Source: Colwellia sp. (GTDB taxonomy: Bacteria; Pseudomonadota; Gammaproteobacteria; Enterobacterales; Alteromonadaceae). Taken from it: a stretch of DNA of 58,375 bases. The position numbers and the translations under genes were made by a program. Location: assembly GCA_013215295.1 (NCBI GenBank), contig JABSOZ010000015.1:1-58375 (forward strand), written 5' to 3'. The notes beneath the pieces are model-generated. The model was given only the letters and a program-made list of their open reading frames with translations. It did not search any database and was not told the origin of the DNA. This document shows, one piece after another, positions 1 to 58,375 of the stretch. Positions within the stretch are counted from its first letter, which is position 1; each line of letters begins with the position of its first letter.

Positions 1-300
1 ATTCATTCTGATAGAGGCTCTCAATATATTAGCGATGACTATCAGCAGATGTTGAAGGAAAATGGCATTCTATGCAGCATGAGCGCTAGAGGGAACTGCT
101 ATGACAATGCTGTTGTAGAAAGTTTTTTCGGTTCACTTAAAAGAGAGAGAGTTCGTCGGTACAACTACAGAACAAGACAAGAAGCGCAAATAGATGTGTT
201 TGATTATATTGAATGCTTCTATAATAAAAGGAGGCTTCACAGCTATCTAAAGTATAAAAGCCCTTCGGACTTTGAAGCTGAAGGTAATATTCTTAATTAG
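1..300 (+). CDS. IS3-family transposase OrfB, C-terminal part (partial)
   Basis: The reading frame is open from base 1, with no start in the window, so this is the C-terminal ~99 residues of a DDE integrase-type transposase. Two catalytic-core landmarks are visible: HSDRGSQY, carrying the second Asp of the DDE triad, at the very start, and a GNCYDNAVVESFFGSLKRE segment, carrying the catalytic Glu, about 35 residues later. The tail (FYNKRRLHSYLKYKSP) matches the rve_3 end of IS3 OrfB proteins. The function is cut-and-copy transposition of its own element. The stop is directly followed by the terminal inverted repeat, as usual for IS3. The part that is visible looks intact; activity cannot be judged without the 5' part. 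Confidence 0.9.
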   Translation: MHSDRGSQYISDDYQQMLKENGILCSMSARGNCYDNAVVESFFGSLKRERVRRYNYRTRQEAQIDVFDYIECFYNKRRLHSYLKYKSPSDFEAEGNILN

Positions 301-325
301 TGTCCATTTTTATGGGGCAAGATCA
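1..325 (+). mobile_element. IS3-family insertion sequence, 3' end (truncated by window edge)
   Basis: The window opens inside an IS3-family transposase. After its stop codon lies TGTCCATTTTTATGGGGCAA followed by GATCA, ending at 325. This looks like the right terminal inverted repeat typical of IS3-group elements (reading TGATCTTGCCCCATAAAAAT from the outside). The left end is outside the window, so completeness and target duplication cannot be judged. Confidence 0.8.
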
Positions 326-721
326 TTGTGGCAAAATTGATCATTAACGGTTTGCAATATAGTCCTATATGACAGACCTAATAATGGCGGAATTAATCAC
401 ACATTATATGTGGAAACATTGAATGTAATTGGCTGGCTAAGTCTGGTGCAATTGAGTGGCTATGATGGGAGATATGTCCAGCTACTTTATTGGGACAGGA
501 ACGGGGAAAATAAGACTCCAACAGAGACTACACAAAGCAATGGATAATAAACAAGAAGAACACTTCAAAAAAAGCTTTGTTTAATGGATATTACTAGCCT
601 TAAAACATAAAAATGGCCATGTGATTTTGGATCACTGTTGGATCATCGTAATGCCGGAATATACCTTTTAATGCCCAGTGTCTATTTGTAACCCCTTGTA
701 TATAAAGGTATCTGGAGGTGA

Positions 722-752
722 AGTGATAGTTCAAGTCCCCCCAACCGCACCA
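722..752 (+). pseudogene. tRNA-Leu 3'-end remnant (possible attachment site)
   Basis: The segment ends AGTTCAAGTCCCCCCAACCG then CACCA. This is a T-loop sequence (TTCAAGT) followed by an acceptor 3' strand CAACCGCA and an encoded CCA, as at the end of a bacterial tRNA-Leu whose 5' end would be GCGGTTG. No GCGGTTG or anticodon arm is found in the ~90 bases upstream, and the T-stem does not pair well. It is therefore a fragment, most simply the residue of integration or excision at a tRNA gene. The following terminator supports an ancestral tRNA locus. The assignment to Leu is inferred from the acceptor sequence. Confidence 0.45.
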
Positions 753-779
753 CTAAACTTATACAAATAGACATATAAA

Positions 780-808
780 GGCCGGTTCGTGATGAATTGG
801 TCTTTTTT
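780..808 (+). terminator. Rho-independent terminator after the tRNA remnant
   Basis: GGCCGGTT (780-787) pairs, with several G-U pairs, with AATTGGTC (795-802) around a 7-nt loop, and is followed by six T. It lies 28 bases after the tRNA 3' end, where a tRNA terminator is expected. Confidence 0.6.
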
Positions 809-979
809 CGTTTGGTTGCTAATTATTCCTGTGACGGTTGGCGCGCTCGGTAGGTTTTTGCCAGACATAGACCTTAAGTTTGTTTTTAACTTCGATAACA
901 TTTAGATCTTTTTTCTGATATGCCTCTCAATTGTTAGATTTTCAAATATCCATCAAATCATCAAATAAATATACTTAAG

Positions 980-1888
980 TTAAATTGTACGTTCTAGTAT
1001 ATTAATATACACCGAAGTGTCTAAGAGTGGCTGTTTAGACTGGAGATAGTCGGTTGGTGTAAGTCCTGTCCAATGTTTGAATGCCCGGGTAAATGAACGT
1101 GGCTCACTGAAACCCAGTTGGTGTGCGATCTCTGAAACACTGAGCTTTTGTGAGAGCAGTTTTTCGATAGCAAGATCTTGACGAATTTCATTTTTAATTT
1201 GCGGGTAAGAGCTTCCTTCACTTTTTAGTTTTCTTCTGAGAGTTTGGCTGCTGACATTGAATTTCTCTGCCACTTGTGTGAACGGAGGACATTGCATAAT
1301 GTTAGTTTCTTGATGTAACAGCAAGGACCGTATACGAGCCCTGTAGCTATTTTCTTCTCCTGGAATGGTGATCAAATCGGCTGGTGAGTGTTTGAGAAAG
1401 TGGGATAAATCGCGCTGTGTCCGAACCGGAGAACATGCTAAAAATTCAGCGCTGAAGCACAGCTTGAGAGCTGAACGATTGAAGTGGTGCTGGCAGGGAA
1501 ATAGGTATTTGAGTTCGTTAGCATGGCTAGGTTTACCATAGGTAAAGCAGACTCGCTTAAGAGGGATCATCTTACCGATCACCCAACTGGCAAAACGGTG
1601 CCAAATTACTAACCAGAACTCTTGAAAAAAATTATCAGGATCTAACTCAGGCCGAGTGAAATGGACCTCGATTTCGACTGAATCACCCCGTTGAACCAAC
1701 TTCATCTGTATGTCATCGCTGAACAGATTGTAGAATACTATACCTTGTGTAAGTACTGCCTCCAGTGATTTATAGTGGAGCACATGGCGACTCATGAGTG
1801 CAAACACACCTTGTTTGCATGGGTGTTCGGTACATCCCATAAATTCATCGTTAAGTGTGGACCAGATCCGCTGAACTAGTCGTGTCAT
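980..1888 (-). CDS. AraC/XylS-family transcriptional regulator (start uncertain, longer homology upstream)
   Basis: The C-terminal ~85 residues form an AraC double helix-turn-helix (FNVSSQTLRRKLKSEGSSY and LSVSEIAHQLGFSEPRSFTR, ending in FKHWTGLTPTDY). The first ~200 residues match the N-terminal sensor type of the OruR/ArgR-like AraC group (RFASWVIGKMIPLKRVCFTY). The first ATG in frame is at 1888. However, the frame stays open upstream to a stop at 2084-2086 and encodes family-like sequence (YIQAALRCAERKGHSVKSIL, then AEVGISPTLL). That extension contains no ATG, GTG or TTG. The true N-terminus therefore needs a rare start, or the gene carries a frameshift. It is divergent from the acyl-CoA dehydrogenase/SDR pair, which it probably controls. 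The ligand is unknown. Confidence 0.8.
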   Translation of the reverse strand: MTRLVQRIWSTLNDEFMGCTEHPCKQGVFALMSRHVLHYKSLEAVLTQGIVFYNLFSDDIQMKLVQRGDSVEIEVHFTRPELDPDNFFQEFWLVIWHRFASWVIGKMIPLKRVCFTYGKPSHANELKYLFPCQHHFNRSALKLCFSAEFLACSPVRTQRDLSHFLKHSPADLITIPGEENSYRARIRSLLLHQETNIMQCPPFTQVAEKFNVSSQTLRRKLKSEGSSYPQIKNEIRQDLAIEKLLSQKLSVSEIAHQLGFSEPRSFTRAFKHWTGLTPTDYLQSKQPLLDTSVYINILERTI

Positions 1889-2404
1889 TTGATCGCCATG
1901 GCAGCGAGTATGAGGTTGACTCAGCAGTGTTGGGCTTATTCCGACTTCGGCTAATATACTCTTGACCGAATGTCCTTTTCGTTCAGCACATCTCAGTGCT
2001 GCCTGTATATAGTATATATCAACGGTGGCGATATTCTCACTCCAGTTTTCTGCTATAAAACATATTATCTGATGACGTATTCGTCAAACTATACCATAAC
2101 ATGTGTAACATTTTGTGATTCATATTGTCCTTTTGTGTCATTTTATGACCGCTTTGTTTTTGTCATAGTTGGAGTCGCTTTATTTAAAGTTGCGATAGGA
2201 AATACTTATATCGAACAAAACAGTGATTATTTATTGCTCATGCGTCAGTGTTAATCAGTAACAACCAAGCCACCAATATTTTAGGTCGGGAAAGCATGGT
2301 GATGGTAAACAAGCTAGCGGTTGACGTTATTTAATATCTCAGATTATTTTTCATCATTCAGATGCCAGTCAATCGGCGTCTTTTAACCAAAGAGAAAACA
2401 TATT
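1889..2404. other. Divergent intergenic region with coding-like extension of the AraC gene
   Basis: Minus-strand positions 1889-2083 are in frame with the AraC gene and look coding but lack a usual start codon. The remaining ~320 bases up to the acyl-CoA dehydrogenase presumably hold the divergent promoters. A plus-strand frame at 1970-2254 is most likely a shadow, since its peptide has no recognisable features. Confidence 0.4.
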
Positions 2405-3586
2405 ATGAATTTGTCTTTAACCGAAGATCAAACCATGATCCAAGACATGGCTCGAAAATTTGCGCTGGCCGAATTGGCTCCTGTTGCTGAAAAACTTGAC
2501 CAACACGGAGACCCTGATGTTTTTCTGACTAACCTTAAGAAACTGGCTGAGTTGGGTTTTATGACGCTCAATGTTGATGGGCGCTATGGTGGCAGCGAGG
2601 CTGGGACGATTGTATTCAGTCTCGCAATCACCGAAATAGCCAAAGCTTGTGCTTCCACGGCAGTAACAATGTCAGTCACTAATATGGTTGCTGAGGTGAT
2701 TCAATCGATCGCTTCCGAAGAACAAAAAAATAAGTACTTGCCCAAACTCAGTAGTGGCGAATATTCCAGCGGTGGCTTCTGTTTGACCGAAACTACCGCG
2801 GGCTCTGACCCTGCTAACATGAAAACTACTGCCGTATTGGAGGGGGAAGAGTGGGTGATTAACGGCGCCAAGCAGTTTATCACCAGTGCAGAACACGCAG
2901 GTGTTTTTGTGCTCTGGGCAGTTACCGACCTTAGCCTGCCTTTGGGCAAGGGGATCTCTTGTTTTTTGGTTGAAAAAGACACACCTGGCCTTTCTATCTC
3001 TAAGGCGGAGAAAAAGATGGGGCAACATGCATCGTGCACCAATGAGGTGGTATTTAATGATTGTCGTATTCCTAAAAATGCGCTGATGGGTGAATTAAAC
3101 CAAGGTTTTAAGATTGCCGTTGGCGAGTTGGCTGGCGGTAGAATTGGTGTTGGCTCTCTCGCTCTGGGTATTGCTCAGGCAGCGATAGATTACGCTCGCA
3201 TTTATATCAGTGAACGCAAACAGTTCGGACAACCGATCATCAATTTTCAGGGTTTACAGTGGATGCTGGCCGATACCTATACCGAATTAGAGGCGGCGCG
3301 CCTGCTTCTGATGAATGCTGCTGATAAAAAGGACAAAAACCTGCCTTTTGGCAAAGAAGCGTCGATGGCTAAGTTATATGCATCAGAGAAAGCAAATAAT
3401 GCCTGTTATACCGCATTGCAGCTTACTGGTGGCGCGGGTTATACCAAAGAATTCCCCTTGGAACGTTATGCGCGTGATGTTCGTATAACTTCAATCTACG
3501 AAGGAACCAGTGAGATTCAACGGATAATCATTGCTAGAGAATTGCTCAATGAATTAGCTGCACAAAAAGTCTCAATGTCTTGGTGA
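2405..3586 (+). CDS. Acyl-CoA dehydrogenase
   Basis: A 393-residue FAD enzyme of normal family length that oxidises an acyl-CoA to the 2-enoyl-CoA, passing electrons to electron-transfer flavoprotein. Visible family marks are the N-terminal helical domain (MNLSLTEDQTMIQDMARKFA), the middle-domain signature FCLTETTAGSD, RKQFGQPI, and the catalytic base in YEGTSEIQR (Glu at about residue 366). The position of this Glu is that of short/medium-chain and short-branched-chain enzymes rather than isovaleryl-CoA dehydrogenase. It is followed after 43 bases by an HSD10-like SDR, which suggests a short or branched acyl substrate (inference). By eye its base composition is more GC-rich than most of the window. 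It is probably controlled by the divergent AraC regulator. Confidence 0.92.
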   Translation: MNLSLTEDQTMIQDMARKFALAELAPVAEKLDQHGDPDVFLTNLKKLAELGFMTLNVDGRYGGSEAGTIVFSLAITEIAKACASTAVTMSVTNMVAEVIQSIASEEQKNKYLPKLSSGEYSSGGFCLTETTAGSDPANMKTTAVLEGEEWVINGAKQFITSAEHAGVFVLWAVTDLSLPLGKGISCFLVEKDTPGLSISKAEKKMGQHASCTNEVVFNDCRIPKNALMGELNQGFKIAVGELAGGRIGVGSLALGIAQAAIDYARIYISERKQFGQPIINFQGLQWMLADTYTELEAARLLLMNAADKKDKNLPFGKEASMAKLYASEKANNACYTALQLTGGAGYTKEFPLERYARDVRITSIYEGTSEIQRIIIARELLNELAAQKVSMSW

Positions 3587-3629
3587 GTTACAAAGTATAA
3601 ACACCCGCTTGAAATAATGAGGAGTTAAC

Positions 3630-4397
3630 ATGAATTTAAATAATAAAGTGGTAGTCGTTACCGGTGGCGCATCTGGACTGGGTCTCGTTACATGTCAACA
3701 ATTGGCTAAGCAGGGAGCGAAGATTGTTGCCTTTGATCTGAATGAAAAAGCTGGGCATGAGCTGGTTGATAAACTTAAAGGACAAGCAATTTTTGCTAAA
3801 GTGGACGTTACTGATGTTAGCTCGGTTGAAGCCGGAATATCGCTAGCGGTTGAAGCTTTCGGTACTATCCACGTCTGTATTAATTGTGCTGGCGTAGCGC
3901 CAGGTGGAAAAACAGTCGGCCGTAATGGCGCTCTGGCACTGGATAAATTTTCGCAGGTCATTAATATCAACTTGATCGGTACCTTTAATGTGCTACGTCT
4001 GGCTGCTGAGCAGATGGCTAAAAATGAACCAGGCGACGATGGCGAACGAGGGGTGATCATCAACACGGCATCTGTCGCTGCATTTGACGGCCAAATGGGG
4101 CAAGCTGCTTATAGCGCCAGTAAAGCTGGTGTAGCTGGCATGACTCTACCAATCGCCCGAGATTTGGCTAAACTAGGCATTCGCGTTATGACCATAGCCC
4201 CAGGTATTTTTGATACGCCGATGATGAAGAAAATGAGTGATGATGTACGTGACCCTTTAATCCAAATGGTGCAAAGCCCCAAGCGTTTTGGTGAGCCTGA
4301 AGAGTATGCATCTTTAGCGATACATATTATCAGTAACGGCTACCTTAATGGCGAAGTGATCCGACTCGATGGCGCTATTCGGATGGAATCGAAATAA
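3630..4397 (+). CDS. SDR-family 3-hydroxyacyl-CoA dehydrogenase (HSD10-like)
   Basis: A 255-residue short-chain dehydrogenase/reductase. The NAD-binding TGGASGLG lies at residues 11-18, the NCAG motif follows, and the catalytic YSASK has Tyr161/Lys165. The segment NCAGVAPGGKT and the C-terminal NGEVIRLDGAIRM are typical of type II 3-hydroxyacyl-CoA (3-hydroxy-2-methylbutyryl-CoA) dehydrogenases. The expected reaction is NAD-dependent oxidation of a 3-hydroxyacyl-CoA, two steps after the preceding acyl-CoA dehydrogenase. A GAGGAG-like ribosome site sits just before the ATG. The two genes form a compact operon; no enoyl-CoA hydratase or thiolase is beside them, so these steps must be supplied elsewhere. 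Confidence 0.88.
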   Translation: MNLNNKVVVVTGGASGLGLVTCQQLAKQGAKIVAFDLNEKAGHELVDKLKGQAIFAKVDVTDVSSVEAGISLAVEAFGTIHVCINCAGVAPGGKTVGRNGALALDKFSQVININLIGTFNVLRLAAEQMAKNEPGDDGERGVIINTASVAAFDGQMGQAAYSASKAGVAGMTLPIARDLAKLGIRVMTIAPGIFDTPMMKKMSDDVRDPLIQMVQSPKRFGEPEEYASLAIHIISNGYLNGEVIRLDGAIRMESK

Positions 4398-4684
4398 CTT
4401 AAGCTTTTCATCTTGGCTTGTTTAGTGGGGGGCAACTTCGATTGGCGAACAGCCGCTATTGTATTGCCGTAGTGAAGGTGTTCCCCTAAAATAGTTAAGC
4501 GCTTCACTGGGTACTGATTTATATTAGGGGTAATATTTTCAATTATATTGGAAACTATTGGTTGTTATTGATCATACTTACTGCAAAATTTTGGAATAAA
4601 TTACACTTGTCCTTTATTGTTAAGGTCTTTGAATGTAGTTTAGTTTTAGCTTTTAATTTAGTCCAAAGATAAGAAGTAAATATA

Positions 4685-5665
4685 ATGCTCGCACTATACC
4701 CAGCCATAGAACCTTTTAGTCATTATCACCTAACCATGGCTAATAATGTGCGGGTAAATAAAGACGATGAAATAACTCATCAGATTTATGTCGAACAATG
4801 TGGAAATCCTTTAGGAATACCTGTGGTATTTTTACATGGCGGACCAGGTTCTGGTTGTCGGCCGTCACACCGATGTTATTTTGATCCACAACGCTACCAC
4901 ATCATTTTATTTGACCAACGCGGTTGTGGCCGGTCTCGCCCTTATGGCGCTTTAAAACAAAACACCACGTCCGATCTTATTCAAGATATGGAAGCAATAC
5001 GACAACATATTGGCATTAAAACGTGGCTGGTTTTTGGTGGTTCATGGGGAGCGACACTCGGATTATATTATGCTCAACATTTTCCAGAATATGTCTCTGC
5101 TTTAATATTACGAGGAGTTTTTCTAGGGCGAAAGCGAGATATAGACTGGGTTTATAGTGCCAATGGAGCTGCTAATGTTTTTCCTGATGCTTGGCATCAA
5201 TTGGTTAAAAACCTGCCCTTAGCTCAGCAAGAAAAGCCTTTAGCTTTTTTTTATCAACAACTCATCAGTGATGATAATAACCTAGCAATGACGGCTTTTA
5301 ATCATCTGCAACGCTGGGAAGCACACCTTATTAGTTTGCGAGAGCCGCTAGCCTTGGTTGAAGATACAATAAATGAAAGTGCTAAAATACCGTCAATAAT
5401 TCAACTATATTATTCAATGAATCAATGCTTCATTGCTAAAAAGCCTTTACTTGAGCACATAGATGCAATCAGACATATACCAACAATAATTATTCATGGT
5501 CGCTTTGATATGGTGTGCCCACTCGAACAAGCATGGCAATTGAAAACACACTGGCCACAGGCCGAGCTAACAATAGTTGAAATGGCAGGTCATGTAGCAA
5601 GTGAAGCAAAAATTATTGATGCCTTAGTCAAAGCAACCGATGCGTTTGCCTCTAAATCCGCGTAA
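4685..5665 (+). CDS. pip: Proline iminopeptidase
   Basis: A 326-residue alpha/beta-hydrolase of peptidase family S33 that removes N-terminal proline from peptides in the cytoplasm. The oxyanion segment HGGPGSGC, the nucleophile elbow GGSWGATLG (Ser120), the acid in GRFDMVCP (Asp275) and the His in AGHVASE (His303) give a complete triad at the usual spacing. Length and N-terminal order (LYPAIEPF ... VEQCGNPLGIPVVFLHGGPG) match Xanthomonas/Serratia-type enzymes. It stands alone with ~290 bases upstream and shows no link to its neighbours. Confidence 0.92.
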   Translation: MLALYPAIEPFSHYHLTMANNVRVNKDDEITHQIYVEQCGNPLGIPVVFLHGGPGSGCRPSHRCYFDPQRYHIILFDQRGCGRSRPYGALKQNTTSDLIQDMEAIRQHIGIKTWLVFGGSWGATLGLYYAQHFPEYVSALILRGVFLGRKRDIDWVYSANGAANVFPDAWHQLVKNLPLAQQEKPLAFFYQQLISDDNNLAMTAFNHLQRWEAHLISLREPLALVEDTINESAKIPSIIQLYYSMNQCFIAKKPLLEHIDAIRHIPTIIIHGRFDMVCPLEQAWQLKTHWPQAELTIVEMAGHVASEAKIIDALVKATDAFASKSA

Positions 5666-6175
5666 TTAGCAGTCCTCTTTTTCTTTCCTATCGACTTGAG
5701 TCCTTTAATAACAATATGCACAGAGCTTTTCAATAATTAACAATTGTATTAATAATATACCAGCAATAGCGAAATTTGGCATGATGTAGAAATAGCTATT
5801 ACACTGGCATAAAGATGCCGTTGGCAGTTATTGTCAAATTCAAAAATCCGACGCTAGTATCCTGTGTCAATCCCATAGCTTTTTCCTAAATGTGCAAAAA
5901 TTTAATTTTAAAATTTAGAACATCATGATGAATTAACACAAATCCATTCGGAAATTGGCTAGCTCGGCTAGGTTGAACCAGATAAGTTTAATTTATGCGA
6001 GATGAAACAACTTCGCCAAGGAAGGCACCCGATTGACGATTTAAGATCGGTAAGTTGATTCTTTCATACACACTCGCAAGGTTTTTGTAAAATACTATCG
6101 TAGTCTTTAGCTATCCTCGTATGTTAATGACAATGTTCTAAAACTATAAGCTGTATAGTTAAGAAGGTAAATATA
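5666..6175. other. Intergenic region upstream of the chemoreceptor
   Basis: This ~510-base stretch has no gene. It contains regulatory motif copy A at 5947-5962, within a block of about 78 bases (5925-6002) that recurs at 7957-8036 before the acyl-CoA ligase. The rest is unassigned. Confidence 0.5.
5947..5962 (+). promoter_or_regulatory. Candidate AraC/XylS-type site A (TTCG-N6-GGCTAG)
   Basis: TTCG GAAATT GGCTAG, ~210 bases before the chemoreceptor start. The spacing TTCG-N6-GGNTA copies the half-site design of XylS-family operators (TGCA-N6-GGNTA in XylS). Three more copies occur in this module. Binding is inferred, not shown. Confidence 0.45.
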
Positions 6176-7747
6176 ATGAATAATCAAACAACGCCTGTCA
6201 TCTTTTATGCATTGGTTAGTGCAATAGTCATCGCGCTATTTCAGTATTTTGGCACTACATTTTTTAACTTTCCTTTTCAAACCGCTCTCGGCCTCGCAAT
6301 ACTAAGTTTCTTATTAACTTTTTTTATCGTGAAACAAAAGCAAGTTAGCTCTGATAAAGAGCAAGAAGAGCAACCCATTCATCAGTTTACAGAAATTGGT
6401 GAAGCAATTGGCATCAAAGCCAGTGAATTGGCAATAAACTCAGCGGAAGTGAGCTTTTTTTTAGCGCAATTAAGTAAATCAATTGATAGTTCTAGTGAAG
6501 ATGTCGATCGCCTTGCTACAGCGGCAGCGGAAATGTCAGTCAATAGTAAACAAATAAATGACAGTTCTATTATAGCCTCACAACAAGCCAGTCAAGCAAT
6601 GAGTGCTAGTACAGCGAGTTCACAACAATTAAGTGAAAATATAACTGTTGTTAATGAACTTAATGAATCAGTGAATAATGCCGCTGAAAAAATAAAATTA
6701 CTAGAACAAAAAGCAACTGAGATTCAAAGTATCACCGATGTAATAGACAGTATTTCTTCTCAAACCAATTTATTAGCATTAAATGCTGCGATTGAGGCAG
6801 CGAGAGCGGGTGAACAAGGCAGAGGTTTTGCTGTGGTCGCCGATGAAGTAAGAGCTTTAGCGGCAAAAACAGCCGATGCCACTAACCAAATTGGCGAAAT
6901 GTTGAATCAAATTAGTAATGAGACCAACGAAACTACGGTGGTAATGAGCACAATAGTGCAACAAACAGATAGTGTCGTTAAAACCATGACCGACCTATCA
7001 CAATCATTTGCTAACATTGACCAGCTAATGGCTGATTCATCTGCAGCCAGTGATCACATTAGTCAGGCATTGCAAGAGCAAGACCTAGCGGCTGCTGAAA
7101 TATCATCTTCAGTGGTCAATCTACATGACTTCCTTATTGATAAAACTAAAGAAACAGAAACAGTATCGAAACAGGCAGAAACACTTTCCAATGGTACCGA
7201 AGCCATTTTTGTTCTCCTATCTGAATTTGATGGAGATACGTTAATTAATCGAATGTGTCACCAAGCAGCGTTAGCCGCAACACAAATTGGCGAGTTTTTT
7301 GAACAAAGTATTACTCACAATAAAATTTCACTACATCAGTTATTTGACTTTAACTACATACCGCTTGGCAATACAAAACCACCAAAATTCACCACGGGTT
7401 TTGATAAGTTTACTGATCAACACTTGCCGACTATCCAAGAACCATTACTACGAAATTTTACGGAAATGATTTATGCTGCAGCAGTTGATTTTAATGGTTA
7501 TTTACCAACCCATAATAAATGTTTTTCTAAGCCCGTGACAGGAAACTATGAAATAGACATGATGCAAAGCCGCACCAAACGGATGTTTAGTGATGCCACC
7601 AGCATGCGTTGCTCTCAGCACACTGACAAATTTTTATTGCAAACTAATAGACGAGATACTGGTGAAATTATGCACGATCTTTCTGTGCCAATTTATGTGC
7701 AAGGAAAACATTGGGGTTGTTTTAGAGTTGGTTTCAAGGCTAATTAA
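6176..7747 (+). CDS. Methyl-accepting chemotaxis protein with C-terminal cytoplasmic sensor-like domain
   Basis: A 523-residue chemoreceptor. Two hydrophobic helices (about residues 8-26 and 35-50) are separated by only a few residues, so there is no periplasmic ligand domain. A methyl-accepting signalling domain follows, with the conserved hairpin tip [20 protein letters not shown] near residue 210. The last ~170 residues form a separate domain ending in [16 protein letters not shown], the style of a Cache/PAS-like module seen C-terminally in some receptors. Ligand sensing is therefore probably cytoplasmic. No clear HAMP is seen. It sits at the head of the alcohol catabolic module and shares a duplicated promoter block with the acyl-CoA ligase. 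Chemotaxis to the module's substrate or its metabolic effect is therefore a reasonable inference. Confidence 0.88.
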
Positions 7748-7956
7748 TATCATATCCGTATAAATATTTTCTCAACCTCTCGTTAAACCCAACTCCTACT
7801 GCCTAAAGATGGAGTTTTAAAAACTGTGAGCTAAAAGCCTAACACTAAGACTAAAGGCCATTACTAACTTCAACGTTGTCATCTCGTGTTCGACCCTATC
7901 GTTAAATTTCATCGTTTATCCGAAATGCGTGGTGAATTAATTGTATTACTTAAAAT

Positions 7957-8036
7957 ATGACGATTAATTAACCAGTACCCATTCGGAAATTGGATAGCTC
8001 GACCAGGCTTAACCAGATAAGTTTAATTTACGCGAG
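7957..8036. repeat. Promoter-region repeat, second copy (first copy at 5925-6002)
   Basis: The ~58-base core at 7979-8036 matches 5944-6002 with only a few differences. Both contain CCATTCGGAAATTGG, AACCAGATAAGTTTAATTTA and CGCGAG/TGCGAG. Similarity weakens upstream but continues to ~7957. Only these two copies were seen, each upstream of a gene on the same strand, so a duplicated control region is likelier than a mobile repeat. Confidence 0.7.
7982..7997 (+). promoter_or_regulatory. Candidate AraC/XylS-type site B (TTCG-N6-GGATAG)
   Basis: TTCG GAAATT GGATAG ends 69 bases before the ligase start codon, the position expected for an activator site. It is the closest match to the four-copy consensus. 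Confidence 0.5.
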
Positions 8037-8066
8037 CTAAAAGAATTAAACGATAGAGGTTTTAAG

Positions 8067-9743
8067 ATGGTTAAGTTGATGACAAGTTATGTATGCGGTG
8101 ATGCTGATGAACCGCTTATTTATGAAACAATAGGCAATTACTTTGACAATATTGTCGAACGTTTTCCAGCGAATAATGCCTTGATCATACCGTATCAAAA
8201 TATTCATTGGACTTATAAAAAATTCCAACAAGAAGTCAATCGTTTAGCGACAGGCTTGCTTAACTTAGGTATTGCTAAAGGAGATCGTGTTGGTATATGG
8301 GGGCCTAATAGTGTTGAGTGGTGTTTAACGCAATTCGCTACCGCTAAAATCGGTGCCATTATGGTATGCATCAATCCAGCATATCGGGTTTATGAATTAG
8401 AGTACGCATTAAAGAAAGTTGAATGTAAGGCTATTATTACGGCGGAAAGTTTTAAGTCTAGTCAATATTTACGTATGCTACAGGACGTTGCGCCTGAGAT
8501 GTCTTCTCAACTCGCTGAATGTTTACAATTAGCATCTTTTCCGCAATTAGAAATGATTATTCGTATGGGGAGCGATAAAACGTCAGGCATGTTAAATTTT
8601 GATGATGTTTGTAAATTAGGCTCTCAAGAAGATTATGATGAATTGGCGAAGCTCAAAAACATCTTGACGCCTGATGATGCGATTAATATTCAGTTCACCA
8701 GCGGCACCACGGGTACGCCAAAAGGGGCAACATTAACGCATTGTAATATTATCAATAACGCTTATTTATCGGCCAAAGCGATGCGGTTTGATGAAACGGA
8801 TAAGCTTTGCATTCCGGTGCCTTTATACCACTGTTTTGGCATGGTATTAGGTACTTTGCTTTGTGTAACCACAGGCTCTACCGCTGTTTTCCCTAGTGCA
8901 GCTTTTGACCCAAAGGAAACATTAAAAACCATTGAACAGCAAGGATGTACAGCTTTACATGGGGTGCCGACCATGTTTATTACTGAGCTTGAACTCCCTG
9001 ATTTCTCAAAATACAACCTGTCTAGTTTACGTACCGGTATTATGGCCGGTGCCAGTTGTCCGGAAGAAGTGATGAAACGTGTTATGCAGGATATGAATAT
9101 GAAACATATTCTCATCGGTTATGGGCAAACAGAGGTCAGCCCATTAAATCATATTACCCGGCCTGATGATTCCGTTGTTCAACGTATTGAAACTGTTGGC
9201 CGCGTCGTCCCCCGCATTGAAGTTAAAATTGCTGATAGTGAAGGTAGAGTGGTTATTGTTGGTGAAAAAGGGGAAATTTGTACCCGTGGCTATTCCGTTA
9301 TGTTGGGGTACTGGAATGATGAAGAGAAAACCAAAGAAACCATTGATGAGGCGGGGTGGTTACATTCTGGAGACATAGGGGTTATGGATGAAGATGGCTA
9401 CGTACGAGTCGTAGGGCGTACTAAAGATATGGTCATTCGGGGTGGAGAAAATATTTACCCTAGGGAAGTAGAAGAATTTTTATTTACTCATCCTAAAATT
9501 CAAGATGTGCAAGTATTTGGAATTCCTGACAATACCATGGGAGAAGCATTATGCGCTTGGATAAAAGTACAAAGTGACGAGTGTATGGAAGCTGCAGAGG
9601 TAAAGGCATTTTGTGATAACAAGGTCGCGCACTTTAAAGTGCCGCAATATATTAAGTTTGTTGAACATTATCCTATGACAGTTACTGGCAAGGTGCAAAA
9701 ATTTAAAATGAGAGAAGAAATGATTGCAAGCTTAGAAGTGTAG
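8067..9743 (+). CDS. AMP-forming acyl-CoA synthetase (fatty-acid--CoA ligase family)
   Basis: A 558-residue ANL-superfamily enzyme that activates a carboxylic acid to its CoA thioester with ATP. The P-loop FTSGTTGTPKGATLTH is at about residue 210, YGQTE at about 352, and the hinge and C-terminal signatures are GWLHSGDIGVMDEDGYVRVV then GRTKDMVIRGGENIYPREVE. The catalytic lysine lies in VTGKVQKFKMRE near the C-terminus. Length and N-terminal order match medium/short-chain and branched acyl-CoA ligases; the exact acid cannot be read from sequence. With the aldehyde dehydrogenase and PQQ-alcohol dehydrogenase downstream it fits as the activation step of alcohol use. The gene is preceded by regulatory site B. 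Confidence 0.9.
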   Translation: MVKLMTSYVCGDADEPLIYETIGNYFDNIVERFPANNALIIPYQNIHWTYKKFQQEVNRLATGLLNLGIAKGDRVGIWGPNSVEWCLTQFATAKIGAIMVCINPAYRVYELEYALKKVECKAIITAESFKSSQYLRMLQDVAPEMSSQLAECLQLASFPQLEMIIRMGSDKTSGMLNFDDVCKLGSQEDYDELAKLKNILTPDDAINIQFTSGTTGTPKGATLTHCNIINNAYLSAKAMRFDETDKLCIPVPLYHCFGMVLGTLLCVTTGSTAVFPSAAFDPKETLKTIEQQGCTALHGVPTMFITELELPDFSKYNLSSLRTGIMAGASCPEEVMKRVMQDMNMKHILIGYGQTEVSPLNHITRPDDSVVQRIETVGRVVPRIEVKIADSEGRVVIVGEKGEICTRGYSVMLGYWNDEEKTKETIDEAGWLHSGDIGVMDEDGYVRVVGRTKDMVIRGGENIYPREVEEFLFTHPKIQDVQVFGIPDNTMGEALCAWIKVQSDECMEAAEVKAFCDNKVAHFKVPQYIKFVEHYPMTVTGKVQKFKMREEMIASLEV

Positions 9744-9748
9744 ATGGT

Positions 9749-9764
9749 TTCGGAAAGCGGATAG
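9749..9764 (+). promoter_or_regulatory. Candidate AraC/XylS-type site D (TTCG-N6-GGATAG)
   Basis: TTCG GAAAGC GGATAG begins six bases after the ligase stop and ends 87 bases before the AraC start. AGATAAG follows closely, a string also present after sites A and B. The position suggests control of the regulator gene itself. Confidence 0.45.
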
Positions 9765-9851
9765 TCGAGATAAGTAATTACTGCTAATATTAAATATGGG
9801 TTACTAAAACACTAATAATTAAAGCCCACCAATTGTGAGGAAACTCTAGAT

Positions 9852-10760
9852 ATGTTGACAGAACAAGGTAATTTAGCGGTAGATATTATGTCTACCGATA
9901 TTGACGACCAGTCTGTAATGCTTGATGGTTGGGAGCAAAAGTACACTCAACTTGAAACCGGTTCGTTTGAAGCCAAAGCATTCTCTTTAGATATGTCAGA
10001 TGGCAACAATATCTTTCGAAAGAGTACCAATCGACGAATGCATAAGTGTTTTGCTATTCCTGGCAATTTAATAAGACTTGCCGCAGTATTGCCTGGTAGT
10101 GATGTGTCCGTATTTCAGGGGCGAGAAATAATAGCGGGTGACCTGTTTGTATTAAGGCCAGGTATTGAGTTGGAGTTAGCCTGCCATGGTAAGTTTGATG
10201 TTGCAGTAGTTGAATTGGATTCGAATCTTAGTTCTTCTTATATAGAAGACATAGACAACAACCATCTGGAAGGTATAGATGTTTTACCTAAGCAGGCAAC
10301 AAGTGGTTTTGCTGACAAAATAAACACGGCATTTTTACAGAAACAAATGAATGTCGATTTGTTTTCTTCCATGTGTGCACCTGCGGTTCGTGCACTTTGT
10401 TATAATGGGCCCATTGACAATAACAATAACAATAACAATAGCATTGAAGATGTTGTAACTAAAGCAATACATCTTGTTGAACATTGCCTCGATGATCTTG
10501 ATGAACTACCCAAAATACCAGAAATTGCGGCTCACTTAGGTGTTTCAGAGCGCGTACTCGAGTATGCGTTTGCTCGTAGATATGGGGTTTCACCCATCCG
10601 ATATTTTAAATTTATGCGTTTACATTGTGCGCGCCGGGACATTCGTGTTGGAAAGCTCAGTGTCACGGATATCGCAATGAAGTGGGGTTTTAGCCACCTT
10701 GGTCGTTTTTCAGGAATTTACCGCGATACTTTTGGCGAATTACCATCCCATACTAAATAA
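9852..10760 (+). CDS. AraC-family transcriptional regulator of the alcohol module
   Basis: A 302-residue regulator. An N-terminal cupin-like sensing region (about residues 45-130, with VFQGREIIAGDLFVLRPG) is followed by a linker containing seven consecutive Asn (about residues 190-196), then the C-terminal AraC DNA-binding domain. The first helix-turn-helix is IPEIAAHLGVSERVLEYAF and the second LSVTDIAMKWGFSHLGRF, ending FRDT-like YRDTFGELP. The domain order is that of AraC_binding_2-type activators such as those controlling aromatic and alcohol catabolism. It lies between the ligase and the aldehyde dehydrogenase, and TTCG-N6-GG(A/C)TAG sites flank it. It is the best candidate reader of those sites; the inducer is unknown. 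Confidence 0.87.
   Translation: MLTEQGNLAVDIMSTDIDDQSVMLDGWEQKYTQLETGSFEAKAFSLDMSDGNNIFRKSTNRRMHKCFAIPGNLIRLAAVLPGSDVSVFQGREIIAGDLFVLRPGIELELACHGKFDVAVVELDSNLSSSYIEDIDNNHLEGIDVLPKQATSGFADKINTAFLQKQMNVDLFSSMCAPAVRALCYNGPIDNNNNNNNSIEDVVTKAIHLVEHCLDDLDELPKIPEIAAHLGVSERVLEYAFARRYGVSPIRYFKFMRLHCARRDIRVGKLSVTDIAMKWGFSHLGRFSGIYRDTFGELPSHTK
10419..10439 (+). repeat. AATAAC hexanucleotide microsatellite inside the AraC gene
   Basis: Three and a half copies of AATAAC encode the poly-Asn linker. Gain or loss of whole units keeps the frame and would only change linker length. Confidence 0.8.
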
Positions 10761-11318
10761 CCTGAACTCTGGATAAGCAGCACTTGCTCAATATTCCCTT
10801 TAACTCTGAGAATCGAATCAATTGAAACATTGATAGAGTATATAGCTACTTAATCTTGTAAATTTTATTCTTAACAATTTAGGTTGATGTTTTTACTTAA
10901 ACATCAAGTACTCATTATCCTGAGTTCAGGTTAAATATGTTTTTACTTCTTTTAAACACACTTCTAGTGCAAAAAATAGTTATCTTAATGTTCTTCCCTT
11001 AAAACGGCTCTTCTGGCTTTTAACGCTATTTAATTGTTTCTGTAACGCCTGTCATACTTTTTAATTCATTATAAAACTCAACGTATAAATTTAATTTGAC
11101 ATAAAAATCAATACTATATGTGGTTGGTTGTCTGTAACCATTTCTTTAAAATATTAAGTTTAATTATATTTAATTTATTCGGGAAATGGATAGTTCGAGT
11201 TTATTAAAGTGTATAGATTGAACTTAGTCCATCTGTAAGCATGCAGATTTATTACATAGCCAATCGAAAACAATTTGTAAGAATTTAGTTTTCGTTATCT
11301 GAAATAGGAGAAGATAAA
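10761..11318. other. Intergenic region upstream of the aldehyde dehydrogenase
   Basis: About 560 AT-rich bases without a gene. A perfect 9-bp hairpin, TTGATGTTT (10884-10892)/AAACATCAA (10899-10907), may end the AraC transcript although no T-run follows. A short palindrome CCTGAGTTCAGG is at 10919-10930. Regulatory site C is at 11178-11193. Confidence 0.45.
11178..11193 (+). promoter_or_regulatory. Candidate AraC/XylS-type site C (TTCG-N6-GGATAG)
   Basis: TTCG GGAAAT GGATAG, 126 bases before the aldehyde dehydrogenase start. The flanking sequence differs from copies A and B, so the conserved core here is not explained by recent duplication. Confidence 0.45.
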
Positions 11319-12725
11319 TTGTCGAATTACAAAATGTTAATAGCAGGCAAACTTGTTGAAGGGAACACAACTTTAGATGTAATTAACCCTGCCAATGAAG
11401 AAGTTTTCGCAACTGTACCTAGAGCAAATCAAGAAAATGTGATGACTGCGATCGCGGCAGCAAAAAGTGCACAACAATTATGGAAGAATGTCGCAGAATC
11501 AGAGCGAAGAGTTGTTGTGAATAAAATCGCAGATGCTATAGCTGAAAATGCTGAAGAACTTGCCAAGGTTATAACTTTAGAGCAAGGCAAAGTATTAGAC
11601 TTTGCTCGCATGGAAGTTCAATTTGCTGAAGCTTTTTGTCGTTCATTAGCGTCACATGAGTTTCCCGTTACCGTGTTAGAAGAAACTGAAACTAATCGAG
11701 TTGAAGAACATCGAAATCCGCTTGGCGTTGTTGCTGCGATTATTCCTTGGAATTTTCCATTATTGATTGCGGTATATAAGTTATCTCCTGCGTTGGTAAC
11801 GGGTAATGCCATCATTTTAAAGCCTGCGCCAACCACGCCTGTTTCATCACTTTTGTTGGGACAGATTATTGCTGACATCGTGCCAAAAGGTTTAGTCAGT
11901 ATTATTGTTGATAATAATGATTTAGGTCCGGTGCTAACGTCTCATCCAGATATTGCAAAAATTTCGTTTACCGGCTCCACACCTACCGGTAAAGCTATTA
12001 TGAAGAATGCGGCTGATACTATGAAGCGCTTAACGCTTGAGCTTGGTGGTAATGATGCAGCAATCGTGCTTGATGATGCCGATGCAAAAACAATTGCACC
12101 GGGTATATTTTTTAGTGCATTTATCAATAGTGGTCAAGTCTGTATAGCCCTTAAACGGTTATACGTTCATGAGTCAGTATATGACGAACTATGTGATGAA
12201 ATAGCAACCTTAGCAAAAGGTGCTGTTGTTGGTAATGGCATGGAAGAAGGGGTTCAATTTGGACCTGTTCAGAATAAGGTTCAATACGAAAAAGTATTAT
12301 CTTATATCGCCGAAGGTAAAGCTCAAGGTACCGTGATAGCCGGCGGGGACGCACCACATCAGCCTGGTTATGTTATTCCTTTAACGGTTATTAAAGATTT
12401 GAAAGATGGTTGTAGCTTAGTTGATGAAGAACCCTTTGGTCCTGTACTTCCAATTATTAAATATTCTGATTTAGACGAAGTATTAGCCAATGCAAATAAC
12501 AGCAAAATGGGCTTAGGTGGTTCTGTTTGGTCATCTAACCTTGATAGAGCTTTAAAAGTGGCTGCTCAGTTAGAAACAGGCACAGTGTGGATCAATCAAC
12601 ATTGTGCTTTTGGACCGCAAATACATATGGCACCAGCTAAAGAATCTGGTATAGGTGCTGAATGGGGCAAGGAAGGGGTTAAAGAATTTACTGCTTGTAA
12701 AATCATTAACATTAATAAGGCGTAG
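11319..12725 (+). CDS. NAD(P)-dependent aldehyde dehydrogenase
   Basis: A 468-residue ALDH-superfamily enzyme oxidising an aldehyde to the acid. Visible marks are PWNFPLL (cofactor/Rossmann region), SFTGSTPTGK, the general base in LELGGND (Glu241) and the catalytic Cys in NSGQVCIALKR (Cys275), followed by EEPFGPVLP. The start is TTG at 11319, chosen because AGGAG lies 8 bases upstream and no ATG precedes the conserved N-terminus. It is a cytoplasmic enzyme by lack of a signal peptide, so it would receive aldehyde made in the periplasm by the PQQ-dehydrogenase. Site C in its promoter suggests co-regulation with the ligase. The aldehyde substrate cannot be told from sequence. Confidence 0.92.
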   Translation: MSNYKMLIAGKLVEGNTTLDVINPANEEVFATVPRANQENVMTAIAAAKSAQQLWKNVAESERRVVVNKIADAIAENAEELAKVITLEQGKVLDFARMEVQFAEAFCRSLASHEFPVTVLEETETNRVEEHRNPLGVVAAIIPWNFPLLIAVYKLSPALVTGNAIILKPAPTTPVSSLLLGQIIADIVPKGLVSIIVDNNDLGPVLTSHPDIAKISFTGSTPTGKAIMKNAADTMKRLTLELGGNDAAIVLDDADAKTIAPGIFFSAFINSGQVCIALKRLYVHESVYDELCDEIATLAKGAVVGNGMEEGVQFGPVQNKVQYEKVLSYIAEGKAQGTVIAGGDAPHQPGYVIPLTVIKDLKDGCSLVDEEPFGPVLPIIKYSDLDEVLANANNSKMGLGGSVWSSNLDRALKVAAQLETGTVWINQHCAFGPQIHMAPAKESGIGAEWGKEGVKEFTACKIININKA

Positions 12726-12805
12726 ACCTTATGTAAACCTGGCTTTTTAGTTTAATGCGACGAAGCTGAACTTTAATTATTACAACAGAATAAAAGGTTA
12801 ATAAC

Positions 12806-13738
12806 ATGAATACTAATACTAATACTATAAAAGCAAAAGTTTGTGGTTATTTTTCTAAAAAAAGAAAGTCTCGCACTGTACAACTAAGTACTTTAGTTTT
12901 AAGTACTATGCTGTGTCACTCCGCTTTAGCCGTCGATGTCGATGCGGGTGATTACACCGCTTTGCCAGCGGGTACAAATTTAGCACTTGCTTACTATCAA
13001 ACCGCATCACGCGATGAGTTGTTTGGTAATGGCAACGAGGTTGATGGTCAATTTGATTTTGCCTCAAATGTGGGGATATTGCGTGGTGTTCATTTCATGG
13101 AGTTAGGGGGCTACATTGTTGACCCTCAATTTTTACTGCCATTTGGCTCTCTAGAAGCCGACAAAGACATTGCTGCATTGGGTGAAGAAAATGGTACGGG
13201 TGACCTGATCCTTGCCGCAACAGTTTGGTTAATAAATAAACCTGAAGACAACACATATTTCGGTATTACGCCTTATATATACCTACCTACAGGTACATAT
13301 GATAATGAGAAAGCGCTTAATCTTGGTGAAAATCGGTATAAATTCGTTTTACAAGCAGGATATATCACCAGTCTAACTGATGACATCTCCTTTGATCTAG
13401 TGGCCGATTTTATGATGTACGGTGAAAATGATGAATTTGGCGCAAACAAAATATCGATGAAACAGGAAGCCTCTTTTCAGCTACAGGCATTCCTTCGTTA
13501 TAATATGAATCCAACTTGGGACTTTAGAGTGGGCTTGTCGAAATCTTGGGGCGGTGAAACAGAAGTCGATGGAGTTAAAATGAATGATGAGCCAGAGGTT
13601 ACCAAAATGAGTATAGGTACGACGCACTTTATCACACCCTCCATACAGCTTGCGGCGACTTTTGGGCGAGACCTAGCTGTTGAAAATGGCTTTAGTGAAG
13701 ATAGTCGATTTAACCTTCGAATTTTGAAAGTATTTTAA
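12806..13738 (+). CDS. Outer-membrane channel-like protein (MetA-pathway/phenol-degradation transporter type)
   Basis: A 310-residue exported protein. A long basic N-terminus (KKRKSR) precedes a hydrophobic segment LSTLVLSTMLCHSALA at about residues 27-42, ending at a likely signal-peptidase I site (ALA-VD). The mature part is beta-rich with alternating aromatic strands (YIYLPTGTYDNEK, FRVGLSKSWGGETEVDG) and ends in FNLRILKVF with a terminal Phe, as outer-membrane barrels do. The pattern fits the MetA_phenol/SphA family, often encoded next to oxidation genes for hydrophobic substrates or alcohols. Likely role: admit the alcohol across the outer membrane (inference). The family assignment is from memory of motifs. 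AATACT is repeated three times right after the start codon (12809-12826). Confidence 0.7.
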   Translation: MNTNTNTIKAKVCGYFSKKRKSRTVQLSTLVLSTMLCHSALAVDVDAGDYTALPAGTNLALAYYQTASRDELFGNGNEVDGQFDFASNVGILRGVHFMELGGYIVDPQFLLPFGSLEADKDIAALGEENGTGDLILAATVWLINKPEDNTYFGITPYIYLPTGTYDNEKALNLGENRYKFVLQAGYITSLTDDISFDLVADFMMYGENDEFGANKISMKQEASFQLQAFLRYNMNPTWDFRVGLSKSWGGETEVDGVKMNDEPEVTKMSIGTTHFITPSIQLAATFGRDLAVENGFSEDSRFNLRILKVF

Positions 13739-13752
13739 AGCTCATTAGCTAT

Positions 13753-13780
13753 CCTTCTGAGATAGAAGGCATTTTATTTT
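13753..13780 (+). terminator. Weak hairpin terminator/attenuator after the porin gene
   Basis: CCTTCT (13753-13758)/AGAAGG (13764-13769) with a 5-base loop is followed by a T-rich tract (ATTTTATTTT). It could partly end transcription before the PQQ-dehydrogenase or act as a processing hairpin. Confidence 0.45.
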
Positions 13781-13815
13781 AATTCTCAACAGACAGCCGT
13801 CTAAAGGTAGAAGTC

Positions 13816-15906
13816 ATGTTAAGTAATAAACTGAGAAAACATATGTTAATTGGCGCAATATTTTGTGCGACGTCAATTTCTACAACACTTTTCGCTTTTG
13901 AAAATACGCAAGTGAATGAAAAATATATCATGCAAAACATGGAGACCGGTAAAGACTGGGCTGAGCATGGTTTCGATTACAGTGGTTCTCGATTCAGTCC
14001 ACTGAATCAAATTACCACCAAGAACGTTGGAGACCTTGGCTTAGCTTGGTCTTATGACCTTGAGTCGACACGTGGTGTCGAAGCTACACCTATCGTGGTT
14101 AAAGGGGTGATGTATGTTACAGCCTCTTGGAGTGTAGTCCATGCGGTAGATGTTAGAACGGGTCAGAAAATTTGGACCTATGACCCAAAAGTTCCTCGTG
14201 ATACTGCGAGCAAGGCTTGTTGTGATGTGGTTAACCGTGGCGTAGCTCTCCATGAAGGCAATGTTTTTGTCGCCTCATTAGACGGTCGCCTGATAGCGTT
14301 AAATGCGAAGACCGGTAAGGTTGTTTGGGAGAAGAACACCATCGATGATAATGACGGTGCTTACACTAGCACTGGCGCGCCGAGGGTCTATCGCGGTAAA
14401 GTCATTATTGGTAATGGTGGTGCTGAATTTGGCGTTCGAGGCTACATCACAGCCTATGACGCTAAAACCGGCAAGAAAGAATGGCGTTGGTTCACCGTGC
14501 CAGGTGACCCATCAAAGCCTTTTGAAAACAAAGCGATGGAGCATGCTGCAACCACGTGGGACCCGTCCGCTAAATATTGGACTGTCGGCGGTGGTGGGAC
14601 CGTTTGGAATAGCATGGTCTTTGATCCAGAATTAAACCTCATGTACATCGGGGTGGGTAACCCTTCACCTTGGTCATTCCTTAAACGCAGCCCCGGCGGC
14701 GGTGATAATTTATATACTGGTTCTGTGGTAGCTCTCAATCCTGAAACCGGCGAGTATGTTTGGCATTATCAAGAAACACCTGGAGACAGCTGGGACTATA
14801 CTTCTACACAAGATATGATCCTTACTGATCTAAAAATTAAAGGTAAAAAACGCAAGGTTTTACTGCATGCACCTAAAAATGGTTTCTTCTTTGTTATTGA
14901 TAGAGTGACTGGTGAGTTTATTTCAGCGGAAAACTTCGTTGACGTAAACTGGGCTACCGGTTATGACAAAAATGGTCGTCCGATGATCACTGATGCAGTT
15001 AGACATGCCACCGACGCCTACGATATAGTCCCAGGTCCTTTCGGCGGTCATAACTGGCATTCAATGTCATTCAGTCCAAAAACAGGTCTGGCTTATTTCC
15101 CTGCCCAGAACGTGCCAATTGTCATGTCAGAAGATCCTAACTGGTCTGAAGTGGGTAGTAACAAACCTGGACAACCAATGAGTGGCATGGGCTGGAATAC
15201 TGGTATTCTACTAAATACTACACCTCCTACAAGTAAACCATTTGGTCGTTTACTTGCCTGGGATCCAGTGAAGCAGAAAGAAGCATGGCGTTATGAGCAT
15301 GTTGCCCCTTGGAATGGCGGAACGTTAGTTACTGCGGGTAATTTGGTTTTCCAAGGCACAGCTGATGCACGCTTAATGGCGTTTAATGCCAATACGGGTG
15401 AAGTGGTATGGCAGTCGCCAATGGGGACTGGCGTCATCGCAGCTCCGATTAGTTATGAAGTAGACGGCGAACAATATATCTCTATTGCTGTCGGCTGGGG
15501 TGGTGTATTTGGTTTAATGATCCGTGCTACTGAACTTGCAACGCCAGGAACGGTTTATACCTTCAAGCTAGGCGGTAAAGCTAAAAAGCCAGGGTTTGTT
15601 GATTACCAAATGGGTAATCTGATAGAAGGTGTTAAATATAAGGCTGAAGATGTACCAGAAGGAACAGCGTTATACGTTAGTAACTGTGTTTTTTGTCATG
15701 GCGTACCAGGAGTCGATAGAGGCGGTGTTATTCCCAATCTAGGTTATGTAAATAAACATAACATCATAAACTTAGATAAGTTCGTCTTCAAAGGACCTTT
15801 CATGAATCGTGGCATGCCTGATTTTACTGGAAAACTTAGCATCTCCGATGTTGAAAAAATTAAAGCCTTTATACAAGGTACTGCTGACGCAATACGACCA
15901 AAATAG
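13816..15906 (+). CDS. Quinohemoprotein (PQQ and heme c) alcohol dehydrogenase, type II
   Basis: A 696-residue periplasmic enzyme that oxidises alcohols to aldehydes. A signal peptide occupies about residues 1-28. The eight-bladed PQQ propeller follows, with the vicinal disulfide pair Cys135-Cys136 (SKACCDVVNRG) that packs on PQQ, and the catalytic Asp in DSWDYTSTQ (about residue 327). Repeated WxxD/GxxxW-type docking segments are seen (GQKIWTYDPK, GKVVWEKN, GEYVWHYQ, GEVVWQSP). The C-terminal ~90 residues are a fused cytochrome c with CVFCH at residues 624-628 and a likely axial Met in NRGMPDF. Fusion of the heme domain defines type II soluble quinohemoproteins rather than the ExaA/methanol-dehydrogenase type. 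PQQ synthesis genes follow directly. The substrate range is unknown. Confidence 0.95.
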   Translation: MLSNKLRKHMLIGAIFCATSISTTLFAFENTQVNEKYIMQNMETGKDWAEHGFDYSGSRFSPLNQITTKNVGDLGLAWSYDLESTRGVEATPIVVKGVMYVTASWSVVHAVDVRTGQKIWTYDPKVPRDTASKACCDVVNRGVALHEGNVFVASLDGRLIALNAKTGKVVWEKNTIDDNDGAYTSTGAPRVYRGKVIIGNGGAEFGVRGYITAYDAKTGKKEWRWFTVPGDPSKPFENKAMEHAATTWDPSAKYWTVGGGGTVWNSMVFDPELNLMYIGVGNPSPWSFLKRSPGGGDNLYTGSVVALNPETGEYVWHYQETPGDSWDYTSTQDMILTDLKIKGKKRKVLLHAPKNGFFFVIDRVTGEFISAENFVDVNWATGYDKNGRPMITDAVRHATDAYDIVPGPFGGHNWHSMSFSPKTGLAYFPAQNVPIVMSEDPNWSEVGSNKPGQPMSGMGWNTGILLNTTPPTSKPFGRLLAWDPVKQKEAWRYEHVAPWNGGTLVTAGNLVFQGTADARLMAFNANTGEVVWQSPMGTGVIAAPISYEVDGEQYISIAVGWGGVFGLMIRATELATPGTVYTFKLGGKAKKPGFVDYQMGNLIEGVKYKAEDVPEGTALYVSNCVFCHGVPGVDRGGVIPNLGYVNKHNIINLDKFVFKGPFMNRGMPDFTGKLSISDVEKIKAFIQGTADAIRPK

Positions 15907-15998
15907 CGATTAATGATGGCATCACTGTTACCCAATGATTATATGTTTGGACAGCAGTGTAAATGAACAGAACTAATGACAACATGCAGGAGGTTAAT

Positions 15999-16070
15999 AT
16001 GTGGACTAAACCAAATTATGAAGAGATACGTTTAGGTTTTGAAGTAACACTTTATATCAGCCATCGTTAA
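15999..16070 (+). CDS. pqqA: PQQ precursor peptide PqqA, first copy
   Basis: A 23-residue peptide, MWTKPNYEEIRLGFEVTLY then ISHR. It carries the Glu-x3-Tyr pair (E15 and Y19) that PqqE crosslinks to start pyrroloquinoline quinone synthesis. The ribosome site AGGAGG lies seven bases before the ATG. It is 92 bases after the alcohol dehydrogenase stop. The length is the family norm, and the conserved tryptophan-lysine start and the EVTLY core leave no doubt. A second nearly identical copy follows. An inverted repeat ATCAGCC/GGCTGAT (16056-16062/16077-16083) overlaps the end of this gene. Confidence 0.93.
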   Translation: MWTKPNYEEIRLGFEVTLYISHR

Positions 16071-16135
16071 AACTGCGGCTGATGATAATTATTAATGACA
16101 ACCAATTTTTAATAACAGCAAACGAGGAGACTATT

Positions 16136-16207
16136 ATGTGGACTAAACCAAACTTTGAAGAAATACGATTAGGTTTTGAAGTAACACTCTATATCAGTAA
16201 CCGTTAG
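16136..16207 (+). CDS. pqqA: PQQ precursor peptide PqqA, second copy
   Basis: A 23-residue peptide differing from the first copy at only two residues (Phe for Tyr7, Asn for His22). The ribosome site GAGGAG precedes the ATG. Both the crosslinked Glu and Tyr are kept, so it should be a working substrate for PqqE. Tyr7 of copy one is replaced by Phe, which leaves a single tyrosine and therefore no ambiguity in the crosslink. The tandem copies probably raise precursor dosage, since each PQQ consumes one peptide. A strong hairpin follows before pqqB. Confidence 0.93.
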   Translation: MWTKPNFEEIRLGFEVTLYISNR

Positions 16208-16269
16208 AACAGTTAGCCTTATATCTTGTAACTGATAGAGATGTTAAGGCTGTAAGATTAAGCTACTAA

Positions 16270-16299
16270 CCCTCGTTAACTGTATCTAGTTAACGAGGG
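16270..16299 (+). terminator. Perfect hairpin between pqqA and pqqB (attenuator or mRNA stabiliser)
   Basis: CCCTCGTTAAC (16270-16280) pairs perfectly over 11 bases with GTTAACGAGGG (16289-16299) around an 8-base loop. There is no T-run after it, so it is more likely a partial stop or a 3'-protecting stem that lets the short pqqA message accumulate over pqqBCDE. That behaviour is known for pqq operons in other bacteria; here it is inferred. Confidence 0.7.
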
Positions 16300-16343
16300 G
16301 ATAGAGCATTACTTAACGACAACAGTTTATCTTGTAGGTACTT

Positions 16344-17261
16344 ATGCAAATACTGATACTCGGCTCAGCTGCTGGCGGCGGCTTTCCACAATGGAATTGC
16401 CATTGTGCTAACTGCAAAGGGCTGCGACAAGGCACCATTAAAGCAACTGCTAGAACCCAATCATCAATCGCCGTAAGTCCAGATGGTAAAAATTGGGTAC
16501 TGATTAATGCATCTCCGGATATACGACAACAAATCAATCAATCACCGCAACTCTGGCCTGAACAAGGGGCTCGTGGTACCAAGATTCGCGGTGCTATTCT
16601 CACTGACAGTCAAATAGATCACACCACCGGCCTGCTGACCTTAAGAGAAGGTTTGCCGCTTGATATCTATTGTACTGACGTGGTTCATGAAGATCTATCA
16701 GCAGCTTTTCCATTATTTAACATGCTGACTCATTGGCGTGGTGGCCTTACGTATCAACAAATAGGCACCGATCATCGACATTCGTTTACCGTTGGTGGTG
16801 TTGCAGGTATTGAATTTTATCCGGTGGTGCTCGAATCAAACGCCCCGCCGTATTCTCGCTATCGCGATAAGGTGGTTGCGGGTAACAACATAGGCCTTAA
16901 AATCGTCGATAAAAATACCGGTAAATATCTTTTTTATCTGCCGGGCATTGTGCAAACCAATCCGCTGGTGGATGAGATGCTGAGCGAGGCTACCTGCGTG
17001 CTAATGGATGGTACATTGTGGCTCGACGATGAAATGATCGCGCAAGGTGTTGGCAGTAAACTAGGCTCTGAGATGGGACATCTGCCGGTTAACGGCGAGT
17101 TTGGTAGCGTAGCGTTGCTTAATCGATTTAACATCGAGCGCAAGATACTCATTCACATCAATAACACCAATCCGATACTGAACGAAGAATCGTCCCAGCA
17201 TCAGTTTGTACTGGACAATGGCGTCGAGATTGCAACCGATGGCATGGAAATAACGATCTAG
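16344..17261 (+). CDS. pqqB: PQQ biosynthesis protein PqqB
   Basis: A 305-residue metallo-beta-lactamase-fold protein of normal PqqB length. It begins MQILILGSAAGGGFPQWNCH, followed by CANCKG, the conserved PqqB start with the zinc-binding cysteines. The altered metal ligand segment DSQIDHTTGLL and the C-terminal HINNTNPIL are also PqqB-specific. PqqB is thought to be an iron hydroxylase acting on the excised crosslinked Glu-Tyr dipeptide. It is the first gene after the pqqA pair and the hairpin, 24 bases before pqqC, so it likely starts the low-level distal transcript. Confidence 0.96.
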   Translation: MQILILGSAAGGGFPQWNCHCANCKGLRQGTIKATARTQSSIAVSPDGKNWVLINASPDIRQQINQSPQLWPEQGARGTKIRGAILTDSQIDHTTGLLTLREGLPLDIYCTDVVHEDLSAAFPLFNMLTHWRGGLTYQQIGTDHRHSFTVGGVAGIEFYPVVLESNAPPYSRYRDKVVAGNNIGLKIVDKNTGKYLFYLPGIVQTNPLVDEMLSEATCVLMDGTLWLDDEMIAQGVGSKLGSEMGHLPVNGEFGSVALLNRFNIERKILIHINNTNPILNEESSQHQFVLDNGVEIATDGMEITI

Positions 17262-17285
17262 CAATAAAGAGTAGGAACAGACATT

Positions 17286-18035
17286 ATGGAAGCATGGACT
17301 AGAGCAGAGTTTGAACAAAAACTTAGAGATAAAGGACAACTCTATCACATTTACCATCCATTTCATGTCGCAATGCACGAAGGCCAATGCACTGTAGAGC
17401 AAATTCGAGGTTGGGTTGCCAACCGATTTTACTACCAGTTAAATATTCCAATTAAAGATGCTGCCATCTTGGCCAATTGTCGAGATATGAAAGTTCGGCG
17501 CCTATGGGTCCAGCGATTACTCGATCACGATGGTTGTGTAGGAGATGATACGTTAGGCGGTATTGAAGCATGGCTCAAGCTGGGCGAAGCTGTTGGTTTG
17601 GACCGACAAGACTTGTTAGACGAAAAATATGTCTTGCCAGGAGTCAGGTTTGCCGTTGATGCTTATGTTAATTTTGCGCGAAGAGCCAGCTGGCAAGAAG
17701 CTGCGTGTTCATCATTAACCGAGATGTTTGCGCCTCAGATCCATCAAAGCCGTCTCGATAGTTGGCCCAAAAATTATCCGTGGATTAAAAGTGAAGGGCT
17801 GAGCTATTTCCAGATGCGGCTGTCACAAGCTCGGCGTGACGTCTGTCATGGCTTGGAAATAACCTTAGATCACTTTACCACGCGCGAACAACAAGAACAT
17901 GGTCTGAACATTCTACAATTTAAGCTCGACATCCTGTGGAGCATGCTCGACTCTATGTCATTAGCCTACCAACAAAACCGTGCTCCTTATCAAGGGCTAG
18001 TCGATAATCCTATTTACCATAAAGGGATTTTTTAA
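17286..18035 (+). CDS. pqqC: Pyrroloquinoline-quinone synthase PqqC
   Basis: A 249-residue all-helical oxidase that performs the last step, ring closure and eight-electron oxidation of AHQQ to PQQ with O2. It has the TenA-like fold, with family segments [37 protein letters not shown] and [14 protein letters not shown] that include the His/Tyr/Arg active-site residues. Length matches the family. It is adjacent to pqqD without a spacer (stop at 18035, ATG at 18036), indicating translational coupling. Confidence 0.96.
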
Positions 18036-18311
18036 ATGAGTGAACAAACAATGATCCCAAGTCTTAATTCGATGTTTCGATTTCAATATGAGCAGGCCCA
18101 AGGCTGCCATGTGTTGTTATTTCCCGAAGGTATGGTTAAATTAAATGATAGTGCTAGCGAAATTATCAAACTCATTGACGGTGACAGCAGTGTCGAACAA
18201 ATAGTTAAGTTGCTTGCTGCAAAGTTTCCTGAGGCAGGCGATTTAACTGATGATGTTGCTGAATTTTTAATCACAGCAGTTGAAAAGAAATGGATCTACT
18301 ATGGCGATTAA
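18036..18311 (+). CDS. pqqD: PqqA-binding chaperone PqqD
   Basis: A 91-residue peptide-recognition protein (RRE fold) that binds PqqA and presents it to the radical SAM enzyme PqqE. The conserved pieces are [20 protein letters not shown], then [16 protein letters not shown] and a C-terminal helix with the hydrophobic [14 protein letters not shown]. The start directly follows the pqqC stop. Its last 11 bases overlap pqqE (ATGGCGATTAA), so the two partner proteins are coupled in translation. Confidence 0.95.
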
Positions 18312-19437
18312 ACAATTAAGTGAAACTCAGCAGAAAGTAGGGCCTCCGTTGTGGCTGCTCGCCGAGCTAACCTATGATTGTCCACTGCATTGCCCCTATT
18401 GTTCCAACCCGACAGTATTGGGCGACAAAAAGGATGAGCTTAATACCGAGCAATGGCTAAAAGTATTGACCGAAGCACGTGTTATGGGAGCTGTGCAACT
18501 CGGATTTTCTGGTGGTGAACCGCTATTACGAAAAGATCTGGAGATAATGGTTAAACACGGCAGAGAGTTAGGCTTCTATACTAACCTTATCACCTCTGGT
18601 ATCGGCTTAACTGAAAAACGAATAGCTAAATTAAAACAAGCCGGTCTTGATCATATTCAAATCAGCTTTCAAGGCGCCGATCCTGTTGTTAACGATGCAA
18701 TTGCCGGACGTGGTAACGCCTATCAACAAAAATTTAAAATGGCCCAAGCGGTTAAAGCGCAGGGTTATCCGATGGTGTTAAATTTTGTCATTTCAAAGCA
18801 AAATATTAGCCAGATGGCTGATATATTACGCTTAAGCTGTGAACTTGCAGCTGACTATGTCGAGCTTGCTACCGCGCAATATTATGGTTGGGCCTATCAC
18901 AATCGCGACCATTTATTACCGACACAAGAAGAGCTAATAGAAGCCGAACGCATCGTCAACGAATTTCGTCAGCAACAGCAGGGCAAAGGGCCACAATTCA
19001 TTTTTGTCACGCCAGATTATTATGAGCAACGGCCCAAGGCCTGTATGAACGGTTGGGGCTCTACATTCTTAACGGTTACGCCCGATGGTAGTGCCTTGCC
19101 TTGTCATAGTGCTAAGATGCTGCCGCTCACATTTCCTAACGTCAAAGATAAGTCGATAGGTGATATTTGGCGTAAGGATTTTTCCTTTGATTATTTTCGC
19201 GGCGATAGTTGGATGCCACAGCCTTGCCAAAGTTGCGATGAAAAAGAAAAAGATTTTGGCGGCTGTCGCTGTCAGGCATTCATGTTAACCGGCGACATGC
19301 ATAAAACTGACCCTGTGTGTAGCAAGTCTCCTGATCATCATCTTATCGAACAGGCGATAACCAGCGCTAAAACACCTTCAGCGCCATTAATCATGCGGGT
19401 AAATGATCAGCAAGAAATAGCGCGAATAAAACTATGA
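18301..19437 (+). CDS. pqqE: PqqA peptide cyclase PqqE (radical SAM)
   Basis: A 378-residue radical SAM enzyme forming the C-C crosslink between Glu and Tyr of PqqA. The cluster-binding CPLHCPYC gives Cys27, Cys31 and Cys34, and [12 protein letters not shown] is the SAM-binding glycine motif. The SPASM part for auxiliary clusters is visible as [16 protein letters not shown] then [10 protein letters not shown] and [18 protein letters not shown] chose ATG at 18301, which begins MAIKQLSE like other PqqE proteins. A TTG at 18280 would add seven residues but reads out of the pqqD coding end with no better ribosome site. It overlaps pqqF-position gene by ATGA. Confidence 0.95.
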
Positions 19438-21227
19438 CAGGGCAGCCCATCTCAATGGACGCTGGCTCATCTTACTTTATTCACCAATGCGGTTTAAAGC
19501 AGCGCAATATCGTTAATAATGACGGATATTGCGCACTGTTTATTGTCAATACTCCCGCGTTTGATGACAGTGGTGTTGGCCATGCGGTTGAACATTTTGT
19601 CTTCAGGCGTAGCAAAACCTTTAACGAAGCCTCGACATTATTCCAACTTACCTCACTTACCGACTTAACCATCAACGCCTCTACCTGCTCAAGAGTGACT
19701 TATTTTCATTGTCAATGTCAGTGCCAAGAAACGTTTGAACTTGGTTTACGTTATTTACTCAGTGGTCTTATAAAACCATTGTTTTGCGACAGCGACTTAA
19801 AAGATGAGATCCATGATGGTGCTAATTGCGGTGTAATTTATCGAGAATTATCGGGCTCACAACTTGATGTCATCGCCCGTCGTCAAGCCCAGATAGATAT
19901 AAGTGATACTTCAGCTGAGCGAACTCACCAATACGGTGGAGATAGCCGATTCATCTCCAAGATAACAACGGATGATTTAAAAAAATACCATGCCCAGCAT
20001 TACCACCCAAAAGCTATCACCCTAGTGACAGCTAACGTCAGTACCTCGCTGGTTTCTACATTATTAGAACCAATTATTTTCGATAATTGCGGTGAGACCA
20101 CCGTCGAACCACAGCAAAAATACCGACCAAGGCAACAGCAACGGCCACACCAATTCGAACGGGGAAAGCTGCTGGCACGGTGGTGGCTAAACCCCCTTTA
20201 TTTTGGCTATTTCGAGTGTCATTATTCAACGATTACCAGTTTGCTACTCTCAATAAATGCCGAGTTGACACCACCGCAATTAAATCTAAATAAGAACGGA
20301 CAGTTTGCGCTCAATGTGATTGTAAACGAGAAAAATACTGAGATTATATCGGCTGTTTTAAAGCAGTTTATAGTCGATAATCCGCCGACAAAATATTCAA
20401 CTGCTGTTACGCTAGAAAAATTACACGACAGTAAATATTCTCCGGAAATTAATCGTTTACTGGAAGTCTATGACGCCAATCAGTCCGAGTTAGCGCTGCC
20501 AAGTAGATTAACCATCGGTGTGCCAACATTGCATCGTCTAACGGCAGTAGAACATCAATATATTCCTGAAAATATCGTTAAGCAAACGTTACTCAAACCT
20601 GTTAGTCAGCGGTTACACGAACCATTAGTTGAGCTGTCGCACAAAATCAAGCAAATGAAGCCACCCCAATCTTATTCTACTAACAATAAGCAGCGAACTT
20701 CTGCTATCCCAAAATTACTGAATTCGTTATATCTAAAGGCGGTTGTGCAACTGGGTGATGTTGTCGACCGTCGCAATGTCAACGACGCCGTGTGCTTAGG
20801 AGTGTCCGTAGCATTCGATCTGAACCATTGTGTGATGGTGACGCAGCTTGCTAGCAAAAATAGCGTACTGGCAGTTCTCGCCAGTTATATTATTGGCGCT
20901 TATCCACCATTTTTAGCCCCTCGTATTCAAGGGCATTGTTATTTAGTGGCGGTAAAATATCTCGAAGCCAGTGACCATTTAGTTGTTTTTAGCGCACTGG
21001 ATGTTTCTCCAGCGATTAGGCTTGATACCATTAATCAGTCTATATTTTTATTGAGTCAGGATGTTAAATTTATTACCGAATCTTTAACGCTAGCAAAAAT
21101 AAAACTTTCAGGTTATTACCCTCAACTTTTTTCGGAAGCTAGCGAAATTTCACCTTCCACACTTGTAAAGTTTTTACATGAACAGAGCGAGAAAACAATT
21201 AGCGAAATCAACCATTGTTGTCGCTAA
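19434..21227 (+). CDS. pqqF: M16-family metallopeptidase in the PqqF position
   Basis: A 597-residue protein of the insulinase/M16 family. The inverted zinc motif HAVEH is at residues 50-54 ([20 protein letters not shown]), with a candidate third ligand in YREL (Glu138). An N-terminal M16 fold and weaker repeated domains follow. In other bacteria PqqF (with PqqG) releases the crosslinked dipeptide from PqqA. Position after pqqE with a 4-base ATGA overlap supports that job here. It is shorter than the ~760-residue PqqF of Klebsiella/Pseudomonas, which suggests loss of the last M16 repeat. A curious HCQCQCQ stretch occurs near residue 98. The gene symbol rests on position and family rather than close similarity. 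Confidence 0.75.
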
Positions 21228-22141
21228 TAATCTTTAACTGTTGTAATTGTGCAATAAGGGCATCAAAGACATTTTGATTATTAATTCTCATATGCAGAAT
21301 GGCTGGTCGTTATTAACTAGATTCTATCTGATAAAAACTTTCCTATTCTATTGAATTGGAAAAATAAATAAAGTAGACAATCTGGTTTTGGTTTCTGATT
21401 TATAGCTTCTATCGCGCTCAAGGGCCGATTGCGCCACAGAGTATTTAATCTAAAAGTTACAACAACAGAGCATAATCAAACGAAAATAATTTAATGCTAA
21501 TAAAAGTAATTGAACATTTTGGTTGCTAATTCAGATGTAAGTTATTGTTCTCAAATGACTGGTGAATTAAGTCGTGACAGTTCGGATCTCTCCATCGCAC
21601 CAATATTAGCTTCGACAAGAACCGATAAATACCGGAATGACCTATTGAAACAAGGCGTTTCTGTTTTTTATGTCTTAACTCTTCAGTTGAATTTTCATAA
21701 TATCTGATACCTTTCGCAACTTCAAAACTTACACTGGGTTTTGTGAATAAGGGAGCGTCACTAAAATGGTAAGAGTCAAACCAACGAGAACTAATAGTTG
21801 CTTATTGAATTACTATCGTACAGTTACAAAAAAGCGCAATGTTTTTGATGTTCCACTTCAATGTGGAAAATTAAGTACAGTATCTGCAGAACCTGTAATA
21901 TTTGGTGTTACTGTTAAAACTCTTTTAGCTAATAGGTCTGATGGATCTTTTATTTACACGGTAAGTTAAGAGCCACTTTATCAATAAAATCACAAAATAT
22001 TATCCCTCCATAATATATACACATTCTTAAGTTAAGATTCGTCAAATCATCCCATTAATGTAAATTTAGGGGGATGGATAATTTTAACTTCGTCTGTTTT
22101 AAGCGAAATTTTGTAATATATTTAGTGAGAAGTTTAACATT
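21228..22141. other. Gene-poor region after the pqq operon
   Basis: About 900 bases. The only frame with a plausible ribosome site is 21766-21969. A TTG-initiated frame at 21510-21707 is not convincing. No terminator of note or RNA gene is recognised. Confidence 0.4.
21766..21969 (+). CDS. Small hypothetical protein, doubtful
   Basis: A 67-residue frame beginning MVRVKPTRTNSCLL. GGGAG lies about ten bases before the ATG, a usable ribosome site. The peptide is basic, has no membrane segment or known motif, and nothing like it is recognised. It lies in a poor region between the pqq operon and an M50 protease. It may be a relic or chance frame. Confidence 0.25.
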   Translation: MVRVKPTRTNSCLLNYYRTVTKKRNVFDVPLQCGKLSTVSAEPVIFGVTVKTLLANRSDGSFIYTVS

Positions 22142-22450
22142 ATGGTTCAATTAGACCGTAAGCTGTTGGAAGAGTTAACTTATTTGACAGAAAGAAGGCT
22201 TCAATGCGTTAAGAAAATCAAATGTTATGACAAATTAAGTCTGGCGCAAAAGTTTTCCGTGTCAAAACTATCACAGTTTGGTTATGATCTTCTTTATGTA
22301 AGGAAAGAAGCTTATGGGCTAATAGCTCTACTGAAAAATCGCACTACTTTTGTCACGGTATGCCATTTGGGGGAAATAAATACCAGCCCCAATATATTGA
22401 TGAGAGCAGATTCGAGGACTAAGGATGTTAAATTGGGCGTTCCATTATAA
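22142..22450 (+). CDS. Hypothetical protein, 102 residues
   Basis: Not recognised. The peptide (MVQLDRKLLEELTYLTERRL at its start) is predicted to be largely helical, basic and soluble, with no signal peptide. GAGAAG lies about ten bases upstream of the ATG. The amino-acid balance is that of a real protein: amphipathic leucine spacing in the first 60 residues and a SLAQKFSVSKLSQFGYDLL segment. It stands alone, with a perfect hairpin 50 bases downstream (22502-22524). Function unknown. Confidence 0.45.
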   Translation: MVQLDRKLLEELTYLTERRLQCVKKIKCYDKLSLAQKFSVSKLSQFGYDLLYVRKEAYGLIALLKNRTTFVTVCHLGEINTSPNILMRADSRTKDVKLGVPL

Positions 22451-22911
22451 CTTTCTTAGCTCTAAAGTATGCTTCTATTACATCGTTAATCTGTTAGACG
22501 TCTAATCAACTTTTTGTTGATTAGTACCGTTGAATGTTCTACACACCAGAGTATCCCTAGTATTTGTAATAATTAATAAGTGTTTTATTTTTAACGTTTC
22601 CCTTATTAACAACATTAAATTTGTTATTAATAAATTACATAGATGTTATGTTAATTTCTATTATATATTCCTCTCTTTTAAAACCAATAATCACTAACCC
22701 CATTAATTATCAGTAGGTTATGTGTGTGGTGACGGCCTTGATCCTAAACAAATTTGAGTTTATCAAGCAATAACTATCGATGTCCTCAGATAGATTCAAA
22801 AATAAGATGCTCAAGCAGCTAATACTTAATTGGTCATTAACTTAGATAAGCCTTGCTGCATCGTTAAATATAGTGATAATCGAAGAATATTTTTTTAATT
22901 GAGTTTATAAA
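22451..22911. other. Intergenic region with palindrome and hairpin
   Basis: About 460 AT-rich bases. TTAGACGTCTAA (22494-22505) overlaps a perfect 9-bp hairpin CTAATCAAC/GTTGATTAG (22502-22510/22516-22524, loop TTTTT). It may terminate the preceding small gene, but no T-run follows. Confidence 0.45.
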
Positions 22912-23991
22912 TTGCAACTATTAGAAATAGAGTGTTTAGGAAAAACCCTACGGTTAGAAGGTTCAATGGCGGGGTGGCAACAACTATTTTGGGATGAACA
23001 GTGTGTTTCACAAATTAATGCTAGTTCTGACAATGAATCGTTTTCACATCAATTCGCTCTACAAACTGAGCAAGGAGAATTGCGAGTTGCGCTCAATGGC
23101 TCTTTAAAATGGCAGCCTTTTGAACTGCGATTTCAGCTTTCAATCAATGAAGAAATTTTGCATGAGAATACGCTGAATGAAAAAGATATTGAGCAACGTC
23201 AGTCAACTCAAGATCATAAGCAACCGATAAAATTTAGTTTAATTGGCATGGCGGGCCTTGGCTTAAAATTATTGAAAAGCGCTAAAGTCATTAAAGTTTT
23301 GTTTGCTGCGGGCAGTTTAGCGGCCTATAGCTGGTTATTTTCTATTGAGTTTGCAATCGCACTAATTCTTTGTTTAGTTTTTCATGAGTATGGTCATATT
23401 AAAGCAATGAAGTATTTTGGCCTTAAAACCAAAGGCATATATCTCATTCCATTTGTTGGGGGCTTAGCACTTAGCGATGACAAAATTAATACTCGATGGC
23501 AAGACATTGTGATTTCAATAATGGGACCATTTTTTGGTTTAATATTATCTGTCACTTGTTTAATCGGGTATTGGATCACCGATTTAGAAATACTGGCTGG
23601 CTTAGCCGTATTCAATGCGCTACTCAATTTATTTAATATGCTACCTGTCTTGCCATTAGACGGTGGGCATATTCTCAAAAGTATCGCTTTTTCTATTAAC
23701 TCTAAAGTAGGATTAATTGTTTGTATATTAGGGGCCGCTTTAGGTGTTTATATCAGTTATCACTTTGGTTTAGCACTTCTAGGTTTTTTACTTGCTATTG
23801 GGAGTATTGAAATATTCTTTGAATATAAGCGTCGTCATTTAAGTGATCTATTACCGCTTAATCGTTATGCTCAAATTGTTTCAATCTTATGGTATATCAT
23901 TACATTAAGTGGATTAAGCGCGATTATTTGGTTCGTAGGGCAAACCGGAAATGGAGCTTTGTCATTACCCCTTAAAATATTGGGTAGTTAA
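22912..23991 (+). CDS. Site-2-protease-like M50 membrane metalloprotease
   Basis: A 359-residue membrane protein. The zinc motif HEYGH is at residues 158-162 within a hydrophobic helix (LCLVFHEYGHIKAMKYFG), and the third ligand motif LPLDGGH (Asp250) lies in a later helix, as in intramembrane M50 peptidases. About six hydrophobic helices occupy residues 110-345. The first ~95 residues form a soluble, beta-rich domain (LEIECLGKTLRLEGSMAGWQ) of unknown role. The start is TTG at 22912; the first ATG (residue 20) would cut into this domain. It stands alone, so a substrate cannot be guessed from neighbours. Confidence 0.8.
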   Translation: MQLLEIECLGKTLRLEGSMAGWQQLFWDEQCVSQINASSDNESFSHQFALQTEQGELRVALNGSLKWQPFELRFQLSINEEILHENTLNEKDIEQRQSTQDHKQPIKFSLIGMAGLGLKLLKSAKVIKVLFAAGSLAAYSWLFSIEFAIALILCLVFHEYGHIKAMKYFGLKTKGIYLIPFVGGLALSDDKINTRWQDIVISIMGPFFGLILSVTCLIGYWITDLEILAGLAVFNALLNLFNMLPVLPLDGGHILKSIAFSINSKVGLIVCILGAALGVYISYHFGLALLGFLLAIGSIEIFFEYKRRHLSDLLPLNRYAQIVSILWYIITLSGLSAIIWFVGQTGNGALSLPLKILGS

Positions 23992-24062
23992 CGGGGGAAA
24001 TACGATCTAGATTAAAGGTAATATTTTCTCAGTGCATTAATGGCTTTGCTTATTTAAATAAT

Positions 24063-24101
24063 GATGACACTCATACTCTTGTGTGTTGAATGGGTGTCAT
24101 C
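24063..24101. terminator. Hairpin terminator between convergent genes
   Basis: GATGACACTCAT (24063-24074) pairs over 12 positions, with one G-U, with ATGGGTGTCATC (24090-24101). It lies between the converging M50 gene and DUF3334-like gene and could serve both. Confidence 0.55.
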
Positions 24102-24191
24102 GTTAAATTATAGTGAGAAATTAAAGCAGTTTAATGAAAAACAGTAAGGCGCAATTCAAAGGTAAACTTTAATGTATTTATTAAGGTTTTG

Positions 24192-24881
24192 TTATAATCC
24201 GAGTGATGCCATAAAGTCATCATCCGCCTCATCTTCTATGATAGGCGTTTTTTTAGCTTCAGCCATTTCCTTAACTGATCGCTCTAATATTTCATCAGGG
24301 TCTATGTTTTCTTCTGCATCAAACTCACGAAGTTGAATGAATTCAGTCTTATCCATTGCAAATTCCAAATAAAATATCTTGTTGGTCGCAGTGGAAAAAG
24401 TGACCCTTCGCATTTGTGGCCTGTCCATAGCCGTATCAACAGAAATTTGAACCAATTTAGTAATAGTCATCATTTTTGGTTGGCTTTGGGTAATATGAGT
24501 TTGCAGTTTCTCTCTTACTTTAAAGGTAAAGTCACCCACCATTTGGTTCGTTAATTCGCCTAAAACATTCGCGACATCGTCAGACATATGGCTCTGTGAA
24601 ATTTCAGATTCAGGCATGCCCATATTACGCATATAATCCTGATAAATTTCCAAAGCTGCATCACTGGTATAGTTTGTTACCACTAAGCCATTAAATCCAC
24701 CGTCAAACAGCACGAAACTTGAAACATCTGGTCTGAGGCAAGTTTTCGTTATTTTTTGTACCATGGCCGAATAGGTAATATCATTGCCACTGGCTTTACT
24801 CAGTATTTCACAAACCGATTCACACAGTGTAATAAGTACTTGATCCGTGTTTATTGTTTTATTTTTTAAAGTTCTGTTCAC
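24192..24881 (-). CDS. DUF3334-family protein, CheX/CheC-like
   Basis: A 229-residue soluble protein matching what I know of DUF3334 proteins of Vibrio, Shewanella and relatives. The segment SDDVANVLGELTNQMVGDF resembles the helix of CheX/CheC/FliY phosphatases (ExxN-like). FVLFDGGFNGLVVTNYT fits the preceding beta strands of that fold. The C-terminus is an acidic tail ending DDDFMASLGL. A chemotaxis or signalling role is inferred from this resemblance only. It is transcribed alone toward the M50 gene. Confidence 0.65.
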   Translation of the reverse strand: MNRTLKNKTINTDQVLITLCESVCEILSKASGNDITYSAMVQKITKTCLRPDVSSFVLFDGGFNGLVVTNYTSDAALEIYQDYMRNMGMPESEISQSHMSDDVANVLGELTNQMVGDFTFKVREKLQTHITQSQPKMMTITKLVQISVDTAMDRPQMRRVTFSTATNKIFYLEFAMDKTEFIQLREFDAEENIDPDEILERSVKEMAEAKKTPIIEDEADDDFMASLGL

Positions 24882-25056
24882 TACGTATGATTCCTTAGAT
24901 TTTAAATTTTTCGCTAACCTAAATTTATTGTAATTATAGCAGAGTTCAATCAGATATCATTCTGGTATTAATAGAAACATTTGTAGTTTTGTATTACAAA
25001 GTTAAATTTAGCTGGATGGGCGTTCAAGTTCCGTCAGTTAGGTTGTCGTGATAAAG

Positions 25057-25091
25057 AGTTAATATTGGATAGTGCCGATGTAATATTAACT
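25057..25091. terminator. Long hairpin downstream of the minus-strand cluster
   Basis: AGTTAATATT (25057-25066) and AATATTAACT (25082-25091) are perfect 10-base inverted repeats with a 15-base loop. TTTC follows on the plus strand. Probably ends the 25142-25843 transcript. Confidence 0.5.
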
Positions 25092-25141
25092 TTTCTATAC
25101 ACACGAAAATAACATCTTGGCAGACGATATGATTTTTCGAA

Positions 25142-25843
25142 TTAGTTTATTTTATTTAATAACTCTTTGATTGGTTTGGCGAAGTAAATAGCGATTAATA
25201 TGAGTCGTTGTAATTCACTGTTCATGACAACGTTTTGGCTTTTACCTAACTTACAAACGGCTAGAATTATTGGTAGACAATGAGTGTTATCTTTTGCTTG
25301 TTGCTTACTTTCAATTTCTATTAATGCCAATAAAGCCGTAAATTCGTGGTGAGGAAGGGCAGTTAAGTTCGGGTTGGAAAATAAATAAACTTCAATAGGC
25401 GTTAAATTTTCTGAATTTCGTTGGCATAGTGCATCGCGTAATGTTTCATTACTGCCAAATAACATCATAGAGCTTAAATAATTAAAGGGGGCTTTGTTTT
25501 CTACTGATTGATTACCCGCAAATAAATAATGCAAAGTATTACGTTGAAGGTGATCTGTTTTTTTAAAATTATCTTGTAATTGTAATGCTGAAGTAAAAAA
25601 GCTTAAGGTATCGGCCGTTTTAATCTGGGTTATAAGTGCAACTGGCAGGTTCTTACTCCCAATTAACTTAGTCGCTAATTGCTGAAAGACATCAAAACTA
25701 GTGATGTCACTCATTCCTTGATGAAATAGGTAGGCTAATTGAGCTACATTTTCAGACTCGTCAGAAGTCCGATAATGTTCTAGTAAGCCAATATTATCAT
25801 TTTTCAACAATAAATTGATCAGTGTCTGAATATGTTGCTTCAT
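25142..25843 (-). CDS. Hypothetical protein, ankyrin-like helical repeats
   Basis: Not clearly recognised. 233 residues, soluble, almost wholly helical, no signal peptide. The segment TDHLQRNTLHYLFAG looks like the start of an ankyrin repeat (D-x-x-G-x-T-x-L-H pattern), and SENLTPIEVYLFSNPN like the next one. A short degenerate ankyrin-type or other alpha-solenoid scaffold is therefore likely. It lies ~115 bases after the sortase gene on the same strand; a link with the sortase system is possible but unsupported. Function unknown. Confidence 0.6.
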   Translation of the reverse strand: MKQHIQTLINLLLKNDNIGLLEHYRTSDESENVAQLAYLFHQGMSDITSFDVFQQLATKLIGSKNLPVALITQIKTADTLSFFTSALQLQDNFKKTDHLQRNTLHYLFAGNQSVENKAPFNYLSSMMLFGSNETLRDALCQRNSENLTPIEVYLFSNPNLTALPHHEFTALLALIEIESKQQAKDNTHCLPIILAVCKLGKSQNVVMNSELQRLILIAIYFAKPIKELLNKIN

Positions 25844-25958
25844 TGTATATATTGTTTAGCCTATAAATTTCAATCAGTGTATACGTTAATAGCATGCTTG
25901 TGTTGTATATTTCAAACAACGTTCAAAGAACAAGTTCCACGTCTTAAGTCTTTTTTAT

Positions 25959-26516
25959 TTAAAGCCGTTTTGCTGTTATCACATACCTCTCATTGCTATT
26001 ACTACTTTTATTGGTAAAAGGGTAACAAGTGATCAAGACTAATTGAGAGTTATCAGCTAAAACAGGAAGTTCTCCGGTGGAAGCATCTACAATATCGATA
26101 GCTTCAACTTGGTAAAGTTGGCTTTGGCCATGTTTATCTGCTAATGAAATTATATCGTTCATAAATACCTCGTCCAAAAATGAAAAGTGACTATCTCGGT
26201 GTCCTGCAACAACAAAAGGTTGTGTGCTTAACGCTTGATTAAAAGGGGCTATTGCCCCGGCTGAAAATGCCAGTGTGGTCGGGTCACCCCCATTAAGCAC
26301 CACAATGCGCTTGTTTAATCGTTGAAATAATAATTCGGCAATAGGATAAGTATCAGCCCATGGCCAAGGTTTTATCTTTTGATTCAAATTAACGCTTTGA
26401 TGCCAGCTGTAACTGATTAATTGCTGAGATAACCAACCTTTGATGGGGAGCCAACTCCCATGAAGGCAAAGTAGACAACCGGTAATAATCAACGTTGTTT
26501 TAAATTGTATTTTCAC
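25959..26516 (-). CDS. Class GN sortase (marine proteobacterial sortase)
   Basis: A 185-residue inner-membrane sortase. One N-terminal hydrophobic anchor (TTLIITGCLLCLHGSW) precedes the catalytic domain, with His in VVAGHRDSHFSFL, the nucleophile Cys in LVLITCYPF and the Arg in NERYVIT, i.e. a full sortase triad. I chose GTG at 26516, which follows an AAGGA ribosome site and overlaps the target gene by 17 bases. An ATG at 26564 would add 16 residues read from inside the target's coding end. In this family the sortase is always paired with one dedicated VIT/VWA protein, present here directly upstream. Likely role: cleave and process that target's C-terminal signal. Confidence 0.88.
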   Translation of the reverse strand: MKIQFKTTLIITGCLLCLHGSWLPIKGWLSQQLISYSWHQSVNLNQKIKPWPWADTYPIAELLFQRLNKRIVVLNGGDPTTLAFSAGAIAPFNQALSTQPFVVAGHRDSHFSFLDEVFMNDIISLADKHGQSQLYQVEAIDIVDASTGELPVLADNSQLVLITCYPFTNKSSNSNERYVITAKRL

Positions 26517-28683
26517 GTTGATTTCCTTTTTTGTAACCAATTTTAGCAAGCCAGGTAACGTCACTTATTCTTACTAAAATCAATATCGATAAACCTAAGA
26601 GAAATTGTAATTGCCATCCAATTGATGTCTGAGGCATCGCTACCATCAAACTCTCATGAGCCTGATAAATCTGACTTTTAGCTTTATTGACAAGTGAGAG
26701 ATTATTTTTGGCGAGTAATGAAGATACTTTTATTTGCTTTTCTACTGCAACAAAACTGGTATATGGAGATATTATTTGATGATTAATTGATGTCTTTATA
26801 ACTTGCGATTTTACGTCTTCTTTGTTTGCACCAACAACAAGACTATCAAGTAAATCTTCTATTTTTCTTCTCGCCCAAAGTGATGAAATACCTTTTGAAT
26901 GCTTGCTGTCGTCAATGATTAATTGCTGATACCAAAACTTAGATACTGTATCTCCTGTTAATTGAACACTGGTGATAGGAAACTGAGATTTAAGTGCTAT
27001 CTGTAATGGCTCACCAAAATATAAATCTGCTATGTTTTTAGGATAAACCTCAACGTATTGATGAATTTGTTGATCGAGTATTAATTCGATATTGCTAATT
27101 GCGGGTTGACTTATTTTTGTCATAAAAGCGCTCATTTTTCGTTGAACGTCACTTTGGTTTTGAATAAAGACATAGCTTCCTCTACCAAACTGAGCCGCTT
27201 TTTTCATAAAATAACCATTGGGTGCAGCCCCAATACCAACGGTATATAAACGAAAATCCCCTTGAGCGTTTTCGAGTAATTGCATGAGTTCGAACTCATT
27301 AGCCACTGCGCCGTCAGTGATGAATACTATTTGGCGAATTGCTTTAAGCGATTGCCTTTCATTTTTTTTCATCATTAACGCGTTACTTAAAGGTCGGTAC
27401 ATTTCAGTGCCACCGTCGGCTGTTAAGTTATTAATAAAGTGTTGTGCTTTTTCAATTTTTTGCGCTGAGGCCATTTTAGTTGTTGGAAACAGTAATTGTG
27501 TATCGTCATCAAAAGCGATGATATTAAAGCTGTCTTTATCGTTAAGTTGTAATATCGCAAGCTGCAGGCTAGCTTTCGCTTGTTGCATAGATTTCCCTTG
27601 CATGGAACCTGAAGTATCAATAATGAAAATGATATCTCTTGCTATTACTTTAGTGATTTCTAATTTTGGAGGGAAAAAAGTCAATAAAGTATAATGTTCA
27701 CCTGATATTTCTTGTGTAAAACTACTGATTTGAGGTTGACTGCTCGGCAGTAACTGCCAACTTAAATTAAAACTTTTATTTGAGATGACATGTGTTTTGC
27801 TTAAGGTAATAAAGTATGAATTTTGAAGGCTGTTCAACTCTCTTTTTTTTATTTTATGGCTATCACTAATAATAGAGGTTACGGGGACCCCCGTATTTAA
27901 TTCAATATTTATCGATGATTGACTACGTGCAATAGATCTAGACGGCTGAAATATAGTTGTTTTCGGGGCGGTTTTATTTGGTTTTGAGAATTGTTTAAAA
28001 AGGTTTTTGGATGCAGGTTGATATTTATCTGTCATCGCGAGTGGCAGTTGTAAATTAAATTTATCATTAGAGAATGAAACAGGCATGATGAATTTTAAGG
28101 TAACAATAACCGTAGATTGTGGAGGAATATTCGCAATTTTATTGGTAAATAAATTTGGACGTTTTTGCTCAACCAAACTCGCTTTTTTGCCTTGTCGTTT
28201 GGCTTTTTGGTAAGCAGCTTTAGCTGCTTTTTTTTCCATTATTTCTCCGATTATTTCTATGTCGCCTACCTTTATCATTAGTTGTTTTACTGCTGAATTT
28301 TCAGGTAACGGAAATTGATAAGTACCTTCTAGCGCAATAGCATGAGGATTAATAAAAGTTTGCTTTATTTCTACGTAGGCAACTAAACCATTAATTTGAA
28401 TGTTAGCTTCAATATCAACAGGAAATGTTGCCCCTTTAGACGGGTTTGGATGTTCAAAAAGTAATTGCGGGCCATGAACAAATGCACTTTGACTCATTAT
28501 TGTTTTTTCTAAATTATTTTCATTACTTTTTGCAAAAGGAATGAAAGCTATAACAAGTGAAAGCACAAGTAATAATAAAAGGAATATTTTCAACCATTTA
28601 CTGCGTCTTTTTTTACGTTGTTGTCGGTAATAATATGAGTCTTGATCATCTATAAGTTGAAGGTTTTTTTTAGAAGTAAACAT
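26500..28683 (-). CDS. Marine proteobacterial sortase target protein (VIT and VWA domains)
   Basis: A 727-residue surface or envelope protein. A basic start and one hydrophobic helix (WLKIFLLLLLVLSLVIAFI) form a signal or anchor. A VIT domain (residues ~60-200, PLPENSAVKQLMIKVGDIEI, EIMEKKAAKAAYQKAK) follows, then a von Willebrand A domain with an intact MIDAS DTSGSM near residue 355 and later a Thr and Asp (GGTEMY, ITDGAV). The C-terminus carries the sorting signal: MPQTS, a hydrophobic stretch GWQLQFLLGLSILILV and a basic tail (YKKGNQR). The architecture is that of the TIGR-defined sortase target linked to class GN sortases. The motif MPQTS departs from LPxTG. The biological role of the family is unknown. 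Confidence 0.88.
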   Translation of the reverse strand: MFTSKKNLQLIDDQDSYYYRQQRKKRRSKWLKIFLLLLLVLSLVIAFIPFAKSNENNLEKTIMSQSAFVHGPQLLFEHPNPSKGATFPVDIEANIQINGLVAYVEIKQTFINPHAIALEGTYQFPLPENSAVKQLMIKVGDIEIIGEIMEKKAAKAAYQKAKRQGKKASLVEQKRPNLFTNKIANIPPQSTVIVTLKFIMPVSFSNDKFNLQLPLAMTDKYQPASKNLFKQFSKPNKTAPKTTIFQPSRSIARSQSSINIELNTGVPVTSIISDSHKIKKRELNSLQNSYFITLSKTHVISNKSFNLSWQLLPSSQPQISSFTQEISGEHYTLLTFFPPKLEITKVIARDIIFIIDTSGSMQGKSMQQAKASLQLAILQLNDKDSFNIIAFDDDTQLLFPTTKMASAQKIEKAQHFINNLTADGGTEMYRPLSNALMMKKNERQSLKAIRQIVFITDGAVANEFELMQLLENAQGDFRLYTVGIGAAPNGYFMKKAAQFGRGSYVFIQNQSDVQRKMSAFMTKISQPAISNIELILDQQIHQYVEVYPKNIADLYFGEPLQIALKSQFPITSVQLTGDTVSKFWYQQLIIDDSKHSKGISSLWARRKIEDLLDSLVVGANKEDVKSQVIKTSINHQIISPYTSFVAVEKQIKVSSLLAKNNLSLVNKAKSQIYQAHESLMVAMPQTSIGWQLQFLLGLSILILVRISDVTWLAKIGYKKGNQRENTI

Positions 28684-29019
28684 CTTTTGCTCTTGTTTAA
28701 ATAGGCGATGAGCTATTTAAACAAAACATTGAGTGTTAGCAACGTCAGTATAAGGGCAAAGTACTGACAAAATATGTTCAAAAAATGGCAGGAAATAATT
28801 AGCGCTATGCAAGGCAATCTAATTGTGTTTAAAAAATCAGACGACTTTTATGAGTCAATAATATAGAAAAACATTACACATTATTACAATTTACTCACAA
28901 ATTTTATGTTGCCTAATGTACTGTTTAGTATTAATTTTACATTTCAGCAAATGAAGGGCAGCAGAGGTTATTTCAGTGCTATCAAATGCTCAACAAATTA
29001 GGGTTATTAGAGCGATTTT
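28684..29019. other. Divergent intergenic region
   Basis: About 335 bases between the sortase target (minus) and the lipoprotein operon (plus). It presumably holds both promoters; I see no distinctive operator, repeat or RNA. Confidence 0.4.
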
Positions 29020-30444
29020 ATGCTTAAAAAATTATCATTAAAACTTTGTATTATTTTTTCAGTCGCCATGCTGGTCGGTTGCACATCTATTGGGGTTAGT
29101 GATCTATTCTTTGGTTATAGCCAACAAATGAAACAATCTCGTTCAGCTCAATTAAAAGGTGAATTTGTTAAAGCTGAAACGTCGGTTATATCGGTTAACA
29201 GTAATCATAATAATTATGCTTTGAGCCAACTAGAAAAAGCACGATTACAATTTCTTGCTCATAATTGGTTAGCGAGTCAAAAAAGTTTTGAGGTGGCATA
29301 CAATCAGGTACAAGCCCAAGAGCAAGCAGCGAATATTCAAATAAGCAGAGGATTGAAAAAAGCGAGTGCTGTTGTGAGCAATGATAACGCCATTGCTTAT
29401 GAAATTCCTTCATATGAACAAAGTATGTTGCATTCTTATCAAGCATTGAATTATTTATATCAGGGGAGTTTAGAAGGGGCTTTAGTTGAAGTTCGTCGTG
29501 CTAACTTAGTTCAAGAACGTGCACTAAAAACGAATGAAGCAGAAATTTATACAGCACAAGAAGAAATGGCAGGTAAGGGCGTTAACACTAACAAATTATA
29601 TGAAAACTACCCATCAATGGACAATTTTATTGGTGATGTTAAAAATAGTTTTCAGAATGCTTATACTTTCTATCTTTCAGGTTTATTGTATGAAGCAGGT
29701 AAACAGCCGAATGATGCGTATATTGACTACAAACGAGCGATAGAAATTTACCCAAATAATACTTATTTGCAGCAAGATGTATTGCGGTTGGCTAAAAAGC
29801 TTGGCATGCATGAAGATTTAGCTGAATTTGAACAAAAGTTTGGTCAATACAAAACAGTTAATAAAAAAAATTCAGGGCAAGTTGTTGTTATTTTTGAACA
29901 AGGCATCGTTAATGCAAAAGAAGAAGCAAAATTAAACTTACCTATATTCAATACAAATTCTAACGTTAAGTTTTTTACTTTTGCTCTACCGGTTTATCGA
30001 GGACGTTTATCGACGCTTACCCCATTAACGATTAGCATCGATGAAAAAAGTTACCTTTCACAAGAAATAGTGAAATTGCAATCTTTAGCGACTAAGAACC
30101 TAAAAGATAACTTATCGGGCCTAGTCACAAGACAAGCGTTACGTTTAGTGGCAAAAGAGCAAATACGTCAAAACATGAAGAAGTCAGGTGGTGATATCGG
30201 TAATATTTTAGCAAGTTTATATAATGTTGCATCGGAAAAAGCAGATACACGAAGTTGGTCGAGTTTACCGGATAATGTACAAATTATGAAATTAGATAAT
30301 ATTGCTGTGGGGCATCAAAAGTTAGTTATCTCATATGCGGAAAAAAAAGAAATTATTGAAATTGATGTCATTGAAAACGGTACTACTTTAATCAATTTTA
30401 CGGCAATTGGTGGTTACACCGGGTATCAAACCATAAACTTGTAA
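29020..30444 (+). CDS. Large uncharacterised lipoprotein with TPR-like repeats (COG3014-like)
   Basis: A 474-residue lipoprotein: the signal IIFSVAMLVGC ends at a lipobox Cys (residue 21). Helical hairpins resembling tetratricopeptide repeats occupy roughly residues 60-280 (SQLEKARLQFLAHNWLASQK; AYIDYKRAIEIYPNNTYLQQ). The C-terminal third is beta-rich (VVVIFEQGIVNAKEEAKLNL). The same gene order, large lipoprotein - YcfL - LpoB, is common in Alteromonadales, so it probably belongs to the outer-membrane/peptidoglycan machinery. The direct biochemical role is unknown. It starts a four-gene operon, nine bases before the next gene. Confidence 0.8.
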   Translation: MLKKLSLKLCIIFSVAMLVGCTSIGVSDLFFGYSQQMKQSRSAQLKGEFVKAETSVISVNSNHNNYALSQLEKARLQFLAHNWLASQKSFEVAYNQVQAQEQAANIQISRGLKKASAVVSNDNAIAYEIPSYEQSMLHSYQALNYLYQGSLEGALVEVRRANLVQERALKTNEAEIYTAQEEMAGKGVNTNKLYENYPSMDNFIGDVKNSFQNAYTFYLSGLLYEAGKQPNDAYIDYKRAIEIYPNNTYLQQDVLRLAKKLGMHEDLAEFEQKFGQYKTVNKKNSGQVVVIFEQGIVNAKEEAKLNLPIFNTNSNVKFFTFALPVYRGRLSTLTPLTISIDEKSYLSQEIVKLQSLATKNLKDNLSGLVTRQALRLVAKEQIRQNMKKSGGDIGNILASLYNVASEKADTRSWSSLPDNVQIMKLDNIAVGHQKLVISYAEKKEIIEIDVIENGTTLINFTAIGGYTGYQTINL

Positions 30445-30453
30445 GGAGAAAAC

Positions 30454-30891
30454 ATGAAGTTTTTTATTAGATTAACAGTGGTAAGCGTTATTTTTTCATT
30501 ATTTCTTGCCGGATGTGCGACACCAATAACCTCAGGAACGGGAACAAGTGCAATGACACAAGGGGATGACTTTTCAAAGCATTTAGAAGTACACAATCCC
30601 AAACTAGGGAAAAAGTTAAACATAGTTGATGTTAAATCACGAAAAACTAATGACTTACTAGAAATTAACCTGCAACTCAAAAGTACTTATAAAAAGTCTT
30701 TGAAATTGCAATACCATTTTAATTGGTTTGATGCTGAAGGTTTCGTTATCGAATCACGGAAAACACCCTGGAAACCACTTGAGTTACATGGTTTTCAGTC
30801 TACAGCTTTAAGGGGGCTCGCTCCTAATGAACAAGTAGCTTCTTTCACTGTTTATGTGAGAGAAGTTCCTGAAAAAGCATATAGATATTAA
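30454..30891 (+). CDS. ycfL: YcfL-family lipoprotein (DUF1425)
   Basis: A 145-residue lipoprotein with lipobox FLAGC at residues 19-23 (Cys about 23). The mature domain contains LQYHFNWFDAEGFVIES and WKPLELHGFQSTALRGLAPN, characteristic of YcfL. In E. coli ycfL is directly upstream of lpoB, as here. Its function is unknown, although the conserved pairing points to peptidoglycan or envelope maintenance. It is nine bases after the preceding lipoprotein gene and 53 before lpoB, so it is in one operon. Confidence 0.87.
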   Translation: MKFFIRLTVVSVIFSLFLAGCATPITSGTGTSAMTQGDDFSKHLEVHNPKLGKKLNIVDVKSRKTNDLLEINLQLKSTYKKSLKLQYHFNWFDAEGFVIESRKTPWKPLELHGFQSTALRGLAPNEQVASFTVYVREVPEKAYRY

Positions 30892-30944
30892 AGATTAAAA
30901 TTAAGAAATTAAAAGTTATTACGTTATTTATTAAGGAAGTTATT

Positions 30945-31547
30945 ATGAAAAAATTAATTATTGCTACTACGGTTGGTCTCGCTATTACAATGGCTGCAGG
31001 TTGTGCACAAAAGTCAGTTGTACGTTATGGTGATGCAACATCAGTTGAAACCACAGACATTAACTTTGGCTCTACTGATTTACAAAAAGTAGCAGCTGAA
31101 ATGACTGATTCTTTATTATTGTCACCGGTAGTTGGCACGTTAACGCAAAACAAACGTCCGGTAATGTTTGTTGAACGTATTAAAAATAAAACCAGCGAAC
31201 ATATTGATACCGAGTCAATTACAGACTCTATTTCAACCAAACTATTACGCTCAGGTAAGTTTCGTTTCGTCGACATGGCTCGTGTAGAATCGGCCAGAGA
31301 ACAAATCAAATTTCAACAAGATGGCGGTATGGTTGATACCAATAAGTCAGTACAATTTGGTAAGCAAATAGGTGCGGAATATATGCTTTACGGAAACTTA
31401 TCAAGTATTGTAAAGTCTAATAAAGACAAATCTGATGTGTATTATAAATTTACAATACGCTTAATGGATTTAGAAAGTGGGCTAGTCGAATGGGCAGACG
31501 AAACTGAAATTCGTAAGACAAAAGCTAAAGAATCAGTTGGTTGGTAA
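30945..31547 (+). CDS. lpoB: Penicillin-binding protein activator LpoB
   Basis: A 200-residue outer-membrane lipoprotein (lipobox MAAGC, Cys about residue 20) that reaches through the cell wall to activate PBP1B. The globular domain has the LpoB pattern: RPVMFVERIKNKTSEHIDTE, ISTKLLRSGKFRFVD, IGAEYMLYGNLSSIV, and MDLESGLVEWADETEIRK. The disordered N-terminal linker is short, as in many marine relatives. Context after ycfL confirms it. The ribosome site AAGGAAG precedes the ATG. Confidence 0.92.
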   Translation: MKKLIIATTVGLAITMAAGCAQKSVVRYGDATSVETTDINFGSTDLQKVAAEMTDSLLLSPVVGTLTQNKRPVMFVERIKNKTSEHIDTESITDSISTKLLRSGKFRFVDMARVESAREQIKFQQDGGMVDTNKSVQFGKQIGAEYMLYGNLSSIVKSNKDKSDVYYKFTIRLMDLESGLVEWADETEIRKTKAKESVGW

Positions 31548-31577
31548 TTTCGAAAACTTCAATTTAAGGGGGAGATT

Positions 31578-32051
31578 ATGAAAACAATACTATTTACTTT
31601 TTTATGTTTCTTTACTGTTTTATTAAGTACTGCAGTGAGTGCTGATTATGATAGAAATAAAGCAGTTCCTGTTGAAAAAGTTTTATTTGGAATGGTACAG
31701 TCGGTACGAAATATTACTGAACAAGAAATTATAGAAGACAAAAGTAGCGGCTGGAAAGTATTTGGAGGAGCCCTTATTGGTGGAGCTATAGGGAGCCAAT
31801 TTGGCAGTGGTAGTGGACGAGATGTTGCTACCATCCTTGGCGCTTTATTAGGAGGCTCTCTTTCTAATAACAATAATCCTCAATATCATATAAAGACGAT
31901 TCGCTTAGTTGAATTAATGATAAAAACCGATGCAGGGAAAGAGTTTATGGTAATACAAGATTTAGACTCAAGAATGGTTTTTCAACGCAGTGACGCCATT
32001 CGTCTTATCTATTTAGCTAACGGCTCAGTAAGAATTGATAAACAAAGATAA
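31578..32051 (+). CDS. Exported glycine-zipper protein
   Basis: A 157-residue protein with a cleavable signal peptide (about residues 1-22, VLLSTAVSA then DYD). A glycine-zipper membrane hairpin (FGGALIGGAIGSQFGSGSGR, ILGALLGGSL) resembles SlyB/Rick_17kDa proteins, and a C-terminal beta domain (GKEFMVIQDLDSRMVFQRSD) follows. There is no lipobox Cys, unlike SlyB. It is 30 bases after lpoB with a strong GGGGGAG ribosome site, so it closes the envelope operon. Likely outer-membrane-associated; precise function unknown. Confidence 0.78.
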   Translation: MKTILFTFLCFFTVLLSTAVSADYDRNKAVPVEKVLFGMVQSVRNITEQEIIEDKSSGWKVFGGALIGGAIGSQFGSGSGRDVATILGALLGGSLSNNNNPQYHIKTIRLVELMIKTDAGKEFMVIQDLDSRMVFQRSDAIRLIYLANGSVRIDKQR

Positions 32052-32089
32052 TCTTATATGCCCCTTATCTGCATTAGATCATCAAATGA

Positions 32090-32125
32090 CGAGTAGACGT
32101 TAATCAAACGGCTACTCGCATTTTA
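32090..32125. terminator. Terminator of the lipoprotein operon
   Basis: CGAGTAG (32090-32096)/CTACTCG (32112-32118) with inner CGTT/AACG pairing, followed by CATTTTATC. It lies between converging genes and could act on both strands. Confidence 0.7.
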
Positions 32126-32126
32126 T

Positions 32127-32312
32127 CTAAACAATAACTACTTCAATATCATGATCTTTATCTTGTTCGATATATAATTCCGCAACATCTGTGCTACCAA
32201 ATAATCGTCTAATTTTTTGGTATGCACAAAACTTTTGTTTTGCGAGCTGTGGATCTTTACTTTTAATAAGAAATAACCATGTTTTAACTAAGGTGGCAGA
32301 GATCACTTTCAT
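32127..32312 (-). CDS. Small conserved-looking hypothetical protein
   Basis: A 61-residue basic-then-acidic protein (MKVISATLVKTWLFLIKSKD at its start, DKDHDIEVVIV at its end). It has no signal peptide or known motif. The compact frame, an isolated position between an operon terminator and fdhD, and coding-like composition suggest a real small gene. I recognise no family. Its stop lies immediately beside the terminator hairpin at 32090-32125. Confidence 0.5.
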   Translation of the reverse strand: MKVISATLVKTWLFLIKSKDPQLAKQKFCAYQKIRRLFGSTDVAELYIEQDKDHDIEVVIV

Positions 32313-32642
32313 TTCATTATCCCATGAATAACACTACAATAAAGTATAGATAATATGTTTTAAAAGACTAAACTTTATTTGCTGATAAACAGTCACTAAA
32401 GGCTCTATGTCAATTTTAGTGGGTGCTAATGGTTAAATTTCAAAAACTTAGTTAAGACATTTAATTGTACATTTTTACGATATATTTTGATTAATGTATA
32501 TTAAATTGAGCGGAAAATAGCTTATTTGCAACAAAAGACTTACGGTTCGCTACTTTTGGTTAATAAATGGATTTTCATCATACCTTTGCACTTTGAAATT
32601 AAGCAGGTAATATTTCAAACAAATAGTCTACATGATGTATAT
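32313..32642. other. Intergenic region before fdhD
   Basis: About 330 AT-rich bases. A TTG-initiated extension of fdhD begins at 32526 but its peptide (QQKTYGSLLLVNKWIFIIPL) is unlike the family. Otherwise nothing is recognised. Confidence 0.4.
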
Positions 32643-33554
32643 ATGAATAAAACGGCGCCAACCATTATTGAATACTCGGTTAAGCAGAACATTGACGACT
32701 CTACGGCGTCAATAAAAAAAGTGATGATTAAAAATCATAAACGTAAGTTAGTTTCCGATAAGGTAATCGTCGAACAACCGCTACAAATTACCATAGTTTG
32801 GGTTAATCATCAGGATGATAACCCAACGGAACACTCTCAAGTATTTTCTATTACTATGCGTACTCCCGGCAACGATAGACAATTAATAATCGGCTTATTA
32901 ATGTCTGAAGGTGTTATCGATTCGTTTGAAGATATAGCCGATATTTCACCTAACACCACTGAGAAAAATAACAATTTATGGGAAGTTACTTTATCCCAGG
33001 GATTGGTTCCTGAGTTGTCGTCATTAGAGCGATATCAAATGACTTATAGTAGCTGTGGTCTTTGTGGTACCACGTCACTAAAAAGTTTAGAGTTGAGAAA
33101 CCCACCGGTACTCAGCGAGCAAAATCATACTTTATCAATAGCTGATATTTTGTTGATGCCAAAAGTGATGAGAGAACACCAGTCAGTATTTAAAGTTACC
33201 GGTAGTTCACATGCCGCAGGACTATTTAACGGAAATCGCTTATTTGATCTCCGTGAAGACATTGGTCGCCATAATGCTGTAGATAAACTCTTTGGTGCTT
33301 TGTTAGAGTCTCGTCGTTGTGAAGGTGATAAAGTTCCAGAGCACTTAGTGTGCTTAGTAAGCAGCCGAGTCAGCTTTGAAATAGTACAAAAGTCGGTGAT
33401 GGCAGGTATTGCAATACTTATCGCGGTAGGTGCGCCGTCTGATTTAGCAATATCCGCAGCGAAACGGTTTAACTTAACCTTGATTGGTTTTGCATCAGAG
33501 CATGGATTTAATGTTTATCATGGTGAATGGCGATTGCAGGCGTTGGAGCCATAA
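32643..33554 (+). CDS. fdhD: Formate dehydrogenase accessory sulfurtransferase FdhD
   Basis: A 303-residue protein that transfers sulfur from a cysteine desulfurase (IscS type) to the molybdenum cofactor of formate dehydrogenase. The sulfur-carrying motif SSCGLCG is at about residue 140 (YSSCGLCGTTSLKSLE), and DIGRHNAVDKLFG binds the cofactor nucleotide. MRTPGNDRQLIIGLLMSEGV is also typical. I take ATG at 32643, giving the usual length; a TTG at 32526 would add 39 unusual residues. No formate dehydrogenase or molybdopterin gene is in the window, so its client is elsewhere. Confidence 0.9.
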   Translation: MNKTAPTIIEYSVKQNIDDSTASIKKVMIKNHKRKLVSDKVIVEQPLQITIVWVNHQDDNPTEHSQVFSITMRTPGNDRQLIIGLLMSEGVIDSFEDIADISPNTTEKNNNLWEVTLSQGLVPELSSLERYQMTYSSCGLCGTTSLKSLELRNPPVLSEQNHTLSIADILLMPKVMREHQSVFKVTGSSHAAGLFNGNRLFDLREDIGRHNAVDKLFGALLESRRCEGDKVPEHLVCLVSSRVSFEIVQKSVMAGIAILIAVGAPSDLAISAAKRFNLTLIGFASEHGFNVYHGEWRLQALEP

Positions 33555-33650
33555 TGTCGATAAAGTAAGCTACTGACAAAATAGTAAGAACTTTTAATGA
33601 ATTTCTTTCGTTTTAAGGGGATAAGGTGAACCTTCATAGCGCACATAAAA

Positions 33651-33680
33651 AAAGGTCTTATGAATAAAGACCTTTATTGA
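33651..33680. terminator. Bidirectional terminator between fdhD and the M28 peptidase
   Basis: AAAGGTCTT (33651-33659)/AAGACCTTT (33667-33675), with A/T tracts on both sides. The flanking genes converge here. Confidence 0.75.
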
Positions 33681-33713
33681 TTTTAATCATTAAATTGAGT
33701 CATTAAAAAGTTT

Positions 33714-35207
33714 TTAATGCTTAATGCCTCGTTTATTTTCTTGCCAACTTTGCTGTAAACCGAAGGTTTTCATTGATTCTTCAAGGTTAAATTTATCAAC
33801 CATTTTTACCACTTCCACAGATGTTTGTCGTTGCCATGGGATCTCATCAAGGTTCGCAATGCCGAATATAGTTGCAGCCATAATGGCAGAATTTAATTTT
33901 AATTGTTGCTGGTCTACTTTTTCAAAGGTATCAGATTGTGCATGGTAGTTCGATGCATAATTGGCATCTGCTTGGTTGGCTACTATATTGGCAACACCTT
34001 GCATCATAAAGTCATAATTGTCTGTGCCAACAACTGGGTCGATAATTTGGCTGAATGGGCCTAATGCAGTTACAGAAAGTAATACTTCATCGAGAGTGCT
34101 TTTAATTTCTTTTCGGCCATTAATAAAAAAACCAGTGATAGCCCCTGTACCAATATCAATGGTGGAAGCTAAAACATGATTGTCTAACTCATCGATATGT
34201 TTTTGAGTATAACCCCATGAACCATACATCCCTTGTTCTTCACCATTAAAAAGAACAAAACGAATGGTACGTTTAGGTGTTATATCAAGCTTCTTAATTT
34301 GACGAGCAATATCAATGACTAAACTAACATTGGCTCCATTATCTAGTGCACCCGTGCCAAGATCAAAAGAATCTATATGAGCGCCAATTAACACTATTTC
34401 TTCAGGGTAAGTATCACCTTCAATTTCAGCTACAACATTGTTTGCTTCGTAAGGTTTCTCGCCGAAAATATTTATTTTTGCGGTTAACTTCAGTGATGTA
34501 CCAGAATCTAATAATCGTTGAGCCCGTTTTGCACTCTCTCTTTCCATCACCACAATCGCTAACTTATTATCAACGCCTGAACTTGGTAAGTGACGATATA
34601 ATAGGTTGTGTGGCCGTGAAGACATATAAATAATGCCAGCGGCTTTGGCTGCTAGTGCATTTTCTTCAATAACCACAGCATTAAGATACTCTTGAAAGAG
34701 TCCATTAATACCACTTTTGTCATTAAGGATTTCAGTTTCGATTAGCAGCCATTTGTCTTTTAAATAATTGTCAGTATTTTTTTCTTCAAAATCTGTTTCA
34801 GTACCTGTTTTTAGGTTGACAATTTTTGCTGTCAGACCTTGGTAATGCGTTTTGTTCGTAAAAGGCATTGCCACAATACGAGGTGAAAAATTTATAAGGT
34901 TATTAAAAACCTTAGCGCTAATACTTTTCTCTACCCACGCTCTTGGCATAGTAAAACTTTCTTTTTTAGCACTTACACCTGCTGCATGAAACTTTTTTAA
35001 TGCCCAGTTCACTGCTTTTTTATTTGCTTGTGTTCCTGTTAACCGGCCGCCAATTTCATCCGTTAATTCTTTTAAGTCTGAAATAATCGGTGTAGGTGCT
35101 TTCATTGTTACAATTAAGTTCTCAACATCGCTGTTGAAAATGGAAGTGGCGTAAGCACAATTTACTATAAGAGTAGGGATAAGCAGTAAAGGGATAATTT
35201 TTATCAT
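33714..35207 (-). CDS. Secreted M28-family metallopeptidase (carboxypeptidase Q-like)
   Basis: A 497-residue exported zinc peptidase. The signal peptide is residues ~1-20 (IPLLLIPTLIVNCAYA). A PA-domain insert lies in the middle (AAKAAGIIYMSSRP). Metal-site motifs are in order: HIDSFDLGTGALDNGAN (His and bridging Asp), FNGEEQGMYGS (Glu-Glu) and the late His in NYHAQSDTFEKVD. This order and length match plasma glutamate carboxypeptidase/CPQ-like enzymes, which release C-terminal or dipeptide residues. It lacks PPC domains, unlike the next gene. It is part of a block of three exopeptidase/endopeptidase genes on the minus strand suited to protein degradation outside the cytoplasm. Confidence 0.88.
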   Translation of the reverse strand: MIKIIPLLLIPTLIVNCAYATSIFNSDVENLIVTMKAPTPIISDLKELTDEIGGRLTGTQANKKAVNWALKKFHAAGVSAKKESFTMPRAWVEKSISAKVFNNLINFSPRIVAMPFTNKTHYQGLTAKIVNLKTGTETDFEEKNTDNYLKDKWLLIETEILNDKSGINGLFQEYLNAVVIEENALAAKAAGIIYMSSRPHNLLYRHLPSSGVDNKLAIVVMERESAKRAQRLLDSGTSLKLTAKINIFGEKPYEANNVVAEIEGDTYPEEIVLIGAHIDSFDLGTGALDNGANVSLVIDIARQIKKLDITPKRTIRFVLFNGEEQGMYGSWGYTQKHIDELDNHVLASTIDIGTGAITGFFINGRKEIKSTLDEVLLSVTALGPFSQIIDPVVGTDNYDFMMQGVANIVANQADANYASNYHAQSDTFEKVDQQQLKLNSAIMAATIFGIANLDEIPWQRQTSVEVVKMVDKFNLEESMKTFGLQQSWQENKRGIKH

Positions 35208-35786
35208 ATTATTTTTCTTTTAAATTTTACCTATAAATAACGCTTGATGAATAATTAGTCAAATTTGTTTTAAATAAACGCATTCAAATTATAGCTAATT
35301 CTACACATCTGAAGGCTATGATTTACAATTATTTAATCATTATTATAATTCTAGCAATATAAGCATCAAGTTTTTGGTTTCAAATAATGATCATCGTCTG
35401 GGATTTTTTATCGGGCCATTAATTGTTTTGTACTTCATAACCATCATCGTTAATCACATTGTAATTATTTGTGACTTCACGCTGAGGGTTATTTAAACGT
35501 ACTGCAAATATCCTAAGTTACGCTATTTTTCCGCGATAAACTTCGAAAGTAAATAGAGTTAGTTGTTTGGTATATTTCAGGATAATATTTTTATAAATCA
35601 TTAAAATCATTTAGAGGCAGAATCAAAATTAGTGGGGAAAATTTCGACTTATTAAAAGATTAAAAGATTAAAAGATTAAAAGATTAAGTCGTGAAAATTA
35701 ATTAACTGACAGGCTGAAGATATCATTAGAAGTAGGGCAGACTCCTTAATCTACCCGGTATATTTGTTGTAATTAATGGGTATTAA
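35208..35786. other. Intergenic region between two M28 peptidases
   Basis: About 580 bases without a gene. It contains an 8-bp tandem repeat (35651-35686) bounded by a 7-bp inverted repeat. The part near 35208 presumably carries the promoter of the 497-residue peptidase. Confidence 0.5.
35651..35686. repeat. Octanucleotide tandem repeat ATTAAAAG x4.5
   Basis: Four and a half perfect copies of ATTAAAAG. CGACTTA before it (from 35645) and TAAGTCG after it (35684-35690) form an inverted repeat, so the whole unit can fold with the repeat in the loop. Perfect copies imply recent slippage. Confidence 0.85.
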
Positions 35787-37814
35787 TTAGTTATTGTGTT
35801 GCTCAGCTATTACAGCACTTCTTGTTATTGAGTTAACCCTTGTATTTATAGGGGATATTGTTGGATTGTAACTACCCGTTAAACTTAAACGAGAAAATGC
35901 TGCATAGCCATTAATCATAATGTAATAAGTACCACCATTATCATTAGCGCTACATGTTTCATTATTTCCGCTAATATAGGGGCGACAATCATAGTCTGAT
36001 GAAGTAGGTTTACTACCAAATTTAATAAATAAGTCTGCGTCACCACTGCCACCGTTAATAGTAAATTTTACATTAGAAGCACCAGACGGAACAACCATGG
36101 TGTATTCTAGGTTTTCGTATCTGGCACCGCTTAAATCAGTTTTAGACACATTGTTTTGTAAGACATTTGTATCATCTGGTGGAATTGTAGCTGTATCGTA
36201 ACTCGCGGTTAAATTCACATTACTTATTTGATTCCATGCAAGGACCATAACGTGATAAGTACCTGTCTGTATTGATGAAATATCGCAGGTTTCAGTGCTA
36301 GTAGCGCTAGTGCTTTTACAGTCATAAGTCGATGTAGTGGCTTCTGCTCCAAATCTAACATACAGATCCGCATCGCCACTGCCACCTTGAGTTGTAAAGC
36401 TTAAGGATGTTGCGTCAGTAGGAACTTCAAAAGTAAACATCGCTTCATCTTTCGAGGCACCAGAAACAGTACGTGGTGTATTATTCTCTAAAACAGAGTC
36501 GTTTGGTGGAATGACAACATCGCCACTTTTAGCCAATTCGGCAGCAAAGGTAGCAGAGAGACGTGCAAATTTTAACGCATGAGCAGAATTAAAACTGGTG
36601 TCACTAGCGGTATGTATACTGCTGTTAATATCAGACATATTTGATTCAAATGGCATCGAAGCGGGGTAACCTTGGTTGTGCCAAGAAGCATGATCCGAGC
36701 AGCCATAACCACATTGGTCATATCCATAGCTAATATCTGATAAATACGTATCAATGAGTTGGGTCATAAAGGTATTTTGTCCACTATTTGTGTAGTCGGT
36801 CATAAAGACAATATCTTTATTTGCTGTCCCTTTATAACCAACCATGTCAAATTGTGCGACACCGACAATATTCAACCCTTGGTTTTTATAATCTTGAGCA
36901 ATAGCTTTAGATCCTCTTAAGCCGACTTCTTCTGCAGCATAACCAATGAATTTAATCGTGCGTTTTGGTTTGAAACCACTAGCAACGATTGCACGTAATG
37001 TCTCCGTAACCACAGCAATACCTGATGCATTATCATCTGCACCAGGAGCCGTGCCTGTATTTGGGTTAGACAAATTTATTGAATCTAAATGTCCTCCTAT
37101 AATGACGATTTCATCGCTATTTGACGTGCCAGTGATGGTTGCAATAACAGAAGATTGCTGAAAAGTATGATTATATAGTTCAACATTAATATCACTACGT
37201 TGACTACTTATTGAAGCCCAATGGCTTTTTAACCAATTAGCTGACTCTACACCTGTTGAACTCGTATAATAACGATTGTTGTAGTTGCTTAGAGTATTTA
37301 CGGTTGATGTTAAGTTCGACGAAGACAACTGGTTTAATAACGAATTTACACCCGTTGGATTATCAATCGTATAGTTTGCAATAACTTGCTGAGTTAAGGG
37401 GATATTTGCAGTATACTGCTGCGCTGCTGCTAAAGACTCATGAAATATATAGCCACCACAACGTTTAAAATTTTCATGCATGAATTCGCTTAAGTTATCC
37501 AATTGCGATTCTTCAATATTGACAATATTAATGTCATGGTTGTGTGATGTTAATGTTTGTGGCCCTGTAAGGTTAAGTACTGATTGCTTTGGTTGGATGT
37601 TAGTCAGGTTAAACTGTTTACTGTAACTATTGTTAATCATAGTTACAGCGTCATTACCAATAGAAATCCAAACTTTTTTGTTGTTATCTTGTTGATTTAA
37701 ATGGTTGTTTTGTTGGTTGATGTTTGGGTGTGAGTTGTTATATTCAAGTGCAGAAGCGGTACTCGTTCCGATGAGGAGGCTTAGCGCAAGAAGCCCTTTA
37801 ACTGTTTTTTTCAT
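35787..37814 (-). CDS. Secreted M28 aminopeptidase with two C-terminal PPC domains
   Basis: A 675-residue Vibrio-type leucyl aminopeptidase. The signal peptide is residues 1-22 (GLLALSLLIGTSTASA). An N-terminal propeptide-like region with NNHLNQQDNN follows, then the catalytic domain with GGHLDSINL, APGADDNASG (bridging Asp), AAEEVGLRGS, QFDMVGY and CSDHASWHNQG in order. Two pre-peptidase C-terminal (PPC) domains follow at ~455-545 and ~560-650, each with the [11 protein letters not shown] / SGDADLFIKFG core. PPC domains are common on exported marine proteases and are usually removed after secretion. Likely a type II secretion substrate (inference). Confidence 0.92.
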   Translation of the reverse strand: MKKTVKGLLALSLLIGTSTASALEYNNSHPNINQQNNHLNQQDNNKKVWISIGNDAVTMINNSYSKQFNLTNIQPKQSVLNLTGPQTLTSHNHDINIVNIEESQLDNLSEFMHENFKRCGGYIFHESLAAAQQYTANIPLTQQVIANYTIDNPTGVNSLLNQLSSSNLTSTVNTLSNYNNRYYTSSTGVESANWLKSHWASISSQRSDINVELYNHTFQQSSVIATITGTSNSDEIVIIGGHLDSINLSNPNTGTAPGADDNASGIAVVTETLRAIVASGFKPKRTIKFIGYAAEEVGLRGSKAIAQDYKNQGLNIVGVAQFDMVGYKGTANKDIVFMTDYTNSGQNTFMTQLIDTYLSDISYGYDQCGYGCSDHASWHNQGYPASMPFESNMSDINSSIHTASDTSFNSAHALKFARLSATFAAELAKSGDVVIPPNDSVLENNTPRTVSGASKDEAMFTFEVPTDATSLSFTTQGGSGDADLYVRFGAEATTSTYDCKSTSATSTETCDISSIQTGTYHVMVLAWNQISNVNLTASYDTATIPPDDTNVLQNNVSKTDLSGARYENLEYTMVVPSGASNVKFTINGGSGDADLFIKFGSKPTSSDYDCRPYISGNNETCSANDNGGTYYIMINGYAAFSRLSLTGSYNPTISPINTRVNSITRSAVIAEQHNN

Positions 37815-38011
37815 GATTTTCTCTTTTATTAATTATTATTTTTTGAAAAACATCTTTTAAATCATTCTCTTTTTCACTGTTGTTATTTAGTTGTTATTCT
37901 GAAACAGTCAAATTACATTTTAACGAACTAATTTTATCGCTAGTAAAGAGATTCGGCAAAACTCGATGAGCAAACCTTTAATAAGAAAGATATTATTGTT
38001 TGAAATAGAAA

Positions 38012-38028
38012 GAGGGGCGAAGCCCCTC
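38012..38028 (-). terminator. Terminator of the M4 protease gene
   Basis: GAGGGGC (38012-38018), loop GAA, GCCCCTC (38022-38028). Read on the minus strand, it sits 19 bases after the stop and is followed by TTTCTATTT. Confidence 0.75.
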
Positions 38029-38046
38029 AAAGTAAGAATGTAAACA

Positions 38047-40877
<2,831 letters not shown>

Positions 40878-41396
40878 TTGCAGAAAATAATCATTTTTGG
40901 AAACTCAGGTTCAGGTAAGTCAACACTGGCTAAAAAGTTGGCAGTAGAGAACAAATTAGCACATTTAGATCTTGATACATTAGCCTGGTTAGCAACATCA
41001 CCACCGCAAAGAAAACCTATAATTGATTCAGCCAAAGAAATAGCCACTTTTACACAAAAGCATGAAAACTGGGTCATCGAAGGTTGTTATAGTGATTTAC
41101 TCGAGTTACTCGCGACAAAATCGAACAACGATGCGGTTAAAGGTCGGGAATATTGTACAGCCAATGAAATGGTGTTTTTAGACTTATCTATTGACACCTG
41201 CATTAAAAACGCAGAAAAGCGCCCTTGGGAGCCTCATAAATATTCTTCTAAGCAAGCACAAGATGAAAATCTAGGGATGCTCACCCAATGGATAAAAGAT
41301 TATGAAACACGCACCGATTCATTTTCTAAAAATGCTCATCAAGCGCTTTATGAAATCTTTGAAGGTAAGAAAACGACCATTAAAAATAATAATTAA
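40878..41396 (+). CDS. P-loop nucleotide kinase-like protein (adenylate-kinase-like)
   Basis: A 172-residue protein with a Walker A FGNSGSGKST at residues 7-16 and a DLDTLAW segment where substrate-binding loops of AAA_17/topology-modulation kinases lie. A Walker-B-like strand (EMVFLDLSIDTC) and a lid region with NAEKRPWEPHKY follow. It starts with TTG at 40878, since the P-loop begins seven residues later and no ATG precedes it. It probably phosphorylates a small molecule; the substrate is unknown. It lies 38 bases before sbcD and may be co-transcribed. Confidence 0.75.
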   Translation: MQKIIIFGNSGSGKSTLAKKLAVENKLAHLDLDTLAWLATSPPQRKPIIDSAKEIATFTQKHENWVIEGCYSDLLELLATKSNNDAVKGREYCTANEMVFLDLSIDTCIKNAEKRPWEPHKYSSKQAQDENLGMLTQWIKDYETRTDSFSKNAHQALYEIFEGKKTTIKNNN

Positions 41397-41434
41397 TGAC
41401 GCATTCCTGAGTTTATAAACATTAAGACAAATTT

Positions 41435-42757
41435 ATGACATTTCGTATTCTCCATACGTCCGATTGGCATTTAGGCCAAAACTTTTACGGCAAAAGCCGT
41501 GCAAATGAACATCAACGATTTTTAAATTGGCTATTAGAACAAGTCAAAGCACATGATATTGATGCAGTGATTGTTGCTGGGGATATTTTTGATACGGGGA
41601 CGCCACCCAGTTATGCGCGAGAAATGTATTTTGATTTTATCGTTAATATGCATGAGAAAAATTGTCAGCTTATTATACTCGCGGGCAATCATGACTCGGT
41701 AGCAATGCTTGGAGAGTCTAAGCAATTATTGTCACATTTATCATGTCAAGTTATTACCCATGTTGGTGATAAGCTTGATGAACAAGTTATTACCCTCAAC
41801 AATAAAAAAGGCCAGCCAGGCGCCGTATTGTGTGCTATTCCATTTATTCGACCTAGAGACATTATCAACAGTAGCGCAGGGCAGTCAGTTAAAGATAAAC
41901 AACAATCATTACAACAGGCGATTAGCGAACATTATCAAACCTTATATCAACAAGCGCAAGAAACAGTACCATTGAATAAGCAAGAATCATTACCCATTAT
42001 TGCTACCGGACATCTCACAACAGTTGGCGTAACCAGTAGTGAATCTGTTCGCGATATTTATATTGGCACACTTGAAGCTTTTCCTGCGAATGCATTCCCT
42101 GAAGCTGACTACATTGCTCTGGGCCATATTCATCGAAGTCAGAAAGTAGCGAAATCAAATCATATTCGTTATAGCGGTTCACCGATAGCATTGAGCTTTG
42201 ATGAAGCCAGCCAAACTAAAAAAGTATTAATTGCTGAATTTGAACAAGCCAAGCTTAGCCAAGTTATTGAGCAAGACATTCCCTGTTTTCAGCCTTTGTT
42301 GATGGTAAAGAGTAAATTAGAAAAGCTTACTGATGATGTTACCCGTTTAGTTGAAGAGTTAGATTGCGCTAAAACATTATTAGCGAATGATCAGAAAATT
42401 TGGCTTGATATTGAAATCAACAGTGCAGAATATTTACAAGACTTAACACCTCGTATTGAAGCGCTTATTAAAGAACTGCCTGTGGAAGTATTGTTGGTTA
42501 GACGCAGCAAAAAAGCGAGGCAATCAATGCCTGAAAGCCAAAAAAAGATCACATTGAACGAATTGTCATTAAGTGATGTATTTGAAACGCGATTACGACA
42601 AGAAAATTGGGAAACGAAAATAGAAGTCAGCCAAAAAAGTCGACTTGAAAAAATGTTTGCCCAAACGTTAGAGCAAGTACAAGAACAAATAACAGAGCGA
42701 AGTACGGTAGTTGAAAGTGACGTTGAAAAACCTAAGCCTACAGGTGAAGCCAAGTGA
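41435..42757 (+). CDS. sbcD: Exonuclease subunit SbcD
   Basis: A 440-residue calcineurin-like nuclease, partner of SbcC in the Mre11-Rad50-type complex that opens hairpins and protein-blocked DNA ends. All metallophosphatase motifs are present: [27 protein letters not shown] and LGHIHRS. The C-terminal extension after residue ~330 includes the SbcC-binding helices ([14 protein letters not shown]). The start of sbcC overlaps its stop by four bases (GTGA), the classic coupling of this pair. Confidence 0.95.
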
Positions 42758-45700
42758 GAATATTAAGTTTACGATTTGAAAATATAAACTCACTCAAAGG
42801 TGCATGGAAGATTGATTTTAGCCAAGCGCCTTTTAACAATAGTGGATTGTTTGCCATAACGGGCCCAACGGGCGCAGGTAAAACGACAATCTTAGATGCT
42901 ATTTGTTTAGCGCTCTATCATCAAACACCGCGCTTGAATGTTTCAGACAAGCAAAATCAGTTAATGACTCGGCATACGTCTAGTTGTTTAGCGGAAGTTG
43001 AATTTGAAGTGAAAGGGAAAGCTTATCGCGCATTTTGGAGTCAACGACGAGCTAAAAATAGTGTTGAAGGAAATCTTCAAAAACCGCTTGCCGAACTCGC
43101 AGAAATTTCAACCTTAGCAGGTGAAAAAGACCAAATAATAGCGACTAAAGTTTCACAAGTTCGCAGCGAAATAGCGAGTTTGACGGGCTTAGATTTTTCA
43201 CGTTTCACCAAGTCGATGATGTTATCGCAAGGGCAGTTCGCTGCTTTTTTGAATGCAGCAAGTAACGAACGAGCCGAACTGTTAGAAGAGTTAACGGGCA
43301 CTGAAATATATGGACAAGTTTCTCAGCAAGTCTATCAGAATCATAAAAATGCCAGTAATGACTTGAAAATACTGCAAGCACAAAGTCAAGGCACCGTTAT
43401 ATTATCACAAGAGGAACTAACGTCGTTAACACTGCAGTTGGACCACTTTATCGAAAATGAAAAGCAACTAGCGTCAACCTGCGATTTATGGCAAAAAGCA
43501 CAAACCTGGTATCAAAAATCAATAGAGAATCAAGAAAATGTTGCAGTGGTTAATGAACAGTTGCTGCTGGTATCACAAAAAGAACTCGATGCTGAAGGTG
43601 ATTTATCCAAATTATCGTTAGCTATTCCTGCAGAAAAGTTAAGATCTACTTTTGAAGAACATGAAAATAAAAGACAGTTACAAAAATCACTCATCATCAG
43701 TAACAATGAACTATTAAACACGTGTAAAAATGTTGAACAGCATTCACATATTGCTAAAAAATCATATGATGAATTAGCTAAAGCACAAGTTACTCAACAA
43801 TTAGCAGATGAAAAAATAGAAAATTTGATGATTGAAAAAATCATCCCGCTTGATAATCAAATCATTCACCAGAGCAAACAAGAAAAAGAATCTGCAAATA
43901 AATTAATATCGTTAATTGATGGCCAAAAGGTATCGAAAACACATTGTGATAATTTACTAAAAGAGCAACAACAACATACAACGAAAATCTCTCAAAATGA
44001 AACCTTTATAAGCCAAAACAAGGTATTGAACAATTTACCAGAGAAGTTGCCTTTATGGCAAAATCAATATCAGCAGTTAACTTTTATCGAGCATGAAATA
44101 GAGCAAATTACTGTTGATCAAAAACGCCTGTATTTACAACAAGAACAATTGCATCAGCAACGATTAAATCAGCAACAATTACTTCAGAGCCAACAACAGA
44201 AAAACGATACGCTAATAGATCAACTCGAACAGTTTCAACAGGAAAAACACGTTGTTTTAGCAAGTGCTTCTGTCGTTAACGAAGAGGCATTACAGCTTGA
44301 TTTACAGCTACGTCAAGAGCAAGTTACTCAGCAAATCACCATAAGAGAAAACGCTCGGCGTTTCTCATTTCTAACCAATGAAGCATTGAACTATCAAACA
44401 ACGATATCTGAGAAAAGCCATCAATATAAAATTGTTTCAAATGAAGTCATTCAGCTAAGAGCACAATATCGTGATTTACAGTTAACTCGCGATGATGTTT
44501 TGCTCATTTTAGATCAACAAAAAACCATTCTGTCGTTAAGTGAGCATCGCAGAAACCTTGAACATGAACAAGCTTGTCCGCTATGTGGTTCAATCGAACA
44601 TCCCGCAATTGAAGAATATTCAAAGTTAGAAAATGCGCAGACGTCAGAGTATCAACAACGATTTGATCAGTTAACGCATCAACTTCAACAATTAGAACGT
44701 CAAGGAAAAGCTCAAGCGGAGACTCAATCTCGTTTGAAAGCGGAACTTGATGTAACTGAAAAGGTATTGCTGGAAAAAACACAAGAGCAACAAAGTTTAT
44801 TGAGTCAATGGCCATTATCTGCACAGTCACTTGGCTTAAATTGTCACTTAGGCGATTTATCCACTATTGAATCTTTTATCGAAGAAAGGGAACAAACGTT
44901 AGAAAGTCTACTCAATACAAACGTAAAACTCCAACAAGCGGAACAACGGTTGCAACAATGTCAGCAGCAGCTAATAAAGATTGAAAAAGAAAAATCGAAT
45001 GAACAAAATCAGTTGCAGCTGATATTAAATAATGTAGATAATATTCAAAACAGTTTACAACAGTTAACCGTGCTTCTATCGCAAAAAGAACAAGCTAAAT
45101 CTGAAGGTTTTAACACGTTTAAAACAGATATTGATGCTATTGAGCTACAGTTTTCATCTCAAAATACAGACGTTTTATCAAAAAGGCTATTTAGCAATAA
45201 CAGTCAGTTTATTCCGAGTAAAGATGTGTTTTCCATTTGGTTTACCGAAAAGAACAACCAAGTAAAGCAATACCAATTTGCCCTTCAAGAACAAGAGCAA
45301 TGTTTACAGCTCTTAACCGAATTAAAGCAACAGTTAGCGGTTGCGCAAATACATGATCAACAGCTTAGCGAAGAGCATGAAAATGTTAGTAGGGCGCAGC
45401 AGCAAATTATTACTGAGCTTCAACATACTCAACAGCAACGCTTTACCCTTTTTGAAGAAAAAGATATTAACTTCGTTAGAACTGAAATAGCTGAAAGCCG
45501 AAAAGTGATGGATGATGAACTTAGGAAGTTACAAAGTACTTTCCAACACAGTATGGAAACGCATCAGCATAAACAAGGGTTATTGAAGAGTGCGGAACAT
45601 CAATTGAATAAAGCTAATGAAGACGTTGAATTACTTACTCTAGCTTGGAATACCGCTTTGTCAGAGAGTGATTTCGCAACAGAAATTGACTTTATTAATG

Positions 45701-46545
45701 CTTTACTACCGGTTGAAAAGCAACAAGAAATTCAGAAGTTTCTTGATGAAATAACCATTAAAAAACAGCGTGCACAAACATTACTTGAACAGTATAAGAA
45801 ACAACAGGCGCAATTAACGGTTGAGCAAGAGTCGATAGAACAGTCAGGTATTACAGACTTCAAACCGCTGATCATAGAAGAAAAATTATCGGCATTTAAA
45901 GAGCAATTAAAGCAAGAACAAATAAAACAAGGTCAACTAAGTCAAACATTAAAGCATGACCAAACTCAACGAGAACAGCAAAAAGGTTTATTAGAACAGA
46001 TAGCCGAACTTCAAATAGGGGTTGATGATTTAGCGCATTTAAATGGTTTGATTGGTTCAGCTGATGGCGCTAAATTTAGGAAGTTTGCCCAAGGCTTAAC
46101 ATTGGCGCATTTAGTGTATTTAGCAAATAAGCAACTTGAGCGTTTACATGCGCGTTATCAACTTAAGTGCCAACAATCAGAAGCTTTGACACTTGAAGTG
46201 CTTGATACGTGGCAAGCAGACAGCGTACGCGACACCAAAACACTTTCGGGTGGTGAAAGCTTCTTAGTAAGTTTAGCGCTGGCGTTAGCCTTGTCTGATT
46301 TGGTGAGTGCTAAAACCAGCATTGATTCACTTTTTCTTGATGAGGGCTTTGGCACGCTTGACAACGATACCCTTGAAATTGCACTTGATGCGTTAGATAA
46401 CTTGAACGCGAGTGGCAAAATGATAGGTGTGATCAGCCACGTTGATACATTAAAAGAACGCATACCCGTGCAAATAAAAGTTAAAAAGTGTAGTGGTTTG
46501 GGAGTAAGTGAACTAGAAAGTCAGTTTAAGTTTGTTAACGGATAG
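42754..46545 (+). CDS. sbcC: Exonuclease subunit SbcC (Rad50-like ATPase)
   Basis: A 1263-residue SMC-like ATPase. The Walker A is [13 protein letters not shown] near residue 40. Two very long glutamine-rich coiled coils flank a zinc hook CPLC at residues 608-611 ([13 protein letters not shown]). The signature [20 protein letters not shown] and Walker [15 protein letters not shown] are near the C-terminus. It starts with GTG overlapping sbcD. It is somewhat longer than the E. coli protein (1048), with the extra length in the coiled coils, as usual in Alteromonadales. Confidence 0.95.
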
Positions 46546-46557
46546 AAAATCAAAGAG

Positions 46558-46587
46558 AGTAGGTTAACTCTTGTGAATTAACCTACT
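46558..46587. terminator. Bidirectional terminator after sbcC
   Basis: AGTAGGTTAA (46558-46567) pairs perfectly with TTAACCTACT (46578-46587) around a 10-base loop, between two converging genes. Confidence 0.65.
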
Positions 46588-46602
46588 ATCTTGCAAAAAC
46601 TG

Positions 46603-47442
46603 CTAATTTACAGACCCTTCAACCACAGGTGGTGCCGTTTTAGCCGGAATGCTTTTTATAGCTTCAGCTAATTTAGTTTCTAAGTTATTTATTTGTGATG
46701 ATAGTTGCTGGTTTCGTGAACTGAGTTTTGTAACACGACTTGCAAGTGAAATTTGTTGTTTATCTCTACCTTGTGAATTTGATTCAATGGCAGATAATTC
46801 TAAAGATAACTTCTTGATTTGATCAATTAGATTTTCTGATGATTTTAATTGTTCTTTTAAAGCATCAATTGAGTATTCTGTTGATACTTGCTTGTCATTT
46901 ATCTCTTTAATCGAAGCTAAAGTCGAGGTGACTTCTTCACGTTGAGCTGTAGATAGATTGGTTAATGATTTACTGCTTCTTTGTAAGGTTTTTATCTGAG
47001 ATTGGTTTTTTCTCCAAGCTGAAGCCCAAAGTTTATCCATTTCTTCCCATAATTTATCACTTGTTTTACCGAGCGTTTCTATACGTACTTTCATCTCTAT
47101 TGCCGATTCACCCATTTCTTCACCGGTAGCAGAAAGTTGGTGTTCTAAACTAGCAATACGTTGCTCAGCTGAATTTATGATTTCATTGGTTTTAATATTT
47201 TGTTGATAACCCCAGTAACCTGCACCACCCATTAATAAATAGATCAATAAAGTGGAAAACTTAGATAACATTGATGATGAAGCTGGTGTTTTCTCTTGAT
47301 GTGCTTGAACGCTAGACCTAGCTGAATAGCTATCGTTTGAACTTGGCGGTATTGCAGAGTAAGTTCGAGTCTTTTTAAATGCTTCAACCTGATCTTTATC
47401 AGGTGTAATACTTGGCATGTTGTGATCAATTTGCTTGGTCAA
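46603..47442 (-). CDS. Membrane-anchored coiled-coil protein, unknown
   Basis: A 279-residue protein not recognised by name. A polar N-terminal ~55 residues rich in Ser/Pro precede one hydrophobic helix (LLIYLLMGGAGYWGYQ, about residues 65-80). Nearly 200 residues of coiled coil follow (heptads from INSAEQRIASLEHQL to LETKLAEAIKS). This gives a bitopic inner-membrane protein with a long rod, probably on the periplasmic side. Similar genes next to asnB occur in relatives, to my recollection, but the role is unknown. Confidence 0.65.
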   Translation of the reverse strand: MTKQIDHNMPSITPDKDQVEAFKKTRTYSAIPPSSNDSYSARSSVQAHQEKTPASSSMLSKFSTLLIYLLMGGAGYWGYQQNIKTNEIINSAEQRIASLEHQLSATGEEMGESAIEMKVRIETLGKTSDKLWEEMDKLWASAWRKNQSQIKTLQRSSKSLTNLSTAQREEVTSTLASIKEINDKQVSTEYSIDALKEQLKSSENLIDQIKKLSLELSAIESNSQGRDKQQISLASRVTKLSSRNQQLSSQINNLETKLAEAIKSIPAKTAPPVVEGSVN

Positions 47443-47615
47443 AATATTTTCCTGTTTGTGCTGTTTTTATCATTTTCATCTATTTGTTATTCTACACAAT
47501 TTATCTTTTATGTATTCAATTTAATCTGATTATTTTACTTTGATGGAAGAATTTTAGCCATCGTCATTCTTTGCCATCCATGGCACCATGACATACCGTT
47601 CATCCTGAACATAAA

Positions 47616-47652
47616 AAAACCGATAAGGATTCCTTATCGGTTTTATATTTTT
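47616..47652. terminator. Strong bidirectional terminator after asnB
   Basis: AAAACCGATAAGGA (47616-47629) and TCCTTATCGGTTTT (47631-47644) form a near-perfect stem, followed by T-rich sequence. It ends asnB on the minus strand. Confidence 0.85.
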
Positions 47653-47679
47653 TAACGTTAGTATTATTCAGAATAAAAG

Positions 47680-49344
47680 TTAGTAACTTTCGTTGTGAAC
47701 ACTCAATACTGCTCGACCAGAAGGGTCAGCGTTGTTTTGAAAGCTTTCATCCCATGCTAATGCCTCTTCTGTACTACAGGCGACAGATTTGCCGCCAATA
47801 ACACAGTCAGCTGCTGAAGCTAATGGAAATTTATCTTCAAATATAGAACGGTAAAAATAAGCTTCTTTACTGTCAGGTGTATTCACTGGAAATTTAAAGT
47901 TAGCACTTTCAAGTTGTTGATCGGTAACTTGAGATTCAACATGTGTTTTTAAACCATCAATCCACGAATAGCCAACACCATCAGAGAACTGCTCTTTTTG
48001 ACGCCATAAAATCTCTTTCGGTAAATAACCCTCAAAAGACTCACGTAAAATGGCTTTCTCCATTTTACCGTTACCACACATTTTATCTTCAGGGTTAATG
48101 CGCATGGCAACATCCATAAAGTTTTTATCTAAAAAGGGTACACGGGCTTCAATACCCCAAGCCGACATTGATTTGTTGGCACGTAAGCAATCAAACTTAT
48201 GTAATCTGTCTAACTTACGGTTAAGTTCTTCATGAAATTCTTGTGCATTGGGTGCTTTATGGAAATATAAATATCCACCAAAAATTTCATCCGCACCTTC
48301 TCCAGAAAGTACCATTTTAATACCCATAGCTTTAATTTTACGCGCCATTAAATACATTGGGGTGGATGCACGAATAGTGGTTACATCATACGTTTCTAAG
48401 TGGTAAATAACTTCTTGAAGGGCATCTATACCTTCTTGTTCAGTAAAAACAATACTGTGATGAATAGTACCAATGCTTTCTGCGACAGTTTTAGCGGCAA
48501 TTAAATCTGGAGAGCCCTCAAGGCCACAAGCAAATGAATGAACCTTTGGCCACCAAGCTTCAGCTAAATCGTTATCTTCAATACGACGAGCAGCAAATTT
48601 TTGTGTAATAGCTGAAATTAACGATGAGTCTAATCCACCTGACAATAAAACACCGTAAGGTACATCTGTCATTAAGTGGCTTTTAACTGACTCTTCTAAA
48701 GCTTCACGAATTTTAGTTTTGCTGGTGGTATTATCTTTAATGGCTGAATATTTCTGCCAGTTACGTTTATAGTATTGTTGTAACTCACCAACACGACTAT
48801 CAAAAATATGACCTGGAGGAAATTCACTGACAGTTTTACAAATAGGCATTAATGCTTTCATTTCAGAGGCAACATAAAAGTTACCTTCCACATCATAACC
48901 CGTGTAAAGCGGGATAATACCCATATGATCACGTGCAATGAGATAAGAATTATCTGTTTCGTTGTATAAACAAAAAGCAAACATGCCTTGCAGTTTATCA
49001 ACAAAATCTACACCAAATTCTTCATATAGCGGTAAAATAATTTCGCAATCTGAACCTGTTTTAAATTGGTAATCTACATTAAGGTTTGCTGCGAGGGTTT
49101 TATGGTTATAAATTTCACCATTAACGGCGAGAATGTTTTTCTTGTCTTCGTTATATAAAGGCTGAGCACCGTGTTCAGTGTCTACAATTGATAAGCGTTC
49201 ATGCACTAAAATTGCATGTTCGCTACTGTAAATACCTGACCAATCAGGACCACGATGACGTAATAAACGAGAATATTCTAAAGCTTTCGGACGAAGTGCG
49301 TCTGCACCTGTTTTTATATCTAATATACCAAAGATCGAACACAT
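47680..49344 (-). CDS. asnB: Asparagine synthase B, glutamine-hydrolysing
   Basis: A 554-residue enzyme making asparagine from aspartate, glutamine and ATP. The N-terminal glutaminase domain has the nucleophile Cys2 (MCSIFGILD) after Met removal, with RGPDWSG and NGEIYNH. The synthetase domain has the pyrophosphate loop LLSGGLDSSLIS near residue 230 and LSGEGADEIFGGYLY. The length is that of the E. coli AsnB type. It is monocistronic with terminators nearby; no nitrogen-control site was identified. Confidence 0.96.
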   Translation of the reverse strand: MCSIFGILDIKTGADALRPKALEYSRLLRHRGPDWSGIYSSEHAILVHERLSIVDTEHGAQPLYNEDKKNILAVNGEIYNHKTLAANLNVDYQFKTGSDCEIILPLYEEFGVDFVDKLQGMFAFCLYNETDNSYLIARDHMGIIPLYTGYDVEGNFYVASEMKALMPICKTVSEFPPGHIFDSRVGELQQYYKRNWQKYSAIKDNTTSKTKIREALEESVKSHLMTDVPYGVLLSGGLDSSLISAITQKFAARRIEDNDLAEAWWPKVHSFACGLEGSPDLIAAKTVAESIGTIHHSIVFTEQEGIDALQEVIYHLETYDVTTIRASTPMYLMARKIKAMGIKMVLSGEGADEIFGGYLYFHKAPNAQEFHEELNRKLDRLHKFDCLRANKSMSAWGIEARVPFLDKNFMDVAMRINPEDKMCGNGKMEKAILRESFEGYLPKEILWRQKEQFSDGVGYSWIDGLKTHVESQVTDQQLESANFKFPVNTPDSKEAYFYRSIFEDKFPLASAADCVIGGKSVACSTEEALAWDESFQNNADPSGRAVLSVHNESY

Positions 49345-49502
49345 TGAAGCGCTACTCCTTTAAATTATTAACAAATTGTGAGGGATGTATCGGTTTAATT
49401 CTTTATACATCGAAGGACACTTTGCCAGTTATAAAATAATTATCAAGTTCTATTTGTTCTCAATAGCTTAAAAATGGTTATAAGCGAGCATTTTGGATAT
49501 AA

Positions 49503-49540
49503 AAAACGCTACGGGTTAAAGCCAGTAGCGTTTTATTTGA
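49503..49540. terminator. Terminator of mltD
   Basis: AAAACGCTAC (49503-49512)/GTAGCGTTTT (49525-49534) with A-rich and T-rich flanks, between the mltD stop and the asnB start. Confidence 0.8.
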
Positions 49541-49556
49541 AAGTGACAATGATGAA

Positions 49557-51275
49557 TTAAATGCTGTTAGTCACATCAACCGACAATTTTATCATTTGGC
49601 CGGGTTGCAAATATTTTTTACGGTTTAAACTGTTCCAGCGTTCGATGTCACGAATTGAAACATTAAACTTGTCAGCAATACGTGCGAAAGAATCACCACG
49701 CCTCACCTTGTAAGTAATATTACGCATAATAGCCTGTTCCACAGGCTGGTATGTTATGGTTGACGTTAAGCTATTTTTTGATATTTTAGCTTTTTGCCAT
49801 ATTACTAATTTTTGTCCAAGCTTTAAAACATCCCGAGGCGCCATACCGTTCCATTTTGCGATACTTCGACTGCTGACTTTATATAGCTGTCCAATATCCC
49901 ATAAGGTATCACCTGATTTCACTGTATGAGATATTTTATCTCCACTGCGTTGACGATTCTTGGTTGTCACTAAACGTTGTTCTTGTGAAAATACATAACT
50001 GTCTAGTGACTGAGTCGCTACTGGAATCAATAAGTGTTTACCCGCACGGATTTGCGTGCCTTTGATATTATTAATTTGCTTAATTAACTTGATATCAGTA
50101 TTAAATTTATGCGCTATTTCACCTAAATTATCACCATTTTGAATTTTATAGCGCTGCCACGCTAAACGTTCTTTTTTAGGAAGTTCAGCAAGTTTCGCCT
50201 CAAAGTTAGCAACCTTGTGATTCGGTATTAATAAGTTATGTGGACCATCTGGGTCTGTTGCCCAACGATTAAACCCAGGATTTAAACGTTGTAATTCAGC
50301 TAATGATAAATCAGCCAATTTAGCTGCTTTAGCTAAATCAAGCTGCGACTCTATATTAATATTCGTGATCTGACTCTTATTTTCAATTTCATAAAGTTTG
50401 ATATTAAATTCGTCAGCACGTTGTATAACATCAGCTAAAGCCAGTAGTTTAGGTACATAAGCTCTGGTTTCTCTCGGTAAATCTAATGACCAAAAATCAG
50501 TAGGTAAATTTTTACGGGCATTCTTTTTCATCGCGCGTTTCACACGACCTTCACCGGAATTATAAGCAGCAAGTGCTAATAACCAATCACCATCAAAAAA
50601 CTTGTTCAAATATTTTAAATATTTAATAGCCCCTTGTGTTGAAGCAATCACATCACGGCGTCCGTCGTACCACCAATTCTGCTTCATACCAAAACGCTTG
50701 CCTGTTGCAGGAACAAATTGCCACATACCTGAAGCACGACCATGAGAATAAGCAAAGGGATCAAAAGCACTTTCCACAATAGGTAAAAGCGCAATTTCTA
50801 ACGGAATATTATTTTTTTCAAGTTCTTCCACAATATAAAAAATAAAGGGTTCAGCACGTTTTGCGACACGGTCAAGATATTCAGGATGTTTTACAAACCA
50901 ATTACGCTGAACAGCTACGCGTCTATCCACAGGTATTTCAAAAGTGAATTTAGTGCGAATACGCTGCCAAATATCTTCAGATACATAAATATCATCGACT
51001 ATTTTCGGATCGGTTAAGGTAAAGTCAACATCAGCAACAGGATGAATAATATCAAGAGTTTCATTGGTTAATATTGCTTGATTGATTTCAGCTGTGCTGG
51101 CTATATTTTGTTCTGAAACGCTTGTTAATTCGCCTACGTTATTATTTTGCAACAGTGTCGCTTGGCAACCCATTAAAATGATGGCAGCAGAAACAGAGAG
51201 TGAAAGAGGTAATGCTTTTGAAAAACAATGCCTTTTAGAAAGTAACGTTTTTGATGTTTTTAAGAAATAGTTCAT
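49557..51275 (-). CDS. mltD: Membrane-bound lytic murein transglycosylase D
   Basis: A 572-residue outer-membrane lipoprotein (signal with LMGC lipobox, Cys near 37) that cleaves peptidoglycan glycan strands to 1,6-anhydro products. The SLT domain has the catalytic Glu in LLPIVESAFDPFA, then ASGMWQFVPATG and LAAYNSGEGRV. Three LysM domains follow (IQNGDNLGEIAHKFN; VKSGDTLWDIGQLYK; VRRGDSFARIADKFN), one more than E. coli MltD has by my recollection. It precedes gloB on the same strand, the classic gloB-mltD neighbourhood. Confidence 0.94.
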   Translation of the reverse strand: MNYFLKTSKTLLSKRHCFSKALPLSLSVSAAIILMGCQATLLQNNNVGELTSVSEQNIASTAEINQAILTNETLDIIHPVADVDFTLTDPKIVDDIYVSEDIWQRIRTKFTFEIPVDRRVAVQRNWFVKHPEYLDRVAKRAEPFIFYIVEELEKNNIPLEIALLPIVESAFDPFAYSHGRASGMWQFVPATGKRFGMKQNWWYDGRRDVIASTQGAIKYLKYLNKFFDGDWLLALAAYNSGEGRVKRAMKKNARKNLPTDFWSLDLPRETRAYVPKLLALADVIQRADEFNIKLYEIENKSQITNINIESQLDLAKAAKLADLSLAELQRLNPGFNRWATDPDGPHNLLIPNHKVANFEAKLAELPKKERLAWQRYKIQNGDNLGEIAHKFNTDIKLIKQINNIKGTQIRAGKHLLIPVATQSLDSYVFSQEQRLVTTKNRQRSGDKISHTVKSGDTLWDIGQLYKVSSRSIAKWNGMAPRDVLKLGQKLVIWQKAKISKNSLTSTITYQPVEQAIMRNITYKVRRGDSFARIADKFNVSIRDIERWNSLNRKKYLQPGQMIKLSVDVTNSI

Positions 51276-51328
51276 GTATATACTATATTATTTTACTTGA
51301 GGTTAGTTTCACTTATTTAGCCTGTTTA

Positions 51329-51345
51329 TTCAAGCACAGCTTGAA
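51329..51345 (-). terminator. Possible terminator after gloB
   Basis: TTCAAGC/GCTTGAA with a three-base loop between gloB and mltD. There is no clear T-run, so it may only attenuate read-through. Confidence 0.35.
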
Positions 51346-51367
51346 TGATACTAATGAAGCGCGAATC

Positions 51368-52198
51368 TTAAAAGTCATTTTTCCATTGTCTAATCGTGGT
51401 AAACGTCTCTAAAGTGTTTGCCGATTTTATTCCACTAAAATTAGCTGCACTATCGATGATTTCTTGCTGTTCACAGCGGAGGAATGGGTTGATTTTTTTC
51501 TCAAGTAAAATAGAAGTAGGGATCGTTGATATATTCATTTCTCTGCTTGCTAATACTTGATTGTAGTAGTGTACAAGTTCAGCATTTTGAGGCTCTACGG
51601 CGAGGGCAAAAGTTAAATTGGCTAGGGTATATTCGTGCGCGCAATAAACATGTGTTCTGTCAGGTAAGTCAGTTAAACGTGTTAAAGCCGTTAACATTTG
51701 TTTTGGTGTACCCTCAAATATCCGGCCACAGCCACCAGAAAATAATGTGTCGCCACAAAAAACAACATCGTTTGAGTAGTAACCAATGTGATCTAACGTA
51801 TGTCCAGCGAGGTCAATGATTTCAAAAGACAGGTCAAGTACGGTGATTTCTATAATTTGTTTGTCTTTAACGCGAACATCAGCATGGGCTATTTTTTTAT
51901 TTTCAGGGGCATAAACTGTTATTGGCCAATTTTTGTTTTGGCAGTAACGCTTTAATTCAGCAACGCCACCCGTATGATCAGGATGGTGATGGGTGATTAA
52001 AATAGCACAAAGCTGTAAATTATTATCTTCTAAAAACTTGATACAGGGCTTAGCATCTCCGGGATCAACCAGAGCAACGGGCTTTTGCGTCTCACTATTA
52101 ACTAAATTTATTTCGGTTGTTGTTATCGCCCAAAAATAATTGTCAGTAAAAGCGGGAATAGCGGTGATAAAAATTGGCTTTAGTGTTTGACTTTGCAC
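51368..52198 (-). CDS. gloB: Hydroxyacylglutathione hydrolase (glyoxalase II)
   Basis: A 276-residue metallo-beta-lactamase enzyme that hydrolyses S-lactoylglutathione to lactate and glutathione. The metal motif THHHPDHTGG, GHTLDHIGYY, CGDTLFSGGCGRIFEGT and CAHEYTLANL are all present, and FTDNYFWAI is the typical start. It is a little longer than the usual ~255 residues. It is divergent from the methyltransferase gene 74 bases away, the arrangement seen for gloB and yafS in enterics. Confidence 0.95.
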   Translation of the reverse strand: MQSQTLKPIFITAIPAFTDNYFWAITTTEINLVNSETQKPVALVDPGDAKPCIKFLEDNNLQLCAILITHHHPDHTGGVAELKRYCQNKNWPITVYAPENKKIAHADVRVKDKQIIEITVLDLSFEIIDLAGHTLDHIGYYSNDVVFCGDTLFSGGCGRIFEGTPKQMLTALTRLTDLPDRTHVYCAHEYTLANLTFALAVEPQNAELVHYYNQVLASREMNISTIPTSILLEKKINPFLRCEQQEIIDSAANFSGIKSANTLETFTTIRQWKNDF

Positions 52199-52272
52199 GT
52201 TAAATCGTCCTCAATAAAGGTTATATAACACAGTATACCCGTAAATGAGCTGAAAAGGCGTATGTAAAAATT

Positions 52273-53019
52273 ATGAAACCTGCATTGGGTTATCGGCAAC
52301 CCCATTATCCAGAATCTTGGCAAGCTTTACCTAACGGTGAGGTAATTGTTGATGAAATTAACCAGGTGTTAGCACCTTGGTTTCCGAAGTTTTTTGGTTA
52401 TCATTTATTGAAAATAGGTGCTCTCAGTGGCTATATTGACAGTTCTGGCTGTCCTATTAAGCACCAAATGAATTTGGTAGAACAGAATCGTGCAGGCGAT
52501 ATTATTGCTGATGTTGACGATTTACCTTTTTTAGAACATAGCATTGATGTGTGTCTGTTAAGTCATGCTTTAGAATTTTCCCTTGACCCACACCATGTTG
52601 TGAGAGAAGCAAATCGTGTATTGATCCCGAATGGTTATTTAGTGATCACAGGGTTTAATCCCTTCAGTTTGGCAGGGTTAAATAAGTTTATACCCTATCG
52701 TAAAAATAATACCCCGTGGGATGAACGTTTTTTCTCAGCAATGCGAGTCAAAGATTGGCTACACTTGATGGGGTATGAGATTTTAGAAGATAAAAAGATT
52801 TTGCACTCTTCTTTATCTGGAAAGCTAAACCAAGGTAAAATAGCTAAGTATTGGCAAAAATCCGCCAGTGAATTTTTCCCCAGTTTGGGGTCGGTTTATA
52901 TTTTAGTTGCAAAAAAACGTGTGCATCCATTAACGCCGATTAAACCGAAATGGCAAATAAGACCCAAATTCAAACAAGTAGAAGTCCCAAGTATGAATTC
53001 ATCACATAAAACCAAATGA
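52273..53019 (+). CDS. Class I SAM-dependent methyltransferase (YafS-like)
   Basis: A 248-residue methyltransferase with a Methyltransf_11-type core. The acidic loop DVDDLPFLEHSIDVCLLSHA and the following VVREANRVLIPNGYLVITGFNP are clear; the SAM-binding glycine loop is weak (LLKIGALSGYID), as in YafS. Divergence from gloB matches the conserved gloB/yafS locus. The substrate is unknown. The stop overlaps a possible ATG of the next gene (ATGA), so the two may be co-transcribed. Confidence 0.85.
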   Translation: MKPALGYRQPHYPESWQALPNGEVIVDEINQVLAPWFPKFFGYHLLKIGALSGYIDSSGCPIKHQMNLVEQNRAGDIIADVDDLPFLEHSIDVCLLSHALEFSLDPHHVVREANRVLIPNGYLVITGFNPFSLAGLNKFIPYRKNNTPWDERFFSAMRVKDWLHLMGYEILEDKKILHSSLSGKLNQGKIAKYWQKSASEFFPSLGSVYILVAKKRVHPLTPIKPKWQIRPKFKQVEVPSMNSSHKTK

Positions 53020-53051
53020 TTTTTAAGTCACTAATTAAAGAGAACACAGAA

Positions 53052-53813
53052 ATGATCCACCGTAATGATTTAGAAATACACCTAAATACCTTGTTAAAAC
53101 CTGAACAAATTAAAGATTTTTGTCCTAATGGTTTGCAAATTCAAGGCAGTGACGAAATTCATAAAATAGTTACAGGTGTGACAGCAACACAAGCGTTAAT
53201 TGAACAAGCTATTCATGAAAAAGCCGATGCTTTAGTGGTACATCATGGCTTCTTTTGGAAGAATGAATCTTATGTTATTCGTGGTATGAAACATCAACGA
53301 ATCAAAGCACTCATTGAAAATAACATCAGCTTATTTGCTTATCATTTACCACTAGATATACACCCAGAATTGGGCAATAACGCTCAACTTGCCAAATTAT
53401 TTGAAATCAATGATGTTCAGCCCTTAGAATATGGCAATCCACTAAGTGTTGCAGTGCGAGGTGAGTTTTCACATCATATTTCTGGTGATGAATTGAGCAT
53501 ACGTATTTCTCAACAATTATCAAGAAATTGCTTACATATTTCACCCCCATCAAATAAAAAAATAAAGACCGTTGCTTGGTGCAGTGGTGGCGGACAAAAC
53601 TATATTGAACTCGCAGCAGAGCAGGGAATAGACGCTTTTATTAGTGGGGAAGTTTCAGAGCAGACAACACATGTTGCTAGAGAAATGGATATTCACTTCT
53701 ATGCTGCAGGTCACCATGCCACTGAACGCTACGGCGCAAAAGCTTTAGCCAAACATCTCGAAGATGAATTATCAATACCCAGTACTTTTATTGATATTGA
53801 TAATCCCGCATAG
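53052..53813 (+). CDS. Nif3-like dinuclear metal-centre protein
   Basis: A 253-residue protein of the Nif3/YbgI (GTP cyclohydrolase I type 2-like) family. The metal-binding His-His motif is VVHHGFFWK, then YHLPLDIHPELGNN, and late in the protein FISGEVSEQ and AAGHHATERYG. I take ATG at 53052, which begins MIHRNDLEIHLN like other members and has AAAGAG upstream. An ATG at 53016 overlapping the previous stop would add 12 residues. The biochemical role of the family is unsettled. Confidence 0.88.
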   Translation: MIHRNDLEIHLNTLLKPEQIKDFCPNGLQIQGSDEIHKIVTGVTATQALIEQAIHEKADALVVHHGFFWKNESYVIRGMKHQRIKALIENNISLFAYHLPLDIHPELGNNAQLAKLFEINDVQPLEYGNPLSVAVRGEFSHHISGDELSIRISQQLSRNCLHISPPSNKKIKTVAWCSGGGQNYIELAAEQGIDAFISGEVSEQTTHVAREMDIHFYAAGHHATERYGAKALAKHLEDELSIPSTFIDIDNPA

Positions 53814-53856
53814 TGAGTATTGTCGACGTTCCATAACTTTATTCACATTATTAAAT

Positions 53857-53890
53857 GGTCGTCATCCTAGAAAAGTTTAGGATGACGGCC
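53857..53890. terminator. Bidirectional terminator between Nif3-like gene and elyC
   Basis: GGTCGTCATCCTA (53857-53869) pairs, with one G-U, with TAGGATGACGGCC (53878-53890). The flanking genes converge. Confidence 0.65.
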
Positions 53891-53928
53891 CTTAAAATGG
53901 GTTATTGAGAACTCAACAAATACGAAGA

Positions 53929-54684
53929 CTAACTTTTTAACCATTGCACGAAACGACCAAGACTTTCATACCATGCATGTGTCGTTTGTTCTAAATTGCT
54001 AGGTCTTGGTAAATAATAAGGCCAATTTTTTTCATTACTGTTGCCTTTGACCCATTTTCCAGCCGGTGCGGCAATGGGATAAACACCTTGTTGTTGAAAG
54101 TATTTTATTGCTCTGGGCATATGGTCTGAATTAGTAATTAGCACAACATTTCTCCCCGTAACTCTGGGGGCGATTAACTCTGCTTCTTCTTCAGTATCTT
54201 TTGGAAAGCTTTCAACAATTATTTTGCTCTCTGGTACGCCGAGCAACATTGCCGCTTCTTTCACTTTTTCGGCGTTACTTGTTTCGTCATGCCCCGCAAA
54301 ACCGGAGGTAATTAAATGTGCTTCAGGATGAATTCTAAAAATACGAATAGCCTCAACGAGTCGTTGCAATGAACAAACACCTAATTCACTGGTAGCGGGT
54401 AATTCTGGATCTGTGGTGTGCCAACAACCTAAAATCACAATGTAGTCAACAGGTTCAGTTGAACGTGTAAAAGCTAAATGCTGATTTTCAATGGGTGCCA
54501 TCACAAAATTCGCAAACGGACGAAATGACCCTAACGTTAATAATAAGGTTGCTGCTATTAAACAAACATAACTGAAGCGCTTTTTATATTGGTAAAAGAT
54601 AATAGCCAATATCAGTAATATTATAATGATACTGAGTGGCATGATTAACGCACTGATAATTTTTTTCAGTAAAAAGAGATCCAT
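53929..54684 (-). CDS. elyC: Envelope biogenesis factor ElyC (YdcF/DUF218 family)
   Basis: A 251-residue inner-membrane protein. Two N-terminal helices (LIMPLSIIIILLILAIIF and VCLIAATLLLTLGSF) precede a DUF218 domain with VDYIVILGCWH, LITSGFAGHDETSNAEK and VVLITNSDHMPRAIKYFQ. In E. coli ElyC supports lipid-carrier use in peptidoglycan and envelope sugar synthesis. Length and the HTTDPELPATSE segment match ElyC well. Confidence 0.88.
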   Translation of the reverse strand: MDLFLLKKIISALIMPLSIIIILLILAIIFYQYKKRFSYVCLIAATLLLTLGSFRPFANFVMAPIENQHLAFTRSTEPVDYIVILGCWHTTDPELPATSELGVCSLQRLVEAIRIFRIHPEAHLITSGFAGHDETSNAEKVKEAAMLLGVPESKIIVESFPKDTEEEAELIAPRVTGRNVVLITNSDHMPRAIKYFQQQGVYPIAAPAGKWVKGNSNEKNWPYYLPRPSNLEQTTHAWYESLGRFVQWLKS

Positions 54685-54779
54685 AATTATTAATTTTCTT
54701 ATTGAGTAGGTGTATGTTTAAAGAACGTTCAGGATTATAATCATCATTAATACTACTTAAAACATAAAGTTGAATTTAA

Positions 54780-55073
54780 ATGCCACATTGTAGAGAGTTT
54801 GCCGTATTTTCTGTAATCAAAGAAAATCAAAAAAGAGTGATTGAATTAAGTGAGTTATTATTTGAAGAGATGAATAATGACAGGGAAGTGCTTATATCAC
54901 AGAGTATTTTACGGAAAACGGATAATGCTGAAGAGATTTGTTGGCAGCTTGTTTGGTTAAATGAAGAAGTCGTAGAAGAAAATAATAAAAATTGGTCCAA
55001 TTTTCCCAGTAGTGCCGAGCTCGAATCTTTAGTCGGTGAAAGACTCTATTATGGGCATTTCTTAGTAATCTAG
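54780..55073 (+). CDS. Small ABM-like (dimeric alpha-beta barrel) protein
   Basis: A 97-residue cytoplasmic protein. The pattern FAVFSVIKENQKRVIELSEL, then EVLISQSILRKTDNAEEICW and the strand-helix alternation resemble antibiotic-biosynthesis monooxygenase-type ferredoxin folds. No catalytic residues can be assigned. It lies between elyC and an Old Yellow Enzyme, each on the opposite strand, so context is not informative. Function unknown. Confidence 0.6.
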   Translation: MPHCREFAVFSVIKENQKRVIELSELLFEEMNNDREVLISQSILRKTDNAEEICWQLVWLNEEVVEENNKNWSNFPSSAELESLVGERLYYGHFLVI

Positions 55074-55090
55074 CCTTTTAGTTTGCATGA

Positions 55091-55132
55091 GAACATAACA
55101 AAGTAATGAAGAGTTAATACTTCGTTATGTTC
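55091..55132. terminator. Bidirectional terminator between ABM-like gene and alkene reductase
   Basis: GAACATAACAAAGTA (55091-55105)/TACTTCGTTATGTTC (55118-55132), with one mismatch, between converging genes. Confidence 0.65.
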
Positions 55133-55147
55133 CACCTATTATAGACG

Positions 55148-56206
55148 TTATGCCAACGTTGTTAGCATATCATCGCTATATTCAATCAGTTCACTCCCTG
55201 TGCGAACCTTAGCAACATAATCTGCATTAGCAATGAACGGACGTCCAATTGCGACAAGATCAAATTTGTTGTTACCAATAGCAGAGCTTGCAGTGCTCGG
55301 CGTATAACTGCCCACGCCCACTAAAGTCTTACGGTAGTTAGCACGAAGATAACTCGATGCTTGACCTTCTAAATAATCAAACTCCATCGCATCATCAAAA
55401 ATGCCAACATGTAAAAAAGCAAGTTCTCGTTGTTCAAGTTCTTTGAGTAAGTGATCAAATACTTGACGGTCTTTTGCATCACCCGACATGTTGAAATAAG
55501 CGCCAGGACTTAATCTTAAAGCGGTTCTCTCATTACCAATGGCATCAATGACGGCATCAACTACTGCTAACGGAAAACGAGACATATTCTCTGGCGTTTC
55601 ACCGTATTCATCACTGCGACGGTTACTATCGTGATGAAGGAACTGGTCAATTAAATAGCCATTTGCTCCGTGAATTTCGACACCATCGAAACCTGCTTCA
55701 ATAGCATTGCTTGCCGCTTGTGCGTAATCTTTTACTAATTGGTTGATATCTTCTAGTGTTACCGCTTTTGGTACTTGATACGTTAAGTCGCGCATTCTAG
55801 GTACACTTCCTTCAACGGCAACAGCTGAAGGAGCTAATACATCACTTGAACCATTATTGTTACTTTCGAAGAAGTACGGATGAGCAACACGACCGGTATG
55901 CCATAACTGAGCAAATATTTTTCCGCCATTTTCATGAACCGTTTTTGTCACTAGTTTCCAACCACTAATTTGTGCTTGTGTAAACAAGCCCGGTGTATTT
56001 GGATAGCCTTGTCCATCTGGACGAATAATAACAGCCTCGGAAATTATTAGACCCGCTTCGGCTCTACGTCCATAATATTCAGCCATAGCGACAGTTGGTA
56101 CTAAATTATCATCAGCCATACAACGTGTAAGTGGAGCCATTAAAATACGGTTATTTAACGTTATGGTGCTATTTAGCGAATAAGGTTGAAATAGGATAGG
56201 GGTCAT
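55148..56206 (-). CDS. Alkene reductase (Old Yellow Enzyme, NemA-like)
   Basis: A 352-residue FMN enzyme reducing activated C=C bonds of electrophiles such as maleimides, enones or nitro compounds with NAD(P)H. N-terminal RILMAPLTRCMA is followed by QLWHTGRVAHP, and the substrate-activating His and Asn are in VEIHGANGYLIDQFL. C-terminal VAIGRPFIAN is typical. Divergent from a TetR regulator over three palindromes, it is like the nemRA locus, so induction by electrophiles is likely (inference). Confidence 0.9.
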   Translation of the reverse strand: MTPILFQPYSLNSTITLNNRILMAPLTRCMADDNLVPTVAMAEYYGRRAEAGLIISEAVIIRPDGQGYPNTPGLFTQAQISGWKLVTKTVHENGGKIFAQLWHTGRVAHPYFFESNNNGSSDVLAPSAVAVEGSVPRMRDLTYQVPKAVTLEDINQLVKDYAQAASNAIEAGFDGVEIHGANGYLIDQFLHHDSNRRSDEYGETPENMSRFPLAVVDAVIDAIGNERTALRLSPGAYFNMSGDAKDRQVFDHLLKELEQRELAFLHVGIFDDAMEFDYLEGQASSYLRANYRKTLVGVGSYTPSTASSAIGNNKFDLVAIGRPFIANADYVAKVRTGSELIEYSDDMLTTLA

Positions 56207-56238
56207 TGGCTTTCTCTTTAAAAATTGTATTATTCTTT

Positions 56239-56308
56239 CTTGAATGTACGTTCAAGATATAATTATTTGAACGATCATTCAAGTATTATTTTGAATGATC
56301 GTTCAAAA
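56239..56308. promoter_or_regulatory. Three tandem palindromic operators of the TetR regulator
   Basis: Three near-identical 18-20-base palindromes: CTTGAATGTACGTTCAAG (56239-56256), TTTGAACGATCATTCAAG (56266-56283) and TTTTGAATGATCGTTCAAAA (56289-56308). Shared half-site TTGAAYG. They lie between the divergent alkene reductase and TetR genes and are a textbook place for the TetR protein to repress both. Confidence 0.8.
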
Positions 56309-56355
56309 TTAAGTATCATAGCTTTATTCTAAAAGTTGGATGCTGAGTTATATCG

Positions 56356-56937
56356 ATGAGAAATGCTGAGTTTGATCGAGTAAAAGTACTGAGATCGGCA
56401 ATGACCCTCTTTATGGAGAAAGGTTATAGTAAAACAAGCATGCCAGATTTAAAGAAGGCAACAGGTTTACACCCAGGCTCAATTTATTGTGCATTTGAGA
56501 ATAAACGCGGCATACTCTTAGCCGCTATTGAACAATATAGAGTCGATCGTAATGAAGAGTTTTCAGCATTTTTTTCTACCAATGAACCCATACTCGACCA
56601 GTTCAAAAAATACTTAGATAACATCGTTGATGAGTGTGCGAGTTGTGATACATCTAAAGGGTGTTTATTCATTAAAGCACTTTATGAATCTACAGAAGAA
56701 GATCAAGAAATAAAAATGGTGATTGCGGAGAATATATCACAATGGCACCAAGCAATTGCTGATAAGTTTAAACAAGCACAAAAAGCTAAAGAATTACCAG
56801 AAAATAGGAAGAGTGAGCATTTAGCCCATTTTTTAGTCATGGGGATATATGGCTTACGAACATTTTCACAATCTCATCCAGACAAAAACATCTTAGAAGC
56901 GTTAGCAGATCAATTATTTAATAGCATTCGTTATTAA
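56356..56937 (+). CDS. TetR/AcrR-family repressor
   Basis: A 193-residue regulator with an N-terminal helix-turn-helix (TSMPDLKKATGLHPGSIYCA) and a helical ligand domain. Several cysteines are clustered near residues 95-105 (CASCDTSKGCLF), a place where NemR-type members sense electrophiles or hypochlorite by thiol modification; that role is inferred. It is divergent from the alkene reductase and 64 bases before an RND adaptor gene, so it likely controls reduction and efflux of the same toxic compounds. Confidence 0.88.
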   Translation: MRNAEFDRVKVLRSAMTLFMEKGYSKTSMPDLKKATGLHPGSIYCAFENKRGILLAAIEQYRVDRNEEFSAFFSTNEPILDQFKKYLDNIVDECASCDTSKGCLFIKALYESTEEDQEIKMVIAENISQWHQAIADKFKQAQKAKELPENRKSEHLAHFLVMGIYGLRTFSQSHPDKNILEALADQLFNSIRY

Positions 56938-57001
56938 CTTATCCTTAATGGTAAAGCCGCTATAATTTGATTATTATTTTAAAATTTCATGGAGTTCTCG
57001 T

Positions 57002-58105
57002 ATGCGTTTATTTTTATTCACTTTTTCAATTATCACTGTCCTGTCTGGTTGTACTAAAGAAGAACAACCCTTTGAAGAGGTTATACGTCCTATTGCGTGG
57101 CAAGAAGTTAAGCAATCTTCCTTTGATCAGGTTCGTCGATTATCAGGCACAATTTTCCCGGTTGAAGAAGCTAATTTAAGTTTTGAAGTGGGCGGCAAGA
57201 TTGAATGGATAAAAGTAAAGCTTGGTGATGAAGTTAAACGTGGCGATGCACTTGCCCGTTTAGATCAACGAAACTTTAATTTAAGCCGTCAATCAGCAGA
57301 AGCTAACTTACAAAAAAGTTATGCTGCACTGTCTGAAGCCGAAAATGAATATAAACGTTATGCAGAACTATCATCAAAAGGTTTAGTGTCTAAGTCTGGT
57401 TTTGATAATGCAAAAGCAGCTTTTGAATCAGCGACCAGTGCGGTAAATATAACAAAAACCCAACTTGATATCGCAAATAAAGACATAAGTGATTCCATAT
57501 TAACGGCCCCTTACAATGGCAAAATAACTAAACGGCTTATTGAACCTTCCATGCAAATATCTCCGGGCCAAGCCATTTTCCAAATTGAAGGTGATGACGG
57601 ATTAGAAGTTCAAGTTATGGTACCTGAAACATTGATAAGAAATTTATCTAAAGGCAGTGAAATTGATATCCATTACCCCGCGTTTCCTGGACTAAACAGT
57701 AAAGGTACTGTCGCTGAAATTAGCTCACGAGCAGCTACCGCTAATGCATTTCCTGTGACTATTCTGATAAATTCTGAACTAAAAGATTTACGTGCTGGTA
57801 TGACTGCGGAAGTTGACTTTACCTTTCGAGGCATTGGACGAACAGGCTATCAAGGTAAAGCGTTTCGCCTACCAATATCTGCACTTGGGGCTGATGAAGG
57901 CCAAAAATCTTATGTTTTTGTTTATAATACTGAACAACAAATATTGCAAAAGCGAATAGTACAAACTGAAAGTATTTTAAACAATGAAATATTGGTGTCT
58001 GCGGGTTTAATACAAGGCGAAATTATTGCCATTGCTGGGATCTCTTTTTTGCGCGATGGTCAATCGGTTAAGTTGCTTGATAAACACGTAAAGCGTTTTA
58101 ATTAA
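57002..58105 (+). CDS. RND efflux periplasmic adaptor (membrane fusion protein)
   Basis: A 367-residue lipoprotein (lipobox LSGC, Cys about 17). A lipoyl/barrel-sandwich half (FEVGGKIEWIKVKLGDEVKR), an alpha-hairpin (residues ~95-155, EAENEYKRYAELSSKGLVSK), the second lipoyl half (LTAPYNGKITKRLIEP) and beta-barrel domains (LEVQVMVPETLIRNL) occur in order. It links an inner-membrane RND pump to an outer-membrane channel. GGAG lies nine bases upstream of the ATG. The pump begins 55 bases later. Confidence 0.92.
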   Translation: MRLFLFTFSIITVLSGCTKEEQPFEEVIRPIAWQEVKQSSFDQVRRLSGTIFPVEEANLSFEVGGKIEWIKVKLGDEVKRGDALARLDQRNFNLSRQSAEANLQKSYAALSEAENEYKRYAELSSKGLVSKSGFDNAKAAFESATSAVNITKTQLDIANKDISDSILTAPYNGKITKRLIEPSMQISPGQAIFQIEGDDGLEVQVMVPETLIRNLSKGSEIDIHYPAFPGLNSKGTVAEISSRAATANAFPVTILINSELKDLRAGMTAEVDFTFRGIGRTGYQGKAFRLPISALGADEGQKSYVFVYNTEQQILQKRIVQTESILNNEILVSAGLIQGEIIAIAGISFLRDGQSVKLLDKHVKRFN

Positions 58106-58160
58106 TGTCGTAATCTTATTATTAAATACGTATCCCGAACTTATTAAAATTGGACCCTTT

Positions 58161-58375
58161 ATGAATTTAACTCAAATCGCTTTTACCTACCGAAAGTCCA
58201 TTTTAATGGTACTCGCATTATTATTGATCAATGGTGTTTTTGCATACCTCACTTTACCCGCACAAGAAAACCCTACAATCACTATTCGCCAAGCCATTAT
58301 TACAACTTCGTATCCCGGTATGGCGCCTGAACGTGTTGAGCAGTTAATAACGCGTGCCATTGAAAAAGAAATAAG
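58161..58375 (+). CDS. RND efflux transporter permease (5' end only)
   Basis: The first ~71 residues of an AcrB/MexF-type proton-driven pump, cut by the window end. It starts MNLTQIAFTYRKSILMVLAL, with transmembrane helix 1 (residues 14-32) and then the porter-domain start TLPAQENPTITIRQAIITTSYPG. The motif PGMAPERVEQLITRAIEKEI is the well-conserved first porter subdomain helix. Together with the adaptor just upstream it forms the efflux operon; the outer-membrane partner is not in view. Confidence 0.92.
   Translation, partial: MNLTQIAFTYRKSILMVLALLLINGVFAYLTLPAQENPTITIRQAIITTSYPGMAPERVEQLITRAIEKEI

What the first reader, a model, noticed from the sequence alone, without database searches (positions are those of the whole stretch)
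5947..11193. Four TTCG-N6-GG(A/C)TAG sites mark a possible chemotaxis-catabolism regulon
The same 16-base design occurs at 5947, 7982, 9749 and 11178, always on the plus strand and upstream of a module gene (chemoreceptor, acyl-CoA ligase, AraC regulator, aldehyde dehydrogenase). The layout copies XylS/AraC-family half-sites (TGCA-N6-GGNTA). Copies C and D have unrelated flanks, so conservation of the core is not only due to duplication. The AraC protein encoded at 9852 is the natural reader. No copy was seen before the porin, PQQ-dehydrogenase or pqq genes, which implies a second control layer there.
Basis: partly seen in the sequence, partly recalled or inferred. Interest (0 to 1): 0.75.

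Follow-up and report, generated by a model that had tools for sequence, protein, structure and literature searches.

The report
XylS-type activator sites in alcohol cassette
Four matching DNA words in front of alcohol-oxidation and chemoreceptor genes look like docking sites for the gene switch encoded among them, placed at the same distance from the start signal as in the well-studied XylS switch; a good, testable but not revolutionary regulon.

Summary
The four sites are real (0.09 expected per shuffled window). The bare core is at background elsewhere in the genome (6 further hits; reversed control 9). The fuller word TTCGGRAANNGGMTAG occurs four times in 5.77 Mb, all in this cassette. The only other sampled family genome with an AraC orthologue (76%, another genus) also has exactly four, in the same cassette. 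Of 395 family genomes, 376 have none and 17 have one; none of those 17 has TANNNT at the cassette spacing.

In 7 of 8 cassette sites TANNNT starts 21 nt after GGMTA (22 in the eighth), as in the XylS-activated Pm promoter. The regulator's second helix-turn-helix is XylS-like; the first differs, as does box A (TTCG for TGCA).

Best reading: single-half-site, XylS-type operators of the 9852 activator, driving the acyl-CoA ligase, its own gene, and an ALDH-porin-quinoprotein dehydrogenase operon. Chemoreceptor membership is weaker: its site is a copy of the ligase promoter, absent before the gene's relatives. A 'second control layer' for porin and dehydrogenase is not supported; for pqq it is open. 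One reader claim fails in part: the upstream flank of D resembles that of B. Binding is untested.

The parts
5947..5962 (+). Site A, TTCGGAAATTGGCTAG, upstream of the chemoreceptor gene
   Evidence: copy of the site B segment
5983..5988 (+). -10-like TAAGTT, 21 nt after GGCTA of site A
6176..7747 (+). Methyl-accepting chemotaxis protein (523 aa)
   Evidence: PF00015; relatives 80-81% in G347 and G394 lack the site
7909..7924 (-). Possible decayed counterpart of the G347 site E' (TTCGGATAAACGATGA, 11 of 16 identical), facing away from site B
   Evidence: weak, chosen by eye from the alignment
7982..7997 (+). Site B, TTCGGAAATTGGATAG, upstream of the acyl-CoA ligase gene; 16/16 conserved in G347 (B')
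8018..8023 (+). -10-like TAAGTT, 21 nt after GGATA of site B
8067..9743 (+). Acyl-CoA ligase, fatty acid CoA ligase family protein
   Evidence: PF00501; NF009233 833.7 bits against cut-off 832
9749..9764 (+). Site C, TTCGGAAAGCGGATAG, upstream of the AraC gene (autoregulation expected); 16/16 conserved in G347 (C')
9785..9790 (+). -10-like TAATAT, 21 nt after GGATA of site C
9852..10760 (+). AraC-family regulator, the proposed reader of the sites
   Evidence: PF12833 and PF00165; second HTH close to XylS
11178..11193 (+). Site D, TTCGGGAAATGGATAG, upstream of ALDH-porin-quinoprotein dehydrogenase; 15/16 conserved in G347 (D')
11214..11219 (+). -10-like TAGATT, 21 nt after GGATA of site D
11319..12725 (+). 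Aldehyde dehydrogenase, 90% identical in G347
   Evidence: PF00171
12806..13738 (+). Outer-membrane channel of the Phenol_MetA_deg family, 74% identical in G347
   Evidence: PF13557
13816..15906 (+). PQQ-dependent alcohol dehydrogenase with C-terminal cytochrome c domain, 94% identical in G347
   Evidence: TIGR03075 672.4 bits against cut-off 480; PF13442

Best explanation
Each 16-mer is a single XylS-type half-site, box A TTCG and box B GG(A/C)TA(G) separated by an A-rich hexamer. The AraC-family activator encoded at 9852 binds it. In this model the first HTH reads TTCG and the XylS-like second HTH reads GGMTA. Box B ends where it would overlap the -35 hexamer by two bases, so bound activator would contact RNA polymerase (class II activation) and make up for a poor -35 element. 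It would thereby switch on the acyl-CoA ligase, its own gene, an ALDH-porin-quinohaemoprotein alcohol dehydrogenase operon and, more doubtfully, a chemoreceptor, when an alcohol or a breakdown product is present. Shown here: the sites, their conservation, their genome-wide exclusivity, the fixed -10 spacing, and the co-occurrence with the regulator. Inferred: binding, which HTH reads which box, activation rather than repression, the inducer, and the operon structure.
For: 1) Exclusivity: TTCGGRAANNGGMTAG occurs 4 times in G000 and 4 times in G347, all in the cassette. Of 395 family genomes, 376 have none and 17 have one. G000 and G347 are also the only two with an AraC match better than E 1e-23 (2.3e-206 and 6.3e-146, which scored the five best candidates per genome). 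2) The 17 background hits lie in open frames of 89-609 codons (16 of them at least 247), with TANNNT at offset 21 in 0 of 17 and at 19-23 in 0 of 17. The cassette sites lie in frames of 30-53 codons, with TANNNT at 21 in 7 of 8. 3) The same 21 nt in Pm of pWW0 (TGCA-AAAAAT-GGCTA-21-TAGGCT). Three random intergenic points share some TANNNT offset of 10-31 in 0.085% of draws, and offset 21 in 0.003%; if D and B are kin only two lineages count, and the chance is about 0.034 squared, 0.1%, for offset 21. 4) Site conservation between genera: C 16/16, B 16/16, D 15/16, against 3/8, 52/78 and 158/234 for aligned upstream flanks. 5) Second HTH GFSHLGRF..YR.TFGELPS against XylS GFLHLGRF..YR.AFGELPS; the first HTH differs. 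7) Print: XylS binds TGCA-N6-GGNTA and its second site overlaps the -35 box by two bases, which is essential (PMC4225500, passages; boxes A and B also in PMC5481539, passages). The generic sigma-70 scan lists none of the four promoters, as expected if the -35 is weak.
Against: No binding or expression data. Only one orthologous locus was found, so three of its four sites are homologues rather than independent events. A and B are one lineage, and D shares an AT-rich upstream flank with B (20/32), so truly unrelated lineages may be as few as B, C and perhaps E'; a gapped comparison also pairs E' with B (66 bp, 73%) and D with E' (51 bp, 76%). The refined word was derived from the sites it then counts. 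No recognisable distal half-site exists at offsets of 10-60 nt (best score -3.5, sites 25-27), whereas XylS needs two. The N-terminal part matches no Pfam sensor domain at E up to 5. Loci around 15 distant homologues (23-45% identity, the highest over the HTH part only) gave no consistent GGNTA promoter set. Flanks downstream of D are also well conserved (110/125), so the footprint there is not confined to the site. A terminator-like hairpin at 13753-13769 lies between porin and dehydrogenase.
Confidence: 0.8

Rival explanations
1. The sites are real operators but for another regulator (another AraC protein or a different family), and the 9852 gene is only a passenger or co-target.
For: Binding is untested. 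G000 has four further AraC-like matches besides 9852. Single half-sites without a distal partner are unusual for XylS-type dimers.
Against: More than one site appears only in the two genomes that carry the 9852 orthologue. The other four matches in G000 cover only part of the C-terminal HTH region (at best E 1.1e-9, 35% over 81 residues). The second HTH resembles XylS, whose box B is the same GGNTA.
Confidence: 0.1
2. The similarity is mostly inherited by duplication of a promoter segment and by shared ancestry of the cassette, not held by regulator binding; the core is a by-product.
For: A and B share 109 bp at 79%. The upstream flank of D matches that of B in 20 of 32 positions, and E' pairs with B and D in a gapped comparison. 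B, C and D are orthologous to B', C' and D'.
Against: C has flanks unrelated to B and D (8/32 and 10/32 upstream, 4/20 and 4/20 downstream, all at chance), yet shares the word and the -10 spacing. Downstream flanks of B and D are not significantly alike (8/20), yet the spacing to TANNNT is the same. Conservation in the site exceeds that of aligned upstream flanks.
Confidence: 0.07
3. The word is part of a variant promoter element (an unusual -35 or sigma-factor site) rather than an activator operator.
For: It lies at a fixed distance from a -10-like hexamer in 7 of 8 cases.
Against: Exactly four copies in each of two genomes, all in the cassette, and 0 in the 5 same-genus genomes lacking the regulator, is not what a general sigma factor would give. 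It spans 16 bp upstream of and into the -35 region and mirrors a known activator half-site.
Confidence: 0.03

Closest known systems
[quoted passage not shown]
   Same: Box A-N6-box B layout, similar A-rich hexamer (Pm AGAAGC and AAAAAT; here GAAAGC, GAAATT, GGAAAT), box B GG(A/C)TA, TANNNT exactly 21 nt on, XylS-like second HTH.
   Different: Box A is TTCG, not TGCA. One recognisable half-site per promoter, not two. First HTH diverged. No AraC_binding_2 match in the N-terminal part. Target is an alcohol cassette, not meta-cleavage genes.
BenR of Pseudomonas and two Rhodocyclales
   Same: Repeated TGCA-N6-GGNTA sites before catabolic operons (PMC6449761, passages).
   Different: Different box A and substrate.
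AndR / AntR-type anthranilate regulators
   Same: Best NCBIfam match of the 9852 protein is AndR, over the DNA-binding part.
   Different: 71.9 bits against a cut-off of 350. The authors of a P. fluorescens study could not find a XylS-type site upstream of the ant core promoter (PMC1360089, passages).
ped / exa quinoprotein alcohol dehydrogenase regulons of Pseudomonas
   Same: Also control PQQ-dependent alcohol dehydrogenases.
   Different: Controlled by LuxR-type regulators AgmR/PedR1 and PedR2; the term AraC does not occur in the paper's main text (PMC12997753, passages).

Membership tests
XylS-type class II activator system | C-terminal double-HTH AraC domain | tested here: met
   PF12833 3.8e-20 and PF00165 4.5e-10; alignment with XylS
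XylS-type class II activator system | Box A-N6-GGNTA half-site overlapping the -35 by two bases, with -10 at the Pm distance | tested here: met
   7 of 8 sites at 21 nt, eighth at 22; Pm 21. A 17-bp spacer would put the -35 over the last two bases of GGMTA (arithmetic; the overlap at Pm is in print, PMC4225500)
XylS-type class II activator system | Box A = TGCA | tested here: not met
   TTCG in 8 of 8 sites; the search pattern itself required TTCG
XylS-type class II activator system | Two tandem half-sites | tested here: not met
   No second site scoring above 0 at offsets 10-60 upstream in 8 of 8
XylS-type class II activator system | AraC_binding_2 N-terminal effector and dimerisation domain as in XylS | tested here: not met
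   No Pfam match outside the HTH region at E up to 5 (the filters drop most weak matches); XylS itself matches PF14525 at 9.4e-23
XylS-type class II activator system | Effector-dependent DNA binding and activation | not testable with these tools
   needs gel shift and reporter assays
AndR anthranilate regulator (NF041686) | Score above the curated cut-off | tested here: not met
   71.9 bits against 350

The most novel reading that the evidence does not exclude
A XylS-type regulator that has re-tuned only its first HTH (TTCG instead of TGCA), kept the GGNTA-reading second HTH and the exact promoter geometry, and works from single half-sites. Its regulon then grew by promoter-segment duplication: about 110 bp carrying the ligase promoter was copied in front of a pre-existing chemoreceptor gene, coupling taxis towards the substrate to its catabolism. 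Box A would then be a modular specificity element that can be predicted from HTH1.
Probability: 0.35. Interest if true: 0.6.

Novelty: new member of a known kind. Interest (0 to 1): 0.45.

Why it matters
It gives a compact, testable regulon for an alcohol-oxidation cassette whose regulator has no close relative in the genomes searched here beyond one other. It offers a natural comparison with XylS in which one DNA box and one HTH changed while the other box, the other HTH and the promoter spacing stayed. It also suggests a route by which chemotaxis can be wired to catabolism: copying a promoter.

Tried and rejected
Core-only genome scan: 10 hits against 9 control, so the 16-mer with free N6 is no evidence by itself outside the cassette; the fuller word was needed. 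Look-alikes in G000: L006, L007, L008, L156 and L157 lie in open frames of 273-1005 codons; L005 is non-coding with TANNNT at 22 but faces no frame of 70 codons or more. Weaker matrix hits in the window (best 16.2 against 25-27 for the four sites, at 54910) have no -10 at the spacing, apart from one low-scoring hit with TANNNT at 20 (43080, score 7.2); the 'intergenic' labels of that script are unreliable beyond 23991, because its gene list stopped there. Distal half-sites: none by the matrix.

Distant AraC homologues (15 loci, L113-L127): no consistent GGNTA-21-TANNNT set. One such site in a Bordetella locus, L041 (TTCG-CTTTTC-GGATA-21-TATTTT), is a single hit from a loose pattern and was not pursued. 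More interesting: in three genomes of genus g10 (L078, L079, L081; the latter two identical in the dehydrogenase upstream stretch aligned) a 48-51% identical dehydrogenase is preceded, in the intergenic region shared with a divergent LGRF-type AraC gene, by two GGATAG copies 20 nt apart, the proximal one followed by TACTGT at 21 nt. This supports the architecture but has another box A. Of the other 11 dehydrogenase loci (420 bp upstream scanned), nine had no GGNTA-TANNNT site and two, L076 and L077, a loose one.

The idea that the site belongs to the chemoreceptor lineage was rejected: MCP relatives in G347 (a genome that has the regulator) and G394 lack it. Structure prediction was not run: the allowed alignment would have been three sequences deep.

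Literature, listings only unless a passage is cited: 888 papers, 25 listed; 3; 131, 12 listed; 154, 12 listed; 1; 24, 10 listed; 6. None of the listings seen names this motif, or an AraC regulator of a quinoprotein alcohol dehydrogenase with such sites; the motif itself cannot be searched as a phrase. Passages were read in seven papers. Of these, GliR of P. aeruginosa, an AraC-type activator with a motif GGAYAWCGCCG, needs more than one site for full activation (PMC8151288, passages), which speaks against single-site action as a rule; GGATAG in PMC11784139 is only in a primer.

Full report
Observation. The four sites are exactly as described. Shuffled windows give 0.09 matches on average and never more than one. 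Site-to-start distances are 213, 69, 87 and 125 nt. Gene families: MCP signalling domain, AMP-binding ligase, AraC HTH, aldehyde dehydrogenase, Phenol_MetA_deg channel, PQQ dehydrogenase with cytochrome c domain, then PqqB, PqqC and PqqE.

Genome-wide test. Of the 6 outside hits, 5 are in open frames of 273-1005 codons and the sixth faces no frame of 70 codons or more. With the spacer bases that the sites share, TTCGGRAANNGGMTAG gives four hits, all in the cassette, and no control hit.

A second genome. Of 395 family genomes, one in another genus (G347) carries a 94%-identical dehydrogenase with ALDH (90%), channel (74%) and AraC (76%) beside it. Conservation of B, C and D is 16/16, 16/16 and 15/16, against 52/78, 3/8 and 158/234 in aligned upstream flanks; downstream flanks are also well kept (39/46, 53/67 and 110/125).

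Co-occurrence. In the family search the only strong AraC matches are the window itself and G347; the next is 30% identical at E 2.4e-23 (the five best candidates per genome were scored). No match at E 1e-12 exists in the 5 same-genus genomes. In the class search of 369 genomes the best of the others is 29% identical. In the pattern search, 376 of 395 genomes have no site, 17 have one, and G000 and G347 have four each. By my hand count of that table, the reversed control has 29 hits in 26 genomes, never more than two in one. The 17 single hits lie in open frames of 89-609 codons, 16 of them at least 247, and none has TANNNT at any offset of 19-23. The word was refined from the sites themselves, so the four-per-genome counts are partly circular; the absence elsewhere and the -10 test are not.

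Promoter geometry. Counting from the last base of GGMTA, TANNNT begins at offset 21 in 7 of 8 sites and at 22 in E'. The proximal XylS site of Pm on pWW0, read from the record, has the same 21 nt. Three random intergenic points share some offset of 10-31 in 0.00085 of draws, and offset 21 in 0.00003. If B and D are kin, only two lineages (B and C) count; with TANNNT at 0.034 of intergenic positions the chance for offset 21 is about 0.001, and for any of the 22 offsets about 0.025 (my arithmetic). With a usual 17-bp spacer the -35 hexamer would include the last two bases of GGMTA. The literature reports just this two-base overlap for Pm and calls it essential (PMC4225500, passages). The four promoters do not appear in a generic sigma-70 scan, which itself found no excess (27 against 31.3 in shuffles).

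Flanks. A and B share 109 bp at 79%. C is at chance against B, D and E' upstream (8, 10 and 7 of 32). D matches B in 20 of the 32 bases upstream, reached by 0.04% of intergenic stretches, but not downstream (8/20). E' is at chance in the ungapped test (13/32 with B, 11/32 with D), though gapped alignments pair it with B (E 9e-7) and D (E 4e-5), site included.

The reader protein. Against XylS the second HTH is GFSHLGRFSGIYRDTFGELPS versus GFLHLGRFAENYRSAFGELPS; the first HTH and the N-terminal part differ (28% overall). Box B is shared with XylS and box A is not. That HTH1 reads box A and HTH2 box B is recalled from work on the AraC family and is inference here. PMC5481539 (passages) states only that two recognition helices contact direct repeats made of box A TGCA and a box B. 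No distal half-site was found, so either one monomer suffices or the second contacts DNA loosely.

Operons. ALDH, channel and dehydrogenase are on one strand with 80- and 77-bp gaps in the window and the same order in both genera, and no TTCG-type site lies between them. They are most simply one operon under site D. A terminator-like hairpin at 13753-13769 is the main caution. The pqqB gene starts 437 bp after the dehydrogenase, behind two tandem pqqA-like frames, and may have its own promoter.

Chemoreceptor. The MCP has 80-81% relatives in G347 and G394 at other loci; neither has the site, but both share with the window a conserved block about 45-90 bp before the start codon. So site A looks like a copied ligase promoter placed before a chemoreceptor that may already have had its own promoter. 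It may add control or be idle.

Verdict. A new regulon of a known kind: a XylS-like activator with a changed box A and single half-sites, confidence 0.80 for the operator and reader reading, lower (about 0.6, judgement) for the chemoreceptor.

Noticed in passing
window 15999-16070 and 16136-16207 (+): Two tandem 23-codon frames MWTKPNYEEIRLGFEVTLYISHR and MWTKPNFEEIRLGFEVTLYISNR look like duplicated pqqA precursor genes ahead of pqqB (the name is recalled, coordinates counted by hand from that output).
   Followed up: no
window 7950-7981 and 11146-11177: The 32 bp upstream of sites B and D are alike in 20 of 32 positions (TTAAAATAT, then TTAATTA): kinship of the promoters or a shared AT-rich element.
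   Followed up: partly
L075 7160-7400, 8612-8746 and 8760-9060: In G347 the acyl-CoA ligase is broken: its C-terminal remnant lies beside site C', its N-terminal remnant beside site B' in opposite orientation, with sequence that by eye resembles the IS transposase at L075 2-616 next to it.
   Followed up: partly
L075 7960-8250 (-): Site E' of G347 faces a 96-codon frame of unknown kind; the matching place in the window (7909-7924) has only 11 of 16 bases.
   Followed up: partly
L078 11500-11570; L079 and L081 in the corresponding place: Two GGATAG copies 20 nt apart, the proximal followed by TACTGT at 21 nt, lie between a divergent LGRF-type AraC gene and a related quinoprotein dehydrogenase in genus g10: a probable sister regulon with another box A.
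   Followed up: partly
L084 224-3990: G394 has pqqB, pqqC and pqqE 76-81% identical to the window's, behind a dehydrogenase only about 49% identical, without a match to this AraC gene in the fetched stretch or its sites in the genome: the pqq and dehydrogenase parts seem to have separate histories.
   Followed up: no
window 22912-23991: M50-family metalloprotease (PF02163), with a below-cut-off match to the YydH/LiaK epipeptide maturation protease (33.3 bits against 225), just after the pqq genes.
   Followed up: no
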